64,000 nt of DNA from an uncultured Planctomycetaceae bacterium. GTDB lineage: Bacteria; Planctomycetota; Planctomycetia; Planctomycetales; Planctomycetaceae. The DNA lies in the NCBI GenBank assembly GCA_937916515.1, contig CALFSX010000016.1:1-64000 (forward strand). The letters run 5' to 3'. This document shows positions 1-64,000 of this stretch, piece after piece (within the stretch, counting starts at the first letter, position 1; the number at the start of each line of letters is the position of its first letter). The position numbers were made by a program, and so were the translations under genes. Under the pieces are notes generated by a model. The model did no database searches, had not been told where the DNA came from, and worked only from the letters and a program-made list of their open reading frames with translations.

Positions 1-48
1 CCATTTCATCAATGATATCCAGGGGGAAACGGGTATCCGGACACGCTG

Positions 49-417
49 CTAGGCAGCATTTCTGACTCTAAACCTGCCAAAGCCAAATTGCTCCAAAGAA
101 TCGATTAATGACGACACTCTCTCGTCAACGCAGACTCCCTCTGCGATACCAACGGCCAGCGTCCCCGCCGTAATGATGGCAACTCGGCAAATCGACATGG
201 GCAACTTGAACTCAGCCAGGTCAGCGAAAAGGTCGTCACGACTGCAGATCTCACCGAATTTTTGCCCCTGATAAGTAAGCTCAACACCACGTAAATCGGG
301 GCTCCACTGATAATCGAACGGACCAAAACAGCGTCCTCTGGCAGCCACCCAGAAGGCTGTTTCGTCTAGAAGAATCTCGGCATCATAATTGGGCATTGGA
401 ATCCAGATTTTGTCCAA
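49..417 (-). CDS. Hypothetical protein, about 120 residues
   Basis: I do not recognise a family. The product is a soluble-looking mixed protein with an aromatic N-terminal half (a WVAARGRCFGPFDYQW stretch near residues 23-38) and a short hydrophobic segment near residues 78-94. The frame opens with TTG at 417. An in-frame ATG at 396 (MPNYDAEILL) is an alternative, and neither has a clear Shine-Dalgarno (SD) sequence. The gene stands alone: the next supported gene starts about 240 bases away on the other strand. Codon use looks like that of its neighbours. It is probably real, because it stays open with protein-like composition and no competing frame is better. Confidence 0.55.
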   Translation of the reverse strand: MDKIWIPMPNYDAEILLDETAFWVAARGRCFGPFDYQWSPDLRGVELTYQGQKFGEICSRDDLFADLAEFKLPMSICRVAIITAGTLAVGIAEGVCVDERVSSLIDSLEQFGFGRFRVRNAA

Positions 418-657
418 AGAAGCAAAAATTAAGCACAGCCCGCCAGAATGCTATCCGTTGATTAGCCTGACAGGAATAGAATTTTCAGAACTGGTATACA
501 TTCGTGAAATGCCGTAGTCGCCAACATTCACCAGTTTTCCAAAAACTGTAAGCCAGCACGGGGTTGACAACAGATTGACAATGCCATTATTAAACGTGTT
601 TGAATTGTAAACTTTCAACGACTTCGAACCGAAGAAGACTCCACTGGGGGCTGGATA

Positions 658-1014
658 ATGTTGCTGGCAACACTTCTTGATTGTCTCGTTTTTGACCAAC
701 ATAAGCGATTGATTACCGTGACTGAATTCATGTTTAGCACTGCGCCACTGACACTCGTCGTTGATGACGATGATTTTGACGAATTCGAATCAGACGACGA
801 TCTGGATGACGATGATGACATCGACGATGAAGATGAAGACATTGACGATGACGAACTGGATGACGACGACGACGAACTGGATGATGAAGACTTTGACGAC
901 GACGATTTCGATGATGACGATTTCGACGAAGACGAAGATGATGAAGACGACGACGATGATGATTTCGATGATGACGACGACGATGATGACTTCGACGACG
1001 ACGACGACTTCTAG
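658..1014 (+). CDS. Poly-aspartate low-complexity protein
   Basis: After about 35 ordinary residues the protein becomes almost entirely Asp and Glu, with Phe, Leu or Ile every few residues (FDDDD and LDDDD units), and ends in Phe at the stop codon. The DNA is an irregular GAC/GAT mixture, not a pure trinucleotide repeat, so codon choice varies while Asp is kept. That argues for selection on the protein. Start is uncertain: ATG 658 has a G-rich stretch upstream, and GTG 718 and ATG 730 lie in frame. A strong terminator follows at 1061. The role is unknown; cation binding or nucleic-acid mimicry would be guesses. Confidence 0.65.
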   Translation: MLLATLLDCLVFDQHKRLITVTEFMFSTAPLTLVVDDDDFDEFESDDDLDDDDDIDDEDEDIDDDELDDDDDELDDEDFDDDDFDDDDFDEDEDDEDDDDDDFDDDDDDDDFDDDDDF

Positions 1015-1060
1015 ACTCCATCGCAAGCCTTGATTCCGTGGAGATTACCGCAATTTCAAT

Positions 1061-1093
1061 AGACGTCCTTTGACTTGGAAGGACGTCTTTTTT
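1061..1093 (+). terminator. Rho-independent terminator after the poly-Asp gene
   Basis: A perfect 10-bp stem (1061-1070 with 1079-1088) and an 8-base loop are followed directly by a run of T to 1093. It ends the poly-Asp transcript and separates it from the phosphorylase gene 48 bases further on. Confidence 0.85.
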
Positions 1094-1140
1094 GTTGGCC
1101 GCCCTCAAGATGTGGCGAAATTCTGTGAGACGAACCAACC

Positions 1141-1971
1141 ATGAAACAGATCCGCCCCAATGCAGCAGATGCTGTTGCCAGCATTCGACAACATTGGGCA
1201 GAGCAGCCCAAAGTCGGCCTGATTTTAGGCACCGGACTAGGTGGACTAACGGAATCGATCGACGTCGATTGCAAAATCCCCTATGAACAAATCCCTCACT
1301 TCCCCAAGTCGACCGCACCGTCTCATGCTGGCCAGCTGGTCTGCGGGCGTCTTCACAAAGTGCCTGTTGTTGCCATGGAAGGCAGATTTCATTACTACGA
1401 AGGCTACAGCCTTCAGGAAGTCACGTTCCCGATTCGAGTCATGAAGGCACTGGGTGCGGACACGCTTGTGGTTACCAGCGCTGTCGGTGGCCTTAATCCT
1501 CAATTTTCGCTTGCGGACATTGTGATTATTGAAGACCACATCGATCTTCATCCAGACAACCCATTACGTGGCGTCAACGATGACGAACTCGGTCCCCGCT
1601 TTCCTGATATGAGCGAGCCGTATAGCTTAGACCTGGTTGAACAAGCGAGATTAACGGCATTGAAGCTGGCGATTTCAGCTCATAAGGGAGTTCTGGTTTC
1701 TGTCGCTGGCCCAAACCTTGAAACTCGAGCCGAGTACCGAATGCTTCGCGCTATGGGAGCGGACATCGTTGGCATGTCGACGGTGCCCGAGATTATCGTC
1801 GCGAAACACGCATCCATGAAAACCCTCGGATTTTCAGTAGTGACAGACATGTGCCTGCCCGACGCACTCGAACCAGCTGACATCAACAAGATTTTGGCGG
1901 TCGCCGCCGATGGTGGTGCCAAGCTTCAGTGTCTCATCTCTGAACTCTTCCACCAATGGGGTAACACTTAG
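1141..1971 (+). CDS. Purine nucleoside phosphorylase, trimeric PNP/MTAP family
   Basis: Cleaves purine nucleosides with phosphate to free base and (deoxy)ribose-1-phosphate in purine salvage; cytoplasmic. The 276 residues cover the whole family fold: phosphate loop GTGLGGL (30-36), HAGQ (62-65), GRFHYYEGY (81-89), SAVGGLNP (113-120), [10 protein letters not shown] (190-199) and GMSTVPE (211-217). Glu194 matches human PNP Glu201, which binds the purine ring. The residue matching human Asn243 is Asp236 (in FSVVTD). Human MTAP also has Asp there, and in human PNP an Asn-to-Asp change is known to admit adenosine, so 6-aminopurine use is possible. ATG start; no neighbour in an operon. Family call is firm, substrate is not. 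Confidence 0.92.
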
Positions 1972-2350
1972 CCAGAAACGCCCAGGCAGCGAATTTACTC
2001 AAATCGCTACTGCTCAGAGGCAAGAGTATCGCTGCTTCGGGACCGCTTCAGGAAGAACTCAATGCTGACAGTATCAGCCAATCGCTGATCCATAAAAGCG
2101 ACAGCTTACGGTCCTTTGTCCGGGAAAGCCATATAGATGACTCTGTTCATCACAGAACGGTTGTTGCACGCTCTCCGGACAACAAAGCAGTCTTGGAGGT
2201 GACGCAGATCACTGTTGCCACACCTCATGAAGCAAGCAACCTGCGAACATCGCCAATCTCAACGACCTTCACGCCAAACACGAGAATCCCACTGAGTTCT
2301 CGTTCATTGGCTCGGTCACGGGGTGGCAACTTCTTTAATGCCAGCTCACC
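1972..2350. other. Intergenic, no gene seen
   Basis: About 380 bases between the phosphorylase stop and the terminator of the convergent secreted-protein gene. The open frames here are short and have no SD or protein-like composition. I see no RNA gene. Confidence 0.5.
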
Positions 2351-2379
2351 AAAAAAGCTCTGGACGAATCCAGAGCTTT
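2351..2379 (-). terminator. Rho-independent terminator of the secreted Gly-rich protein gene
   Basis: A perfect 11-bp stem (2354-2364 with 2369-2379) and a CGAA loop. Read on the minus strand it is followed by six T (2351-2356 on the plus strand are all A, partly inside the stem). It lies 30 bases beyond the stop at 2409. Confidence 0.85.
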
Positions 2380-2408
2380 CCGTGTGATTAAACTGCAGTC
2401 GTACTCGA

Positions 2409-3701
2409 TTATCGAGCCGGGCTGGCAGGATTGTTGTCGTCGCCGATTGCGTATCCGATGGCGCCAGCAGCACCCGCTGCAAGCAACGCTCCCAGACCAC
2501 CACCACCGCCAACTCCGCCGCCGCCAGAACTACCACCGAATCCGCCGCCTGGAGTTCCAGCCGCCATCGGGCCACCGACAGGGGGAGCACCAGCAATCGG
2601 AGCACCGGCTCCACCTGGAGTTGTTGGATCCAGAGCACCATCAGTCAGGTCAGCAGCGTTGCCCTGATTGAAGTTTTCCGCATTAACAGGGCAAACAACC
2701 AGATCCAACTGCTGAGCAACTGATGTCAGCATATACTTGTCATTCTTTCCGACTTGTGCCTGAGAACCAAGTACGTCAATCCCCATCGCAAGAATTCCGT
2801 CGTCTCCGGTTGTGACAATACTGTAGATGCCGGGAGTCAAGCCACTCATGACAAAACGACCATCGGCTGCAACTTCTGTCGCTCCAAGGTGTTGACCATC
2901 ACGCAGGAAGTGCAAAGTAAGGTCGACGATTTCACGATGTCGTCCAGTCCTTGTATCCAGAAGATTCACTTCGCCAACCAAAGCACCGTCTGGGCGAAGC
3001 TGAACCTGGTGATGCACCAGAGATGTTGAACTTTCTCCAGTACCAAATGGATAATCAGAAGCTTCAGCTTCGCTGGCTGCCGCAGCAAAGCGATGATCTC
3101 GCTCAGGTAGACCGTCAAAAATCAATTGACGAGCCAAAACAACGTCAGATGAAGCAACAATAGCAGAACTCAACGACAACTGAACAGTCTCGGCCTTCAC
3201 TGGAGTCGCCGCAGCCAAACCTTCAGCTTCTTTGACAAGTTGGACCGAGTACATCAGCAGTCCGCTTTCGCCATAAGCCAAAAGAGCTACAACACCCTCA
3301 CTTAAGCCAGTGACGGAAAATCCACCATCTTCATTCGTGACCGTCGAAGCGATTACTGCCCCATTCCGAACAAGCTTTACCGCCATGCCGGAAGCCGCAG
3401 CCAGATTTCCCGTTGGCTTCTGAAGTGACGATAGACGTCCATTAAAACCACCATTGGCATCAAGAGTAATCTGTTGCTGACGGCTGTGCAGAACACTGCC
3501 TGGGTCAATAGGCTCTGGGGCCAAAGGAGCGATGAGCCCCGTGGCTGTTGCGGGCGAAACGTCTCCAAACTCCAGTGGAGCCGGTGGAACCTGCGACTCG
3601 TCCTGGGACGCCGCATCGACCGTCGTGTACATCGAACCAACCGTGAAAAACACAGCCAGCCCAAAAGCCATATACGAAGTTAACGACTTGCGAAATTTCA
3701 T
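2409..3701 (-). CDS. Secreted protein with carboxypeptidase-regulatory-like repeats and a Gly-rich tail
   Basis: A signal peptide (MKFRKSLTSY, hydrophobic core, cleavage near VDA-AS) predicts export. At least two beta-sandwich segments have the pattern of carboxypeptidase-regulatory-like (CnaB-type) domains: near residue 85 (GGFNGRLSSL through GGFSVTGLSEGVVALLAYG) and near 250 (DGALVGEVNLLDTRTG through GRFVMSGLTPGIYSIV). The C-terminus is Gly/Pro/Ala-rich with a glycine-zipper-like stretch (AAGAAGAIGYAIG) that could touch membrane. I chose ATG 3701 because it opens the signal peptide and follows AAGGATCG; a longer frame reaches 3797. Likely cell-surface; no enzymatic motif. Confidence 0.75.
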   Translation of the reverse strand: MKFRKSLTSYMAFGLAVFFTVGSMYTTVDAASQDESQVPPAPLEFGDVSPATATGLIAPLAPEPIDPGSVLHSRQQQITLDANGGFNGRLSSLQKPTGNLAAASGMAVKLVRNGAVIASTVTNEDGGFSVTGLSEGVVALLAYGESGLLMYSVQLVKEAEGLAAATPVKAETVQLSLSSAIVASSDVVLARQLIFDGLPERDHRFAAAASEAEASDYPFGTGESSTSLVHHQVQLRPDGALVGEVNLLDTRTGRHREIVDLTLHFLRDGQHLGATEVAADGRFVMSGLTPGIYSIVTTGDDGILAMGIDVLGSQAQVGKNDKYMLTSVAQQLDLVVCPVNAENFNQGNAADLTDGALDPTTPGGAGAPIAGAPPVGGPMAAGTPGGGFGGSSGGGGVGGGGGLGALLAAGAAGAIGYAIGDDNNPASPAR

Positions 3702-3928
3702 TTTCGACGATCCTTTTCGGTAAATTAGCTCGGAAAAACTAGAAATTTCCCGAAGCAGCTCGGTACGGTCATGTTTCACTAGAATATGACTTTGCACAAT
3801 GATCCAGCCCGATTCTGATGATTATGCTGCAGCCAATACGCGTAAATCAAACTTAAACCTTTAATTTTGCTGATTCACAGAAAATCCCCCCAAACAACCC
3901 AGTCCACCAACACTGAAAAATCCAACCC

Positions 3929-4696
3929 GTGAAGATTACGACTTGGAATGTAAACGGCCTAAGAGCCGCCCTAAGGAAGGGATTTGCACAGCATCTCGAA
4001 GAAATTGCGCCAGACGTCCTGCTGCTGCAGGAGGTGCGTGCCACTCCCGACCAACTCGAACCCCAATGGCGTAATCCAGCTGGGTGGCATGTCCACTGGA
4101 ACACTGCAGAGAAGAAGGGGTATTCAGGAACTGCAGTTTGGTCCAGAACCCCCTTCGATGCGGTCACCACCGGTGTTGCCGAAGATGATCCAGACACAGA
4201 AGGGCGCCTGCTGACAGTCCAAACTGGTGGCGTTTCGATCTCCAGCGTGTATCTACCTTCAGGTTCATCAAGTGCGGAGCGTCAAGCAGTCAAAGACGTT
4301 TGGCTGACCAAGTTCCGATCCTGGACCGATGAACGAATCACTGCTGGCCCATGCCTGTTTGGCGGCGACCTGAATATCGCCCACACACCAAGTGATATTT
4401 TCTACGCGAAAGCCAACGAGAAGACCTCGGGCTTTTTGCCTCACGAACGCGAATGGTTCTCAGACTTGCTACAATCCGGCTGGCACGATCTGGTGCGAGA
4501 ACATTTTGGCGATGTTCAGGGCCCCTATTCCTGGTGGTCGAACCGAGGCAAGGCACGAGAACTTGATCGAGGCTGGCGAATCGATTACTTGCTGGCGAAC
4601 CCGGAACTACAAAGCCGCTGTCAGAACGCAGCCATCCACCGAGAAGGTGGCTTAACGGTCAGCGATCACGCTCCCGTATCAATCCAGATCAATTAA
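3929..4696 (+). CDS. xth: Exodeoxyribonuclease III (AP endonuclease family)
   Basis: Cuts DNA at abasic sites and removes 3' blocks in base-excision repair. The 255 residues match the family's usual length. The exonuclease-endonuclease-phosphatase motifs are all present: WNVNGLRA (6-13), metal-binding Glu35 in LLQEVRA, Tyr108 in VYLPSG, GGDLNIAH with Asp147 and Asn149, DRGWRIDYLL (213-222), and the terminal SDHAP with Asp246 and His247. The start is GTG 3929 (MKITTWNVNGLR), without a clear SD. It stands alone, divergent from the secreted-protein gene, with about 230 bases between them for both promoters. Confidence 0.93.
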   Translation: MKITTWNVNGLRAALRKGFAQHLEEIAPDVLLLQEVRATPDQLEPQWRNPAGWHVHWNTAEKKGYSGTAVWSRTPFDAVTTGVAEDDPDTEGRLLTVQTGGVSISSVYLPSGSSSAERQAVKDVWLTKFRSWTDERITAGPCLFGGDLNIAHTPSDIFYAKANEKTSGFLPHEREWFSDLLQSGWHDLVREHFGDVQGPYSWWSNRGKARELDRGWRIDYLLANPELQSRCQNAAIHREGGLTVSDHAPVSIQIN

Positions 4697-5046
4697 AGCA
4701 GCTTACCGCAAGTCATGGTCGCCATTCGATGTGAGGCCGCGAATCCATTCGTTGGAGTGTTTCGACTCGTCGAAGCTTTCGATTTACGGACCGTCACAAA
4801 ATGCGAAAACCGGGCAATCTGAACTGCTGCGCCTAAACAAAAGTGGCGATGAGTCCCCGCACCACAGAGTCGAACAACCTCTGCATGAAAGAACGCGTAG
4901 ACTCACTTTCGCGGATCGAATGGCGATCAACGCCGCCGACAACAAAAGGTAAGTTGCTTGAAATGCAGTACAGCAGGACTGCCGCTTTGCCGCGAAAGCC
5001 CAGACACGCCTAACCATAGCCGAAGTAGTGCACCATTCGATGAAGC
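4697..5046. other. Intergenic between convergent genes, nothing recognised
   Basis: About 350 bases between the xth and rmlA stops. Short frames occur on both strands, but none has an SD or protein-like composition. No stem-loop with a T run was found. Confidence 0.5.
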
Positions 5047-5943
5047 CTATAACGCGTTTCCTCGGACAGATCTGCCGGCAACGTGACGAAGGTAGTCGCC
5101 GTATTCGTTGCTGTAATTTTCGGCCAAACTTTCCAGTGCAGCTCGGTCAATGAACCCAAGCCGAAATGCGATTTCTTCCGGACAGGAGATCTTAAGGCCC
5201 ATTCTTTTTTCAATGGCCGCCACAAAATTACCTGCGTCCAGCAATGAATCATGGGTTCCAGTATCCAGCCACGCGAACCCTCGCGAAAGCGTCTCGACTT
5301 TCAGTTTACCACGTCGCATGTATTCGCGATTGACGTCTGTGATCTCAAGTTCGCCACGAGGAGACGGCTTTAAGTTGGCGGAAATCTCGACGACATCATT
5401 ATCGAAAAAGTACAGCCCCGGCACCGCAAAATTCGACTTCGGAACGACGGGTTTCTCTTCCAGAGAAATGGCTTTGCCCGCATCATCAAATTCAACGACG
5501 CCGTAGCGTTCCGGATCACGTACTTCATAACCAAAGATGGTCGCTCCAACATCCAAACGAGTCGCGTTTCCAAGGATCTCCTGAAACCCTCGCCCGTAGA
5601 AAATATTGTCGCCGAGGACAAGTGCGACGTGGTCGTCACCAACAAAATCAGCCCCCAAAATAAACGCCTGTGCCAGCCCTTCTGGCTTAGCCTGTTCAAG
5701 GTAAGAAAATTTCATTCCCCATTGTTCGCCGGTCCCCAGCAGCTTCTGAAAGCCACCAAGATCTCTAGGAGACGAAATTATCAGCACCTCCTGAATTCCG
5801 GCCAACATCAAAGTTGAAAGAGGGTAATAAATCATTGGCTTATCATAGACAGGAGCCATCTGCTTGCTGATGCCATGAGTAAGTGGAAACAGACGCGAAC
5901 CCGTTCCACCAGCCAGAATAATGCCTTTTTTAAAGCAGTTCAT
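5047..5943 (-). CDS. rmlA: Glucose-1-phosphate thymidylyltransferase
   Basis: Makes dTDP-glucose from dTTP and glucose-1-phosphate, the first step to dTDP-L-rhamnose; cytoplasmic. The 298 residues match RmlA. The nucleotide loop [16 protein letters not shown] is at 7-22, followed by [16 protein letters not shown], then VLGDNIFYG with the metal-binding Asp, EEKPVVPKS, and [17 protein letters not shown] near 225. It is the last gene of a minus-strand set with rmlB and the NRS/ER-like gene, with about 110 bases between genes, so co-transcription is likely but not proven. Confidence 0.93.
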
Positions 5944-6053
5944 GTCTCTATTTCTTTTCAGCCTGTGAAAGTCTATGCCCAGAAATCAACGGCGGAGTTA
6001 AGCCCGAACAATCCAACGCCACCAAACAAACTGTTAACGCAGAAGTGAAACTT

Positions 6054-7106
6054 TTACCCCCCAAGGCCAAGCCGTTCACGGCGATAGTCTCCGCTCTGAA
6101 TTCGTGCTACCCACTCATCATTATCCATGTACCACTGAACTGTTGACTCAATTCCGCTCACGAAGTCCTGACGCGGCACCCAACCTAATTCCGCTCGAAT
6201 CTTAGAAGCATCAATTGCATAGCGCCTGTCGTGCCCCGGTCGGTCTTTCACATACGTAATCAACGACTCACATGGAGCATGCGGCAGGCCCGGACGCAAC
6301 CGATCGATTGTCGAGCAGATTGTCTTAACAATATTGATATTCGCCTGCTCGTTGTTGCCTCCGACGTTATAACACTCACCGATCTTCCCACCAGCAAGTA
6401 CTGTTTCAATGGCTTCGCAGTGGTCTTCCACGTACAGCCAGTCACGCACATTCAGACCGTCCCCGTAGACAGGCAGCGGCTTTCCATCCAACGCATTCAG
6501 AATGATCAGCGGAATCAATTTTTCAGGAAACTGATAGGGACCGTAATTATTGCTGCAATTCGTCATTAAAGTTGGCAACCCATATGTATGCAGGTAGGCT
6601 CGCACAAAATGGTCTGACGCCGCTTTCGACGCTGAATAAGGGCTATTCGGGGCATATGGTGTGCTTTCGGTAAACAGTCCAGTGTCACCCAATGAACCGT
6701 AAACTTCGTCAGTTGACACATGCAGAAAGCGAAACGCTTCGCGCCGAGATTCGCTTAAGGACGAATAATATCGCCGCACTTCTTCCAGCAGTCGACAGGT
6801 GCCCACAACGTTGGTTTGAACGAACTCCATCGGCCCATCGATTGAGCGATCCACATGCGACTCAGCCGCAAAATTCACGATCGCGTCTGGTTCAAACTTC
6901 GTAAGCAGCGATCGAACAAGTTCCGAATCACCAATATCGCCTGCCTGCAGGTGGTGCAGATCGGAATCCGGCGGAATTGAATCCGGATTTCCAGCGTAAG
7001 TCAGCTTGTCCAGATTTACGATTCGCACGTCACCACGAGCAACCGCACGTCGAACAAAACAACCGCCAATAAATCCGGCCCCACCAGTGACAAGTAATGT
7101 TTGCAT
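6054..7106 (-). CDS. rmlB: dTDP-glucose 4,6-dehydratase
   Basis: Converts dTDP-glucose to dTDP-4-keto-6-deoxyglucose with bound NAD; an extended short-chain dehydrogenase. From ATG 7106 the protein has 350 residues, the normal length. It opens with the Rossmann motif GGAGFIGG (8-15), has the dehydratase triad motif STDEVYG, and the YSASKAASDH active-site Tyr/Lys. DRPGHDRRYAID near the C-terminus is the RmlB signature. A longer frame opening at 7193 adds about 29 residues before the Rossmann strand and was rejected. Middle gene of the rhamnose cluster. Confidence 0.95.
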   Translation of the reverse strand: MQTLLVTGGAGFIGGCFVRRAVARGDVRIVNLDKLTYAGNPDSIPPDSDLHHLQAGDIGDSELVRSLLTKFEPDAIVNFAAESHVDRSIDGPMEFVQTNVVGTCRLLEEVRRYYSSLSESRREAFRFLHVSTDEVYGSLGDTGLFTESTPYAPNSPYSASKAASDHFVRAYLHTYGLPTLMTNCSNNYGPYQFPEKLIPLIILNALDGKPLPVYGDGLNVRDWLYVEDHCEAIETVLAGGKIGECYNVGGNNEQANINIVKTICSTIDRLRPGLPHAPCESLITYVKDRPGHDRRYAIDASKIRAELGWVPRQDFVSGIESTVQWYMDNDEWVARIQSGDYRRERLGLGG

Positions 7107-7216
7107 GACTGAAAAACTTTTTTCGTTCAGAATTGTAATTCGTTTATCTGACACCGAACACGAAAAGACGATGGAGCGATAAATCAAAACCAAATGTCTT
7201 CAGAAACTGAAACCGC

Positions 7217-8098
7217 CTAAGACACAGAAGCAGCCGGAATCCAGTTTTTCATGGCTCGTTCCAGGGCTTCGCCAATCGGACTTAGCGGTAAACCCGCAGC
7301 GATCGCTTTACTGCTGTCCAGCACGCAATTTGATCGAGGCGTACTGGCTGCCAGTTGCATGAATTCGGCCTCAGTTTCAAAGAATGAAAATTGTTTTTTG
7401 CACAGACCAAACTTCCCGATCATTTCAACAACATCGCTCGTCGTGACATGCCCCGGATTCGTAAGATTGTAAATTCCGAAGTCAACTCGTTTGGTCCAAC
7501 AAGCAACACAGGACGCCACAAACTCATCAAGCTGAGACAGGCTGTTTGTGGCCTGCAGCAAACGATCGTAACGCATCATTTTGGTAATGTAGTTTCGAGG
7601 TGAATCGTGTTCATCGAACGGAATCCTCAACCGCCAGACATAGCACTGCTCGGCCCCAACAAGCATTTCTTCCCCCAGTGCTTTGCAGCCTGAGTAATAG
7701 CTGCAGTTATTCTGGCGAAACGAAAAATTGGGAGCATCCAGTTCCGTGAACCCGGCACCATCCGACGTGGTTCCCGTGTAAATGCATCCCGAAGAGACAT
7801 GCCCCCAAGGCAACTTCAAGTCTTCACAAACTTCGCGAATCACGCCAGGAAGCAGAGCATTTCCAGCAAGGCATTCGGGCTTACGCAATTCGCAGGCGTC
7901 AACATTTGGCCGTCCGGTAAATCCCGCAGCATTAATAACAAACGTCGCACCCACCTCTCGCAATTTGGCAGCCAGGGCGTTCTTGTCAAAATAGTCAACA
8001 TTTTCCCGAGAAACGACGTAAAAGGGTTGCTGATCACGGGACATCAACTTCTGAAATGCTGTTCCGACGTACCCACTGCCACCGATTATCGCAAACAT
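7217..8098 (-). CDS. NRS/ER-like dTDP-4-keto-rhamnose 3,5-epimerase/4-reductase (putative)
   Basis: Predicted to finish dTDP-L-rhamnose synthesis. The Rossmann start is IIGGSGYVGTAF (4-15). The body follows plant nucleotide-rhamnose synthase/epimerase-reductase (UER1 type) more closely than bacterial RmlD: NAAGFTGRPNVDACE, SSGCIYTG, DSPRNYITKMMRYDRL, QLDEF, GIYNLTNPGHVT and APRSN-like STPRSNCVLDSSK. YSGCK gives the catalytic Tyr-x3-Lys. The plant enzyme does both 3,5-epimerisation and 4-reduction, and no rmlC is present here, which fits. I chose ATG 8098 because AGGAACG precedes it; a frame opening at 8122 is possible. Family is seen in the sequence; bifunctionality is inferred. Confidence 0.8.
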   Translation of the reverse strand: MFAIIGGSGYVGTAFQKLMSRDQQPFYVVSRENVDYFDKNALAAKLREVGATFVINAAGFTGRPNVDACELRKPECLAGNALLPGVIREVCEDLKLPWGHVSSGCIYTGTTSDGAGFTELDAPNFSFRQNNCSYYSGCKALGEEMLVGAEQCYVWRLRIPFDEHDSPRNYITKMMRYDRLLQATNSLSQLDEFVASCVACWTKRVDFGIYNLTNPGHVTTSDVVEMIGKFGLCKKQFSFFETEAEFMQLAASTPRSNCVLDSSKAIAAGLPLSPIGEALERAMKNWIPAASVS

Positions 8099-8519
8099 TA
8101 AATTTCGTTCCTGTTCGACCACGAATTTCCGGAGTTCCAGATTCGAAACACGACACTTTCAACTGCTTGACGAAGCAGTTGATCTTCTCAAAGCACCTTC
8201 AAAGGCTGACTGACTTCACGTCATGATCTGAATCGACATCATTCGGATACGCTGGCCACCCACAACAAAATAGGAAAAGTGCGTAATTTAAAAGCGGTAA
8301 TAGAATATTAGCCCGCAATTTCACCGAGCGCCTTTGTCGAGCTGCAAGATTGTGAACACCTAACGTCCACAACAAGCCGATGTGAAAAAGTAACAGCGGT
8401 GCACTTGCTGAGAACAGCTCGAAGCGCCAGACTTCGGTTTCCCTTCGTTTGTTTTCGGCAACACCAGTCACAGCTGAATTGCCTCAGGTCGCCGACTTTG
8501 AATTTCGTTAAAAAATGCC
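8099..8519. other. Divergent intergenic region between the rhamnose genes and the NusG-like gene
   Basis: About 420 bases that must hold promoters for both directions and possibly a leader for the antiterminator. No stem-loop or clean promoter hexamers stood out. A 169-codon minus-strand frame (8308-8817) lies partly here but mostly antisense to the NusG-like gene, so I do not call it. Confidence 0.4.
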
Positions 8520-9083
8520 ATGCCAATTTTAGGCCAAGAGCCGGACTTGTACCCCGAAGAATTGCTGACCTCTCCCGAGATAATCGTGCCGGACGGCAAT
8601 TGGTTTGCGTTCTACACACTTTCCCGACGTGAGAAAGAATTAATGCGCCGCCTGCGGGTACAGAAAATTGCCCACTATGGCCCGATGATTCCACATAGAA
8701 CTCGATCTCCACAGGGACGAATCCGGACAAGTTACGTTCCTCTGTTTTCCGGTTACGTGTTCGTTTGCGGGACGGAAGAAGACCGCTACAACACTGTCGC
8801 GACAGGATGTATTTCAAAATGCATCAATGTTACCGAACCCGAAATTCTTGTCCGAGACCTGCAAAAAATTCGGATGCTGGAGGAACACGGCGCGGACCTG
8901 AAGGCAGAAGTCCGCCCGGTTGTGGGGCAACGAGCTCGAATTGTGCGAGGTCCACTAAAGGAACGAGAACTGGTTGGCACAATCACTAAGGTGAACAGCC
9001 AGCACCGACTGACAATCGTCGTGAACTTCCTGCAACAGGGAGCCTCAATTATGGTGGACGAAGCGGACCTGGAACTTCTCTGA
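8520..9083 (+). CDS. NusG-like transcription antiterminator, RfaH/UpxY type
   Basis: A specialised NusG paralogue, of the kind that lets RNA polymerase read through long operons such as surface-polysaccharide clusters. The NGN domain starts near residue 27 (NWFAFYTLSRREKELMRRL) and includes the typical YVPLFSGYVFV stretch. A C-terminal KOW domain follows (GQRARIVRGPLKERELVG, then VVNFLQQGASIMVDEADLEL). A 25-residue N-terminal extension precedes the NGN domain. It is not the housekeeping NusG, because it is not beside secE or rplK and sits divergent to dTDP-rhamnose genes. Control of the adjacent polysaccharide genes is inferred from position only. Confidence 0.85.
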   Translation: MPILGQEPDLYPEELLTSPEIIVPDGNWFAFYTLSRREKELMRRLRVQKIAHYGPMIPHRTRSPQGRIRTSYVPLFSGYVFVCGTEEDRYNTVATGCISKCINVTEPEILVRDLQKIRMLEEHGADLKAEVRPVVGQRARIVRGPLKERELVGTITKVNSQHRLTIVVNFLQQGASIMVDEADLELL

Positions 9084-9136
9084 GCATTCAGGAACAAAGA
9101 GCAAACAATTCCCCCGCTTAATGCTGCCGAAGGGAA

Positions 9137-9173
9137 ATCCAGCGTTGCATTCGCTGGATGTTGCCATGTTTTT
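9137..9173 (+). terminator. Probable terminator after the NusG-like gene
   Basis: A perfect 8-bp stem (9137-9144 with 9152-9159) has a 7-base loop. Five T follow at 9169-9173, after a 9-base spacer that is longer than usual. It lies 54 bases after the stop. Confidence 0.5.
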
Positions 9174-9373
9174 GAAGTAGTCCAGCAACTAACTTCGTGT
9201 TGTTGTCCAGGTCAAACCAGCGTCTTTGCCACGGTAAGTAGACAAGTGGCAGGAGTTTGCACAACGAATGCGCTGGCATGGAAAACGCGTGTTGCATTGA
9301 GTCAGCTCAAGACTTGCCAAAGACAACAACGACTGGCTCACTGAACAGCAATCAGGGCCACCCAAAGCCACAC

Positions 9374-10981
9374 TTAAAACACGTTGTCGCTGGCAATCGC
9401 CACATCGATCTGGCTGCCGATAGGAATTTCAGGCCATAACTTACCGATCGGCTCAACTCGTACTGCAGCCAGGCTTTGCCCACCAGGAATCGTCGATTCA
9501 GCCAACATGGGAACATTCGAGACCTTGCCTCGATACCGACCATTGCCTGGAAAATCCAATTCAACGCAAGTTCCAGGATGGATTTCGTTCACTCGTCGAG
9601 TCGGAATGTGCAACAGGACGTAACGTCGATCTGTGTGCAGAATTTTCAACATCACTTCCCCCGGTGACATGGTGTCACCCTCTCGGTACCGAACCTGTCC
9701 GACCTTTCCGTACGATGGCGACAACACGGCAACTTCTCGACTAAGAGCTTCCATGTCTACAAGTCTTTGACTTGCTTCGTCATATTGCACTCGAATACTC
9801 TCAACCCCTGCCGCACGACGAACCTGCTGCGGCAGGCTGGAACGAATTTCTTCCAGCTTCTGCAGTCGCCGTTCGATGTTTCGAGCTTCAGCAGGAACAG
9901 CGTCTTCCGTGGAAGGTTCAGACGCAAGTACCAATCGATTTGACCGAGCTGCAATTCTTGTGACGGGGCGCTGTGTTCCAACAGATGACTCACCGGATTG
10001 CCCGCTGATAAAGATCATGGAATTCGGAATCCCCGTCATTGGTGCGGGCAACTGACGAGATTGAGAAACAGTCGTCGCATAGAAAGAGCTTCTCTGCTGA
10101 CTTCCGGGCAAAGACGCAGAACGAACTGCTTCAGCTGGAGCCTTTTTGACTTCCTGAACAGAATGAGCACGAGTCTGCACCTCAGAAATTTCGCGTTCGA
10201 CTTCTCGAGTTCTCCAGACCAGTTCCAGCTCAGCCTGAGCGTCTGCCTGCTGAAGTTGTCTTCCCAGTTCGCGAACTCGCTGCTGCTGTTGAGAAATCAA
10301 CGTCAGATGCTCAGTCTTTTCCAGAGTCAACAACTGATCACCGGAAAAGACTTCGTCACCAGCCTTGACTCGAACTGCCACTAATCGCGATTCGGCAGGA
10401 ACACGCAACGACGTGATATCTGCAGCAACAACTCCTCGCAACGGTTGCAAAGACTGAAGACTTAGCCAGTAGACCAAAAGGCATCCGACGATCAAAGAAC
10501 ACGCAAGCAGCGATACCGTTCGAATAGCGGTTGCTGGCAAGTGGGCCGAAACAGTGGATGGCCCGGTCGGGCGAGGGCGGCATTGCATCTGAGCCTGCTC
10601 AATCCATTGCTCGTCAACCAACGTCGATGCGCTCATTCCCAATTCGTCGGAAAAGGCGCAGATTTCGGTATGCGTCCACAACGCAATTTGCGGAAGAAAA
10701 TACACGCCAAGACGATTTAGAATCACCGCTTCCCGAGTATCCACGCCACGAATGACAGTCAGATCGTCAGCTCTAGACGGAGCATGATCGTAGACTGCTC
10801 CAAAGTGACGGTCAGTGCGATAGCCGTGTGACAGCTGATCAAAATAGTTAACAGATAATGATCGGTTCATTAGTCGCAGCGCCTCCTGCCCTGCTTTGCC
10901 AGCAGGACCCAGTCGGTCACAAGTGAATTCCCCGCTGCGGTGCCGAATAAATTTTCCGGCGAAATCCGCCGACAAATTCAT
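9374..10981 (-). CDS. HlyD-type membrane adaptor with N-terminal helix-hairpin-helix domain
   Basis: From ATG 10981 (535 residues) there are three parts. Residues 72-131 (DDLTVIRGVDTREAVILNRL through DEQWIEQA) resemble the HhH domain often annotated as flap-endonuclease-like or DUF4332. One membrane helix spans about 153-172. The rest is periplasmic: a lipoyl/barrel-sandwich half (LRVPAESRLVAVRVKAGDEV), a coiled coil broken by a low-complexity Ser/Pro insert, and the second half (SPSYGKVGQVRYREGDTMSPGEVMLKI). Likely an efflux or secretion adaptor. Start is uncertain: ATG 10870 (498 residues) follows a good AGGAGG, and the frame reaches TTG 11014. No transporter partner is adjacent. Confidence 0.8.
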   Translation of the reverse strand: MNLSADFAGKFIRHRSGEFTCDRLGPAGKAGQEALRLMNRSLSVNYFDQLSHGYRTDRHFGAVYDHAPSRADDLTVIRGVDTREAVILNRLGVYFLPQIALWTHTEICAFSDELGMSASTLVDEQWIEQAQMQCRPRPTGPSTVSAHLPATAIRTVSLLACSLIVGCLLVYWLSLQSLQPLRGVVAADITSLRVPAESRLVAVRVKAGDEVFSGDQLLTLEKTEHLTLISQQQQRVRELGRQLQQADAQAELELVWRTREVEREISEVQTRAHSVQEVKKAPAEAVRSASLPGSQQRSSFYATTVSQSRQLPAPMTGIPNSMIFISGQSGESSVGTQRPVTRIAARSNRLVLASEPSTEDAVPAEARNIERRLQKLEEIRSSLPQQVRRAAGVESIRVQYDEASQRLVDMEALSREVAVLSPSYGKVGQVRYREGDTMSPGEVMLKILHTDRRYVLLHIPTRRVNEIHPGTCVELDFPGNGRYRGKVSNVPMLAESTIPGGQSLAAVRVEPIGKLWPEIPIGSQIDVAIASDNVF

Positions 10982-11432
10982 TTCGTTCCAGACATCCGCG
11001 CGCAATGGTGACAACCATCACTGCTTCTCATCGGCGGCATCATCGGTACGGGTTGAAAATTTTCCGAAACCCGTTTGACCAGCAAGATTCCCCCGAACCC
11101 AAATGTCGCGAACCAAACCGCAACCCAAAGCATAAAAACTACCCAGACACACAAGCGTCAAACACAAAGAAACGCAGCCACGATTCTGCACCTAAACCTA
11201 TTCATTAAAAGCACTTACAATAGAACCCAATGACTGGGAAATGGCCAAAAACTGTAGAATTCCGTTACCATCATGGACACGTCTCACTAGGTCTTGCGGT
11301 TCTGGTCGTTAGAATACGATTCTTCTGGAAATTCATGTTTTGCCGATCAGGCGGCCCTGCTTCCAAATTTCGCCGAACTCGAACATCAGACATTCGAAAA
11401 CGAATCCAGTGCACAAAACCGGACAATCATCC
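10982..11432. other. Divergent intergenic region
   Basis: About 450 bases upstream of both the HlyD-type gene and the YyaL-type gene. The centre is AT- and A-rich (about 11100-11230), consistent with promoters. I could not fix -35/-10 pairs and see no further gene. Confidence 0.4.
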
Positions 11433-14078
11433 ATGAAGCCACTCAACCTGGTGCTGATCAGCACTGCTCTGATTCTTTCCAATACCAGTATCGCTGCCGG
11501 CGACAATGAAGGCCGTGAGCAATCCCCCAACCGACTTGGCAAAGAATCCAGTCCTTACCTGCTGCACCATGCCAATAATCCCGTTGACTGGTTTCCGTGG
11601 GGGCCGGAAGCGTTTGAGAAGGCAAAAGCCGAAAACAAGCCCATCTTTTTATCCGTGGGCTACAGCAGTTGTTATTGGTGCCACGTTATGGAGAGAAAGG
11701 TTTTCTCCGACAAAGACATCGCCAGCTACATGAACGATCACTTTGTCAACATTAAGGTTGATCGAGAAGAACGACCGGATGTTGATGAAATCTACATGAC
11801 CAGCCTGATCGTCTATCAACAGTTAACCGGATCCGGAAGCGGCGGTGGCTGGCCACTATCGATGTTTCTGACACCAGAAGGGAATCCCATTGCCGGGGCA
11901 ACCTATCTCGCTCCCGCAGATTCACCCACCATGGGCAATGGGTTTCCAACAATTGCAAAGCGCATCGCGGAACTCTGGAGTTCTCGCAAAGAAGACCTGC
12001 AAAGTAATGCCTCCCTGATCGCAGAACAGGTCCAGCGAATTACCCGACCGCAGCTGGAACTGCAATCCGTTGTGCTGACTGAAAGTCTGGTTAACGAAGT
12101 TGTTGCTGAAGTGAAATCAATGTTCGATCCGGTCTGGGGGGGAGTTGATTTCAACAGCAGCAAGCCTCAGTCACCGCGATTTCCCAATGTCCCTCGACTG
12201 GAACTGGCTCTTGATATTTATGAAGCGACCGGCGACAGCGAACTTCTGGACATCGTCAAACACTCGCTGACAAAGATCGCTCAAGGCGGCATACGAGACC
12301 ACTTGGCGGGAGGTTTTCACCGTTACAGCACAGATCGTATGTGGCACGTGCCGCATTTCGAAAAGATGCTTTACGATCAGGCAATGCTGCTTGGCGTGTA
12401 TTCTCGAGCATTCGCCATCACAAACGACGAAACCTACGCCATTGTCGCCGCCGAAATCGCGGACTTCGTGCTTCGCGACATGACCAACGCCTCAGGTGGA
12501 TTTTGCTCAGCCTTCGACGCCGAAACAAACGCAATTGAAGGCGAATACTACGTCTGGAGTCATGAAGAAATTGAGAACATCCTTGGCAAGTCAGACGCGG
12601 AACTGTTCGGCAAAATCTATGGGCTGGACAAACCCAATTCGTTCGAACACGGCTTTGTGCTGCATCAGTCCAGCCCTTTATCCGTTCAGGCAACAGAGCT
12701 CAATACAACGACTGACGCGTTGCGATCGCAACTTTCTGGAATGCGAGCAAAACTGTTGACCGCTCGCAACAAACGCATGTCACCCACATTGGATGACAAA
12801 GTGCTGACCGCATGGAATGCAATGATGATCAGGTCTCTCGCAATCAGTGGGCGAGTACTGAATCGGCCAGAAGATATTGCAGCCGCTGTTAAAGCGGCAG
12901 ACTTCCTGATGAGCAACCTGCAAGATAAAGATAGCCACCTTCTAAGAACCTGGAGAAACGGCTCAGGCAAGTACTCGGCCTATCTGGATGACTATGCGTT
13001 TCTGGTTTCTGCGTTTCTGGAACTGCACACCGCAACAAACAACGACAATTGGATTAGCGAAGCGACAAAACTGGCCGAACTGCAAAATGAACTCTTCTAC
13101 GACAAAACATTGCAGGCCTTTTACTACACGGCAAACGACCACGAAAAGTTAATTGCTCGAACCAGTTCAGGTTACGACTCCGTATTTCCATCCGCAAACA
13201 GCCTTGCTGTCCGCAATCTGCTGAAACTGAATGGCTTTACGAAGTCTGACCAGTTTTGCACAATCGCTGAACATACGCTGAGTCGTTTTGCGTCGGCGAT
13301 GCAGAATTCGCCAAAGTCATGTGCAGGACTTGCCAGTGCACTTAACGACTGGCTATCCCAACCGAGCTCTTCAGTCGAAGCTCAAAGCAGCATGCATCAG
13401 CCGAGCACAACTGGAGCTCGATACCTGCTGACTTCACTTGCCCCCCAGCCGCAACAGGTAGCCAGTGAAGCAACTTCGGGCGATGAGCAATCGGAGGCTG
13501 GATCTCCAACCGTCATTCAGCAATCAACATTTCGCCCCATCCTGCCTTCGACACCAGCAGCAAATGGATTTGCTCAGGATGAAGCTCCAAAGCCGCTGAA
13601 AGTCAAAGTGTATCCGATGTACAGCAAGCTGCCCCGAAACGGCAAGTGCCTTGTCGCCATCGAATTGCAGGTGAAGCTTGGCTGGCACATCAACGCCAAT
13701 CCATCAAACCCGGACTTTCTGGTACCGACAAGCGTCAAACTAAAGACCGACCAAAAGGTGAAGCTGACCAAAATCAAGTACCCGAAGCACCACGAACTCA
13801 AGGTCGACGGATCGGATGAACCGTATCATGTTTACGACGGCAAGACGATTATCTATGGACTTCTGGAAACCGAAGAAGTGGCCGAAACAGACTTCGCCGA
13901 ACTGGAATTTCATGTTGCGTTTCAGGGCTGCAACTCGACTCAATGCCTTCCTCCAGATTCCGTTGTGATGAAGGGCAAGCTGCCGATCGCTGCAAATGGC
14001 GAAGAATTGCAGAAGATCCACGAAGACAAGTTTCCAAAGCCGGAAACAAAGCCCCAGGAACCAACGACTCCGAAATAA
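11433..14078 (+). CDS. Exported YyaL/SPATA20-type thioredoxin protein fused to a DsbD-alpha-like domain
   Basis: From ATG 11433 (881 residues) a signal peptide ([19 protein letters not shown], cleavage near IAA-GD) leads to a thioredoxin-like domain of the YyaL family. Its signature [19 protein letters not shown] (39-57) and CYWCHVM motif (Cys80, Cys83) are intact. An (alpha/alpha)6 barrel follows to about residue 670. After a Ser/Gln-rich linker the last 160 residues resemble the N-terminal domain of DsbD, with a CNSTQCLPP redox pair (Cys833, Cys838). Inferred role: thiol redox chemistry outside the cytoplasm. The longer frame opening at 11340 was rejected because it precedes the signal peptide. 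Confidence 0.85.
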
Positions 14079-14290
14079 ACCGCAGGCTTCGTCCGCTTCA
14101 CGAACGGGATCTGCTCAAATCCCCGCCTGAAATCGGCGATGCCCCAGCATTCCGATCCCCCTGAAGTTCGCTTCCTGTTCACGCGAAATGACGGCCAGCA
14201 GGCATTCCCTGAGTAGAAAACCTTCGAAAAGCCTGATAGTTTCCGCAGGAATTCGGTTTCCTTTAACCACTAAAACAGCAATCTGACGTC

Positions 14291-14800
14291 ATGGCAGTTC
14301 AGGCAATCGCAGGTGTTAGTGCCTCAAACGAAGCGGTCGTATGGACCGAATATCCTTCAATCGCAGCCATCGGTATCGGGCAGACGCTGGGCAGTCTGTA
14401 CGAATCTCTGCCGATCAAAATTCTGGGCTTCGGGCCAAGCCTGTCCCATATTTTCGCGTTGTTAACGGCTCCAATCGGCGTCCTGCTGTATGCGGCTCAA
14501 AAGCTTTTCGGGCACCGATACATTCTTACGAATCGCAACGTACACGTTCGGTCGTCGCGAGGAGATCGGATGATTTCCACAATCGGCCTCGGAGATTTCG
14601 ACCACATTGAGCTGGTGCAGAACCCTGGCCAAGTGTTTTATAAAGCCGCAGACATTCGCTTTGTGGGGGCGTCGGGGGAAACTCTGATGAAACTGGCTGG
14701 CGTCAAAGATGCGGGAGCGTTCAAAAATGCGATTGAACGAACTTCAGAATCGCGCCGAATGGTTCAGGCTTCACTGAAGCAAATTGAAGCTCGCGGCTGA
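14291..14800 (+). CDS. Membrane protein with a bacterial PH domain
   Basis: The 169 residues have hydrophobic segments near 22-40 and 48-68, then RYILTNRNVHVRSSRGDRMI (about 77-96) and the strand pattern of the YdbS/bPH2 domain (IGLGDFDHIELVQNPGQVFY, then DIRFVGASGETLMKLAGV). Such proteins sit at the inner membrane with the PH domain facing the cytoplasm; no specific reaction is known. ATG start; 210 bases separate it from the preceding gene. A short inverted repeat (14796-14811) overlaps its stop codon. Confidence 0.75.
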   Translation: MAVQAIAGVSASNEAVVWTEYPSIAAIGIGQTLGSLYESLPIKILGFGPSLSHIFALLTAPIGVLLYAAQKLFGHRYILTNRNVHVRSSRGDRMISTIGLGDFDHIELVQNPGQVFYKAADIRFVGASGETLMKLAGVKDAGAFKNAIERTSESRRMVQASLKQIEARG

Positions 14801-14956
14801 TCACGATCAGCTGCAACTCCAGAACCAGACGTCACAGCGACCCCGAACCCAAAAACGGGCATCAAAAAGCGTAAATCCAACTCAGCTTGCTCCGGAGGAA
14901 TTGCGACTCCAGGATCTGTTGCGGTTCGTCGCCTGAGAACTTCAACAAAAGTCGTT

Positions 14957-15955
14957 CTATTCTTGAGGCTCGAGACTGCTGCCCGAATGATCTGGCTTGG
15001 CATTCAGCTTTCGGCTGCGACGATCCGCAGAAGTCTGAGCCTTGTTTTGTCTGGCCAGTTTTCTGGTTTCAAAATCTTCATCAAGCAGAAGATTCATCAG
15101 CGAATCACCGTAAGTCGCCCATAGCGAAGTCTTGTCCGACGATTCCGGAATCGCAAACGTCACGACCTCACACGATTCTTTCACAGAAAGAAATCGTTCC
15201 AGGGTTCCGGGTGAAGACTTGCCGGGCAGCTGAATAAGATCAAAGCTCAGCCATTCAGCCACTTCTTTAGCGGTGGCGGCAGCGCCTGAACTGGCAGCGA
15301 TCAAACCCGCATCGCCTTTATAGCTGCGAATGTGAATGACTCGCTGCGGCATACCTTCATTCAGAAGACCCATCAGAAACTTTATTTCCGGCTCTTTGTG
15401 AGGTGCGGCCGCCTCGTTCGAATCAGCAGGAAACAGACGATTAAGGTAAGCTCCGTTCGCATTTTCCATGCGAAACGCAACTTCTCCATCGGGATTCGGA
15501 CTACGAATAAATGTCGCCTCAATACCGCCAAGAATGATGCTGTTCCTGTGCACCTCGCGAGCGAACTCTTCCGTTAAGGCGATTGCCAGCGGGTCGTCAC
15601 CAGCCAGACTTCCCAGCACTAAAGTCCGGTAGCCACCAACTCCAACCGTGATTCCGTTGATGTCGCGACCGCCCGCACTGGTAGCCAGCGTGTCCCACGC
15701 AAAAGGTTTCGGTGCCTCAACAATCGACAGCCCGTCGCCCATGCTTGCGATGCGAACGGAAGCAGAAGCTACATCAAAAACAGGAGGCTCCAGTTGGTCA
15801 TCTAGTTTGGCATGAAGTTGCTGAACAGGCGTACGCGCATGCAGGTTCGGCAACTGCGAACAGCCTGTCAAAGACAGGCTGCCAGTCAGAATCAAAATGC
15901 AGGTCAGAGCGAGGCAATTTGCCTTGCCCTGCCGAGTGTGAGTGGGGAACCACAT
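14957..15955 (-). CDS. Lipoprotein, degenerate M14 carboxypeptidase-like
   Basis: The lipoprotein signal peptide ends in LSLTGC (lipidated Cys32), so it is membrane-anchored outside the cytoplasm. The core follows the MpaA/DUF2817 branch of M14: LVLGSLAGDDP (112-122), RSPNPDG (151-157), NANGAYLNRLFP (165-176), VIHIRS (206-211). The usual first zinc motif HGDE reads AGDD here, so one His and one Glu ligand are missing, and the catalytic Glu region is not convincing. A binding or structural role is more likely than peptidase activity. I chose ATG 15955 so that the signal peptide is N-terminal. The last 30 residues are charged and disordered. Confidence 0.7.
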   Translation of the reverse strand: MWFPTHTRQGKANCLALTCILILTGSLSLTGCSQLPNLHARTPVQQLHAKLDDQLEPPVFDVASASVRIASMGDGLSIVEAPKPFAWDTLATSAGGRDINGITVGVGGYRTLVLGSLAGDDPLAIALTEEFAREVHRNSIILGGIEATFIRSPNPDGEVAFRMENANGAYLNRLFPADSNEAAAPHKEPEIKFLMGLLNEGMPQRVIHIRSYKGDAGLIAASSGAAATAKEVAEWLSFDLIQLPGKSSPGTLERFLSVKESCEVVTFAIPESSDKTSLWATYGDSLMNLLLDEDFETRKLARQNKAQTSADRRSRKLNAKPDHSGSSLEPQE

Positions 15956-16130
15956 CGCAGGGACTCCGGGTACGAATTCGACGTCAATCTTCCGTTTCGT
16001 CTGTCGAATTCGCAATGTTGTGAAGCAGAGAGCCGTCCAGCTCTTTCATCATCTGCTCGCTGAAAATTTACAATCAGAATGCGAACGTCCTGCTCGCTCA
16101 ATTTCATAGCACGTCGTGGATGACGCGAAA

Positions 16131-16814
16131 CTAGTCGTCAATGCCCAGCTGATAGCACAACTGTTCAAAGCGTTCCTGGAATTCATCGCTTGATGAATGC
16201 ACATGTTCGGCTTCGGTGATGAACCGAATTCCCTCATCGCATTGCACGCGATTTTCAGTCAATGCCCACTCATAAGCAGCGTTGTCGTGCCCATAAACGA
16301 ACAACAGTTTGTGCTCGTCAAGCTGAACCTCCATTGGTTTTCTGGGATTCAGCACAGCAATGCCACAACACCCATCATCCATCAGCAGATCTTCAAAGTC
16401 GTACAGAATGCTTTGCAGCACGGGCATATCGATCTGCTCGCGATACAAGTCAGTGTGTTCGCCATTGCTCTTGTCGTGACTTGTTTCCAACACCACGTCA
16501 ACGGTCTCCCCCAATGGGTCGAGCAACGACAGAAAGGTGTCAAAAAGACGTTCGCGAGTGACGGAAGACATCAACACGGGAATGCGAGCTCCGGATTCCT
16601 GATCGACGTACCATTCATGACGAAACCCGGTTCGTGGCATCACGTCAAGATTGTAGGAAGGGCGAACGGCATCCGTCAAAGTGAAGTCGCCATAGCGAGC
16701 AACACCCATGTGCTCTTCCAACTGCTGTTCGGATAAGTCTCGGAAACAGCTGATACCGCGACAGGTATCACCGTCTCGATAGTTCGACTTCAAGAACTTT
16801 TTTAGAAACCCCAT
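16131..16814 (-). CDS. Conserved-looking hypothetical protein, 227 residues
   Basis: I do not recognise a family. The protein is acidic, soluble and without a signal peptide. It opens with MGFLKKFLKSNYRDGDTC, a basic amphipathic helix that could touch membrane, and has a DDGCCGIAVLNPR stretch near 144-156. The composition is protein-like throughout and the start is ATG. About 175 bases separate it from the degenerate M14 lipoprotein gene on the same strand, so co-transcription is possible. Confidence 0.7.
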   Translation of the reverse strand: MGFLKKFLKSNYRDGDTCRGISCFRDLSEQQLEEHMGVARYGDFTLTDAVRPSYNLDVMPRTGFRHEWYVDQESGARIPVLMSSVTRERLFDTFLSLLDPLGETVDVVLETSHDKSNGEHTDLYREQIDMPVLQSILYDFEDLLMDDGCCGIAVLNPRKPMEVQLDEHKLLFVYGHDNAAYEWALTENRVQCDEGIRFITEAEHVHSSSDEFQERFEQLCYQLGIDD

Positions 16815-17225
16815 CGAATCCTCACAACAGTCACATCAGGCTGCAGAGTGCGGCGTGTTGGTCACGGCGCGTAAAATCTTTGTTCGGCAGAAACCTAGCA
16901 TGCAAAAGCCTGAAGATGAGAATCAATTGCCGCGAAGATCGAAAACTGCCATTTCGATAATGGCGCTGACACGAACACAACGTCCTGCGAAACTGTGCGG
17001 GCAGTTGAACAACACTGCTCATTCGTAAAAACCCGAACGATCGTCACCGTTTAGACGCGTTGAATTCGTTCAATCCGCTACGTAGCAAAAAATCGCGCCA
17101 GGCTGGCAAACAATGAAACGATGTTCTCACAAAGTTCCTGCTTCCAGATCGAACGGCCACGCTGCCGCAGTGCATGGTCGTTCATTTTGTAAGCATGCAA
17201 AGAGCGATGATCGTTCCCAGCTGAA
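16815..17225. other. Divergent intergenic region
   Basis: About 410 bases upstream of the hypothetical (minus) and transglutaminase (plus) genes. No gene is supported. The plus-strand frame from 17113 is the in-frame upstream extension of the transglutaminase and lacks an SD. Confidence 0.4.
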
Positions 17226-17244
17226 CCTCGACTGCAGGTCGAGG
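17226..17244 (+). promoter_or_regulatory. Stem-loop masking the SD of the transglutaminase gene
   Basis: A perfect 7-bp stem (17226-17232 with 17238-17244) has a 5-base loop. Its 3' arm contains the GAGG of the SD sequence GAGGA, which lies 5 bases before ATG 17251. Folding would hide the ribosome site. Structure is seen; regulation is inferred. Confidence 0.55.
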
Positions 17245-17250
17245 AAATCA

Positions 17251-18780
17251 ATGAACAGACCTGCAACGCCATTAACGGCCATTCACTGCTTGTCCTGGCG
17301 ACTTAGGGTCGCGGCAATTGTCTGTATCAGCCTGGTAGGAACAGACAGTCGAACGTTCGCCTACCATACACACTCTGAAACGTTCTATCGCATTACCTTC
17401 AACGACGAACCCGTCGGATACGAATACGTGCGGACCCAGTCGATCGCCGGCCGTCAGCCACCAACAATTTCATGCTTCCGAAAAACCCAACTTAACCTGA
17501 AGCGACTGGGCCAGGATCTGACACTGCAGGCCTCATTGTGGACTGAACAAACCACCGATGGGCAGTTGTTGAGCTTCAACCTGCAAAGGACCGACGGCAC
17601 CGGAACGTCTCTTGAACGTTCCGGCGAATTCAACCCAAATGATGGCTCTTACAGAATTCAGGACCGCCAGTCCGGCACTCGACGTGACTTCCAACTGCAA
17701 TCTGACGGAGCACTCTATTCACCAATTTTCACAACCTGGCTTCCAAATCAGGCGATGGCAGCAACCGGGCGTTCTGCACGTCCCGTACTGTTCCCAGAAA
17801 CCGCCGGGGCTTCCGACGTTATGTTTGAACCAAAACAAATCCGTCAGCTGCAACTGGAAGATCGTAGCCAAATTAACACAACGCGAATTCTTTACTACCC
17901 CAAGGCTGACCCAACAAACTCAACCACGTTGCTGGTCGCAGACGACTTGCGAGTTTTCAGTCAGGAAAAAATTCAGCTCGGCGGCCAGTTAAAAATATTG
18001 CTGACGTCTGCAGAAATTGCACTTAGCTCAGCAGCTGGAAAGTCGCTCGACCTGGACGCTCAGGCGATCATTCCAGTGGACCGCCAAATCCCCGCCTCGT
18101 CCACTCGCAAAGAGCTTATTCTGGAACTGTCAGTCGACAAGGGCTTACTGGGAGCGATACCCCAATCAGACTTCCAGAAAGTTCAGGTACAGAACGAAAA
18201 TTCCGCGAGGCTGACGTTGCTACGGCCGGACAACAGAAATCAATCGGCTCAGCCAGAACCTCAAGGGAACCGCCCTGCCCTGCAATCGACCAGATGGATG
18301 CCATTGGGTGACCCCGTTCTACAGCGCCTTGCCGCAATTGGCGCTGCGGGAGAAACAGATCCACTTTCTGTTTGCCAACGACTGGAAACCTACTCTCACG
18401 CAACGCTAAAAAGATCCGCCTTTTCGACTCAAATTCTGGCGGCCAATCAGGTTGCGAAAACGCTTCGAGGAGACTGCACAGAGCACGCCGTATTTCTGGC
18501 GACGTTGATGCGTATCAACGGAATTCCCGCTCGAGTCGCAACGGGAATCGCGTACACAAACGCTCAGCTGGGATTTTCAGGCCACATGTGGGTGGAAGCT
18601 TTGGTGAATGGTCAATGGACACCCTTCGATTCAACAACCGGTCTGGAAGGATTTGCGATGACTCGCATCAAACTGGCTGACTCGGAACTGCCAGACACCA
18701 TGGAAAGCGGTGCTTCTTTGTTTCTGCCCATTTTAGACCTGGCAGGGCGTGCCAGCGTCCGAGTAATCTCTGCACGCTAA
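17251..18780 (+). CDS. Exported transglutaminase-like protein
   Basis: From ATG 17251 (509 residues) there is a hydrophobic N-terminal signal or anchor (about 18-33). A beta-rich region then resembles the N-terminal part of other planctomycete transglutaminases (FYRITFNDEPVGYEYVRTQS). The transglutaminase core is near the C-terminus with the papain-like triad Cys409 (LRGDCTEHAVFLATLMR), His445 (GHMWVEA) and Asp460 (PFDST). Such enzymes are often cysteine proteases or amidases of surface peptides; the substrate is unknown. The start is supported by GAGGA 5 bases upstream, inside a hairpin. exbD follows after 208 bases on the same strand. Confidence 0.88.
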   Translation: MNRPATPLTAIHCLSWRLRVAAIVCISLVGTDSRTFAYHTHSETFYRITFNDEPVGYEYVRTQSIAGRQPPTISCFRKTQLNLKRLGQDLTLQASLWTEQTTDGQLLSFNLQRTDGTGTSLERSGEFNPNDGSYRIQDRQSGTRRDFQLQSDGALYSPIFTTWLPNQAMAATGRSARPVLFPETAGASDVMFEPKQIRQLQLEDRSQINTTRILYYPKADPTNSTTLLVADDLRVFSQEKIQLGGQLKILLTSAEIALSSAAGKSLDLDAQAIIPVDRQIPASSTRKELILELSVDKGLLGAIPQSDFQKVQVQNENSARLTLLRPDNRNQSAQPEPQGNRPALQSTRWMPLGDPVLQRLAAIGAAGETDPLSVCQRLETYSHATLKRSAFSTQILAANQVAKTLRGDCTEHAVFLATLMRINGIPARVATGIAYTNAQLGFSGHMWVEALVNGQWTPFDSTTGLEGFAMTRIKLADSELPDTMESGASLFLPILDLAGRASVRVISAR

Positions 18781-18971
18781 ACTTGGAAGTGACTTCCCAC
18801 TTCGTCGCAGCAATTGGAAACTCACGACCAGCAAGTCAGGCTTTCTGCTGAGACGCAGCACAATCGGCAGCCGAGAATCGCAATAGGAACGTTTTTCTGC
18901 CGCAAAAACCAGCAATTTCAGGGTTTTCGATGCCAGGTTAAAACGGGCTCTGTGCGAGGTGGCGATGTGAG

Positions 18972-18977
18972 TATAAT
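18972..18977 (+). promoter_or_regulatory. Candidate -10 hexamer before exbD
   Basis: A perfect TATAAT. Initiation about 7 bases downstream would fall only a few bases before ATG 18989. That would make the message nearly leaderless, or favour the internal ATG 19031. The -35 region is weak. Confidence 0.35.
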
Positions 18978-18988
18978 CTGACGGCTCC

Positions 18989-19456
18989 ATGGACGATCGC
19001 AGCACATCCGGCAACAAAGCGAACCGAAGAATGCCTTTACGAACTGACTCACTGGAAGAACCACAACTAAACCTGACGCCGATGATCGATATCGTCTTCC
19101 TGCTGATCATCTTCTTCATGGTGGGGACCCGGTTCAGTGAAATCGAACAACAATACGATATCGAACTGCCAACCGCAGCCGCTGTCGAACCCATCACAAG
19201 TCGCCCCGATGCCATTATTCTAAACGTCGCCAGGTCCGGGCTGGTTACGATTAGTGGAGAACGTGTTTCCCTGGCAGATCTGCAACCTCGCCTGGAAGCC
19301 GCCAGAAAGTCGTACTCTGAACAGTCCGTGCTGATTCGCGGAGACGGCGAAGGCGTGTATCAGTCAATCGTTGATGTCATGGATGTCTGCCACAAAGCTC
19401 AAATCCGAAGTTTCTCACTGGCCTTTCAGCCTGAAACTGCGGGAGCAACACCATGA
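18989..19456 (+). CDS. exbD: ExbD/TolR-family biopolymer transport protein
   Basis: A proton-motive-force-coupled inner-membrane protein. It has one N-terminal helix with the key Asp (LNLTPMIDIVFLLIIFFMVG, about 27-46; the Asp is in MIDI) and a periplasmic TolR-like domain (IILNVARSGLVTISGERVS, then SVLIRGDGEGVYQSIVDVMD). The 155 residues fit the family. ATG 19031 (MPLRTDSLEE) is a plausible shorter start, giving 141 residues. Its last four bases overlap the start of the next gene (ATGA), so the two are translationally coupled. No ExbB/TolQ partner lies in the window. Confidence 0.92.
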   Translation: MDDRSTSGNKANRRMPLRTDSLEEPQLNLTPMIDIVFLLIIFFMVGTRFSEIEQQYDIELPTAAAVEPITSRPDAIILNVARSGLVTISGERVSLADLQPRLEAARKSYSEQSVLIRGDGEGVYQSIVDVMDVCHKAQIRSFSLAFQPETAGATP

Positions 19457-21891
19457 ATGTAGTGCGGCAGGTACTTCAGAAAATCTGGCAGGGCCAGCCA
19501 CTTAATGGCGACGATGTTGTTGCGTTCGTGCTGCTGCTGGCCATGGCGGCATCCTGCGCGCACCTGGTTACAATGCTGGTCACTCGTTGGGGCGACCGTC
19601 ATATCGCGATCAAGTCTCTGTTCGGTTCCGTCCTTGTTCACGCCGTGTGCCTGCTTAGCCTGGAAGTGTTCGAACCGTTGGGGGCCAAAGCTGAAGTTAT
19701 CGATCGAGCAGAACTAAAACCGCTCGAAGTCTCAACACGCATCTTGATTGAGAGCGACGACACGATCGCCATGCGGGAATCCGGCAACACGGCAGCTCCC
19801 GATAAACCCACGGCACCAGACGTCGAATTGGACCGCCTGCCGCAGGATGCTCGGTTGTTGACCACACCTGACGCCCCGGAACGCGAGAAGGAAGTCCTGG
19901 ACAGCCTGGACATGCAGGCCGCTGATGTCAGTCAGTTTGAACAATCGCTTACCCCTGAATCCGCAATTCCCGTGGATGCAGGCATTGAAGCCCCTAAAGT
20001 CGCAGCAGCAAGTGACCCAGCTGCTGAAATCGACACGATGCTTGAACAAAGTCAAGCTGACGTTTACGTCCCCAACACGGAACGTACTCAAACAGAGCGT
20101 GGCGACATCATGGCCAATGACGAACCTAAAGAGCGTCAGATGTCGCAAGGGGGATTCAACAGGATTGACACAAATGTGATCACAGAAGACGCATCCATCA
20201 CCGCAATCACAAACGATCTTCCTTCCGCCATCGACATTTCGAACGCGGCAGACAGCGATAGCATGCAGCGAAAGGCTGCGCCGCTAACAACAACAGATCC
20301 GCTCGAAGTTGCCGGCCTGAATCTGGACCAACCCAACTCGCGAACCATGCCAGCTCGATCATTCGAATCACGCTTACCTCGACCTACGCGTTCTATGAGA
20401 AGTACTGATCCGGGTGAACGACCAGTGCGAACAAACTCACTGACTCCACAAACTCCGATTCCGCTTTCTGCAGACTACGACGAAGTCAGGATTGGCTCCA
20501 CAGCCTTGAATCTAACGGACGCCTTGCGGTCAGCCGCCGGGATGATCGATTCGGACGTCCACAGCATTCGCCGTCGCGAAACCGAAAAAGCCACGTACAA
20601 GCTTAGAAATCTGGATGAACGAAAAGAGGCGGCAGCTCGTTTTGGTGGAACGCAGCAATCAGAAGCTGCCGTTGAGTTAAGTCTGAGATGGTTAAGTTCT
20701 CAGCAATCATCTGATGGACATTGGGACGCGGAGACTCACGGAGCCGGACTTGTCAAAGTCGATGAAAATGGCGTGCCACGTAACTATGCGGGACGCGATG
20801 CGGACACCGGGATTACAGCTCTTGTCACACTGTCATTTCTGGGTGCCGGCTACACTCACGAACAAGGCCAGTACGCCTTCGCAGTCGACAACGCTTTAGC
20901 ATGGTTGATTGAACAACAGAATTCCGAAGGCAGCCTGGCAGGCGAAGCGGGACACTATGCCGGTATGTATTGCCATGCGATGGCAACATATGCCCTGGCC
21001 GAAGCTCTGGGAATGCAGCAGGATGCCATGACGGCTCCGATTATCGATCCCGCAACGCTCGCAGTAGGTGACAGTCTGGCACAGTGCACGTCCAGCATGC
21101 TGGCGCTGCAACATGGCGTGGCCCCCTTTGTGCCTATCGCGGTTAACAATTCCGTCTCAGCAACTCGCTCGCTCACAACAGCCTACGGCCTTAGAAAAGT
21201 CGATGACATCAGACTTCGATCTGCCCTCTTGAAAGCCGTCACCTACACAATCAGCCAGCAGGATCCCAAAAGCGGTGGCTGGCGGTATAAGTTCGGTCAG
21301 GAAGGCGATGTCAGCATGTTTGGCTGGCAGATGATGTCTTTAAAAAGCGCCGCGATTGCGGGAGTCAACATCAACCCGATTGTGCGTGAACGGATGATCG
21401 GATTTCTGAACAGTGTTCGCCAGGGCGAAAATGGCGGACTGTTTGGATATCGTCGTTCCGTTCTTCAAAACGGGCGCGAGTCTGAAGCTGTGACTCCCGT
21501 GATGACCGCTGAAGCTTTGTTTTGCCAGCAGATGTTAGGGTACCCTCGCGATTCCGTAGCTAGCAAAGAAGCCGTGCAGTATCTGCTAAGAAACATGCCG
21601 CGGCTGTCTCAATTAAACATGTACTATTGGTATTACGGAACTTTGGCGATGTATCAATATGGTGGCAAACCATGGGAAGACTGGAACGCTGTGGTGCGCG
21701 ACACACTGATCAACGGACAACGTCGAACCGGCGAAAACGCCGGAAGCTGGGACCCGGTTGGCCCATGGGGACGTTACGGCGGTCGGCTGTATTCAACGGC
21801 CATCTCAACGCTCACCCTGGAAGTCTATTATCGCCTGCTGCCGCTGTACCGAATGAATGAGTCAACTGCTGGAACTCAAGTCGACGAGTAA
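19453..21891 (+). CDS. Membrane protein with prenyltransferase/squalene-cyclase-like toroid
   Basis: The 812 residues comprise two N-terminal membrane helices (about 22-46 and 57-74), a 300-residue acidic, Pro/Ser-rich disordered stretch, and an alpha/alpha-toroid domain from about 404. Its repeats read AAVELSLRWLSSQQSSDGHW, TGITALVTLSFLGAG, GHYAGMYCHAMATYALAEAL, SGGWRYK and DVSMFGWQMMSLKSA. No DCTAE- or DXDD-type cyclase motif is visible, so a binding role is more likely than terpene chemistry. Overlap with exbD (ATGA at 19453) suggests the products work together, perhaps as the energised partner or output of ExbD; that is inference. Confidence 0.82.
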   Translation: MNVVRQVLQKIWQGQPLNGDDVVAFVLLLAMAASCAHLVTMLVTRWGDRHIAIKSLFGSVLVHAVCLLSLEVFEPLGAKAEVIDRAELKPLEVSTRILIESDDTIAMRESGNTAAPDKPTAPDVELDRLPQDARLLTTPDAPEREKEVLDSLDMQAADVSQFEQSLTPESAIPVDAGIEAPKVAAASDPAAEIDTMLEQSQADVYVPNTERTQTERGDIMANDEPKERQMSQGGFNRIDTNVITEDASITAITNDLPSAIDISNAADSDSMQRKAAPLTTTDPLEVAGLNLDQPNSRTMPARSFESRLPRPTRSMRSTDPGERPVRTNSLTPQTPIPLSADYDEVRIGSTALNLTDALRSAAGMIDSDVHSIRRRETEKATYKLRNLDERKEAAARFGGTQQSEAAVELSLRWLSSQQSSDGHWDAETHGAGLVKVDENGVPRNYAGRDADTGITALVTLSFLGAGYTHEQGQYAFAVDNALAWLIEQQNSEGSLAGEAGHYAGMYCHAMATYALAEALGMQQDAMTAPIIDPATLAVGDSLAQCTSSMLALQHGVAPFVPIAVNNSVSATRSLTTAYGLRKVDDIRLRSALLKAVTYTISQQDPKSGGWRYKFGQEGDVSMFGWQMMSLKSAAIAGVNINPIVRERMIGFLNSVRQGENGGLFGYRRSVLQNGRESEAVTPVMTAEALFCQQMLGYPRDSVASKEAVQYLLRNMPRLSQLNMYYWYYGTLAMYQYGGKPWEDWNAVVRDTLINGQRRTGENAGSWDPVGPWGRYGGRLYSTAISTLTLEVYYRLLPLYRMNESTAGTQVDE

Positions 21892-22116
21892 GGGTTCGCC
21901 CACGGAATTCGGTTCTCAGATCTGGCGGCGGCCTGGATTGGACTGAGCTTGGGAAGGAAACCCCGGGGTTCGCTCGTACCTGGCCTCAACCCAGACCGTC
22001 CTCTTCAAATCGACAATCTCAATAAGCGTTCCCGAAAAGCAACCACACCTTTAACATCAGTGCGTGGCCCGAGTCGCCCGTCGGTTCTAATCACGGGCAA
22101 ATGAACAGGAATATTC

Positions 22117-22902
22117 TTAATTATTATTCGGTGACTTCTTGTTTCGAAAAATGCTGGCTTTGTAGATGCCGATGTAATTCAGGAAGAACTGAAACATCAC
22201 CCATAGCGTTAGCAGGCCATAGCGAGTGCTGCGGCGGAAGTTGATGCTGGACGCTTCCGCAAAGTAACGTACAGGCACTGGAATATCCGCCAGGCGAAAA
22301 CCGGCATCTACGGATTGAGCCAGAAACTGCGTATCAAAAATGAAGTCATCAGAATTGTCTCGCCACGCAATCGTTTCCAGAACTTCCCGCTTGTACGCTC
22401 GAAAGCCGCTGTGAAAATCGCCGAGGTTCTGACCCAGAGTAATGTTTTCAATGATAGTCAAACAACGGTTGGCGATGTACTTCCAAACCGGCATACCACC
22501 TTGAAGTGCTTCCGCTCGACTGCGAATGCGAGAGCCCAGAATGATGTCGCAGTTGCCAAGACGAATCAATTCGGCAGCCACAGGAATCACTCGACTATCG
22601 TACTGATAGTCCGGGTGAATCATCACGACAATATCGGCACCAAGCTCCAACGCACGCGTGTAGCAGGTTTTTTGATTGCCACCGTAGCCCGTGTTTTTCT
22701 CATGACGTATGACCGTCAATCCCAACGCCTCAGCCGTCTCAACGGTATTGTCAGAACTACAGTCATCGACAAGAATAATTTCATCAACGCCGCCTGCCGG
22801 AATATCGCGAACGGTTTTCTCCAGCGTCGCTGCGGCGTTATACGCGGGCATAACGGCAATGATCTTCGGCTTGCTAATGGTGGGCTCAGAGGTGTCAGGC
22901 AT
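22117..22902 (-). CDS. Family 2 glycosyltransferase, DPM1-like
   Basis: Transfers a sugar from a nucleotide donor, probably to a polyprenyl phosphate. From ATG 22902 (261 residues) the GT-A fold is clear: [32 protein letters not shown], then [11 protein letters not shown] in the metal-binding DXD position and [10 protein letters not shown]-terminal hydrophobic segment ([20 protein letters not shown]) likely docks to the membrane. ATG 22902 follows GAGAA; the frame extends to 23004 without improving it. Its partner genes are not adjacent, so acceptor and pathway are unknown. Confidence 0.85.
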
Positions 22903-23039
22903 ATCGATTCTCGCTGTGCCGGACTGATCCTGTCCGCCAATAAAATTGCATTTCGTGAATTGGTTGGCCCGTACTTTATTAGAACAATCGTCTGATACCT
23001 TCAAACGGCGCGGCCTGCGAGTTTTTTAGACTCAAGGTT

Positions 23040-24326
23040 CTAAAGTAAAGCACGCAGGCAATCGACCACGCGGTCAATTTCCTGCATTGAATTATAGTGT
23101 AGTGCGCCAATTCGCAACGTGCCGGACGGTTCCAGCCCCGCCGCCTCAGTGAACGGCAACGCGTAGTGATTTCCAGCCCACGCGAAGACCCCCTGCTCTG
23201 CCAGTCGCTTGGCCAACTGCTGCGGAGTATGTCGATCAGACGTCATGGAAAATGTGGGAACGCGGTCATCGACTTCGTCAACATTGGTGATTCCATAAAT
23301 CCTTAAACCCGAAACCGACGATACCCCCGCCAAAAACCGTAGAGACAACGCCGTTTCATAATCTCTGATTCGACTGAATACTCGATCCAGTTTTGCGACA
23401 CGTTCGGAAGCCGTGGAGTCGGCGCATGTGTTGTGATCCTCATCGGCGGAAGCATCCAACGAAGTCAGATATTCTATCGCCGCCGCGACTCCTACAATCC
23501 CTTCGTGATTCTGGGTACCTGTCATCCACTTGCCCGGCAACGCGTCAGTTGATGGACGCAGCTTGTACGGACGAATCGTTTCCAGCAATTCGCGGCGACC
23601 GTACAAAATCCCCACGTGCGGCCCAAAGAACTTGTAAGCGGAACACGCCAGAAAATCACACTGAAGCTCTTTCACATTGATGCGACGGTGAGGTGCATAA
23701 TGCACAGCATCAATATACGTCAACGCTCCAACAGCTTTCGCAGCAGCAATGATCTCACCAACCGGATTGATGGTACCAGTCGCGTTCGAAGCATAGCCAA
23801 CAGCAACCAACTTCGTTTTGCTCGACAGCTTCGAACGGAAGTCGTCTATGTCGAGCGACCAATCATCTGGCTTTAGCGAAATATGATGCACGTTAACCCC
23901 GGCATCTCTGGCCGCCAAAACCCACGGCGTCACGTTGGAATCATGGTCAAGCTGACTAACGATGATCTCATCGCCCGCTCGCCACTGTTGAGCGATCGCT
24001 CGACTTGCCGCCAGAGTCATCGTGGTCATGTTGCCACCGAAGCAGACGGTGGCAGGATCCGGTGTTCCCAGAAAGTCGGCAACAACCTGGTGAGCATTTT
24101 CGAGCAACGCGTCAGATTCGCGAGCCGTCGCATGAGCCGCGCCGCGATTGGCATTCGTATTCAACAGATAGTGCGATACCGCGTCGGCGACAGATTGAGG
24201 AACCTGACTTCCTGCCGGGCCATCAAAGAATGCGACTGGCTGGCCATCTTGCTGCCTGGCAAGAGCCGGAAATTTCGAACGAACCAGATCAACGTCCCAA
24301 CCAGCTTCAGCCATTTCTACGCTCAC
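23040..24326 (-). CDS. Cysteine-desulfurase-like class V aminotransferase (catalytic Cys absent)
   Basis: A PLP enzyme of the SufS/NifS fold, closest to the subfamily named cysteine desulfurase-like protein (VC1184 type). The N-terminus reads FPALARQQDGQPVAFFDGPA. His128 (LDHDSN), Asp206 and His209 (IDAVHYAPH) and the PLP Lys232 (CSAYKFFGPH) are present. The C-terminal loop that carries the persulfide Cys in true desulfurases reads AWAGNHYALPF with no Cys, so sulfur transfer is doubtful. Lyase or transaminase activity on another substrate is possible. The frame opens with GTG 24326; ATG 24314 is an equally good start. Confidence 0.85.
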   Translation of the reverse strand: MSVEMAEAGWDVDLVRSKFPALARQQDGQPVAFFDGPAGSQVPQSVADAVSHYLLNTNANRGAAHATARESDALLENAHQVVADFLGTPDPATVCFGGNMTTMTLAASRAIAQQWRAGDEIIVSQLDHDSNVTPWVLAARDAGVNVHHISLKPDDWSLDIDDFRSKLSSKTKLVAVGYASNATGTINPVGEIIAAAKAVGALTYIDAVHYAPHRRINVKELQCDFLACSAYKFFGPHVGILYGRRELLETIRPYKLRPSTDALPGKWMTGTQNHEGIVGVAAAIEYLTSLDASADEDHNTCADSTASERVAKLDRVFSRIRDYETALSLRFLAGVSSVSGLRIYGITNVDEVDDRVPTFSMTSDRHTPQQLAKRLAEQGVFAWAGNHYALPFTEAAGLEPSGTLRIGALHYNSMQEIDRVVDCLRALL

Positions 24327-24450
24327 ATAGATTTCTTGTTGCAGCGAACTTGTTCACATCGAATGAAGTTTAGAGCGACGCAGTCGCATTTCCGAGCGTC
24401 AGCTGGAATGATCTGACACACAGCCTCGTTCGACAGGTTAACGGCGGCGC

Positions 24451-24485
24451 AAAAGAAAGCGACAGACTTGAAACAAGCCTGTCGC
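24451..24485 (-). terminator. Terminator after rplU
   Basis: A 7-bp stem (24459-24465 with 24479-24485) encloses an inner 4-bp stem with an AAA loop, with one mismatch between them. On the minus strand it is followed by TTTCTTTT (24451-24458). It lies 31 bases past the rplU stop. Confidence 0.75.
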
Positions 24486-24515
24486 AGTCGAATCAGATTT
24501 TCGAAATCAGCGTCG

Positions 24516-24866
24516 TTACTTACCGGAAGCTGTCACAACTTCCAGGTTCGGTACAGTGATCGATGTGATCTTTACTCGAGTGTATTTTTGACGATGGCCT
24601 GTGTGTCGACGGCTGTTCTTGCGGCGACGAAACTTCTGAACTTCCAGCTTTGGACCTTTGTCTTCAGCCAGGATAACTTCGCCTTCAACAACGGCTCCGT
24701 CAATCACAGGAGCACCAATAACACTGGCACCACCAGCGTTTGCCAGCAATACGCGGTCAAACTTAAGACTGGCACCAACTTCTGCGTCTGCAAGAAAGTC
24801 CACGGAAAGCAAGTCGCCTTCCTGAACGCGATGCTGACGACTTCCATTTTCAATCACTGCAAACAT
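24516..24866 (-). CDS. rplU: Ribosomal protein bL21
   Basis: Large-subunit protein that binds 23S rRNA. The 116 residues carry the family pattern: MFAVIENGSRQHRV, then EGDLLSVDFLADAEVG, VLLANAGGASVIGAPVIDGA, KFRRRKNSRRHTGHRQKYT and the terminal VKITSIT. I chose ATG 24866; the frame runs to 24923 but that part belongs to a structured leader. rpmA (bL27), normally the next gene in bacteria, is not downstream: a terminator and then an aminotransferase gene follow. RNase E/G lies upstream on the same strand, as in many bacteria. Confidence 0.96.
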   Translation of the reverse strand: MFAVIENGSRQHRVQEGDLLSVDFLADAEVGASLKFDRVLLANAGGASVIGAPVIDGAVVEGEVILAEDKGPKLEVQKFRRRKNSRRHTGHRQKYTRVKITSITVPNLEVVTASGK

Positions 24867-24962
24867 GGTCAATAACCCTGAAAAACGCTGGTCTTCAATA
24901 CGCTGGGCGCCAAAGGCCAGCACTGTTCAAATGTTCAGTGTCAGCCGATAGGAGCTGACGGA
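24867..24962 (-). ncRNA. Structured rplU leader, candidate autoregulatory element
   Basis: Between the predicted start of transcription (about 24962) and ATG 24866, the minus-strand RNA can form two kinds of structure. The first is a 5' hairpin with 6-bp arms at 24954-24959 and 24940-24945. The second is a GCUGGCC segment (24916-24922) that can pair with either of two CCAGCG copies, at 24901-24906 or 24886-24891. The second copy is followed directly by five U (24881-24885). Mutually exclusive pairing ending in a U tract is attenuator-like. Function is inferred. Confidence 0.5.
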
Positions 24963-24968
24963 TCGCGG

Positions 24969-24974
24969 AGTATA
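24969..24974 (-). promoter_or_regulatory. -10 hexamer of the rplU promoter
   Basis: TATACT on the minus strand, placed so that transcription would start at about 24962, just before the first leader hairpin. The -35 region is a weak match. Confidence 0.5.
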
Positions 24975-25232
24975 ACGCAACATTCGGATAGATCGAGCCG
25001 GAAATCGAGTCTCTCCCAAAGTTCCCAGGCAGTTTTCAGAAGAGAAAATCCGCCTGAACGCCTCCAATTCGCAAATTGCCGCCAGAATCTTGCCAGAACG
25101 GTCAAACCGCCGCAATTCTGTCGCGACTATGGAAATGGAAGTTTGCACGAATTGCGTACCGCTCGCCCGCCCACGCAAGGGCTTTCCGACCAGCGAACGG
25201 CACTCTCTCCGTTACTTCTGCAACAATTTTTG
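24975..25232. other. Rest of the rng-rplU gap, nothing else recognised
   Basis: About 260 bases between the rplU promoter and the rng stop. No open frame with support and no clear terminator for rng. Confidence 0.4.
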
Positions 25233-26843
25233 CTAATCCCGAATCACAACCGGCTTGCCGTTGTCATCCTTACACGTGACCAACAGATGTTCCGGAGCAA
25301 CGTCTGATCGAGAAACGATATTCACAACCACATCGCGTTCATCTTCCAGAAGGATGATTTCTTTGCGTTTTCGGTTGTTCAAGTCGTTGGCGACTCGATC
25401 ATGCGTCTCAATAACAATCGTCGCCACGTCGTCGTTGCTGGCGGCAGACATAACCAAACGCATGACTTCAATCGTCAGGCTTTCCGAAGTCTTCACCTGG
25501 CCGACGCCCTTACAGCAAGGACAGTCCTGGTAAACGCTTCGACGCAGCGACGGGCGAATCCGTTGACGCGTCATTTCGATCAAACCAAATGGGCTGATTC
25601 GAAGTACTCGCGTACGAGCTCGGTCGCGGCGAACAGCATTACGAAGAGCTCGCTCCACACCTCGACGATGGCGTTCTTCACGCATATCAATAAAGTCGTT
25701 AACAATCACTCCGCCAAGGTCTCGCAGGCGAATCTGGCGAGCGATCGCTTCAGCAGCTTTCAAATTCATCCGATAAGCCGTTTCTTCGGCGTCGTTGTCA
25801 ACTCGGAAGTTGCCGCTGTTCACGTCAATCGCAACCAACGCTTCCGTCTGATCAATGACCAGGGAACCGCCGCCAGAAAGCGGAACGTTACGGTCCTGAA
25901 TTCTGGCGATTTCGTCTTCGATGTTGTAATAGCTGAACAACGGTTCGGGTTCGGAAAAACGCTTCACACGGCTGACGTGCTTAGGCATCACGATTTTCAT
26001 GAATTCGTGAGCGCGTTCGTAAGCTGAATCTTCGTCAATCCATACGGCATCAATTTCGCCGGTATAGATATCTCGCATCGTCCGAATCATCATGTCTGAT
26101 TCGGCGTAGATTTCCGTTGGGCCAGTCGTCTTCTTTAGTTTCTCTACGATTGTTTCCCAAAGACGAAGCAGGTACTTCAGGTCTCGCTTCAAATCTGCTT
26201 CTTCGCGATCGACACCCGCTGTGCGAACGATAAAGCCCAGACCATCGGGCGGCTGAATGTTTCGCATCGCCTGACGAAGCTGCCGTCGAGCACGTTCGTC
26301 GGAAATCTTACGACTGACGCCAACTCGCTGAAGACCAGGCATCAAAACCAGGTAACGTCCCGGAATGGAAATGTAAGAAGAAAGTGTCGGCCCTTTGTTG
26401 CCGATTCCTTCTTTGATGACCTGAACCAGCACTTCGCTGCCACGCTGGAAAATTTCCTGAATGGGCGGCTTGTTGCGAGCGTTGCGTTCGTTCAGGTGCT
26501 TCGGTGGACGACCACCGCTGCCACGACCACCCGAAGGTGCTTCATCATCTTCGTCGCCGTCGTTGTCGTTGTCATCTCGGCTTGGATTATCCTTCACCAG
26601 ATGTTTGTAATATTGGTACTCAACATCACTAACGTGCAGGAACCCGTTGCGACCGACTCCAAAATCGACAAAGGCAGCCTGAATACTGGGCTCAATGTTT
26701 ACCACTTTGCCCTTGTAGATGTTGCCGACATAATTTTCGGCGCTGCTTCGCTCAACGTAAAGTTCTTCAAGAACTCCGTCCTCAACGATCGCAATCCGGC
26801 TTTCTTCCGGCTGCAAAACGTTGATCAGCATTTCTTTTTTCAT
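25233..26843 (-). CDS. rng: Ribonuclease E/G family endoribonuclease
   Basis: Single-strand-specific endoribonuclease for rRNA maturation and mRNA decay. The 536 residues are closer to RNase G than to full RNase E. The S1 domain (YVGNIYKGKVVNIEPSIQAA, then FVDFGVGRNGFLH) is interrupted near 93-125 by an acidic and Arg/Gly-rich insert (DDNDNDGDEDDEAPSGGRGS). The catalytic core contains VAIDVNSGNF with metal-binding Asp and NDFIDM. A Zn-link CPCCKGVG follows. There is no long degradosome tail. ATG 26843 is preceded by a small hairpin. It lies upstream of rplU, a common bacterial pairing. Confidence 0.95.
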   Translation of the reverse strand: MKKEMLINVLQPEESRIAIVEDGVLEELYVERSSAENYVGNIYKGKVVNIEPSIQAAFVDFGVGRNGFLHVSDVEYQYYKHLVKDNPSRDDNDNDGDEDDEAPSGGRGSGGRPPKHLNERNARNKPPIQEIFQRGSEVLVQVIKEGIGNKGPTLSSYISIPGRYLVLMPGLQRVGVSRKISDERARRQLRQAMRNIQPPDGLGFIVRTAGVDREEADLKRDLKYLLRLWETIVEKLKKTTGPTEIYAESDMMIRTMRDIYTGEIDAVWIDEDSAYERAHEFMKIVMPKHVSRVKRFSEPEPLFSYYNIEDEIARIQDRNVPLSGGGSLVIDQTEALVAIDVNSGNFRVDNDAEETAYRMNLKAAEAIARQIRLRDLGGVIVNDFIDMREERHRRGVERALRNAVRRDRARTRVLRISPFGLIEMTRQRIRPSLRRSVYQDCPCCKGVGQVKTSESLTIEVMRLVMSAASNDDVATIVIETHDRVANDLNNRKRKEIILLEDERDVVVNIVSRSDVAPEHLLVTCKDDNGKPVVIRD

Positions 26844-27228
26844 AACTCAGCTTTCGTTCGTTGGAACGAACACCGAGCGTTGTCGATGGCACTTAATGTT
26901 ACAGAACAAAACAAACTGGCCCCTTGCGAATCGTTTGATGCGGCAAGGTGTGCAAGCGTAAGCAACTTGTTGCCGTCAGTCGCAACACTGGTGGAATCCC
27001 AGGTCTGCGGCGGCAACAGGTCAGCTTCGTCAGTCAGCCAATCTGATACATTCCTTTCATTTTTTGGTTCGACATTAACCTCGAAAAGGTTGAGGTGTAG
27101 CACAGGTATTCAACCACTCGTCTGAAGGACCAATTTAAAGGAACCTTCATACGGCAGTGTGATTGTGTTTCTGCGACGCGTGTGTTCGTTTGTGTTTCGT
27201 AAAAGGCCTGTAGGTGGCCAAGAGTATT
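26844..27228. other. ptsI-rng intergenic region
   Basis: About 385 bases. Besides the hairpin near the rng start, there is a small GGCC-loop-GGCC repeat followed by four T on the minus strand (about 27199-27220), a weak candidate terminator for ptsI. No gene is supported. Confidence 0.35.
26856..26871 (-). promoter_or_regulatory. Hairpin just upstream of the rng start
   Basis: A 7-base inverted repeat (26856-26862 and 26865-26871) with a two-base centre, ending 12 bases before the start codon. It could shape the 5' untranslated region of the nuclease's own message. Weak evidence. Confidence 0.35.
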
Positions 27229-28977
27229 TCAGACAACGAGATCCGGGCAAATTCGTCCCAGTTCTCCCAAAAGGTAGTGTTCAACGTCCCGAGCCAAATC
27301 CAGCGAACACGCGTGTGCGGCTATTCGCTCAGCTTCGGGTATGGATATGTTTCTAACAACTTCTTTAAGTCGTGGGATGGCGTGCGGAGTGGCACTCACC
27401 TGCCGCAGTCCCAACCCAAGTAAAAGCGGCATAAAACGAGGGTCGGAGCTCATTTGGCCGCAGACCGTAACCGATTTACCGTGGCGTTCCCCAGCTTTCA
27501 GTACGGACTGTATCATTCTTAAGATGGAAGGATCGCCTGAACGGTACAAATTTGCAACCGATGGATCAGATCGATCACATGCAAGTGTGTATTGGATGAG
27601 GTCGTTGGTGCCTATCGAAAAGAAATCGACTTCTCTGGCAAATTCTTCGGCCAAAATGACAGCCGAAGGGACCTCAACCATCATGCCGATCGGCAAATCG
27701 CGGCAAAAATCTACGCCCTCGTCTTCCAAATCCTCCATGACGTCCATCAGGATCATCCGCGCTTGTCGGAATTCCAGCAACGAGGCAACCAGCGGGAACA
27801 TGATGCGACAGTTGCCAAAAACAGCCGCCCGCAAGACGGCTCTAAGCTGCACCTTGAATAAAGGAGTACTTTGCAGGCTAAGACGAATGCTCCGCAGTCC
27901 CAGCATTGGGTTTTGGCTATCGGCAAAGCGATTGCGAAGCCGAGCAGGAACTTTGTCCGCACCAATATCCAGTGTTCGAATCACCACCGGATGATCGCCG
28001 CAGGCCTTCAACACCTGACAATACGCATCATAGTGATCCTGTTCTGTGGGCTCTTTATTGCCGCCAAGATACAAGAACTCAGTTCGATACAGCCCAACTC
28101 CGTCAGCACCGCGTTTCATACACTGGTGAACTTCTTCAGGAAACTCAATGTTCCCGAATATCTGTACCCGCTGACCATCCTGAGTTTCAGAATCCAGTAT
28201 TTCCAGCGACTCCAGTCGCTCGCGAACACGGATGCTTCGCGCTTGCGAATCACGAAACCTTGCCAGCGTCGCTTCGTCCGGATCGATAATCACTTGCCCG
28301 TGATCGCCATCCAGAATGACCATTTCACCGCCGGAAACACCCGCCAGATAACGGCCCAGCCCAACAACTGCCGGAATCTCCAGAGCACCTGCCAGAATCG
28401 CCGTGTGGCTGGTATGACCACCAACTTCGGTCGCAAAACCAATAACAAACTCGGTATTCAGCGTTGCCGTTTCGCCGGGTGTCAGGTCGTGTGCCAGAAT
28501 AATCACTGGCTGAGTCAGGTTGCTTAGTTCTTCACGACTTTCGCCCAGCAGCTTCCGCAGCAGACGCTTTTCCAGATCAAAAATATCCAGAGCACGCTCC
28601 GCAAGATATTGATCACCCAGGTTTTGCATCTGTTCTGCAAACCGACGCAGAGTTTTGCTGACGGCATATTCTGGAGAACAACATTCATCGCGAATCAGCG
28701 ATTCCACTTCTTTGATCAGCCGAGGATCGCGAGCCATCTGCAAGTGAGCAGAAAAGATAGCGGCATATTGGCTTCCCAATTGGTCGCCAACCAGAATTTC
28801 GTGTTCTTCGATATCACGACACACGCTGTCGAGCGCCGTTTTAAATCGAACAAGTTCGACATCAACAGCATCGCGGCTTAGGTAATGACGAGGGATGCGG
28901 AAGTCTTCGGACCCCAGCACAAGGGCTGGTCCGACAACAACTCCTGGAGAAACCGGGATTCCGCTTCGAACCTGCAT
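27229..28977 (-). CDS. ptsI: PEP-protein phosphotransferase, PTS enzyme I
   Basis: Autophosphorylates from phosphoenolpyruvate and passes the phosphate to HPr; cytoplasmic. The 582 residues match EI. The start GIPVSPGVVVGPALVL is typical. The phospho-His is His191 in VGGHTSHTAILAG, where most EIs have GGRTSH. The PEP-binding barrel shows GVGLYRTEFLYL, SIGTNDLIQYTLACDRSDP and the VCGQMSSDP Cys loop. ATG 28977 sits right after an AGGCAGGA SD. No membrane EIIB/EIIC lies in the window, so it probably feeds a regulatory phosphorelay with ptsH and ptsN. Confidence 0.95.
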   Translation of the reverse strand: MQVRSGIPVSPGVVVGPALVLGSEDFRIPRHYLSRDAVDVELVRFKTALDSVCRDIEEHEILVGDQLGSQYAAIFSAHLQMARDPRLIKEVESLIRDECCSPEYAVSKTLRRFAEQMQNLGDQYLAERALDIFDLEKRLLRKLLGESREELSNLTQPVIILAHDLTPGETATLNTEFVIGFATEVGGHTSHTAILAGALEIPAVVGLGRYLAGVSGGEMVILDGDHGQVIIDPDEATLARFRDSQARSIRVRERLESLEILDSETQDGQRVQIFGNIEFPEEVHQCMKRGADGVGLYRTEFLYLGGNKEPTEQDHYDAYCQVLKACGDHPVVIRTLDIGADKVPARLRNRFADSQNPMLGLRSIRLSLQSTPLFKVQLRAVLRAAVFGNCRIMFPLVASLLEFRQARMILMDVMEDLEDEGVDFCRDLPIGMMVEVPSAVILAEEFAREVDFFSIGTNDLIQYTLACDRSDPSVANLYRSGDPSILRMIQSVLKAGERHGKSVTVCGQMSSDPRFMPLLLGLGLRQVSATPHAIPRLKEVVRNISIPEAERIAAHACSLDLARDVEHYLLGELGRICPDLVV

Positions 28978-29494
28978 TCCTGCCTACATTCCACAACAAA
29001 ACATCAAAAAAGAGCGTCCACCACAGCCCGAATTCGAGATACAGTGCCTCCAACCGCTAACATTACTGTCTCTATTGATCGCGAAGATCTTCGCTCAACT
29101 CGCCCACAAACCTTGCATCGCGGACAGAAACTGCAGCTTATTCAGCAAAGCTTTCCGCCTGCAATTCATCACCAATCGGCACTTGAACTACGTGTAAGTC
29201 TACCGATTCGAAGAACCAAATGTCGAACCGCTGCCCCAGAACGGTCAATTCGCCGCCAATTCGCTCAATAATTCAGGGAAAACACTCCGCGTTGAGAAAT
29301 GCTTCGGGCAATCCAGATGACTGAATCAACTCTGGCGGTGGGCCAGCATCAGCTCACCCCCACCGATTGCAAGTCGCGGCCGCGGCAGCAAAATTAAGGA
29401 CTTTTCAAGCCCTGAATCCCTTGCCAAGCCACCTACGTCTGGCGAACAAGACGCAGCTGGCAGCACATATCCACGGCACAATTCAGGCACAGCA
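28978..29494. other. 517-base gap between ptsH and ptsI, nothing recognised
   Basis: Unusually long for two genes of one pathway. Frames of 63-128 codons occur on both strands, but none has an SD and composition is poor. No convincing terminator or RNA structure was seen. It may hold a separate ptsI promoter. Confidence 0.4.
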
Positions 29495-29776
29495 CTAATG
29501 CCTTGGTGGTTCGGTTTCCAGAATTTGCGCAACAGCCTGCAGAGCTTCTTCGGCGTCCGAACCAACAGCCTCAAGTGTCAACTCTGCTCCCGCTGTGGCA
29601 CCCAGTAACATCATGTCCATGGCAGAACGGGTGTCGGCAATCTTACCGTCAAAACTGATTTTCACGTCAGCCGTAAAACCAGTGACAGCCTTCACAATTG
29701 CGCCAATCGGAGTCAAATGTAAGCCATTACGATGAGCAAGCGTTACCTGACGTATAACCGATTCATGCGTTTCCAC
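29495..29776 (-). CDS. ptsH: HPr phosphocarrier, variant active site
   Basis: Carries phosphate from enzyme I to EIIA proteins. The 93 residues have the HPr fold pattern. The active-site loop reads NGLHLTPIGAIV: the phospho-His is His20, but the conserved Arg two residues on (GLHARPA) is Thr22. The Pro is kept. Ser51 (DTRSAMDMMLLGATAG) sits where the regulatory Ser46 is in Gram-positive HPr. The start is GTG 29776, fixed by a GGAGG 7 bases upstream. It lies between ptsN and ptsI on the same strand. Confidence 0.9.
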   Translation of the reverse strand: METHESVIRQVTLAHRNGLHLTPIGAIVKAVTGFTADVKISFDGKIADTRSAMDMMLLGATAGAELTLEAVGSDAEEALQAVAQILETEPPRH

Positions 29777-29796
29777 GGGATGCCTCCATCAACACA

Positions 29797-29824
29797 AATG
29801 GCCGCGCAAATTTACGCGGCCATT
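29797..29824 (-). promoter_or_regulatory. Intercistronic stem-loop between ptsN and ptsH
   Basis: A perfect 10-bp GC-rich stem (29797-29806 with 29815-29824) with an 8-base loop, placed between the ptsN stop and the ptsH SD. There is no strong T run on the minus strand. It could be a processing or stability element, or a partial terminator that sets the ptsH level. Confidence 0.6.
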
Positions 29825-29842
29825 CATTTGCGTTCGCAATTC

Positions 29843-30331
29843 TTATGTTTCTTCTTCGTCGTCGCTGCTGTCAGCTTCTGTCAGCAATTCCCAGATATCA
29901 GCCGTAGTCTTCGACTGCTTCAGGAAGTTGCAGAAGTCCTGACTTCTGAGATGACGAGAAATATTTTCCAAGCCACGAAGGTGGTCGCCCGGTCGATCTG
30001 GAGGCGAAACCAACAGGAACAGAATGAACACGCTTTCGCCATCAAGACTGGAGAAGTCTACTCCGCCTCGAGAGATCGCGACCGTAGCCACCAACTGATC
30101 AGCAGATGGGTGCTTGGTGTGAGGCACGGCAACGCCGTTACCAATTCCAGTTGATCCCAGCTCTTCTCGCTTCAAAATCGCTTCGACAACGGCATTTTCA
30201 TCTTCAGCCTTGATGTTTCCTGAGTTCTTCAGGCTGGCCACCATTTCACGAATAACGTCTTCTTTGGAAGTCGCTTTCAAATCCGGAACGATGGCACTCT
30301 TTACGACAAAATCAGTCAACTTCATTTTCAT
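29843..30331 (-). CDS. ptsN: PTS EIIA domain, PtsN (fructose/nitrogen type)
   Basis: Phosphorylatable EIIA protein. In the nitrogen-type PTS it acts as a regulator instead of moving sugar. The 162 residues have the phospho-His at His71 in [22 protein letters not shown] just before it, and [27 protein letters not shown] in the second half (motif 103-129, shown here in part: [11 protein letters not shown]). The C-terminus is an acidic tail. ATG 30331 follows AAGGT. The order hpf then ptsN resembles the rpoN-hpf-ptsN cluster of proteobacteria, although rpoN is not in this window. Confidence 0.93.
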
Positions 30332-30722
30332 GTAACCTTAAAACTTTATTCAAACCAAATTCTAACGAGGCTGCGCCTCAAGGCCGACCGAGCTCATGCT
30401 CGGCGGAATATTTTGATCGCCTGAAACACCAGAATCACAACGCCACACACAACATCCGTCGCCGCGTTGCCTGACTTTTGACACTCAATAAGTCAAAAAC
30501 ACTACAGACTGTCCGAAAAAGCAGCACACTGGCCGTTGTTCTGCATCGTCCAATTCGCGAACAAAAAACAGACTTCACACGCCCCGCTTTAACCGTTGCC
30601 ACTTCGCAAAATCAACGTTGACTGCGTGCCTGCCAGAATGCCGACATCTACAAGAAAAACCTTGCAAGAAAAAAATTCGGTGTGAAATGCCGCAACCCTC
30701 CCAGCGTCTCCACAGATTTCAC
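30332..30722. other. hpf-ptsN intergenic region with small hairpins
   Basis: About 390 bases. On the minus strand, upstream of ptsN, there are two short hairpins: 30388-30403 (6-bp stem, 4-base loop) and 30367-30379 (5-bp stem, 3-base loop). They may form a leader. No gene is supported. Confidence 0.4.
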
Positions 30723-31106
30723 CTATTCCTCTTCGTCTCGATCAGTTTCTTCCAGATCAGCTTCGTCCTGATCGGTGTCTGGCAGACGAGTAACTTCGCT
30801 GACTGGCTTATCACGTCGATGATCTCGTGATTTTTCCTTGTAACGATGAACCTGCTGCTCCATCTTGGACAGAGTTCTGTCAAATGCGGCTCCGGCATCG
30901 TCGCCTTCAACGTGAGCAACGATTGTATGGTAACCTTCAATTTCAACCAACATTTCCACACTGACGCGACTGCCTTCAAATTCAATGGTCACGTCAATCT
31001 CACTGACTTCTCCAAGATAGCGCACCACTTTTTCGGACTTCCGAGTGATGTATTCTCGCATATCCTGACTGATGCTGCCGTGCCGACAAGTGATGGCAAC
31101 CTGCAT
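30723..31106 (-). CDS. hpf: Ribosome hibernation promoting factor, short form
   Basis: Binds the 30S decoding region and stores ribosomes in inactive form during stress. From ATG 31106 (127 residues) it is the short HPF/YfiA type: MQVAITCRHGSISQDMREYI, then KVVRYLGEVSEIDVTIEF, then GDDAGAAFDRTLSKMEQQV, with no long dimerisation domain. The C-terminus is a charged Asp/Glu tail. The start is fixed by AAGGT 9 bases upstream; the frame running to 31181 is rejected. It heads the hpf-ptsN-ptsH-ptsI run on the minus strand. Confidence 0.93.
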   Translation of the reverse strand: MQVAITCRHGSISQDMREYITRKSEKVVRYLGEVSEIDVTIEFEGSRVSVEMLVEIEGYHTIVAHVEGDDAGAAFDRTLSKMEQQVHRYKEKSRDHRRDKPVSEVTRLPDTDQDEADLEETDRDEEE

Positions 31107-31446
31107 AGTTGTGACCTTCTGGAACATTCGCTGCCGCAAAAGCGGACAAAATAAGGTAAAACTCGAATTTCTCGAGTCCAATTAACAAGCCAGATGATCG
31201 CTCAATTCCGGCCGTAATCAATCTTCGACAGCTGAGAACATTAAGCTTTCCTCAAACTGCGGGCCGATTCTAGTTGCCCTTTTCCAGGAAAGTAAAGCAC
31301 CTTGCCACCTTCCCAGTGCAAAGAAGTCTATCTTCCGAAGAAGCTTTCGTCACAACTGACTTGCCGCAGATCCCAAGATTTGTGGCCTAAGCCAGTTTCA
31401 ACATCAAATCCTGACCACCAGGCACCAGTTCCTGAAGCAAGACATA
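31107..31446. other. Divergent intergenic region upstream of hpf and the methyltransferase
   Basis: About 340 bases. Upstream of hpf on the minus strand there are two short hairpins (CTCGA/TCGAG and CCGC-TTTT-GCGG, about 31135-31175). Promoters are expected here but were not resolved. No gene. Confidence 0.4.
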
Positions 31447-32880
31447 ATGCCACTCTTTGACCTAATCGCCACCTCCACCTTTGGCCTCGAAAACGTTGTC
31501 GCCAGAGAACTTGAGCAGCTCGGATATACGGATTGCCGTGTTTCCGATGGTCGAGTCGTATTTTCCGGCGATGCTCGAGACATTGCGCGCTGCAACCTGT
31601 GGCTGAGATCGGCAGACCGAATACTGATTCGAATGGGGGAATTCCCGGCTCCGGATTTTGGAGCACTCTTCGACCAGATCGTAGACCTGCCCTGGGCCGA
31701 AGTATTGCCCGTGGATGCCTGCTTTCCCGTCAAAGGCCGCAGCGTGCGTTCTCGACTGCACGCTGTTCCCAAAGTTCAGGGAGCAACGAAAAAGGCGATC
31801 GTTGAAAGCCTGAAGAAAACTCACAACCGGTTTCGCTTTGATGAATCAGGCGCAGAATTCCCCATTGAAGTGTCTCTGCTGAAAGACATCGCCACCTTAA
31901 CCATCGACACAACCGGGCAAGGCCTTCACAAACGTGGCTATCGAGCCATCGTGGGAGTCGCCCCGTTGCGAGAAACAATGGCAGCCGGACTGATCATGCT
32001 TAGTTATTGGAATCCGGAACGTCCGTTGATCGACCCGTTCTGCGGAAGCGGAACGATTCCCATTGAAGCCGCCATGATCGGACGCAACATCGCTCCAGGA
32101 CTACAGCGATCTTTCGCCGCAGAAAACTGGTCGTGGTTTGATCGCAGCATTTGGAAAGAAGTACGAATCGAAGCTCGCGACCTGCGGCTTCGTGACCTGC
32201 CGGCTCCCATCATGGCCTACGATCATGACCCAGGAGCCATCCGCTTATCTCAACGAGGTGCCACAGACGCGGGCGTTGGCGGAAGCATCCGGTTCGGCTG
32301 TCAGGAAGTGAGCGACCTGAAGTCTCCACTGGACTTCGGCTGCATCATCACCAATCCACCCTACGGCGAACGGCTCGGCGAAAACGACGAAGTGGAAGCC
32401 GTCTACCGAATCATGGGGCGAACGTTTGCATCGCTTGATTCGTGGAGCATCTACGTGCTGACGTCGTATCGCGGCTTCGAACATCTTTACGGAAGACGAG
32501 CCGACCGCCGACGAAAACTTTACAACGGACGACTGGAATGCCAGTACTATCAGTTTCAGGGACCAAGACCGCCCCGAGACGATGAAAACAGCGACAACGA
32601 TGCAATCTGGAACAAATCGGCAGACACCGAAGAAGCCGCGACATCTGTCAATGAGCCTGAATCACAACAGGAACCAGCATCACAGATAACACCGGCAGCT
32701 GTCCACCAGGTGGATGCATCAGCGGTGAATTTCCCTGCCGTCCCGAATGAAAATCCACAGCCAGAACCACGTTCAACACCGGCCGCATTCAATCCATTCG
32801 AAACTTTTATTGCGGACTGCTCAGAAGAACAGCAGGCGTTAACTCTGGACGCCAATCCCATAGACGACTTCAAAAAGTAG
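31447..32880 (+). CDS. THUMP-domain rRNA guanine-N2 methyltransferase, RlmL/YpsC family
   Basis: Methylates a guanine of 23S rRNA (m2G2445 in E. coli RlmL) with S-adenosylmethionine. Residues 1-165 form the ferredoxin-like plus THUMP region (FDLIATSTFGLENVVAREL, then PIEVSLLKDIATLTIDTTG and LHKRGYR). The methyltransferase domain follows with DPFCGSGTIPIEAA (from about 196) and the catalytic ITNPPYGERLG (from about 300). The last 90 residues are an acidic, Gln/Pro-rich disordered tail absent from the 380-residue YpsC type, and there is no RlmK-like second methyltransferase. ATG start, no operon partner. Confidence 0.9.
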   Translation: MPLFDLIATSTFGLENVVARELEQLGYTDCRVSDGRVVFSGDARDIARCNLWLRSADRILIRMGEFPAPDFGALFDQIVDLPWAEVLPVDACFPVKGRSVRSRLHAVPKVQGATKKAIVESLKKTHNRFRFDESGAEFPIEVSLLKDIATLTIDTTGQGLHKRGYRAIVGVAPLRETMAAGLIMLSYWNPERPLIDPFCGSGTIPIEAAMIGRNIAPGLQRSFAAENWSWFDRSIWKEVRIEARDLRLRDLPAPIMAYDHDPGAIRLSQRGATDAGVGGSIRFGCQEVSDLKSPLDFGCIITNPPYGERLGENDEVEAVYRIMGRTFASLDSWSIYVLTSYRGFEHLYGRRADRRRKLYNGRLECQYYQFQGPRPPRDDENSDNDAIWNKSADTEEAATSVNEPESQQEPASQITPAAVHQVDASAVNFPAVPNENPQPEPRSTPAAFNPFETFIADCSEEQQALTLDANPIDDFKK

Positions 32881-32905
32881 TTGAAGACGTTACCCGACGT
32901 GGATT

Positions 32906-33208
32906 CTATTCCGGTGGTCGCATTTGTTGCTGCATAGCAACGGCTGCGGCCACGCCTCTTAGGTCGGCGTTCGCCGCATCGCCCAGAGTTCGGTCAAATG
33001 CATGCTGAGATATGAACGCGTCCTCAACAGATCCGCCCATAATCCCGGTTGCGCCGCTGATTTGCCGAGCCCGCGCCTTACGGTCATTTCGCGAACTCTG
33101 CCCTTCGCCTGTCGAACTGCCACTGTTTTGTTGCCGCTGGGGAAGGCAAAGGTAAATAAAGAAAACCAAAACGAGTCCACCCAAAACCGTCGTCCCCAAA
33201 TTACCCAC
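32906..33208 (-). CDS. Small membrane-anchored hypothetical protein
   Basis: 100 residues: one N-terminal membrane helix (TTVLGGLVLVFFIYLCL, about 6-22) followed by a charged, Ser/Gln-rich tail. No family is recognised. The start is GTG 33208, well supported by GGGAG 7 bases upstream. Convergent with the methyltransferase gene, 25 bases between stops. Confidence 0.65.
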   Translation of the reverse strand: MGNLGTTVLGGLVLVFFIYLCLPQRQQNSGSSTGEGQSSRNDRKARARQISGATGIMGGSVEDAFISQHAFDRTLGDAANADLRGVAAAVAMQQQMRPPE

Positions 33209-33273
33209 GCTGAATCTCCCGCAGCTTTAATTGAAACGCCAGGCAATTGACCGGTATAGTCAACAGTGGAATC

Positions 33274-34212
33274 TTAGTCCAATCCCGATGAATCCCCAAC
33301 TCGGTTGCGTTTAGTCCTAAACGCAATCAATACCACGCATCCCAGGTAAGCAAAACTGGATGGCTCCGGAACCGCAGCAACTTCAAAATTTGAAAGCTGC
33401 AGATCGTTCATCGTCGCAGTCAACGTGCTGCCTGAGTTATTGATGCCTCGCACATCTTCCAGCAGATGCGTAAACCGAACACCACCAATCAACGTTGTTC
33501 CGGAGGTGATTCCAAGTTTGGCAGGAGTATTGAAAGCAGCATTGAAGGCTGCGGATGAATCTCTGCTTCCAGATGTTCCGGAAACAACGCTATCCATACC
33601 AACATTGTCTACGGTACCCGTTGAATCAGCCTGAGCAGTCCCGATTCCATTCTGGCCGTTTATCGAAGTATGGCTCAGGTAAGGCCCAATCAACGGAATT
33701 GCAGAGAATGGGTTGCCGTTGATATCCAAGTACTGAACAAACGCCGTTTCCCACAGGATCGCCGCCGTGTTACCGCTGGAAATTGAAAAGTCGGAGACAT
33801 CCTGAGCCTCAACAGTCAGCGAATTTGGGTTAAACAGCACATCGATCTGCTGCGACCATTTGTGCCCCGGATTATTCACTCCCACGCTACCGCTTGCAGC
33901 AAGAACGCTCTGCAGACCAACACCAGAGACAGCATTCGCCGCGGTATAAGACACGCCCCCTGAAACGCCCCCCCCGAACGTACTGACCGACACCGTAAAA
34001 TCGCTGCGGCCGTCCGCCACAAATCCGGCATTTCCGAAAAACAATCCGGTCTGCCCATTAATGACGTCGTAGTCACCAGGCCCCGAATAGCCTCCAGTTC
34101 GGACAAAGTCGTCGATAAAATCGAACGAACTAATGATCGCCGAATCAGCTGAAGAAACCGCACATGTAGCGAAAATAACATAGGCCAGAACTCGAGTCGC
34201 AAGCTGCAACAT
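33274..34212 (-). CDS. PEP-CTERM sorted exported protein
   Basis: From ATG 34212 (312 residues) there is a signal peptide (MLQLATRVLAYVIFATCAVS, cleavage near ADSA). The body is a Ser/Gly-rich beta domain, and the C-terminus has a sorting signal: VPEPSSFAYLGCVVLIAF followed by basic RTKRNR. PEP-CTERM proteins are handled by exosortase and usually belong to surface or extracellular polymer matrix. The start is supported by GGAG 8 bases upstream; the frame running to 34290 is rejected. No exosortase gene is in the window. Confidence 0.88.
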   Translation of the reverse strand: MLQLATRVLAYVIFATCAVSSADSAIISSFDFIDDFVRTGGYSGPGDYDVINGQTGLFFGNAGFVADGRSDFTVSVSTFGGGVSGGVSYTAANAVSGVGLQSVLAASGSVGVNNPGHKWSQQIDVLFNPNSLTVEAQDVSDFSISSGNTAAILWETAFVQYLDINGNPFSAIPLIGPYLSHTSINGQNGIGTAQADSTGTVDNVGMDSVVSGTSGSRDSSAAFNAAFNTPAKLGITSGTTLIGGVRFTHLLEDVRGINNSGSTLTATMNDLQLSNFEVAAVPEPSSFAYLGCVVLIAFRTKRNRVGDSSGLD

Positions 34213-34559
34213 CGCCAATCTCCGCGGCCCGCGAATTTTTCGTCGATCGTCGCCACAAAAGACAACACCAAGGCTGACAATCCATGGCACACACAGGCAA
34301 CCACAATGAATGCCCCTAGAATTAGTCTAGCAGGCAAATCAGCACATACAACCCAATGATTTCACGGGCTACGAAAAATTACAGCAAACCGAAAAAATCC
34401 AAGCCTTTTCGGCGACATCGAGACCTGGCACCATGTTCGAAGCCCGCATTTTTCAACACCAAGCTGCAAGTCGGCACCTCCATGCCAGCAAAGGCAACGG
34501 CTCACAATCAGTCGCCATTGCCCACAGCTTTCCAACCCAGCAGCAGAACCTGTCGAACA
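34213..34559. other. Intergenic region, nothing recognised
   Basis: About 350 bases between the DUF1080 stop and the PEP-CTERM start, both on the minus strand. No supported frame and no T-tailed hairpin. Confidence 0.4.
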
Positions 34560-35462
34560 CTACTCACCAACAGCTTTAACATCAGCCTTTTTCTTCTCAG
34601 CCTCAACCTTGGGGCTATCTTCATCAGCCTTTGCCTTCTCCTTCGCTTTCTCCGCATCCTGCTTGACCTGTTTGTCAGCCTTTGGCTTCGGCTCAGCCTT
34701 CTTGCCAATATGAAACCCTGCTGAAGTGCGGTGCCCCACTGCTGGCTTCAGCTCACGCAACCATATATTGCGAAACTTCACCGGGTCGCCATGGAACTGC
34801 AGAGCAATCGGGCCGGTTTCTGCGTGAGGAACATAGTGAGGTGCATCGACATAGCTGGTTGGACCCAGCAGTTCGAAGTGATTCAGCAACAACACGCCGT
34901 TGTGAATCAGAGTCACATAGCCGGGCGTTTCAACATCACCGTTTACCTTGAATACAGGTGCATTGAAGACGATATCGTAGGTATTCCATTCTCCCGGCTT
35001 TCTCATGGCATTCGCCAGCGGAGCCGTCTGTTTATAAATCGAACCCGCTTGCCCATCGAAGTAAGTTTCGTTTTCAAACGAATCCAAAACCTGCACTTCG
35101 TACAGCCCCATCAAAAAGATGCCGCTGTTGCCGCGTCCCTGCCCGGAACCTTTCACTTCAGTGGGAGCCGACCATTCCACGTGCAGTTGCATGCTGCCAA
35201 AATGCTGTTTGGTCCTGATTTCGCCCCCCTTGGGAATGGCCGCACCGTCTTCAACCAACCACTTATCGCCGTTTTCGAAGGCAGACAGATCCGTCCCGTT
35301 AAACAGGACAATTGCGTCCGAAGGGGCCTGATCGTTTGTTGTGCCGGGGCTCACCAATGGAGGCTCCTGCCAGTCCACACCGCTCTTCCATTCCTGAGCT
35401 TCAGCGAATGAGCAAACGTTGAAGACAATTGCCAGAATCACAACGAGAGAGCGATATGCCAT
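34560..35462 (-). CDS. DUF1080 (3-keto-disaccharide hydrolase type) exported protein
   Basis: A signal peptide (about 1-22) is followed by a concanavalin-like jelly-roll typical of DUF1080: IVLFNGTDLSAFENGDKWLV, then GGEIRTKQHFGSMQLHVEW, GNSGIFLMGLYEVQVLDSF, GEWNTYDIVFNAP and PIALQFHGDPVKFRNIWLR. The family occurs in many copies in planctomycetes and includes 3-keto-glycoside hydrolases; the exact substrate is unknown. The last 50 residues are a Lys/Glu/Ala-rich charged tail that may bind surfaces. ATG 35462 follows a GGAG. Confidence 0.88.
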   Translation of the reverse strand: MAYRSLVVILAIVFNVCSFAEAQEWKSGVDWQEPPLVSPGTTNDQAPSDAIVLFNGTDLSAFENGDKWLVEDGAAIPKGGEIRTKQHFGSMQLHVEWSAPTEVKGSGQGRGNSGIFLMGLYEVQVLDSFENETYFDGQAGSIYKQTAPLANAMRKPGEWNTYDIVFNAPVFKVNGDVETPGYVTLIHNGVLLLNHFELLGPTSYVDAPHYVPHAETGPIALQFHGDPVKFRNIWLRELKPAVGHRTSAGFHIGKKAEPKPKADKQVKQDAEKAKEKAKADEDSPKVEAEKKKADVKAVGE

Positions 35463-35759
35463 TTTAATTAATCTCCGGATGGTTGGTTAAAATCGGTCAG
35501 GAATCGTATCGTGGCATTCTGGGGCCATGGTTGCAAACGGCGAACTGTGAGAAATAGGCGACTTAAAGATCTCGGTTTTGCAATCTTCTGAACGCAGGCT
35601 TCGCCCCTGCTTGTACTCACGATTGGTGGCTGAAATACTGCCGCAAAAGTGCCTGAATTCCGCCCTGCACTGTTTCCAGACGCGGTAAGAAACTGCCATC
35701 TCTAAATCTGTTCTCCCGGCGATTCCGGGGGCGGACAGCCAAACCAACGGAATATCGAA

Positions 35760-38651
35760 ATGCTTTGGGAAGTTGAAATTCTGCCGTCTCAGGATTCTCG
35801 TGACCACGAAGGCCTGCGAATCCTGGCTGATGCCAAAAGCCTGGGAATCAATTCACTCACCGACGTTCGTTCTGCTCGATCATTTCTGATTGAAGGCGAG
35901 CTTTCCGAAACTGACGCCACCAAAGCCGCAGAAGTCCTGCTGTGCGATGCCGTTGTTGAACAATTTCGAATCACCGCGTTGCCGGACACTTCCTCCACAG
36001 ACACAGCCTGCCTGAATGTGCTGCTGCATCCGGGAGTCACAGACAGCGTCGCTGAAAATGCAGCCAAAGCCCTGGTGCAACAAAATCTAAACGTCACCGC
36101 GGTCGCCACCTGCCGCAAATACTGGTTGACTGGCGAACTTTCCACCGCTGAACATTCTCGAGTCTGCTCAAAGGCCCTCGCCAACGACGCCATTGAATAT
36201 CTCGTCGCCGGTCCGCTGCAACTGAAGGACCTGCACGTCGGTGGCGACTATCAATGCAACATCACCACCGTCGCCATTCGAAGCATGGACAGCGACGACG
36301 AACTGATGAAGTTGTCCGCAGAAGGTCAGCTGTACCTGCAGCTTGCCGAGATGCGCACAATCCGCGACTACTTTAAATCGCTCGATCGCGACCCCACCGA
36401 CATCGAACTGGAAACCGTCGCTCAAACATGGAGCGAACATTGTTCGCACAAGACTCTGGCTGGCCGCATTCACTACATTGAAACTCAAGACGGCGAAACA
36501 GTTCGCGAAATTCAGTTCGAAAACATGCTGAAAGAAACCGTCTTCGCGGCAACGATGACCATCCGCAAAAACCTGGGCGACAAAGACTGGTGCGTCAGCG
36601 TGTTCAAAGACAACGCGGGCATCGTCACGTTCGACGAAAACCAGGACGTCTGCATCAAGGTGGAAACTCATAACCACCCGTCGGCCATCGAACCATACGG
36701 CGGAGCCAACACAGGACTTGGCGGAGTCATCCGCGATCCCATGGGCACCGGTTTGGGAGCTCGCCCGGTTTGCAACACAGACGTCTTCTGTTTTGCTCGC
36801 CCGGATTTCCCCGCCGATCAACTTCCACCCGGTGTTCTGCACCCGAACGCCGTGATGGAAGGCGTCGTTAGTGGAGTCCGCGATTACGGCAACCGCATGG
36901 GAATTCCCACCGTTAACGGAGCCGTCTATTTTGACGACCGCTATCTGGGCAATCCGCTGGTGTACTGCGGTAACATCGCGATGATTCCTCGCGACAAAAG
37001 CGAAGGCAAAGTTTCCCCCGGCGACCTGATCGTAGCCGTCGGTGGGCGCACCGGTCGCGACGGAATTCACGGAGCCACGTTCTCATCAGCAGAGCTCACC
37101 GAAGACAGCGAAAGCATCAGCGGTGGAGCCGTCCAGATCGGCAATCCTGTCACCGAAAAGATGGTTCTCGATGTACTGCTTGTCGCTCGAGATCGCAATC
37201 TATACACCGCCATCACCGATTGCGGAGCTGGCGGATTCAGTAGTGCTGTCGGCGAAATGGGCGAGAAAACTGGTGCTGAAGTGTGGCTGGATAAAGCACC
37301 GCTGAAGTATTCCGGCTTGTCATACACTGAAATCTGGATCAGCGAAGCTCAGGAGCGCATGGTGCTGGCTGTTCCCGAAAGCAACGTCGACGAATTCGTG
37401 AATCTGTGTGCTTCTGAAGGAGTCGAAGCTTCTGTGATTGGTAAGTTCACCGACACGAAAGAACTCGTGCTGAAGTACGAAGACGTTGAAGTCGGCCGAG
37501 TCACCATGGAGTTCCTTCACGATGGTCGACCGCCAGTCATTCGTGAAGCAACTTACAATATCGCGGCATGTGCCACTGGCTCTGCCGGTATCGATGCAGC
37601 ACTTAACAAAACCGACTATACCGAAGATCTGAAGAAGATTCTGGGCAGCCTGAACGTTGCCAGTAAAGAGTCGATCATTCGTCAATACGACCACGAAGTT
37701 CAGGCGGGCAGTGTTGTGAAGCCGCTTGTCGGCATCAACAACGACGGGCCATCCGATGCGGCCGTTGTGCGCCCTGACCTGAAATCCAACCGAGGACTCG
37801 TCGTCAGCTGCGGCATGAACCCACATCTCGGTGACGAAGATCCGTACTGGATGGCGGCCGCCGCAATCGACGAAGCCATTCGCAACTGCGTGGCTGTGGG
37901 AGCTGACCCGTCAAAAATCGCGATCCTCGACAACTTCTGCTGGGGCAATACCGAACGCCCCGAAACACTGGGAACGCTTGTTCGAGCCGCCTTGGCCTGT
38001 CAGGACATCGCCATTGCGTACGGCACTCCGTTTGTTAGCGGCAAAGACAGTCTTAACAACGAATTCAGCTACGAAGATTCAGACGGCAACCGTCAAACGG
38101 TCGCTATTCCATCAACGTTGCTAATCACTGCGTTGGGGCAGATTGACCACGTTGAACAAGCCGTCACGATGGACCTGAAAGCTGCCGGCAACAAGCTGTA
38201 TCTTATCGGCAAGACCAATCCGGAGGAACTTGGCGGCAGTCACTTCAACCTCGTCAACGGCATCGAGGGTGGCACTGTCCCACAACTGGTCGCCACCGCA
38301 AACCTTGCCAACTACAAAGCTCTGCACGCCGCCATCAAAGCCGGACTTGTTCGCAGTTGCCACGACCTCAGCGAAGGCGGACTCGCCGTTGCCGTCGCCG
38401 AAATGGCATTCGCCGGGGGCGTGGGAGTCACACTCAACAGCGACCTGACCGCCGCCGATCTGTTTGCCGAAAGCAACGGGCGTTTGGTCGTGGAAATCGC
38501 ACCGGAAATCGCAGCTCAGTTCGAACAAATCGTCACGAATATTCAACAAATCGGAATGACGAACGACAGCAATCAGTTGCAGATCGGTTCATCGCTAAAC
38601 GCAAGCCTTGACGACCTCAAAGCGGCATGGCAACAGCCACTGCAACACTAA
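35760..38651 (+). CDS. purL: Phosphoribosylformylglycinamidine synthase PurL with fused PurS-like repeats
   Basis: ATP-dependent step four of purine synthesis (FGAR to FGAM). Residues 1-70 and about 80-155 are two PurS-like units: [19 protein letters not shown] ending in [12 protein letters not shown], and [20 protein letters not shown] ending in [13 protein letters not shown]. PurL then follows, with [14 protein letters not shown] near 220, [49 protein letters not shown] and [17 protein letters not shown]. There is no glutaminase domain, so a separate PurQ must exist elsewhere. 963 residues exceeds small PurL (about 740) by the PurS pair. Stands alone; a strong hairpin follows. Confidence 0.94.
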
Positions 38652-38686
38652 GGAATCCCAGGGAAGAATCTGGTCGAAAGACTTGA

Positions 38687-38722
38687 CGCGATGGTCAGCG
38701 TGCCGTTGCGCTGACCATCGCG
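38687..38722 (+). terminator. Perfect 14-bp stem-loop after purL
   Basis: Arms 38687-38700 and 38709-38722 pair perfectly around an 8-base loop, 36 bases after the purL stop. No T run follows, so termination would not be the classic rho-independent kind. It may protect the 3' end or act with Rho. Confidence 0.6.
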
Positions 38723-38916
38723 ACCTGTGAGTGAAGTTGAAACACGCCAGACGAAGGACAAGCGGAGAAAGCTATCAGGGCACACACCCAAAGTAGTCAT
38801 GGAAAGCCACGCCAACCACAAGCAGGAACGAACCTGCCGCTGGTTCAATGTGTCACATGAGCGCAACGACGCACTCACCCAACACTCACTCGCCTGTCGA
38901 TTAAGACGGCCTTCCC

Positions 38917-39330
38917 ATGTCCGCCACATCAATTCAAACGGATACACAACTGCAGACGGTTTCTCGCCGACTTGCTCCTGAAGATATTCAGGTTGGCAAC
39001 TTCGTGACCATACTTCAGCAGGTTCTGGAACTGCCAACGTTTCTGTGGCTGGGCGAAACCGCCGCTGTGGATCGCGAGCGCCCTGTCGCGTACCGCCACA
39101 CTCCTGCCAACAGTGGAGAACCACTCAAAGTTCTGGCCGTGTGTCTGCCATTTGTTTATGTCGAAAACACCTCCGGAGAACCAGCTACGCTCGATGTACG
39201 TCGCAGCGAACTCGCAGAATTACCGGCCAGCTACGTGGAAGTGATTCGCCGAAAGCGGAAAAAAATCATCGCCAAAGCAGCTCGAAAAACCGCAGGCCGA
39301 ACGAAAAAGCTGAAACGCCGCGCCCGATAG
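38917..39330 (+). CDS. Hypothetical protein with basic C-terminus
   Basis: 137 residues without signal peptide or membrane helix. An ordered part (LAPEDIQVGNFVTILQQVLE, then LKVLAVCLPFVYVENTSGEP) is followed by an Arg/Lys-rich tail (KRRAR at the end) that could bind nucleic acid or membrane. The ordered part resembles a small beta-barrel; I do not recognise the family. ATG start; the DUF1501 gene follows on the same strand after 116 bases. Confidence 0.7.
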   Translation: MSATSIQTDTQLQTVSRRLAPEDIQVGNFVTILQQVLELPTFLWLGETAAVDRERPVAYRHTPANSGEPLKVLAVCLPFVYVENTSGEPATLDVRRSELAELPASYVEVIRRKRKKIIAKAARKTAGRTKKLKRRAR

Positions 39331-39446
39331 CTGCGAAGCCGATCTGCAACGGGCCGGAATTCATCAGGCTTTGTATCGACCCTGCTGTTCCGAGTCGGTA
39401 GACTAAATGTCCCCACGACGATCCTACCTGCTCTGCGAGTCTCATC

Positions 39447-40802
39447 ATGCTGTCTGTGAACGGCCCCTATTCCCCTGGAAGAAAACTCTGCACCGGAGTG
39501 TCTCGACGAGACGCACTGCGAATTGGTGGACTTGGCGCGGCTGGTTTAAGCCTGCCTCAACTTCTGAAAGCCGAATCCGCAGCGCCTTCTGCAAATCGGC
39601 AACGACACAAATCCGTCATCATGATTTACCTGTGCGGCGGCCCGCCACATCAGGACATGTATGACATCAAAACGGCGGCTCCCAAAGAAATTCGCGGCGA
39701 GTTCCAGGCAATCGAAACCAGTGTGCCAGGAATCGAAATCTGCGAACTGCTGCCGGGCATCGCACGAAACATGGACAAGGTTGTGCCGATTCGATCAATG
39801 GTGGGAGCAAAAGATGCTCACTATTCGTATCAGTGCATGACCGGATATCACGAACAAAACGCAGCCGCCGGTGGATGGCCCCATTTTGGTTCTGTGGTCA
39901 GCCATTTTGAAGGCCCGGTTTCTCCCGGCACACCGCCCTTCGTCAGCATGTGTTACACGACGAAACACCGCCCCTACAACGAACCAACGCCGGGGTTCCT
40001 CGGACTTGGTCATTCTGCATTTTCACCAAAGGGGCCTGGTAAAGACGACCTGGTGCTGCAGGGAATTACGGCCGATCGACTGGGACATCGCCATCAACTG
40101 CTGGCGTCTTTTGATAAGTTCCGGCGAGACTGCGATGCCAGCGGAAAGATGACCGGCATGGATACCTTCACCCAACAGGCGATGGGTATTCTGACATCAC
40201 CGGAACTGTTCAACGCGCTAGACGTGTCGAAGGAAAGTCAGGAAACTCGTGACCGCTACGGAGCTCAGGACGAATCAAAGCCTCGCGGTGATGCCGCACC
40301 AATGTGTACTCAAAACTTTCTGGTGGCACGACGGCTTGTCGAAGCCGGAGCTCGCGTCGTCACCGTCAATCACAGCTTTTGGGATTGGCACGGCAACAAC
40401 TTCAAGACGGCTCGCGAAGAACTGCCAATCTTCGACAGAGGCATCAGCGCGCTGGTGGAAGATCTGCACGAACGCGGCTTGCAAAACGATGTGACGGTGG
40501 TTGTTTGGGGAGAATTCGGCAGAACACCAAAGATCAACAACAACGCTGGCCGCGACCACTGGCCCGGAGTATGCGGTGCATTGCTGGCTGGCGGAGGCAT
40601 GAAGATGGGGCAGGTGATCGGGTCGACAGACCGCCTTGGTGCCGAAGCCGCGGACCGCCCTGTCAGCTTTCAGGAAGTGTTCGCAACGATCTACCATAAT
40701 CTTGGCATCAATCTGGAATCCGAACGCGTGTTTGACTTCCGCGGCGTGCCACGTTCGTTTGTCGAATCAGGCGTGAAGCCTATTGCAGAACTGGTTGGCT
40801 AA
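39447..40802 (+). CDS. DUF1501 exported protein, sulfatase-like fold
   Basis: A Tat-type N-terminus (VSRRDALRIGGLGAAGLSLP) is followed by SVIMIYLCGGPPHQDMYDIK, LPGIARNMDKVVPIRSMVG, and HSFWDWHGNN, then VVVWGEFGRTPKINNNAGRD and HWPGVCGALLAGGG. This is the full DUF1501 pattern, an alkaline-phosphatase-superfamily-like fold with conserved Asp/His, greatly expanded in planctomycetes and often next to DUF1549/DUF1553 cytochrome-type genes. No such partner is adjacent. The reaction is not established. ATG start. Confidence 0.92.
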   Translation: MLSVNGPYSPGRKLCTGVSRRDALRIGGLGAAGLSLPQLLKAESAAPSANRQRHKSVIMIYLCGGPPHQDMYDIKTAAPKEIRGEFQAIETSVPGIEICELLPGIARNMDKVVPIRSMVGAKDAHYSYQCMTGYHEQNAAAGGWPHFGSVVSHFEGPVSPGTPPFVSMCYTTKHRPYNEPTPGFLGLGHSAFSPKGPGKDDLVLQGITADRLGHRHQLLASFDKFRRDCDASGKMTGMDTFTQQAMGILTSPELFNALDVSKESQETRDRYGAQDESKPRGDAAPMCTQNFLVARRLVEAGARVVTVNHSFWDWHGNNFKTAREELPIFDRGISALVEDLHERGLQNDVTVVVWGEFGRTPKINNNAGRDHWPGVCGALLAGGGMKMGQVIGSTDRLGAEAADRPVSFQEVFATIYHNLGINLESERVFDFRGVPRSFVESGVKPIAELVG

Positions 40803-40828
40803 GAATGCCTACGCAGCGTTCGAGCAAC

Positions 40829-41110
40829 TCAGATTCCCATATTGGCCAGACCGTCACTCAGCCGTTCCAAAAGCCCGCCAATCTGAGGATGATGAACTTC
40901 GAATTCCACAATCATATCCTTCAGCCGCTGAGACAACGATTGATCCGGTGAAGCTTCCTGCCCAGCTGATTCACGACCTTCGTCCAGAAGAACGCGAATC
41001 TGGCTTGTCAGATCAACCAACAGTTCGCGAGTCTTGTCGTTGACATCTGTAGTTGTGCTTAGCGTTTCCTGCAAGTTCGCCAGTGTGCTGTTCAAGTCTT
41101 CCTGAGTCAT
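40829..41110 (-). CDS. DUF4404 family small protein
   Basis: 93 residues, wholly helical: TQEDLNSTLANLQETLSTT, then LLVDLTSQIRVLLDEGRESA, then LKDMIVEFEVHHPQIGGLLE and RLSDGLANMGI. This matches the DUF4404 pattern (helical hairpin with VEFEVHHP). Function unknown; cytoplasmic. I chose ATG 41110 because a GGAG lies 8 bases upstream; the frame running to 41164 adds an unlikely Cys/Arg-rich leader. Convergent with the DUF1501 gene, 26 bases apart. Confidence 0.8.
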   Translation of the reverse strand: MTQEDLNSTLANLQETLSTTTDVNDKTRELLVDLTSQIRVLLDEGRESAGQEASPDQSLSQRLKDMIVEFEVHHPQIGGLLERLSDGLANMGI

Positions 41111-41277
41111 CGCCGGTCTCCGATCTGGGTTGATAGATGAAGCACATTGTAGCGTTCGCCGCAATTAATCGTACCTGGAAGCCTACACTAAACCGACTGG
41201 AACTGACTCAAAGCAGCTGCATAATTGATGGTGAGACGCAAACGTGAAGTTGTTGCAGACTCGATTGCCAACGAACA

Positions 41278-41327
41278 CAGCCGCGTTCACCGTGGCGTGA
41301 GACCTCACACCATGGTGAACGCGGCTG
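41278..41327. repeat. 50-base near-perfect palindrome
   Basis: Two 24-base arms (41278-41301 and 41304-41327) pair at 22 positions around a 2-base centre. It lies 26 bases beyond the stop of the Gly/Tyr-rich gene, inside the gap before the DUF4404 gene. No T run flanks it on either strand. Likely a 3'-end structure or a rho-assisted terminator. Confidence 0.7.
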
Positions 41328-41353
41328 CAGAAGTGAGTCCGCGTTCTGATCGA

Positions 41354-41725
41354 CTAGCGGTGATGTCGACCACGATGGTAATCGTAGTGACCTGGCTGCA
41401 CGTGCAGGTGATTGCCGTGTCGATAAACTGATGTTGGATGATAGTCGTAATGACCGCGAGTTCTAAAGCTGCTGACCGTTCGTGTCGGATACCCGTAGCT
41501 CGGGAAACTGTTATAGCCAATCGATACAGAGGTTCGCGGTGAGAAGCTGTTGTAACCAATACTCAGCCCTGAACCGCCTCCGTAAAAGCTGTTGCCTCCG
41601 TAGTACCCAACTCCACCACCATAGTAACCGCCACCACCGTAACCACATTGAGCAGATGCCTGGTCACTCATGAAGACCCCGCCAACTGCGACAGCAAACG
41701 CTGCCAACATCATTCGTTTCATCAT
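41354..41725 (-). CDS. Small secreted Gly/Tyr-rich protein
   Basis: A signal peptide (MMKRMMLAAFAVAVGGVFMS, cleavage near SDQASA-QC) leads to a mature protein of about 100 residues. It consists of GGGYYGGG-type stretches, two SIGYNSF repeats (SGLSIGYNSFSPRTSVSIGY) and a His/Tyr/Arg-rich end (HYDYHPTSVYRHGN, then HYDYHRGRHHR). Composition suggests an adhesive or matrix protein, or metal binding by the His-rich end; no function is known. The start has a strong AAGGAG 8 bases upstream. Confidence 0.8.
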   Translation of the reverse strand: MMKRMMLAAFAVAVGGVFMSDQASAQCGYGGGGYYGGGVGYYGGNSFYGGGSGLSIGYNSFSPRTSVSIGYNSFPSYGYPTRTVSSFRTRGHYDYHPTSVYRHGNHLHVQPGHYDYHRGRHHR

Positions 41726-41943
41726 TTGAATTCTCCTTGTTTGCGTCGTGCGAAACGTGAAATCAAAAACCGGAAGACGAATGAAGCGAAGGTCGTGCCG
41801 TTTATGCCGATTCTCCCTAAGTCCAGTGCCGCAAGGATATTTCGCCGATTGAGCTCCTGTAAGGACATGCCGTCACCGTCACAACTGCGCAACACTTGCC
41901 ATCAAATCGACTACATCTGGAGTTCCTCATGGCACAGGTCGTT

Positions 41944-42441
41944 TTACCAAAGCTGGCTCTTGCGGATTGCAAACTCCTGCAATTTGTGCGAATCGTCGAT
42001 TCGGAGTTTCTTCATGATATTGCGTCGGTGAGTGTCAATGGTGGCCCGAGCGACATCCAGTGCTTCGGCAATTCGCTTCGGTGCGAGCCCGTCGCCGATC
42101 AGCTTAAGAACCTCTTTCTCTGACGCGGTCAGGGTCTTCATCCGGCTGGGAAGCCGAATGCTGGTTGCCACAATTTTTGCGTCTGCAAGAGATGTGGACT
42201 TCAACCAGACGTTCATGTCAACACTGCGACCATCGATACTGACTTCAGCCTGAAACTGCTGCGGCTCACCAAGGATCAAACAACGGGAATAAGCTGTCTT
42301 AACAGACTCGACATTGTCACTCGTGACCCACTTCCACGCAGGGGTCCCCAGAATCAAATCAAGGCAAAAACCCCATGGAGCTCGCTCGTCAGCCCAGACG
42401 AACCGCCCTTCTCTATCCAGCAGTGCAATTGATTCGATCAT
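41944..42441 (-). CDS. PAS-LuxR transcriptional regulator without receiver domain
   Basis: From ATG 42441 (165 residues) there is a PAS-like sensor region (IESIALLDREGRFVWADERA to about 100) and a C-terminal LuxR/NarL helix-turn-helix (LTASEKEVLKLIGDGLAPKR, then IAEALDVARATIDTHRRNIM and KKLRIDD). No Asp-phosphorylation receiver domain is present. Residues added by the longer frame to 42582 are hydrophobic and unlike the family. It is divergent from a soluble histidine kinase, with about 125 bases between the starts, so the two may share control. Confidence 0.82.
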   Translation of the reverse strand: MIESIALLDREGRFVWADERAPWGFCLDLILGTPAWKWVTSDNVESVKTAYSRCLILGEPQQFQAEVSIDGRSVDMNVWLKSTSLADAKIVATSIRLPSRMKTLTASEKEVLKLIGDGLAPKRIAEALDVARATIDTHRRNIMKKLRIDDSHKLQEFAIRKSQLW

Positions 42442-42565
42442 TTTCGTGATTTCAACAAGAAGGAAGTAATGAAATGCGTGATAGGCAGGGGGTGAAATGT
42501 CGGCTAGAAATGGTCTAGTCAGAAGATGTAATAACAGGCACGCACATTCACTCAACCAGAATATC

Positions 42566-43288
42566 ATGCTAGACAATCTCAATCCAACAATCCAGCAATT
42601 TACCAGCGAGTTCGATGACCCATCAAGCCACTGCCTCAGCCACGACCTGGCCGAAATCCTGATGATTATTCAGGGATGTTGTGAACTGATGCCCGAAGTA
42701 GGTCAAACACAACAAACAAGACTAATCGCAACGATGCTGTCTGCGTGCCGTCGCGGAGCTTCCATGCTGACTCCGGGAAGGATTCGTTCAAACTCTCAGG
42801 ATGTGGATCCAGCGTCGTCCCATCTTGCCCAGATCGTGTATGAAGTCTCGCAAATGGTTGGCGCCGCGAATCCCGACATCCACATCAGTGTCCCGATTAT
42901 CAGCGATGACCTGTGGATAAATATGCCATCGCCAGTCCTTTTTCGTTGCCTGATGAACGTAGTCACCAACGCAGCGGAAGCAGTGTGCCGAGACAACAAT
43001 CGATCAGAGCTGCGTGAAATTGAAGTCTCGGTCGCTTCGATTGGCAAAGTTGCCAGAATATCTATTACAAACTTTGGCCCCGTCATTGCCGCTGAAGTTA
43101 TGGACAAGATATTCACTCCGTACTTTTCAGCACAGGTGAATTCAAATGCAAAGAATCGAGGCTTAGGTTTGTTCATTGTGCGAACATTGCTGCAACAGTT
43201 TGGCGGAACGGTCAACGTGCATTCGTCGCTCGACTACGGCACGACGTTTCAAATCGATGTGCCGATCAAGTTCCAATTCCAACTGTGA
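42566..43288 (+). CDS. Soluble sensor histidine kinase
   Basis: From ATG 42566 (240 residues) there is a short dimerisation region with the likely phospho-His in SHDLAEILMIIQG, followed by a full HATPase_c domain: N-box FRCLMNVVTNAAEAV, G1-like ISITNFGPVI (the usual Asp is Asn), F-box KIFTPYFSAQ, G2 NRGLGLFIVRTLLQQFGGTV and YGTTFQIDVPI. No membrane helix, PAS or other input domain. The divergent PAS-LuxR gene is the natural partner but lacks a receiver domain, so phosphotransfer between them is not obvious. Confidence 0.82.
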   Translation: MLDNLNPTIQQFTSEFDDPSSHCLSHDLAEILMIIQGCCELMPEVGQTQQTRLIATMLSACRRGASMLTPGRIRSNSQDVDPASSHLAQIVYEVSQMVGAANPDIHISVPIISDDLWINMPSPVLFRCLMNVVTNAAEAVCRDNNRSELREIEVSVASIGKVARISITNFGPVIAAEVMDKIFTPYFSAQVNSNAKNRGLGLFIVRTLLQQFGGTVNVHSSLDYGTTFQIDVPIKFQFQL

Positions 43289-43315
43289 CGAAACCGCGTT
43301 CGCCAGATTTTGCGC

Positions 43316-45499
43316 CTACTTCAAACCGCGACGAATCAGCAAAGCATCAACCGTCGGCTCCTGCCCACGGAATGCCTTGTATGACTCCATCGGATCTCGA
43401 CTGCTGCCGCGAGACAGCACTTCGCTGCGAAGCTTATCACCGTTTTCTGGTGTTGCTCCACCGTTGCTTTGCATGTATGCAAAGGCATCAGCCGCCAAAA
43501 CTTCGCTCCAAAGATAGGCGTAATAGCTGGCTGAATAACCGCCACCCCAAATATGAGCAAAGTAAGCAGTCCGATATCGCGGAGGAACTGCCGCAATATC
43601 AACGCCATACTTCTTCAAAGTCGCCGCTTCAAACGCTTCGATGTCGTCTGGAATTTCATCTGCCGACAAAGTGTGCCATTCAAGGTCCAGAATTGCGGCG
43701 GCCAGATATTCCAGAGTATCAAAACCCTGATTGAACTTACTGGCACGAATTACTTTTCCCAGCAGCTCTTCCGGAATGGGCTCCCCGGTTTTGTAGTGAA
43801 CCGCATAGTTGCTAAGAATGCCTGGTTGAATGGCCCAGTCTTCTTCAAATGTTGATGGAAACTCAACAAAGTCGCGCGGCGTTTCGGTGCCGGAAACCGA
43901 AGGGTATGTAACATCAGAAAATAGTCCGTGTACCGCGTGCCCCATTTCGTGAAACATGGTCGTTACGTTATCGAAACTGATCAACGCCGGTTCGCCTTCC
44001 GCAGGCCGAGCATTGTTTAGCACATTTACAATCACGGGCTTCTCATTCAGTAACCTCGACTGATCCACAAACGAGCTCATCCACGCTCCACCACGCTTGG
44101 AGTCTCGCTTGAAAAAGTCGATATAGAACAAGCCAACCATAGAACCGTCGCGATTCAAAACATCAAAGACACGCACTTCGGGATGATAAACTGGCAGATC
44201 TTTGCGTTCGCGAAACGTGATCCCGAACAGTCTGTTCATCGTATGAAAGACGCCTTTTTGCAACACGCTATCGAGTTCGAAATAAGGCTTCACGGCGGCT
44301 TCATCGACGTCAAATCGCGATTGACGCACCTTTTCTGAATAGTATTCCCAATCCCACGGTGCCAGTTCGTGGTCTGCGTTAAGCTCCGCCATTTTCGCCT
44401 TCAGGTCGGCAGATTCCTGCTGAACGCGGGCCACAACTCCCGGAACAAGATCCGTCAGCATCTTCCGGGCGGCATCCGGAGTCTTCGCCATCTGATCCTG
44501 AAGCTTGAACGAAGCATGGTTTTCGAACCCCAGTAGCTTCGCACGTTCCGCTCGCAAAGTGGCAATTTCCAGAACGAGCGGGCGATTGTCAATGCCACCA
44601 TTCTTCCCAAGACCACGATAGGCCGATGCTTCCCAAACACGCTGTCTTAGGCTGCGATTATTTAAGGAACTCAGAACCGGCACGCGAGTTGTGTTGCTGA
44701 TTTCCAGGACATACTTGCCCTCAAGCCCGCGTTCCTTTGCTGTCTCAGCCGCAGCAGCAATGTCTGCCGCAGATAACCCATCAAGCTCAGCAACGTCATC
44801 GACAACCACCGAACGTTCTTTGGTAATGGCCAGCAGGTTGTCATCAAATTTTGTTTCCAGCGTTGATAGCTGCTCGTTCAGCGATCGAATGCGGCCCTGT
44901 TGTTCGTCTGTCAGTTTTGCACCAGCGCGAACAAATTCATCATAGTGATGACGCAGCACCTCATACTGCTCTTCCGTCAACGCCACCGAATCGCGTGCTT
45001 CGTAAATCGCGGCAACTCGAGCGAACAATCCTCGATCCAGCAAAATGTTGTCTGAATGAGCGGCCAGCAAAGGAGCCAGCTCAGTCTGAATATTCTGCAG
45101 ATTTTCGTTGGTATGAGCAGATGTGAGGTTAAAGAAAACCTGTTGCACTCGATTCAGTAGTGCTCCCGTTTTTTCGTATGCCTCCACCGTATTTTGAAAT
45201 GTAGGCGGCTCTGCCTGACCAACGATGTCTGCTATTTCCTGAAGCTGCTGTTTCATCCCCGCGGTAAATGCTGGCTGAAAGTGCTCTGTTCGAATCTGAT
45301 CAAATGCCGGTGTGTGAAAGGCCAGGCTGCTGACAGAAGCGAACGGATTGTCAGAAGGCAGTGCCAACGTGGCGTCAGAATTTTTATTCACGAGATTAGA
45401 ACCATTTGAAGAAGGCAAAGCCTGCTGATACGACATTGCAGGTTTCGAAACACAGGCAAGAATCAGGAACGTTAGAAAAAAACATTTCAATCGGGACAT
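43316..45499 (-). CDS. Exported M3 family oligopeptidase (Dcp/OpdA type)
   Basis: Zinc oligopeptidase that trims short peptides. The signal peptide (MSRLKCFFLTFLILACVSKP) predicts export, unlike cytoplasmic E. coli OpdA. The zinc motif is FHEMGHAVHG at about residues 516-525, followed by the second-Glu region FVEFPSTFEEDWA and the substrate loop IWGGGYSASYYAYLWSEVLA. 727 residues is the normal length. ATG 45499 follows GGTGA and opens the signal peptide; the frame reaching 45601 is rejected. Confidence 0.93.
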   Translation of the reverse strand: MSRLKCFFLTFLILACVSKPAMSYQQALPSSNGSNLVNKNSDATLALPSDNPFASVSSLAFHTPAFDQIRTEHFQPAFTAGMKQQLQEIADIVGQAEPPTFQNTVEAYEKTGALLNRVQQVFFNLTSAHTNENLQNIQTELAPLLAAHSDNILLDRGLFARVAAIYEARDSVALTEEQYEVLRHHYDEFVRAGAKLTDEQQGRIRSLNEQLSTLETKFDDNLLAITKERSVVVDDVAELDGLSAADIAAAAETAKERGLEGKYVLEISNTTRVPVLSSLNNRSLRQRVWEASAYRGLGKNGGIDNRPLVLEIATLRAERAKLLGFENHASFKLQDQMAKTPDAARKMLTDLVPGVVARVQQESADLKAKMAELNADHELAPWDWEYYSEKVRQSRFDVDEAAVKPYFELDSVLQKGVFHTMNRLFGITFRERKDLPVYHPEVRVFDVLNRDGSMVGLFYIDFFKRDSKRGGAWMSSFVDQSRLLNEKPVIVNVLNNARPAEGEPALISFDNVTTMFHEMGHAVHGLFSDVTYPSVSGTETPRDFVEFPSTFEEDWAIQPGILSNYAVHYKTGEPIPEELLGKVIRASKFNQGFDTLEYLAAAILDLEWHTLSADEIPDDIEAFEAATLKKYGVDIAAVPPRYRTAYFAHIWGGGYSASYYAYLWSEVLAADAFAYMQSNGGATPENGDKLRSEVLSRGSSRDPMESYKAFRGQEPTVDALLIRRGLK

Positions 45500-45723
45500 T
45501 GTTGTTTCACCTCGGTGAATAAATAAACCGTTTCGCCTGAACCACCTGAAGTGTAGTCGAACTTTGAACGCTGCCCACAGTCCACGCGTCCTTTCTGCCA
45601 AAAGACAACATCGCCTGGGTTTTCAGCCACTGGAATTTCGCTCAGGTGTTTCAATCACTGTCGTAAGAATCGACGGTACCGAAGCCACTCGGTCATACAT
45701 TCACAGCAACTGATGTGCGCCCG

Positions 45724-47682
45724 CTACTCTTTCACGAGCACCGTTTTCAGCCCGACGGCTTTCCCATCCAATTGCCAGCTGGGGCTGATGTCAACGCCCA
45801 GATGAGTGAGTCCAGTAACAGGAAGATCCACCACGTACGTCGGCTGCTTAAGCGTGCCCTTTTCGGCGTTTGGACCGCTGACGATCAGAAAGGTTGTAAG
45901 AATTTCCGGAACCTCGTGCCCTCCGCCGTGGCCTTTGTCTTTCCCACCATGATCAGTCGACACCAAAACCAGCCAGTTCTCCATGGCGTAACCGGAACGA
46001 CTTTTCATTGCATTCACAACCGTGCCAACGTGTTCATCAATGGCTTCAATCGCGTGAATATATTCTGGTACCGAGGGATGAAAACCATGCTTATGGCCCG
46101 TTTCATCAACGGCTCCAAAGTAAACCATCGCGACATGCGGTTCCTCGCTACGCAAAAAATGCGAAGCTTCTTTGGCAAGCAAGGTATCTTTCTCCGCATA
46201 GTCGTCAGCACCGTCCGCCGGGTACGCAACTCGCACATCGGCCGATTCCACAATGTATTTATCAATCGGTTCCCAGTTAACAAACGAACCGGTTCTGGCA
46301 TTCGGAAACTGCTGTTTGATTCGCTTAAAAAAGTGAGGGAAAGCTTCGTAATTTCGGCCTTCGAATTTATTGTCGTGTACGCCGTGCTTGTCCGCCCAGA
46401 CTCCTGTTAGAAAACTGGACCAGCCGGGACCACTGACCGTGTCGTTCTTTTGATACCGGTGTCCCAGAATTCGCGTCGTATCTGAAAACGCCCCTTCGGC
46501 AATCAAAGCGTCAAGGTTGGGAGTATTCGCAGTCGCCAACGCATCCGGGCGACAGCCATCAATACCAATAACCAAAAGCCGATTGACTGGCACCCGGGGA
46601 AGATTCCGCGTGCTCCGCGCCTCATGTGATTCCTGAAAACGCAGATAGCTTTCTGCAGCAAGAACATCGATCAATCTGAAGCCACCCAGATTGCCGACAT
46701 CAATGATCCGCTTGTGGTTCTCCTTCACATAGTCCGCCAGCTTCATAAAGTTGCGTTGTTTTCGCCCCATTAGAAATTCAGCGCCGTGACCGTCTGTCAG
46801 CAGGTCCAGAGTTTCATCTTTGTGCTGACTTATCCAGTCGACCAGCGGCTGCAAACGATCCGGTGCTTTGTAATACCCGTTGCTCCAGGTGGCATAAATC
46901 GGCAGTTCTGCGACAGCAGCAGAGCCGGTTTTCGCCGTCACCCCGCCAACTCCCGCGTTGTTGTCGTAGTTCCACAGCATAATGTGAACCTCAGTATCTT
47001 CCGGCAGACCGAAGAACTGCTGCGTACCGCGTTTCATGTGAGTCGCAGCGGCGATGTTCAGAATAAAGTCATCACCCCAGAAATACGGACCAAGCACGGG
47101 TTCACCCAATGTAGGCTTCAAACCCAGAAAGACGTAGGCGTTACCTTCATCTGGAGTATTTTCGATCTTTAGAGTTCCGCTACCAAAAGCACGCATTTCC
47201 ACCTGAACTTGGGCGTCAGCCATGACCTCAACATCGCTGACAACTCCATGAAGCATTAGCGGATGGTCGTCATCTTTCTGTGAAGGAATTGACGTTCTGC
47301 CTGGCCAGCTCTGAGCCACCAATCGATACTTCCCCGCCGGCACATCGCTGATTTCGAACCGCCCTTCGTCGTCAGTGACTCCGTGCAGCCAGCCTTCCAT
47401 GCCGCTAAAATTGCCGCGAAAGGCAAGTGGCGTTCTGTTGGAAGCAACAATCGGCCAGCCTGTTTCGGCTTCACAAAGAAACACAAATACGGCCGAGGTG
47501 CGACTCAGTTTTCCGTCTATTGTCAACAAACGTCCACTGATTGTGCCACGGTTCTGACTGGCAACAGTCGGTTCCGAATCCGTTTGAGCAACAACTGGTT
47601 CCTGAGCCAACGTGAAGGTTGAGGTCGCAAATAACACCAACCAGATCAGCGGAAGTTTCATAAAGTCGCAACTAACAGACAT
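45724..47682 (-). CDS. Exported alkaline-phosphatase-superfamily enzyme (nucleotide pyrophosphatase/phosphodiesterase type)
   Basis: A signal peptide (about 1-27) is followed by a carboxypeptidase-regulatory-like beta domain (GTISGRLLTIDGKLSRTSAV, then GRFEISDVPAGKYRLVAQS) and a middle region of unknown fold. The catalytic domain shows metal ligands in LLVIGIDGCRPDALA, a nucleophile loop VSGPGWSSFLTGVWADKHGV, GAVDETGHKHGFHP, VSTDHGGKDKGHGGGHEVPE. All expected Asp/His ligands are present. It probably hydrolyses phosphate diesters or monoesters outside the cytoplasm. I chose ATG 47682 because GAGGGA lies 8 bases upstream; ATG 47661 is an alternative. Confidence 0.88.
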   Translation of the reverse strand: MSVSCDFMKLPLIWLVLFATSTFTLAQEPVVAQTDSEPTVASQNRGTISGRLLTIDGKLSRTSAVFVFLCEAETGWPIVASNRTPLAFRGNFSGMEGWLHGVTDDEGRFEISDVPAGKYRLVAQSWPGRTSIPSQKDDDHPLMLHGVVSDVEVMADAQVQVEMRAFGSGTLKIENTPDEGNAYVFLGLKPTLGEPVLGPYFWGDDFILNIAAATHMKRGTQQFFGLPEDTEVHIMLWNYDNNAGVGGVTAKTGSAAVAELPIYATWSNGYYKAPDRLQPLVDWISQHKDETLDLLTDGHGAEFLMGRKQRNFMKLADYVKENHKRIIDVGNLGGFRLIDVLAAESYLRFQESHEARSTRNLPRVPVNRLLVIGIDGCRPDALATANTPNLDALIAEGAFSDTTRILGHRYQKNDTVSGPGWSSFLTGVWADKHGVHDNKFEGRNYEAFPHFFKRIKQQFPNARTGSFVNWEPIDKYIVESADVRVAYPADGADDYAEKDTLLAKEASHFLRSEEPHVAMVYFGAVDETGHKHGFHPSVPEYIHAIEAIDEHVGTVVNAMKSRSGYAMENWLVLVSTDHGGKDKGHGGGHEVPEILTTFLIVSGPNAEKGTLKQPTYVVDLPVTGLTHLGVDISPSWQLDGKAVGLKTVLVKE

Positions 47683-47700
47683 CACATGATTCCCTCGACT

Positions 47701-47733
47701 AAAAACAGCGTCGCCATCTTTTGATGGTGGCGT
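47701..47733 (-). terminator. Candidate terminator of the DUF6265-like gene
   Basis: An imperfect stem (47708-47718 with 47723-47733, 4-base loop) has five strong base pairs next to the loop. On the minus strand it is followed by TGTTTTT. It lies between the DUF6265-like stop and the phosphatase start. Confidence 0.4.
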
Positions 47734-47820
47734 AAATTACTCTCAGATTGTGCACCAAGGCTGAAGATCGCATGAAACGTCAGAAGTCATTCAGGACGAC
47801 CTGAACTCAACAGGCAAGAA

Positions 47821-48363
47821 TCAGTTATTTCGTTTCTTCAGATGGATCAACGCCTCCGAAAAGGTGCCATCATTTTTCTTCATGGCGACCCAGGCCTTCA
47901 ACGAGCCGTCGGGCTGCAGCTGATAAGTCAAACCACCAAACCACGCCGTTTTGTCCTCAACCTTGATCAATGGGAAGTCGACCGATTTGTCTTTCTCTTC
48001 CCACCCAACAAAGTCTTTGCCGAAATGCTTGAGCCGCAGCACAACCTTATTGTCTTTACGCACCAAGATAAAAAATTCAGAAAACACAAGCTCTTCGTCT
48101 TTGACCATCCGAAACATTCCAACCATGCATCCGCCAGCAGGGGAGCTCCAGGTTTCGTCGCACTTCGCGCCAAGACCTTCGCCGCTCCATTCCCCTTGTA
48201 GCCAGGCAAATTCAGACAGCATGGCGTCAGCAGCGACGGCATCTGTCGATACTTTCATAGTGTGCTCCGTGAGCATTTCCTGAGCGACGGCCTGAGGCCC
48301 GATGATGGACAAAAGCAAAACACAACACACAACTAAAGCGTTTTCGAAGCTGCATGGTTTCAT
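47821..48363 (-). CDS. Exported DUF6265-like protein
   Basis: 180 residues with a signal peptide (MKPCSFENALVVCCVLLLSI, cleavage near AVA-QE). The lipocalin-like beta domain matches the DUF6265 pattern: LSEFAWLQGEWSGEGLGAKC, then DETWSSPAGGCMVGMFRMVK and VFSEFFILVRKDNKVVLRLK. Function unknown. ATG 48363 was preferred to the in-frame TTG 48369 because it opens the signal peptide. Same strand as the phosphatase gene downstream. Confidence 0.75.
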   Translation of the reverse strand: MKPCSFENALVVCCVLLLSIIGPQAVAQEMLTEHTMKVSTDAVAADAMLSEFAWLQGEWSGEGLGAKCDETWSSPAGGCMVGMFRMVKDEELVFSEFFILVRKDNKVVLRLKHFGKDFVGWEEKDKSVDFPLIKVEDKTAWFGGLTYQLQPDGSLKAWVAMKKNDGTFSEALIHLKKRNN

Positions 48364-48407
48364 AGTCAACTCGCTTACGATCGTTCGGGAATAACAAGAA
48401 TTGGCAA

Positions 48408-49547
48408 TCAGAGGCCAGCGGGGCCGAATTCGAAGTTCACAGGATTGCTGTCGTTGATATCAGAAATCACAGCCGCTTTTGCTGCCAATTTTCCGCAAAG
48501 ATGATTGGATGAATCGAAGTAAGACCGCAAGCTTCCATCGACCTCGGAATCGACAGCCACGTCGCTGTCGCGCGACTGGTGCCTGGAAATCGCTGTAACC
48601 AAGTAAGGCGTGGACAATCTAACGGGAACCTGAAACTTTCCCAGTTCGTCCGCGTCCACAACAAAGCCTCCCAACACTGCTAACGCCGCCTCAGTGATTT
48701 TCCGATCGGGATCAGCAGGTTCTTTCCGTAGACTTCGCCCGTCAAACTTCAACGTTCCATTTCGCACAACCGGCAATGCAATAATCGTCGCGCCGTCATC
48801 GGGTAACACCTTGCCGCTACCATCAACATAGGTAACGATTCCTCGCACACTGCCCTGCCCTTCAAGCTCAAGTTCAGCGCCCACCTTTGCATCAACCGGA
48901 TGCTGGTTCTGAACATCGGGCGATTCAGAATCGCCAAACAGTTTGCCGGATGACTTTGCAAGCCACCAGCCAGATCCTAAACCGATCGCCAGCATCAACA
49001 GGCACAGCAGCAGCCAGCTCAGGGACGCAAACTGTTCGCGGCGATCGACAGCTCGCATATCCGCAAGTAACTCGTCCGAAACAACGCCACGTGAATCGGA
49101 TTCGTCCCATCCCGCCAACTCTGCCAGTGAATCACTGATCGCAACGGGGTCGTCCTGAAAATCAAAGTTCGATGGTGAATCCGCACCATCGCTGACTATT
49201 GCAACAGGATCGATCGGCCCCACAAAATCGGCGGGCAACGGTTCCAGCGGAGCAGTCTGATTCTGCCGCGAAATGACGGGCGTTACTGTACGCCGTGGCT
49301 CAACCGGTGCTTCATGCGTCACGGCAACATCGCCATCGCCTAAAGTCGACAGTTCGGACAATGCAGAGATTAATGCTGCGTCGCTCTTGGCTTTGGCTGA
49401 AACCGTAGGCAACTTTCGAACTTTTCCATCAAGCTCAGGCACGCGCAAAGATCGTCCACACTGAGGGCAGTCAACAACTGCTCCTGCGCGAGAAACAGAA
49501 ATCCCCAGAAGCTGTTGGCAATATTTACACCGAAATTTGATCGGCAT
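48408..49547 (-). CDS. Zinc-ribbon membrane protein of unknown function
   Basis: The N-terminus is a zinc ribbon of the type common in planctomycete membrane proteins: two CxxC pairs in FRCKYCQQLLGISVS and VDCPQCGRSLRVPE. A 130-residue disordered acidic stretch follows, then one membrane helix near 178-197 (LSWLLLCLLMLAIGLGSGWW). The outer domain (GAELELEGQGSVRGIVTYVD, then EAALAVLGGFVVDADELGKF) has carboxypeptidase-regulatory-like beta features. This suggests a cytoplasmic ribbon and an external domain. No known function. ATG start. Confidence 0.75.
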   Translation of the reverse strand: MPIKFRCKYCQQLLGISVSRAGAVVDCPQCGRSLRVPELDGKVRKLPTVSAKAKSDAALISALSELSTLGDGDVAVTHEAPVEPRRTVTPVISRQNQTAPLEPLPADFVGPIDPVAIVSDGADSPSNFDFQDDPVAISDSLAELAGWDESDSRGVVSDELLADMRAVDRREQFASLSWLLLCLLMLAIGLGSGWWLAKSSGKLFGDSESPDVQNQHPVDAKVGAELELEGQGSVRGIVTYVDGSGKVLPDDGATIIALPVVRNGTLKFDGRSLRKEPADPDRKITEAALAVLGGFVVDADELGKFQVPVRLSTPYLVTAISRHQSRDSDVAVDSEVDGSLRSYFDSSNHLCGKLAAKAAVISDINDSNPVNFEFGPAGL

Positions 49548-49747
49548 GGCGCGGCCTCGTGTTTCGAAAAGTCAGCCAATCATGGTACACACTTTCACCG
49601 AACGAAGTGTAACCACTGAACGCTATTTTCCCGAAGCCCCCCTTCGCCCGCAATCGGCTCGAACCTGAATCGTAATCGTCAGTTGCAAGTGTCAACGGCC
49701 TGCCCGTTTTGCGACAAGCGACACTCCTAAACCTTCAAAAACCGCCA

Positions 49748-50917
49748 CTAATTATCCAGCGAAACAGCAACGGGGCGTTGATCAAGACTGTCGATCGCTT
49801 CAGAACGCGAACTTAAAATTGATCCCGCCGTGTTATCAAAGAAGTTCGTCATCTCAACAATCGCTGGCCCCAGCAAAAACAGGAACACAGACGGCATCAG
49901 GCATAAAGCGGTCGGAAACAACAACTTAAACGAAGCTGCATTCGCCCGCGAATCGGCTCGCTCTCGCAGCGAACTTCGCATGCTGTCGCTGTAGTCTGCA
50001 AGGGCCTGAGAAATGCTGGTTCCCGTGGTTTCAGACTGCAGCAACAGCGATGTAAACGAAGTCACTTCCGGCGAATCAACGCGAGCCGAAAAACTTCGCA
50101 ACGCATCACTCAGTGAACTAACACTGGACTGCTGACTGACGATTCTCAATTCCTGCGACAGGGCCCGGTGAACATTCGTAATCTCCGGCCCAATTCGCTT
50201 TAAAGAAGCAGGAACGGTTAACCCCTGACTGACACCCATGTTCAGCATATCCAGCACGTCGGGTAAGCCACGTTCGATGTCAACACGACGCTCAGCAGCT
50301 TTGGAACTCACCACCAATGGAGGTACGGCCCACATCAACAACGGCCCCAAAACCAGCAACCCCAACAGCAAAGTTTCAAGCTCAGGCGGAGCAGCCAACA
50401 ACCAGAATCCGACAACTAAAATCGCCAGAAATGCCAGAACAAATCGAATCGCATTCAGATTCAACCAGGCAGCTCGAGAATAATATCCGGCAGCGACAAG
50501 ATTCTTACGCTGGATTTCCCGACGACGATCAGACTCGGGTAACAATTGAGCAATCGCAGATGTCGCGGCACCAAACACGAAGTCATCATCTGGTATTGGC
50601 AATTCTTCCGGGCGAGGCTGCGGCAGCAGATTTCCTTCTGGCTCAGCACCATTGATCATTCCGGCGTTCACTGAAAACAGCGATCGGTGTTTCGCGTAGT
50701 CACTTCTGACAGGTTCGATGGATGACCGTACCGCAGAAGAACTCACGAACTTCTCAACGGACAATTCTTCTGCTGGAAATTCTGATTCATCAGCAGACGG
50801 AGAACCAGAGCTTCGCTGCCAACGCGTTTCACGGAACTCACGAAATGCAACGACGCTGTGATAGATCGTATAGCACGAAGCCAGAACAAGTATTGTTAAG
50901 GTTAGCTCAACAAACAT
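49748..50917 (-). CDS. tadC: Tad pilus inner-membrane protein, T2SSF family
   Basis: An inner-membrane platform protein of the Tad (Flp pilus) machine. The 389 residues start with a membrane helix, then have a 100-residue disordered cytoplasmic stretch, further helices near 160-210, the T2SSF domain (DVLDMLNMGVSQGLTVPASL, then ALSQELRIVSQQSSVSSLSD and LLLQSETTGTSISQALADYS) and a terminal helix pair. It is the last gene of the minus-strand Tad set, downstream of tadB. ATG 50917 is preceded by GGAG. Confidence 0.9.
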   Translation of the reverse strand: MFVELTLTILVLASCYTIYHSVVAFREFRETRWQRSSGSPSADESEFPAEELSVEKFVSSSAVRSSIEPVRSDYAKHRSLFSVNAGMINGAEPEGNLLPQPRPEELPIPDDDFVFGAATSAIAQLLPESDRRREIQRKNLVAAGYYSRAAWLNLNAIRFVLAFLAILVVGFWLLAAPPELETLLLGLLVLGPLLMWAVPPLVVSSKAAERRVDIERGLPDVLDMLNMGVSQGLTVPASLKRIGPEITNVHRALSQELRIVSQQSSVSSLSDALRSFSARVDSPEVTSFTSLLLQSETTGTSISQALADYSDSMRSSLRERADSRANAASFKLLFPTALCLMPSVFLFLLGPAIVEMTNFFDNTAGSILSSRSEAIDSLDQRPVAVSLDN

Positions 50918-51022
50918 AAACAGCTCCGGAAGTTCAGTTGAGCTGAACGACGCTCTGATAAGAACAATATACTGGCAACGACATTCGAACCAGGTTCAAA
51001 TTCTGCCACACTTTGGCTGGCC

Positions 51023-51880
51023 CTAAAATCGAGCACTACGCTTCAGAATGCGGAACACTGTTAGTGCCCCAACAACCTGCAACAAGATTGCCCCAACCAG
51101 TGACAACCGCCCCCAGAAAGACGACAACAACTGCTGCAGATAGCCTGGGTCGCGATACGTATAAAACACCACAATCAACGGCGGAACAATCAGCATCAGC
51201 ACCGCCCCCATGCGGCTGGCAATCGTCGCCGCTTTTAGTCGGTTCAAAAAATGCAGCCGATCGCGAACAGCGGTCGCGAATCGTTCCATGACCTGAATCA
51301 GATCTCCGCCCGTATCCTGATGAACCTTGATTGCCGAAGTAAACATCGTTAAAGCCGACACCCCAGTGCGTTCGGAAAGGTCCTGAACGGCAGCACCTGG
51401 ATCAAGCCCCATGTCACAGCGTCGCACCGCCAGTTTTAATTCGTCGCCCAAAGGCGACGGTGTATCCGCAGCCACCAGCTGCAACGCGTTTTCAATACTT
51501 CGCCCTGTCCTGGCTGCCCGAGCCAACTCTTCCGCCATTGCCGGAAGCTGCTCCATAATTGTTTCTTGTCGTTGACCTCGCCGATTTGCCGCAATCCCAA
51601 TGGGTATCAGCAGCCCAACCAAAATGCCGACAGCCGTGATCACAAAACCCTCAGTCACAACAAACGCAACACCGCCAACAGCCAGTCCGCACAACGCACA
51701 CAGCATTAGCCATATCGCAGGAGAAGTCTGAATTCCAGACTGCAACATCAGCCGATCAAAGCTGCCATTAAGCTTGTCGCCGGGTTCGTTGCGTCCTGAT
51801 GAAAACCGAATTTCATCTTTCAGTATCGCTCGAAAAGCAGGCTGCGGCTCAATCGCAAAGCTGTTTGAATTTGAAGTCAT
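51023..51880 (-). CDS. tadB: Tad pilus inner-membrane protein, T2SSF family
   Basis: Partner platform protein of TadC. The 285 residues have N-terminal helices (WLMLCALCGLAVGGVAFVVT), a T2SSF domain (MEQLPAMAEELARAARTGRS, then LKLAVRRCDMGLDPGAAVQD and FTSAIKVHQDTGGDLIQVME), and C-terminal helices near 218-270. The long cytoplasmic N-terminus is shorter than in TadC. ATG 51880 is preceded by GGAG. It sits directly between cpaF and tadC. Confidence 0.9.
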   Translation of the reverse strand: MTSNSNSFAIEPQPAFRAILKDEIRFSSGRNEPGDKLNGSFDRLMLQSGIQTSPAIWLMLCALCGLAVGGVAFVVTEGFVITAVGILVGLLIPIGIAANRRGQRQETIMEQLPAMAEELARAARTGRSIENALQLVAADTPSPLGDELKLAVRRCDMGLDPGAAVQDLSERTGVSALTMFTSAIKVHQDTGGDLIQVMERFATAVRDRLHFLNRLKAATIASRMGAVLMLIVPPLIVVFYTYRDPGYLQQLLSSFWGRLSLVGAILLQVVGALTVFRILKRSARF

Positions 51881-51995
51881 CGTGAACTCCGAACAAGGGC
51901 TTCGCCCTTGACCCAGTGGCGTGGGATGCAGAAAGAGACAGGACGTTCGAATCGCCGAGCCGCTCCGTTGTCGCCACGAAAAGCATTAGCAACAA

Positions 51996-53318
51996 CTACA
52001 GCACCTTCATTTCAAGTTCTCGCGGCACAAACAGCGGGCGATATCGATCAACGGCGACTCCCGTCTGGCTAAGCCGCCTAAGCGCCTGGGGCTCGTAGCC
52101 GGTAGCGTAAAATGCTCCCAAAGACTTACCATCTTTGGTTTCGCCCGTTGAACGATAAACAAAAACATCTTCGACGTGATACTCGCCATCTTTGACCGCC
52201 ACCACTTCTGAGATTCGACTGATACGGCGTTCACCAGTGTGCAGACGAGTCACGTGAATCACAATATCGATTGCATTAGCGATGTATTGGCGAGCAATAC
52301 GAGATGGCAGATCAGCTCCGGAAAGTGCAATCATCATTTCCAGGCGATCTAAAGTTTCACGAGTATTGTTAGCATGCACGGTGCTCATCGAACCATCGTG
52401 TCCGGTGTTCATGGCTTGTAGCATGTCCAGCACTTCGCCACCGCGTGATTCGCCGACAATAATTCGATCCGGCCGCATTCGCAATGCATTCCGCAACAGA
52501 TCGCGTTGAGTTACCGCGCCTTTGCCCTCCATGTTGGGAAGACGAGTTTCAAGTGGAATCACGTCCGACTGCTGAAGCTTTAACTCCGCCGTTTCTTCAA
52601 TCGTGACAACTCGCTGACCATCCGGAATAAAGCGGCTGATACAGTTCAACAGAGTTGTCTTGCCCGCGCCGGTACCGCCACTCACAATCATATTCATCCG
52701 ACCGCGGACGGCCAGAATCAGAAAGTCGGCCATTGCAGGTGCCAGTGAGCCTCGCTCAATCACGTCTTCAATCGTAAGTCGCGTATTACCGAACCTGCGA
52801 ATAGACACAGTCGGACCGCACAAAGCCAGGGGAGGAATCACCGCGTTAAAGCGAGAACCATCCGGCAGACGTGCATCCACAATGGGATTCGATTCATCAA
52901 TACGTCGCCCGGCTCGCCCAACCATCCGCTGAATGAACTTCATCAGATGTTGATCGTCAGCAAACGATAAATTGGTCGATTCCAGCTTTCCGTAACGTTC
53001 GACAAGAATGCGATTTGGGCCGTTCACCAGAATGTCGGTCACTTCAGGATCGACCATCAACGATTCCAGCGGGCCGAAACCGAAGATCTCGTCCATGATC
53101 TCATTGACCATAGATTCCTGCTGCGTGCCATCCAGTTGCGACTCATGGCGAGCACACAGATATTCGGCCAATCCTTTTAGTTGGTCGCGAAGTTCGTCCG
53201 GAGACATGGATTCGGCGCGAGAATAATCGATCGCATCAATCATCTGCCGATGCAGATGACTCTTCAGTTGTTGAAACTCACGATGAGAATTCAGAGTTGC
53301 GGAAGAAGTGGTTACCAT
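51996..53318 (-). CDS. cpaF: Tad secretion ATPase CpaF/TadA
   Basis: Hexameric ATPase that powers Flp pilus assembly at the inner membrane. From ATG 53318 (440 residues) it has the full GspE/PulE type core: FGPLESLMVDPEVTDILVNG, Walker A GGTGAGKTTLLNCISRF, Asp box VVTIEETAELKL, Walker B RIIVGESRGGEVLDMLQAMN, and the His box TGHDGSMSTVHAN. The start is supported by AGAGG upstream; the frame reaching 53393 is rejected. Downstream are tadB and tadC. Confidence 0.95.
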   Translation of the reverse strand: MVTTSSATLNSHREFQQLKSHLHRQMIDAIDYSRAESMSPDELRDQLKGLAEYLCARHESQLDGTQQESMVNEIMDEIFGFGPLESLMVDPEVTDILVNGPNRILVERYGKLESTNLSFADDQHLMKFIQRMVGRAGRRIDESNPIVDARLPDGSRFNAVIPPLALCGPTVSIRRFGNTRLTIEDVIERGSLAPAMADFLILAVRGRMNMIVSGGTGAGKTTLLNCISRFIPDGQRVVTIEETAELKLQQSDVIPLETRLPNMEGKGAVTQRDLLRNALRMRPDRIIVGESRGGEVLDMLQAMNTGHDGSMSTVHANNTRETLDRLEMMIALSGADLPSRIARQYIANAIDIVIHVTRLHTGERRISRISEVVAVKDGEYHVEDVFVYRSTGETKDGKSLGAFYATGYEPQALRRLSQTGVAVDRYRPLFVPRELEMKVL

Positions 53319-53502
53319 CAAAACCTCTGGAACTGAATTAACAGTTGTCAGCAAAATCAGAGCGCGCCGATACCATATGAAGTATCGAAACAATGGGCGT
53401 CAATCGGCCACATTTGCCGGTTACACACTGTAAGTCGACGTCAGGCCGATAGTCCGCAGAATGCGACAATCAGGCAAAGTCGACGCAGACCAAAGCATCC
53501 GA

Positions 53503-54759
53503 TCAGCCTGAAGCACCGATGCGCCAGACATATCGATTTGCCGGAACTGCGGAATCGCTTGTTGTCACCGCCGTTGCCGTACTGATCACGCAGGGCTGCA
53601 ACGTCACCTGTAGCTCGCCGGTACCAGCCAACGCTACGTTGACAATGCGAGCCGCAATTACGCGAGTAAGTGTTAATTCGCTGGCCGCCCCAAACCTGCT
53701 GTCTGCCTGGGCGACGACTGTCGTGCCGGAAACATCTACAGGTAACTCATACAACGGGAAAATAAAAGGCTGACCGATAACGCTGCGAAACTGAACCGCC
53801 ATGGAATCGAGATCGCTGTTTCGCAAAAAACAACTGGTAGCGGATGCCGGAAACGTCAGCAAAGATTCCGAATCTTCTTCTGAACCACTGATTCCGGAAG
53901 TCCAATCAGCTACGTTCAGATCATCCTGAAAATCCGATTGAAAATAACTTATCCACCGCCCCTTTCCGGGGCCTCCTGACTGCGAACCTTCATCAATACT
54001 GATCACAATCTCCGGAAGCCGATCGACTCCGTAGCTTACCGTGTTTTCTAAGCCTGAATATTCAAACCTGTCACCGCCAGTATTGGCTTCAATATCTGAA
54101 GACCACTGCCCAGCGATTGAGGAATTCGGCGCGTCTGGAATCGCGAGCCCCAGCATCGGAATCGGGCAGTCAGATGTTGGACGAAAACCAATCAAGCGAT
54201 TCTGAATCGATACGCGAGCCCTGGAAAACAATTTCGCTTGAGAAACCGTGGATGCCCCCGCCAATAAAAGTGTCCCTGAACGATCCGCACCAACGCCATT
54301 GGCATCCGCCACGTTCGACAGCACGACTTGAACAAAATTGGGAACCATCGAATGCTGCAGCAACATGGCTCCATCTGGCGTAGACACCAGCGTGCCAATT
54401 GCAACGCTGCGGTCATGAAAGTCTGGCAGGTTCGTTTGAGATCGATAGATGCGATGTACGGATTTGGCCGCCTGGCGAGCTCGCAAATAGCGAGCATCAA
54501 CCTCAAAGAGCTGTAAGTCCGGCTTCAAAATATCGTCGCTCAACAAAACTCGAGCCGCAGACAACGCAGCAGTTTGAGCACACCGATTGCCCTCAGCTCG
54601 CAGGCCTGCCACATAAGCAGAATTCACAGCCAACGTTACACAGGCCAGGCAGACCACCATTGCGATGACCGACCAGGCTGTCAGCACACCGTGACGCCTG
54701 CATTCAGCTTTTCGTCCCACGAAATATCGCTGGCTGGATAGTCGATTGGATCTTCGCAT
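53503..54759 (-). CDS. TadG-like pilus assembly protein
   Basis: A pseudopilin-like N-terminus carries one membrane helix (VLTAWSVIAMVVCLACVTLA, about 25-44) followed by the typical TadG/TadE continuation (NSAYVAGLRAEGNRCAQTAA, then LSAARVLLSDD). The 350-residue outer part is beta-rich, without the von Willebrand domain of many TadG proteins. It is in the Tad set between cpaB and cpaF, which supports the assignment more than sequence alone. ATG 54759 has only a weak SD. Confidence 0.75.
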   Translation of the reverse strand: MRRSNRLSSQRYFVGRKAECRRHGVLTAWSVIAMVVCLACVTLAVNSAYVAGLRAEGNRCAQTAALSAARVLLSDDILKPDLQLFEVDARYLRARQAAKSVHRIYRSQTNLPDFHDRSVAIGTLVSTPDGAMLLQHSMVPNFVQVVLSNVADANGVGADRSGTLLLAGASTVSQAKLFSRARVSIQNRLIGFRPTSDCPIPMLGLAIPDAPNSSIAGQWSSDIEANTGGDRFEYSGLENTVSYGVDRLPEIVISIDEGSQSGGPGKGRWISYFQSDFQDDLNVADWTSGISGSEEDSESLLTFPASATSCFLRNSDLDSMAVQFRSVIGQPFIFPLYELPVDVSGTTVVAQADSRFGAASELTLTRVIAARIVNVALAGTGELQVTLQPCVISTATAVTTSDSAVPANRYVWRIGASG

Positions 54760-54851
54760 AAATCTTTCGAAGCCCCTTCAGATTTCCATGGATGAATGTT
54801 TCTGCAGCAACACGGAAACGGTTCCGAAGAAATACATTCATCAGCCAACGC

Positions 54852-55865
54852 TCAATAGCTTTCGACGGGCCGCAGATTACTGTTCGCTGCCTGCTGAGCA
54901 GTCAGGGCTTCATCGCGATCTTCCGGTTTGTCGTTCGAAGTGGAAAACCAATTGCCTCCGCCAGCTCCCTGCAATGGAACTCCGCCATTTCCCAAAGCTC
55001 CGCTGGGCACAGAACTCCCTTGACGTTGCGGTGCAACTCGATTGCCATCTTTATCGTAGAACGCATCACTGCGGCCACCGTTGCGGTATTGTTCCGTTAC
55101 AAAAGGAGATTCTTCCTGCTCCTCGGCCGGTTCTTCGTATCCCAGAATTTCTCCCAGAAGGATTCTGTCGTTGCGTGAAGCGTCGACGCTGACTCCCCCA
55201 TTGCCTGGGCCTTGAGGATTGTAGGTCAGGCTGATTCGACCTTTATCCCTGGCAAGAACCATAATTTTCTGCTGATCTGGTGTAAGTTCCAAAATCGCTT
55301 CGTGGCGACTGCCAGCCGCTGAAGAATTTTTTGTCACGTCGTAAACTCGAACACCATCAAACAACTGCAGCGCCATAGCATCGCGGCGACGATTGCCAGC
55401 CTGAATGTTGTTATCAACAGTCATCATCACATCAACATAGCTGCCTTTGCGAATCAAGCCGCTCACCATGCCCGTGCTGTCGCCGACACTTACGCTGACA
55501 AGTCGATAATTCGCCGACATCTGAATGGGTGGCACTTCGTTAATCGGATAAAACATCGAAAGTCGCAAAGGAGTGGCCATTGGGATTCTTTGATTCGCAA
55601 TCCGTCCCACAATTGCACTACGCGACTTCACAACATCACGATGCTCGTTAATCGTTGACAACAGAATCGGAGCGTCCGCCAGATAGCCCGACTGGATTTC
55701 TGTTCCCGGTTCGATGTCTGATAAAGCCACCGGAATATTCTCGCGAGCGGCAACAGCGGGGCGCACAGACTCGCGAGCGAACATGCGTTTGAAGATGAAC
55801 CCAACAGCCAACGCAGCGATGATTAAAAATGCAGCGACGGCCAACATCCACGGAGTGAGCTTCAT
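54852..55865 (-). CDS. cpaB: Flp pilus assembly protein CpaB
   Basis: A periplasmic, membrane-anchored protein linking inner-membrane parts to the secretin. The 337 residues begin with a membrane helix (WMLAVAAFLIIAALAVGFIF). A SAF domain (VALSDIEPGTEIQSGYLADA, then KSRSAIVGRIANQRIPMATP) and the RcpC-type beta domain (VSVSVGDSTGMVSGLIRKGS, then YVDVMMTV) follow. The last 110 residues are a Gly/Gln/Asp-rich disordered tail. ATG 55865 follows GAGGA. Upstream on the strand is tadE, 299 bases away. Confidence 0.93.
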   Translation of the reverse strand: MKLTPWMLAVAAFLIIAALAVGFIFKRMFARESVRPAVAARENIPVALSDIEPGTEIQSGYLADAPILLSTINEHRDVVKSRSAIVGRIANQRIPMATPLRLSMFYPINEVPPIQMSANYRLVSVSVGDSTGMVSGLIRKGSYVDVMMTVDNNIQAGNRRRDAMALQLFDGVRVYDVTKNSSAAGSRHEAILELTPDQQKIMVLARDKGRISLTYNPQGPGNGGVSVDASRNDRILLGEILGYEEPAEEQEESPFVTEQYRNGGRSDAFYDKDGNRVAPQRQGSSVPSGALGNGGVPLQGAGGGNWFSTSNDKPEDRDEALTAQQAANSNLRPVESY

Positions 55866-56164
55866 GTTTCTGTTTCCTCAGTCGACAACAACTTCGGCTC
55901 CAATGGATCAGGCACCACGCCAAACCAAATTCACATATCGCAGCAAGATGCAATTCCCACCGCGATGCAACCCCGAGCGGTTTGCACGATCGAACGACAA
56001 AACCGACTCAACGCAGGTTTGCCTGTCACAACAAGCAGCAACGTTTCGGCACAAAGTGCGCGTTATCACAGTTCAACGGCAGTTTTTATTGCCGGAATAC
56101 AGTGATAATCTGGCTCCCCTTACAGTCGTTACAATCCGGCGGCAGACACCATCGACACAGTCAT

Positions 56165-56620
56165 TCAGGGCTGAACAGCAACGGTGATCGTTAAGTCATC
56201 ATGCTCTCGCACCATGGGAGCGTCCGCCACCAGAACGCGATTTCCCACGGAAAACCCGGTCACCCACAGCAAATCGGGAGAAGCATTGCGCATAGGAATA
56301 ACAAGCCGTACATTGGCAAGATCTCCCGCGCGCTGTCCACGAGTAATCTCAATCGACGCGTTTTTTGAAAGAGTTGCCCCAAGCAGCTGCGACACCTGCT
56401 GCCGAACGGCGTCATCAGATGGACGTCCCAGGCACAACTGACGTGTCGCTGCGTGGGCAACGTTGGCCATTTGATTGCGTGCGGTCACCAGCAAAGTAAG
56501 CTCAACAATTGCCCCCAGAAGCAGCAGGAAAATGGGCAAAACCAACAACAGCTCAGTGGTCAAAATCGCCCCGCGCCGTCGTCCGGACCGCGTAGTCAGC
56601 GATCTCAAATTCTGTTGCAT
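56165..56620 (-). CDS. tadE: TadE-like pseudopilin
   Basis: From ATG 56620 (151 residues) a basic N-terminus (TTRSGRRRGAILTTELLLVL) has the TadE-type membrane helix ending ELTLLVTARNQMANVAHAAT, then a small periplasmic beta domain. Residues added by the longer frame to 56770 are not family-like, and GGAG lies 10 bases before ATG 56620. Such pseudopilins are processed by the prepilin peptidase encoded next door and help pilus assembly. Confidence 0.85.
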   Translation of the reverse strand: MQQNLRSLTTRSGRRRGAILTTELLLVLPIFLLLLGAIVELTLLVTARNQMANVAHAATRQLCLGRPSDDAVRQQVSQLLGATLSKNASIEITRGQRAGDLANVRLVIPMRNASPDLLWVTGFSVGNRVLVADAPMVREHDDLTITVAVQP

Positions 56621-56733
56621 GACTTCATTCTCCACCAAAACATGCCGACGCAGAACAACCATTTGCCTGTGTCCGGCCCCGGTGATAATCGGCAGATTCT
56701 GCCACCTGCAACAGTCAAAGTTTGCTGCCGCGA

Positions 56734-57279
56734 TTACCACTGGTCTCGAAACATCACCAGAACGCTCCATGTGGCCAACGCGACCGGCAGCGCAAATGCC
56801 ATCACTCGTCGCCCGGATCGGCTTTCGGATAGCTCAGCAGCAGAAACGTTCCCTTTGGCTGGTTCGGCAGGAACATAGCTGGCCCGAGTCTTCTTCCATC
56901 CTTGCTGGTAAACACCAACAACCAGCAAGCAAAGCGTGCCGACAACCACAAGAATCAAACTCGCCAGAATCACCTTCAACGTCAGCGAACGGCCAAGCCA
57001 AACGCTAAGAGCTCCCATCAGTTTTGCATCGCCGCCGCCCGCACTGCCGATCATCCACAGTACAAAAAACAGCCCAAATCCAAACGCAAAGCCCGTCAAT
57101 CCGTCAAGTATTCCGCTCCATTGAAAAAAGACGGCCTGGTACACCCAGCCTGCAACCCACATTGTAACGGTCGTGTTGTTATAGATTTTTCGGTAGCGAA
57201 AATCGGTCCACGCAGTCACGCAGGTGTACACCAAAAGCCCGGCAAGAAACACGAGTTGTTGAGTCGAAAGATCAAACAT
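56734..57279 (-). CDS. cpaA: Prepilin peptidase, A24 family (CpaA/TadV)
   Basis: Aspartic peptidase in the inner membrane that cleaves leader peptides of pilin and pseudopilins. From ATG 57279 (181 residues): the first catalytic Asp in TAWTDFRYRKIYN, the second in SAGGGDAKLMGALSVWLG (GxGD motif), and 4-5 membrane helices. A cytoplasmic loop (SYVPAEPAKGNVSAAELSES) precedes the last helix. The longer frame to 57336 is rejected because it adds a Cys/Arg-rich segment before the first helix. First gene of the minus-strand Tad set. Confidence 0.92.
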   Translation of the reverse strand: MFDLSTQQLVFLAGLLVYTCVTAWTDFRYRKIYNNTTVTMWVAGWVYQAVFFQWSGILDGLTGFAFGFGLFFVLWMIGSAGGGDAKLMGALSVWLGRSLTLKVILASLILVVVGTLCLLVVGVYQQGWKKTRASYVPAEPAKGNVSAAELSESRSGRRVMAFALPVALATWSVLVMFRDQW

Positions 57280-57577
57280 GTTGACGTAAATTTTCGGCCT
57301 GAGGCAACGGTTAATCGTTTCGTGGAAACAACTCAACCTGGCGGGGCGTGCATTGGTTTATGCAGTGTTAGCTGTAATTCGGCAACTTCTGGACCTATTT
57401 CGCTCAAACGCCCGGCCATGACATTGCCATCTGAACGGAAGTCGAAACAATCGTTATAACCCCAACGACGGAATAGCGTTCCCAAAGACAAACGTCGAGG
57501 ACATGCGGTCTGCAGAACGCGTATGCAGATCTAAGCAGAAATTTTTTTCTTGAGCTTTATGCTGGAAGCCAACAATC

Positions 57578-58369
57578 GTGGAAACTCGACAAGACGTCGC
57601 AATATCGGACCTATTGGAAACTGCAATCAAGGCCGCTCACGCTGGAGGTGGAGTGCTACAGGACTGGATCGGCCGTTTTTCCGTGACTGAAAAACGTAGA
57701 GCAGACCTTGTTACAGAAGCCGATCACGCCTCGCAAAAACTGATTCACGAAATTGTTTCAACCAGGTTTCCAGACCACGGTTTTCTGGGTGAAGAAGGAC
57801 TTTGCGAAGTGTCAGCAACTTCAGACTACAGATGGGTGATCGACCCACTGGACGGAACGTCCAATTATGTTCACGGCTTTCCGTATTACGCCGTGTCTAT
57901 CGGCATTCAAAAGAGCAACGAACTGGTGGCTGCAATTGTGTTTGACCCCAATCGTGAGGAGACATTCTCCGCAGCCAAAGGTGTGGGTACGCTGCTGAAC
58001 GGTCGCCCGATTAAAACCAGTGGGGAAACAAGAACTTCAATGGCGATGGCCATGGCCAGCCTACCCATCGGCGCAGCTGCCACAGATCCGGCTGTCAATC
58101 GTTTTCTGAAATCGATGAGCCATCTGCAAACTGTCCAACGCAGCGGATCGGCAGCGATGAACCTGGCCTGCCTGGCTTGCGGAAGAATCGACGCCTTTTG
58201 GTCGACCAGCCTGAAGCCATGGGATATGGCCGCCGGAGTTCTGCTGGTGCAGGAAGCTGGTGGGGTTGTCACCGCAATTGATGGCAGCCCAATCGACATA
58301 ATGGTGCCAAGCCTACTGGCCGCCAGCAGCGAAAAAATCGCCACAGACCTTGTCACCATTCTGGCGTGA
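57578..58369 (+). CDS. suhB: Inositol monophosphatase family protein
   Basis: A Mg-dependent sugar or inositol phosphate phosphatase. The 263 residues carry all family metal sites: FLGEEGL (65-GEE motif), WVIDPLDGTSNYVHGFPYYA (the DPLDGT box) and WDMAAGVLLVQEAGGVVTAI (the WDxAAG box), with VTEADHASQKLI near 42. The start is GTG 57578 with GGAAG upstream. suhB is used by name analogy to bacterial inositol monophosphatases; histidinol or fructose bisphosphate use cannot be excluded. Alone on its strand; the giant protein gene follows after 164 bases. Confidence 0.9.
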   Translation: METRQDVAISDLLETAIKAAHAGGGVLQDWIGRFSVTEKRRADLVTEADHASQKLIHEIVSTRFPDHGFLGEEGLCEVSATSDYRWVIDPLDGTSNYVHGFPYYAVSIGIQKSNELVAAIVFDPNREETFSAAKGVGTLLNGRPIKTSGETRTSMAMAMASLPIGAAATDPAVNRFLKSMSHLQTVQRSGSAAMNLACLACGRIDAFWSTSLKPWDMAAGVLLVQEAGGVVTAIDGSPIDIMVPSLLAASSEKIATDLVTILA

Positions 58370-58533
58370 TAGACGAGCGATCCGGTAAATCCTTCACTTT
58401 GGGCGAATTGGGAGATAGACTACAGCTGGTTCGGAATTAACGATTCCGGTTGAATTCTGTTTATAGCCTCACGTCTTTTGAATGGTCCTGCATGTGCATC
58501 GGGTTCACTAACCCGGCGACAACAGTTCGCGGT

Positions 58534-61500
58534 ATGTTTCGGTCGGCAATTCTGCTGGTCGTCATCACTGTGTGCAGGCTCGCGCAGGCACAGGAAACTC
58601 CAGCGACAGCACCAGCGCCATCCGACCCTCTAAACTCATTAAGGCCGGGTGCGAATCTCATCTATAAAGATCCGGATTCGAACAAGATCACGCCACTGCC
58701 CGCGTTTTCAAAAGAAATGCTGGACGACGTTTTAGAACGAGTTCGATTGCAGGCCCCCATTCGGCTGTTTGACTTTATTGAACTGAAAATTTCCGGGCGC
58801 GAAGAAGTCAACGGTTTTGCGTACCTCACGGCCGAACTACAGGTGCGAGTTCATGTTGACAAAGAGCGAGTTCGCATTCCGGTCGGATTCAATGACTTCA
58901 AATTAAGTGATCGAATCGATCATGTATGCGACAACAAAGAATCGTGGGCCAGCCTCGAAACCAGCAAGCTGCCAGCAAAAAGCTGGATTTTGTTCGGCAA
59001 GGGACTTCATCGACTGACGTTCAATCTTATCGGGCAGGTTCGCACAACCACCAACGGGCAACAAAGAATTCGAATCGACACCCCTGTCGCGCCGTTAAGC
59101 AGCCTGACTTTGAAGTTTCACGAACTGATTGAGTCAGCTCAACTAACAAACGGCAATCCGGTTGATCTGCGAAAAGCAACAGACGCAGAAGTATCGGAAG
59201 TTCAAACCTGGGGATTGAGCAAACAAACAGAGCTGGTCTGGACTCCCAAACCCACCGCTGAAGCTCAGGCAATCACAGTGCGAATCAGTTCGTCAGCAAA
59301 GCTCACGCTGGACATGACAACCGACCCGGGCTCGCTTAGCGTGCGTCAACCGCTGATGATCTCCGGCGGTTCTGTTGATAGCCTGAACGTGCGTCTGCCG
59401 ACAGACTTCCCCGAAGTTTTAATCGACGGCCAGGGGTCAGAAGGAAACTCAGTTGTTCGCAGTTTTGATAAGACGGGGGAATCGCTGTGGACCGTTTTCT
59501 TTGACGACCCAATCACCGGCCCCGTCACACTAAATTACGATCTGGGACTTGGAAAAAAATCCTATCCGCAGGACATATCCGTGGCCCTGCCCGACATTGA
59601 AAACGCGACCAACGAAACAGGCGACATTGAACTGGTCGTTCCGATCGGGTTGAACGTAAAAGTTAATCAGCCTGAAGAAAAGAACACGCGTCAGATTCGA
59701 GTCGAATCATCAAAGGGTGAACGAACCACGGTTGTCGCCTATCGCCTGTTGTCTTCGGATTCGCGACTGGACCTGACTGTCAGTGAACGAGAAACCAGAT
59801 TCTTCGTCGCCCCACACATCACCTTCGAAACCGAACGAGATCAGAGTCGCCAGGGTAACAACCTGTTCTTAACAGCTCGATTCAAAGTCAATATCGTTGA
59901 CGGACTGTTGAATGAAATGGATCTGACATGGCCGGGATTCACCAGTGACGGCTGGCAGATTTTTGGCGATACGCGACTCATCACCGATTCAAAAACGATA
60001 CCAATCACGGGCTATTCACCAATTGACAGCCCGGACAAATACACCGTTGTCTTTCCCGAACGACAGTCCGGACAGTTCGAAATTGAATTGCAGGCCTTCC
60101 GAGATCTGGACTCCGTACAGGCGGCGAATGGTATTCTGTTCCTACCCGACATTATTTCTCCGGCGCCGCATACAACAACGGTGTCTTTAATCGAATCCGA
60201 CGCGGATTCTATGGTTCTGCGACGCGAAGGCGAAGAAACGACATTTCCAGCCCTGCCCTACAGTCGATGGCCCAAGGTACTGAAAGACAGCAACAAACCG
60301 CTGTCGGCATGGCTGGTCGGATCTCCTCAGGAACCAATCCAGATTCAGATTACGGCTCAAAAATCTGAAGTGCGTGTTTCCGTACTGACAGCTCTTTCTG
60401 TCGTCAACGACAGCATTGCAGTAAACCAGACAATTTCCTACGACGTAAGACACGAGGACCTTTCCGAAATTCAGTTGATACTTCCTCTGGCCACACCAAC
60501 CGTGCGGCTTAGAGAAACTCAGGAACTACTGTTCCGCACGTCAACAACTTCAGCAGGCGCTGTCTTCAGCCTGCCGGCTCCGCGTCGAGGCAAGTTTGAC
60601 ATCACCGTCGATTACTATTGGGCTCCGGAAACGACGGAACCGAATTCAGCCGGTAACTTAATCAAACTGCCCGTCGCCAGCCCGACGTTGCAGGAGAAAC
60701 AGTTCGAATCCTCAGTTGTTGCGACCAATGTTCCAGAGTCTCTTTTGCTTTCTGCATCGCAAAGCTGGCGACGCATTCATCGAGACGATTTCACAGCCGC
60801 GTGGCAGTCGGATAAACCGGCAAACACAATTCCAGTCATCCTGCGACATACGCTTAAAAACACATCTACCAAAGTACCGCAGTTTATAGTGCTGAACAGT
60901 ACTGTTGTGGGGCGAAAACTGGTCACGTCAGTCACAGGAATCTTTCCGGAAGGAACGCGAGCCGCTTTATTCACCGCCACGGCTCAAACCAAAATTCTGA
61001 ATGCCTTCGTTAACGACCGCCCCGCATTTTTCGACCGTCTTTCAGTTGATGAAAGCGACGAATCACTGTTTCAGGTTCGCCCGAAAGATGACAATCCAGA
61101 ACCGCAAGTGACTCAGATAAAGTTGGTGGTGGAACAGCCGTTCGACCAACAGCATCACCTGTTCTCAATCTGCCGCCCACAGTTGCCGGGATTCGCTGGC
61201 GCTGAGTCACGAAAATGCAATGCAATCTGGGTGCTGTCGCAAACTTCCGATCAATCAGTATTTGATCTCGGCGAAGGCATGACGCAACTGGGAGGAGGCG
61301 TCGTGGACAGAATTACTGGTGACTTCAGCAGCGTCGAATCTTCGATCAGCAGCTTGCTGTCGCCGTACGACGCAACGGTTCAGGACATTGCTACCGGTTT
61401 AGTCAGCAAAGCGACAGCTTCTTCAGAGCGTTTCGAAATCAGTGCTGGGTCCGTCTATTCAGAAGACCACAGCATTGTTGTCGTTTCGCGTCGAGTCGTA

Positions 61501-61827
61501 TTTTTGGCGTCCGCAGTCTTAAGCCTGCTGCTGTACATCACAGTGCTGAAATTCACCGCACGGCAGCTAACCGTTGCCGTTTTTGCAGCCACGCTGCTTC
61601 TGGCTGTTATCGTTTCAGTCACTCCCACAACGGTTCACCTGTTACTGGTTCAACTGATTCCGGCCAGCTGTATAGCGGCAACTGCGGCCTTCATCCGTCG
61701 CACCTATTTGAAACGCAGAACATCGTTAATCCCAAGTCCGATTGATTCTGAAGGAAGCACTGTGTTTGCCGTTGATCAACCATCTCCTGTTTCAGAAATC
61801 ACAACGCTGTCAATTTCGCAAGCTTAA
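58534..61827 (+). CDS. Giant exported beta-rich protein with C-terminal membrane helices
   Basis: From ATG 58534 (1097 residues): a signal peptide (SAILLVVITVCRLAQAQ), about 950 residues of beta-strand-rich sequence with no recognised enzyme motif, and 3 hydrophobic segments near the C-terminus (VVFLASAVLSLLLYITVLKF, VAVFAATLLLAVIVSVTP, LLLVQLIPASCIAATAAF). So the bulk is outside the cytoplasm, anchored by its end. A longer frame opens with TTG 58450 but adds non-signal residues. Tandem with another giant protein that shares short beta motifs. Function unknown. Confidence 0.8.
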   Translation: MFRSAILLVVITVCRLAQAQETPATAPAPSDPLNSLRPGANLIYKDPDSNKITPLPAFSKEMLDDVLERVRLQAPIRLFDFIELKISGREEVNGFAYLTAELQVRVHVDKERVRIPVGFNDFKLSDRIDHVCDNKESWASLETSKLPAKSWILFGKGLHRLTFNLIGQVRTTTNGQQRIRIDTPVAPLSSLTLKFHELIESAQLTNGNPVDLRKATDAEVSEVQTWGLSKQTELVWTPKPTAEAQAITVRISSSAKLTLDMTTDPGSLSVRQPLMISGGSVDSLNVRLPTDFPEVLIDGQGSEGNSVVRSFDKTGESLWTVFFDDPITGPVTLNYDLGLGKKSYPQDISVALPDIENATNETGDIELVVPIGLNVKVNQPEEKNTRQIRVESSKGERTTVVAYRLLSSDSRLDLTVSERETRFFVAPHITFETERDQSRQGNNLFLTARFKVNIVDGLLNEMDLTWPGFTSDGWQIFGDTRLITDSKTIPITGYSPIDSPDKYTVVFPERQSGQFEIELQAFRDLDSVQAANGILFLPDIISPAPHTTTVSLIESDADSMVLRREGEETTFPALPYSRWPKVLKDSNKPLSAWLVGSPQEPIQIQITAQKSEVRVSVLTALSVVNDSIAVNQTISYDVRHEDLSEIQLILPLATPTVRLRETQELLFRTSTTSAGAVFSLPAPRRGKFDITVDYYWAPETTEPNSAGNLIKLPVASPTLQEKQFESSVVATNVPESLLLSASQSWRRIHRDDFTAAWQSDKPANTIPVILRHTLKNTSTKVPQFIVLNSTVVGRKLVTSVTGIFPEGTRAALFTATAQTKILNAFVNDRPAFFDRLSVDESDESLFQVRPKDDNPEPQVTQIKLVVEQPFDQQHHLFSICRPQLPGFAGAESRKCNAIWVLSQTSDQSVFDLGEGMTQLGGGVVDRITGDFSSVESSISSLLSPYDATVQDIATGLVSKATASSERFEISAGSVYSEDHSIVVVSRRVVFLASAVLSLLLYITVLKFTARQLTVAVFAATLLLAVIVSVTPTTVHLLLVQLIPASCIAATAAFIRRTYLKRRTSLIPSPIDSEGSTVFAVDQPSPVSEITTLSISQA

Positions 61828-62005
61828 AGCAGCGTTGCTTAAAGCAAAGTCAATTGCTGCAATTGACAAGATGCCAGTTAACCATGGCTGCCACAGCAAT
61901 AAAAAATACATACACGAACGGACTTCGTTTTTCCGGAACCAGTTCTTCAAGAACAAACTGGACTCATCGCAGACCAGTCAGCACAAACCGTGGCAACATC
62001 GCTCC

Positions 62006-64000
62006 ATGAAACGGCGACTTATTCAATACCTGCTGGTTGCAATCATGACCGCCAATGGCGGATTGCTGCAGTCTGCGCAGACATCGGCTAACGTCGATGA
62101 ACGATTGAATAGTGTTCCGAAGATCCCACTGACCGAAATCGCAACCGATCCTCGTTGGTTGAATTTTGTTCCTGTCGCAAAGACTCGCCTGGAAGCACTG
62201 CTGCGGCTGGATACCCAGAAGAATCAGCAGCCTGACAATTCCATCAGCCGCATCGAATTTTCTTCCAGACTGGCTGGCACGTCGCTGATCGATGGCACAG
62301 TGTCTATTGAGCTGTCGGAAGTCGCCGGAGACAAACTTTCAAAGCGTCTGCCGAATCTTGGGAAAACCAACTTAAGCAATCTTAAGTTGTATTCAAATGA
62401 GCAGCCGATCCCATTGGCCTTAAGACCTGATGGTGCCATGGTCGCATTGACCACTCCCGAATCAACAACTCTGACGGGGACGTGGGACGCAACAGGCAGT
62501 CAACCGGGCCGATCGGTATTGTTCGACCTGGAAATCCCCAGCGCGGCGGTATCGGTATTTACACTGACCACAGACAGAGCTATTCAGATCACAAGCCCCA
62601 ACTCGCTTGTCTTCGCCGAACAAACGGGCCCCAGTGAAACAACATGGAAAATATACCCGAACAATCGCACTTTGCTGACGATTAGCTGTTCCGAAAATGC
62701 ATCCAGAACTTTGATGACCTCGGCCTTCGTAGACGTTGCCACGGATGTTCGAATTGCTCAGAACAAAACAGCAGCAACCTGGGCGATGTCTATTCCTCAG
62801 CAATTAAGCGGGTGCCGAGCAGACTTTAACTTCAGCGTTCCTGTTCAGGTCACCAAAGTTCGGTTATCCGATGGAACAAGTGTGAAATGGAACGTGAACC
62901 CAAATGCATCTGCACCTGCTTTGGAAGTCTTTATTCCGCAAATCACATCACTAAGCGTCATCACAGTTGAGGCTCAGGTTGAATCGACAGATAACACTCA
63001 GCTGAACCTGCCATTCATCAAGCCAACATCGTTTTCGTTTTTAAATGAAGATCGGCCTGGCAGCCTGCAGCTTCATTCAAACACACTGCGAATCACCATC
63101 GCTCCACAAATTGTTGTTCAGAACCTGAAGCTGAATGGGCTTCACGAACGATCGGTGGCTTACCCTGCAGACGGCAGTCAGGTCATTGACATTGTCCAGC
63201 ATTCTGATGCTCCGGAAGCTGTAGTTGCATTGGCAAAGTCCCAGGCGATTCTGACAGACGCCGTTGTCGTAAAGGTCATGGCATCGGAATCCGAGATCGA
63301 AGCAACGGCCTATGTTAACGTTTCCGCCAGGACGGGCACTGCAGGGTCGGTACACTGGACAATTCCAGCGGCATGGCGGGTCACAGAAGTTCGAGAACTT
63401 AATGCAGACAACCAGCCATTGCTGTTTCGGATATCTGCCGATGAATCTTCAGCTCGCCAAACACAGCTGGAAGCAACGCTAAGAACGCCGTTAGTCGCCG
63501 GGGCAAACCAAAGCTTCACCGTGAAGATGCAATCCATTGAAGGCATGTTTGTTTCTCAACGCGACCCAGCAGCACTGTATACCTCAACCTACGATCGACA
63601 GGCGGACTTTCTGGTGACAACACCGGAAACCGCCAATCCATTTGCCGATGGATGGAACACCAGTCGAGTCTCGGGTTCAGATCTGATCAAGAAGCTTCCA
63701 TGGCTTCCCAGTTCAGAATTCGCCACCACAACCGCCTACGAACGTCGGCAGCTTGCAAGCGACTCTTCCGTACCACGTCCGGAAGAAGAAGTCTTTGCAA
63801 CGGTGGACTACAGTCTGACAGAAAACGACGGATCAATTGCTGAAATTGCTCGCATACGCTTGCGCAGCCAGAGCGATATGCCTTCCAGAATCCCTTTGTT
63901 GATCACGTCAGGGATCGACGTAGCCATCAACGAAGAATCCGCCACTCGGCCTGCTCCAACGTTACAAAGAATCAGCTCCAACGAAGGAGTCGATGACTGG
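62006..64000 (+). CDS. Second giant exported beta-rich protein, truncated by the window end
   Basis: Open from ATG 62006 to the last base, 665 codons without a stop, so the gene continues beyond the window. The N-terminus is a signal peptide (RRLIQYLLVAIMTANGGLLQ, cleavage near SAQTSA). The body is beta-rich and Thr/Ser-rich, with LTGTWDATGSQPGRSVLFDL and IPSAAVSVFTLTT resembling the FNLIGQVRTTTNGQQRIRID and APLSSLTLKF stretch of the preceding gene, so the two are probably paralogues. No motif for an enzyme is visible. It starts 178 bases after the previous stop on the same strand. Confidence 0.8.
   Translation, partial: MKRRLIQYLLVAIMTANGGLLQSAQTSANVDERLNSVPKIPLTEIATDPRWLNFVPVAKTRLEALLRLDTQKNQQPDNSISRIEFSSRLAGTSLIDGTVSIELSEVAGDKLSKRLPNLGKTNLSNLKLYSNEQPIPLALRPDGAMVALTTPESTTLTGTWDATGSQPGRSVLFDLEIPSAAVSVFTLTTDRAIQITSPNSLVFAEQTGPSETTWKIYPNNRTLLTISCSENASRTLMTSAFVDVATDVRIAQNKTAATWAMSIPQQLSGCRADFNFSVPVQVTKVRLSDGTSVKWNVNPNASAPALEVFIPQITSLSVITVEAQVESTDNTQLNLPFIKPTSFSFLNEDRPGSLQLHSNTLRITIAPQIVVQNLKLNGLHERSVAYPADGSQVIDIVQHSDAPEAVVALAKSQAILTDAVVVKVMASESEIEATAYVNVSARTGTAGSVHWTIPAAWRVTEVRELNADNQPLLFRISADESSARQTQLEATLRTPLVAGANQSFTVKMQSIEGMFVSQRDPAALYTSTYDRQADFLVTTPETANPFADGWNTSRVSGSDLIKKLPWLPSSEFATTTAYERRQLASDSSVPRPEEEVFATVDYSLTENDGSIAEIARIRLRSQSDMPSRIPLLITSGIDVAINEESATRPAPTLQRISSNEGVDDW

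Follow-up and report, generated by a model that had tools for sequence, protein, structure and literature searches.

An NRS/ER-type epimerase-reductase beside RmlA and RmlB in a planctomycete genome, and its probable role in a shortened dTDP-L-rhamnose pathway

The window analysed here, the whole stretch of 64,000 nucleotides, lies within contig C16 of an uncultured Planctomycetaceae bacterium, whose genome (8.33 Mb, 343 contigs, 99.3% complete) has Fuerstiella and other planctomycete MAGs as its nearest named relatives among the matches listed from the GTDB genome set. Read along the minus strand from 8098 to 5047, it carries ER (as we call the NRS/ER-type gene and its product), RmlB and RmlA in this order, separated by intervals of 110 bases (Table 1). 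An earlier sequence-only reading of this DNA had claimed a cluster with rmlA and rmlB and without rmlC or rmlD; the open reading frames are where it had placed them, RmlA and RmlB pass their equivalog cut-offs, and neither RmlC nor RmlD adjoins the three genes at 5047-8098. RmlA is present as a single above-cut-off copy genome-wide, as is RmlB, and the best solved matches of the latter are dTDP-glucose dehydratases. With dTDP-type RmlA and RmlB adjoining the ER, the locus can be regarded as a dTDP-L-rhamnose cluster. The NusG-family gene, the upstream neighbor of the ER on the opposite strand, is at most a candidate member of the system. A scan for promoters and terminators gave signals not above chance.

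Table 1. Genes at the ER locus of the window
Feature	Positions	Strand	Assignment
ER	7217-8098	minus	NRS/ER-type 3,5-epimerase/4-reductase by sequence, 293 aa; ATG start at 8098, AGGA upstream
RmlB, dTDP-glucose 4,6-dehydratase	6054-7106	minus	NCBIfam equivalog, 481 bits (cut-off 365)
RmlA, glucose-1-phosphate thymidylyltransferase	5047-5943	minus	NCBIfam equivalog, 458 bits (cut-off 361)
UpxY/RfaH-like NusG-family protein	8520-9083	plus	UpxY model 70.8 bits, below cut-off 100

Profile, catalytic residues, tree and predicted fold support the assignment of the ER as an NRS/ER-type epimerase-reductase and not an RmlD. Against the rmlD model TIGR01214 it scores 59.2 bits, short of the equivalog cut-off of 224.05, and a phmmer search of the PDB at E<=0.001 returned only 4QQR (1e-34), the Arabidopsis 3,5-epimerase/4-reductase (NRS/ER), and 7JID (8e-19), the mimivirus UDP-L-rhamnose synthase (L780). 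Both comparisons bear out the sequence-only reading, which had placed the product with the UER1/RHM type, and every motif of the NRS/ER series that it quoted is present in the translation. An ER-family profile, with the sequences of 4QQR and 7JID themselves among the members it was built from, gave 342 bits for 4QQR, 311 bits for 7JID and 73 bits for the top RmlD. The AlphaFold2 model of the ER (pLDDT 95, pTM 0.93) matched 7JID first (TM 0.87), 4QQR next (TM 0.81) and then RmlD structures (TM 0.77-0.82). Like the plant NRS/ER (UER1, 4QQR) and the C-terminal domain of RHM, the ER has a single SDR domain with a Cys/Lys pair and is predicted to be bifunctional, and it shares with the plant NRS/ER the motifs GRPNVD, PRNxITK, TNPG and PRSN; the bacterial ERs differ from the plant enzyme in having a short insert (FRQNN region) and in often adjoining dTDP-type RmlA/RmlB. 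The mimivirus enzyme, although it is the top fold match and its catalytic Cys and Lys align with those of the ER, has an altered GRPNVD stretch and only 26% identity; identity to the plant enzyme is 34%.

The residues predicted to serve epimerization are Cys105 and Lys173, and Tyr135/Lys139 form the SDR YxxxK motif. According to a review (PMC9614988), mutagenesis has confirmed Cys108 and Lys175 of L780 as key residues of catalysis, and the enzyme accepts both UDP- and dTDP-4-keto-6-deoxyglucose. In the alignment these two residues, numbered 111 and 178 in the 7JID chain (a constant offset of 3), fall on Cys105 and Lys173 of the ER. All four ER residues are conserved in 160 of 160 ER relatives, a set of 80 genome loci and 80 viral loci without de-replication, as they are in the plant and mimivirus enzymes. 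The RmlD sequences have Tyr at the ER Cys position in 34 of 35 cases and Thr at the ER Lys position in 32 of 35. This bears on the idea that the ER is a divergent RmlD, acting as a 4-reductase only and dependent on RmlC. The RmlD_sub_bind domain (65 bits in the ER) and the SDR Tyr/Lys are common to both, and in the fold comparison RmlD structures follow directly after 7JID and 4QQR; however, the score of 59 bits stands against a cut-off of 224, the Cys105/Lys173 pair is missing in 34 of 35 RmlD sequences, and no strong RmlC, on which such an enzyme would depend, was found in 26 of 28 ER genomes of the window's family or in any of 50 named ER genomes (see below). We consider this idea very unlikely, and score, residues and tree lead us to reject an identity as canonical RmlD.

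A careful tree was built from 39 rows, with RmlB serving as the outgroup. In it the bacterial and viral-contig ERs formed one group with the plant and mimivirus enzymes (support 98/97), and the RmlD rows a separate group (98/98) with the ER outside it. The sequence-only reading had set the NRS/ER enzymes against a position inside RmlD, and its expectation is upheld by this tree, with the reservation that two alternatives, RmlD joined to the bacterial ERs and RmlD joined to the eukaryotic ones, both survived the AU test (p 0.15 each). Within the ER group, the bacterial and phage ERs formed their own group with the plant and mimivirus enzymes outside (90/64). A quick tree of 75 rows, in which one planctomycete sequence (L088) was placed in two groups, also kept the RmlD rows separate and left unsettled how the plant/mimivirus pair and three viral-contig ERs branch relative to each other and to the remainder. 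On the eukaryotic and giant-virus side, the ER tree contains one plant and one mimivirus sequence, and compared with these two, the bacterial ERs look like a lineage of their own, of the NRS/ER kind, beside the eukaryotic enzymes. A search of the GTDB genome set (bacteria and archaea) found 513 related loci; among the best 80 of these, 79 are titled planctomycete or verrucomicrobium and one "uncultured bacterium." Related gene sets are carried by uncultivated viral contigs too, whereas a search of isolated phages found no ER, just RmlD-like matches of 30% in nine records.

The label "plant-type" given by the sequence-only reading therefore holds for the kind of enzyme and finds no support as a statement of plant origin, given the 90/64 split and the many relatives in Planctomycetota and Verrucomicrobiota. 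A recent acquisition of the ER from a plant or alga might be suspected, considering that the closest solved sequences are the plant and mimivirus enzymes. Yet identity to the plant enzyme is well below the 49-75% to the bacterial and viral-contig relatives found (weaker relatives also exist), in a comparison that covered bacterial, archaeal and viral collections with one plant sequence for the eukaryotic side, so that nearer eukaryotic relatives are possible; moreover, the eukaryotic and viral rows fall outside the bacterial/phage group in the careful tree, a point on which the quick tree is undecided. We give hardly any credence to such an acquisition, and we treat the ER in what follows as a bacterial NRS/ER-type enzyme.

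The distribution of the ER relative to RmlC and RmlD was surveyed with thresholds of E<=1e-55 for strong RmlC, chosen after scores were seen, E<=1e-40 for RmlD and E<=1e-20 for loose RmlC. The search of the window's family covered 170 genomes, of which 28 carry a clear ER (E<1e-60) and 142 do not. Strong RmlC occurs in 2 of the 28 ER genomes versus 119 of the 142 ER-less ones, and RmlD in 2 of 28 versus 118 of 142; both exceptions with ER, RmlC and RmlD together are the source genome and its congener G015. Counted per genus, RmlD is present in one of seven ER genera versus 44 of 51 others. RmlA was counted in 26 of the 28 genomes with an ER. Of the 20 listed genomes that consist of a single contig, both ER-positive ones lack both RmlC and RmlD, and 17 of 18 ER-less genomes have both. 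In the class of Verrucomicrobia bacterium IMCC26134 (L092), in which RmlC was the one gene compared between ER and ER-less genomes, 124 of 384 genomes have an ER (E<=1e-25), and strong RmlC is present in five of these versus 57 of the 260 others. A set of 50 named ER genomes, most of them with Verrucomicrobiota in the title and some belonging to the 384 as well, contains strong RmlC in no case and RmlD over cut-off in three, with RmlD-like matches at E<=1e-30 in 17. The exclusion of RmlC rests on the strong class, because at the loose threshold RmlC turns up in 7 of the family's 28 ER genomes and, for the class of L092, in 34 of 124 ER versus 103 of 260 ER-less genomes. In the three weak-class cases examined, all from ER genomes (L254, L255 and L267), the RmlC has in its vicinity a gene that resembles CDP-glucose 4,6-dehydratase most, with a score under the cut-off of that model, and this weaker class may serve another pathway. 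Fisher p values overstate the independence of these counts, as ER genomes are phylogenetically clustered and many are incomplete MAGs. Overall, the comparative genomics supports the ER replacing RmlC and RmlD in the relatives.

Gene order points in the same direction. At the 80 genome ER loci, RmlB adjoins the ER in 62, RmlA in 54, both in 50 and neither in 14, and the order is ER-RmlB-RmlA in 47 of the 50 loci with both, a recurrent arrangement in Planctomycetota and Verrucomicrobiota. RmlC or RmlD was found at none of the 80, some of which end at contig ends. The 28 family ER loci have RmlA or RmlB in 20 cases within flanks of up to 1.5 kb. Conversely, among 30 loci fetched by strong RmlC in the class of L092, RmlA, RmlC and RmlD stand together in 20, with RmlB too in 15 of the 20; none of the 30 has an ER, and 29 of the 30 genomes gave no ER match, the remaining one (G406) a weak one. 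ER loci lacking RmlC/RmlD and RmlC loci lacking the ER argue that the ER takes the place of RmlC and RmlD in the cluster.

The history of the cassette was approached through RmlA. Eleven RmlA sequences from ER-positive planctomycetes formed one clade (support 99) apart from sampled ER-negative planctomycetes, and two more ER-positive planctomycetes (L088 and G130) adjoin that clade with support 90, a pattern that would fit RmlA traveling together with the ER. On a shared origin of the entire ER-RmlB-RmlA cassette across phyla this tree gives no decision: ER status requires four changes on it, yet a single clade survived the AU test (p 0.22). The labels used were imperfect, in that the planctomycete L088 was counted with the ER-positive Verrucomicrobiota, G130 (L283) formed a category by itself, and L231 had the label ER-negative although its genome, G406, has the weak ER match (9e-39).

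The source genome itself departs from this general picture. It contains one full-length RmlC on contig C62 (248 bits, cut-off 156), which is its sole RmlC-family match, and one full-length RmlD on contig C148 (305 bits, cut-off 224), both unlinked to rmlA/rmlB. The RmlC gene adjoins a response-regulator gene. The rmlD sits in a polysaccharide-like cluster of its own, away from the ER locus, and ends this cluster, which by ORF reading apparently consists of glycosyltransferases. Both genes look native, because their regions are syntenic with those of G015 and their G+C (0.511 and 0.525) is close to the 0.518 of the window, G015 being at 0.59-0.595; on the same grounds contamination is unlikely. 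The premise of the sequence-only reading that these genes would be missing elsewhere in the genome thus fails, and what that reading had named as refuting its idea, an rmlC and a true rmlD elsewhere in the genome used for rhamnose, is present in part. Its proposal that one gene stands in for two describes most family relatives, 26 of 28 ER genomes being without strong RmlC and 26 of 28 without RmlD, and does not demonstrably describe the source genome, where the short route is probably redundant since unlinked full-length rmlC and rmlD are present, and where the one-enzyme route is probably not the sole route to rhamnose.

Taken with RmlA and RmlB, the ER very probably makes dTDP-L-rhamnose by a shortened route, which would replace RmlC and RmlD in most ER relatives and run parallel to them here, an activity we infer from the evidence above. 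RmlA would form dTDP-glucose and RmlB dTDP-4-keto-6-deoxyglucose; we take the substrate to be in the dTDP form because the neighboring RmlA and RmlB pass dTDP-type models. The ER would then epimerize C3 and C5 with Cys105/Lys173 as the acid-base pair, and subsequently reduce C4 with NAD(P)H via Tyr135/Lys139 in the same single active site, yielding dTDP-L-rhamnose. Mimivirus L780 and plant NRS/ER likewise combine epimerization and reduction in one active site, and the enzymatic idea of the sequence-only reading is likely right for the window's family. In the source genome and G015, the ER and RmlC plus RmlD would share one intermediate supplied by common RmlA/RmlB.

An alternative is that the ER makes another dTDP-6-deoxyhexose, such as 6-deoxy-L-talose or a one-carbon epimer, leaving rhamnose to the separate RmlC and RmlD. 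The completeness of both in the source genome would suit this scenario, two pathways would account for the full gene retention in the source genome and G015, and the stereochemistry of the reductase is not something that sequence can reveal. Against it, the ER residues and fold agree with those of enzymes making L-rhamnose, and 26 of 28 ER relatives are without strong RmlC and RmlD, yet 26 of 28 have RmlA. We think it rather improbable, and favor dTDP-L-rhamnose as the product of the ER.

The canonical bacterial RmlC and RmlD occupy the same position after RmlB in the pathway but require two genes. Two papers (PMC9741107, PMC9614988) present bacterial L-rhamnose synthesis as requiring separate RmlC and RmlD, and a survey of 12,939 genomes called the pathway by RmlABCD (PMC7725333). 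Among the matches listed from open-licence PMC literature, the titles and the starts of abstracts contained no description of a bacterial NRS/ER replacing RmlC/RmlD. If bacteria do finish the pathway with one enzyme, RmlABCD-based callers could misscore many Planctomycetota and Verrucomicrobiota as incapable of making rhamnose. A partial parallel exists in the haptophyte RmlC-RmlD fusion, which likewise has epimerization and reduction on one polypeptide, but in two domains, unlike the one SDR domain of the ER; in algae, the same paper describes NRS/ER and RmlCD as mostly mutually exclusive (PMC6556577).

The ER route is a variant of an already known rhamnose pathway, and in the available part of Yin et al. 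2011 four bacterial homologues of the RHM C-terminal domain, all from Verrucomicrobia, were noted (PMC3220709). Judged by their description there, these and the ER probably belong to one bacterial family. The excerpted account differs from ours in including neither RmlC/RmlD replacement nor planctomycete or phage homologues, and it proposes that the donor prokaryote may already have had both activities integrated, a prokaryotic source for which the ER is a concrete candidate (PMC3220709). We tentatively entertain, with more doubt than conviction, a further step, in which the dTDP-sugar ERs of Planctomycetota, Verrucomicrobiota and phages would represent the ancestor lineage of the UDP-rhamnose NRS/ER of eukaryotes and giant viruses and of the RHM C-terminal domain, the source genome and G015 being caught before loss of RmlC and RmlD. 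If so, the bacterial ER would equal the "integrated" prokaryotic gene postulated in that text (Yin et al. 2011, PMC3220709).

The NRS/ER-type 3,5-epimerase/4-reductase (ER) is encoded on 80 uncultivated viral contigs at 35-52% identity, these being the best 80 of 141 with near-duplicates included in all the counts that follow. Within the flanks examined, RmlA was found in 48 of the 80 contigs, RmlB in 43 and both in 38, and in none of the 80 did RmlC or RmlD lie beside ER. One of these contigs (L190) has a clamp-loader gene and a dNMP-kinase-like gene near ER; on two others (L150 and L169), no phage hallmark was found among the genes tested. Separately, phage records of ~150 kb (ESCO5, ZCKP1, REC and others) hold an RmlD-like gene with ~30% identity to ER over 60% of the ER length. 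By name, these are Escherichia and Klebsiella phages and one Campylobacter phage.

The weaker class of RmlC, as examined at three loci of ER genomes (L254, L255 and L267), scores 166-181 bits, above the rmlC equivalog cut-off. Near it at these loci is a CDP-glucose 4,6-dehydratase-like gene (206-214 bits, under the cut-off of 278), and this RmlC class probably serves another deoxysugar despite passing the equivalog cut-off.

Many verrucomicrobial genomes (e.g., G267, G305 and G513) gave ER matches broken in two near query residues 110-121, which suggests that a sub-group carries an insert directly past the catalytic cysteine. Some genomes (G020 and G125 of the window's family, and G233) appear to have two full-length ER copies in separate places.

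Coordinates of the additional window ORFs and of the weaker-class RmlC loci
Feature	Position	Strand	Remark
UpxY/RfaH-like NusG paralogue	window 8520-9083	+	directly upstream of ER, opposite strand
ORF, Asp/Glu-repeat C-terminus	window 658-1014	+	
Weaker-class RmlC	L254:5391-5957		
Weaker-class RmlC	L255:7555-8109		
Weaker-class RmlC	L267:4380-5606		

Antiterminators of the type that this NusG paralogue resembles are frequent regulators of polysaccharide operons. In the Asp/Glu-repeat ORF, aspartate and glutamate repeats make up nearly all of the C-terminal two-thirds.
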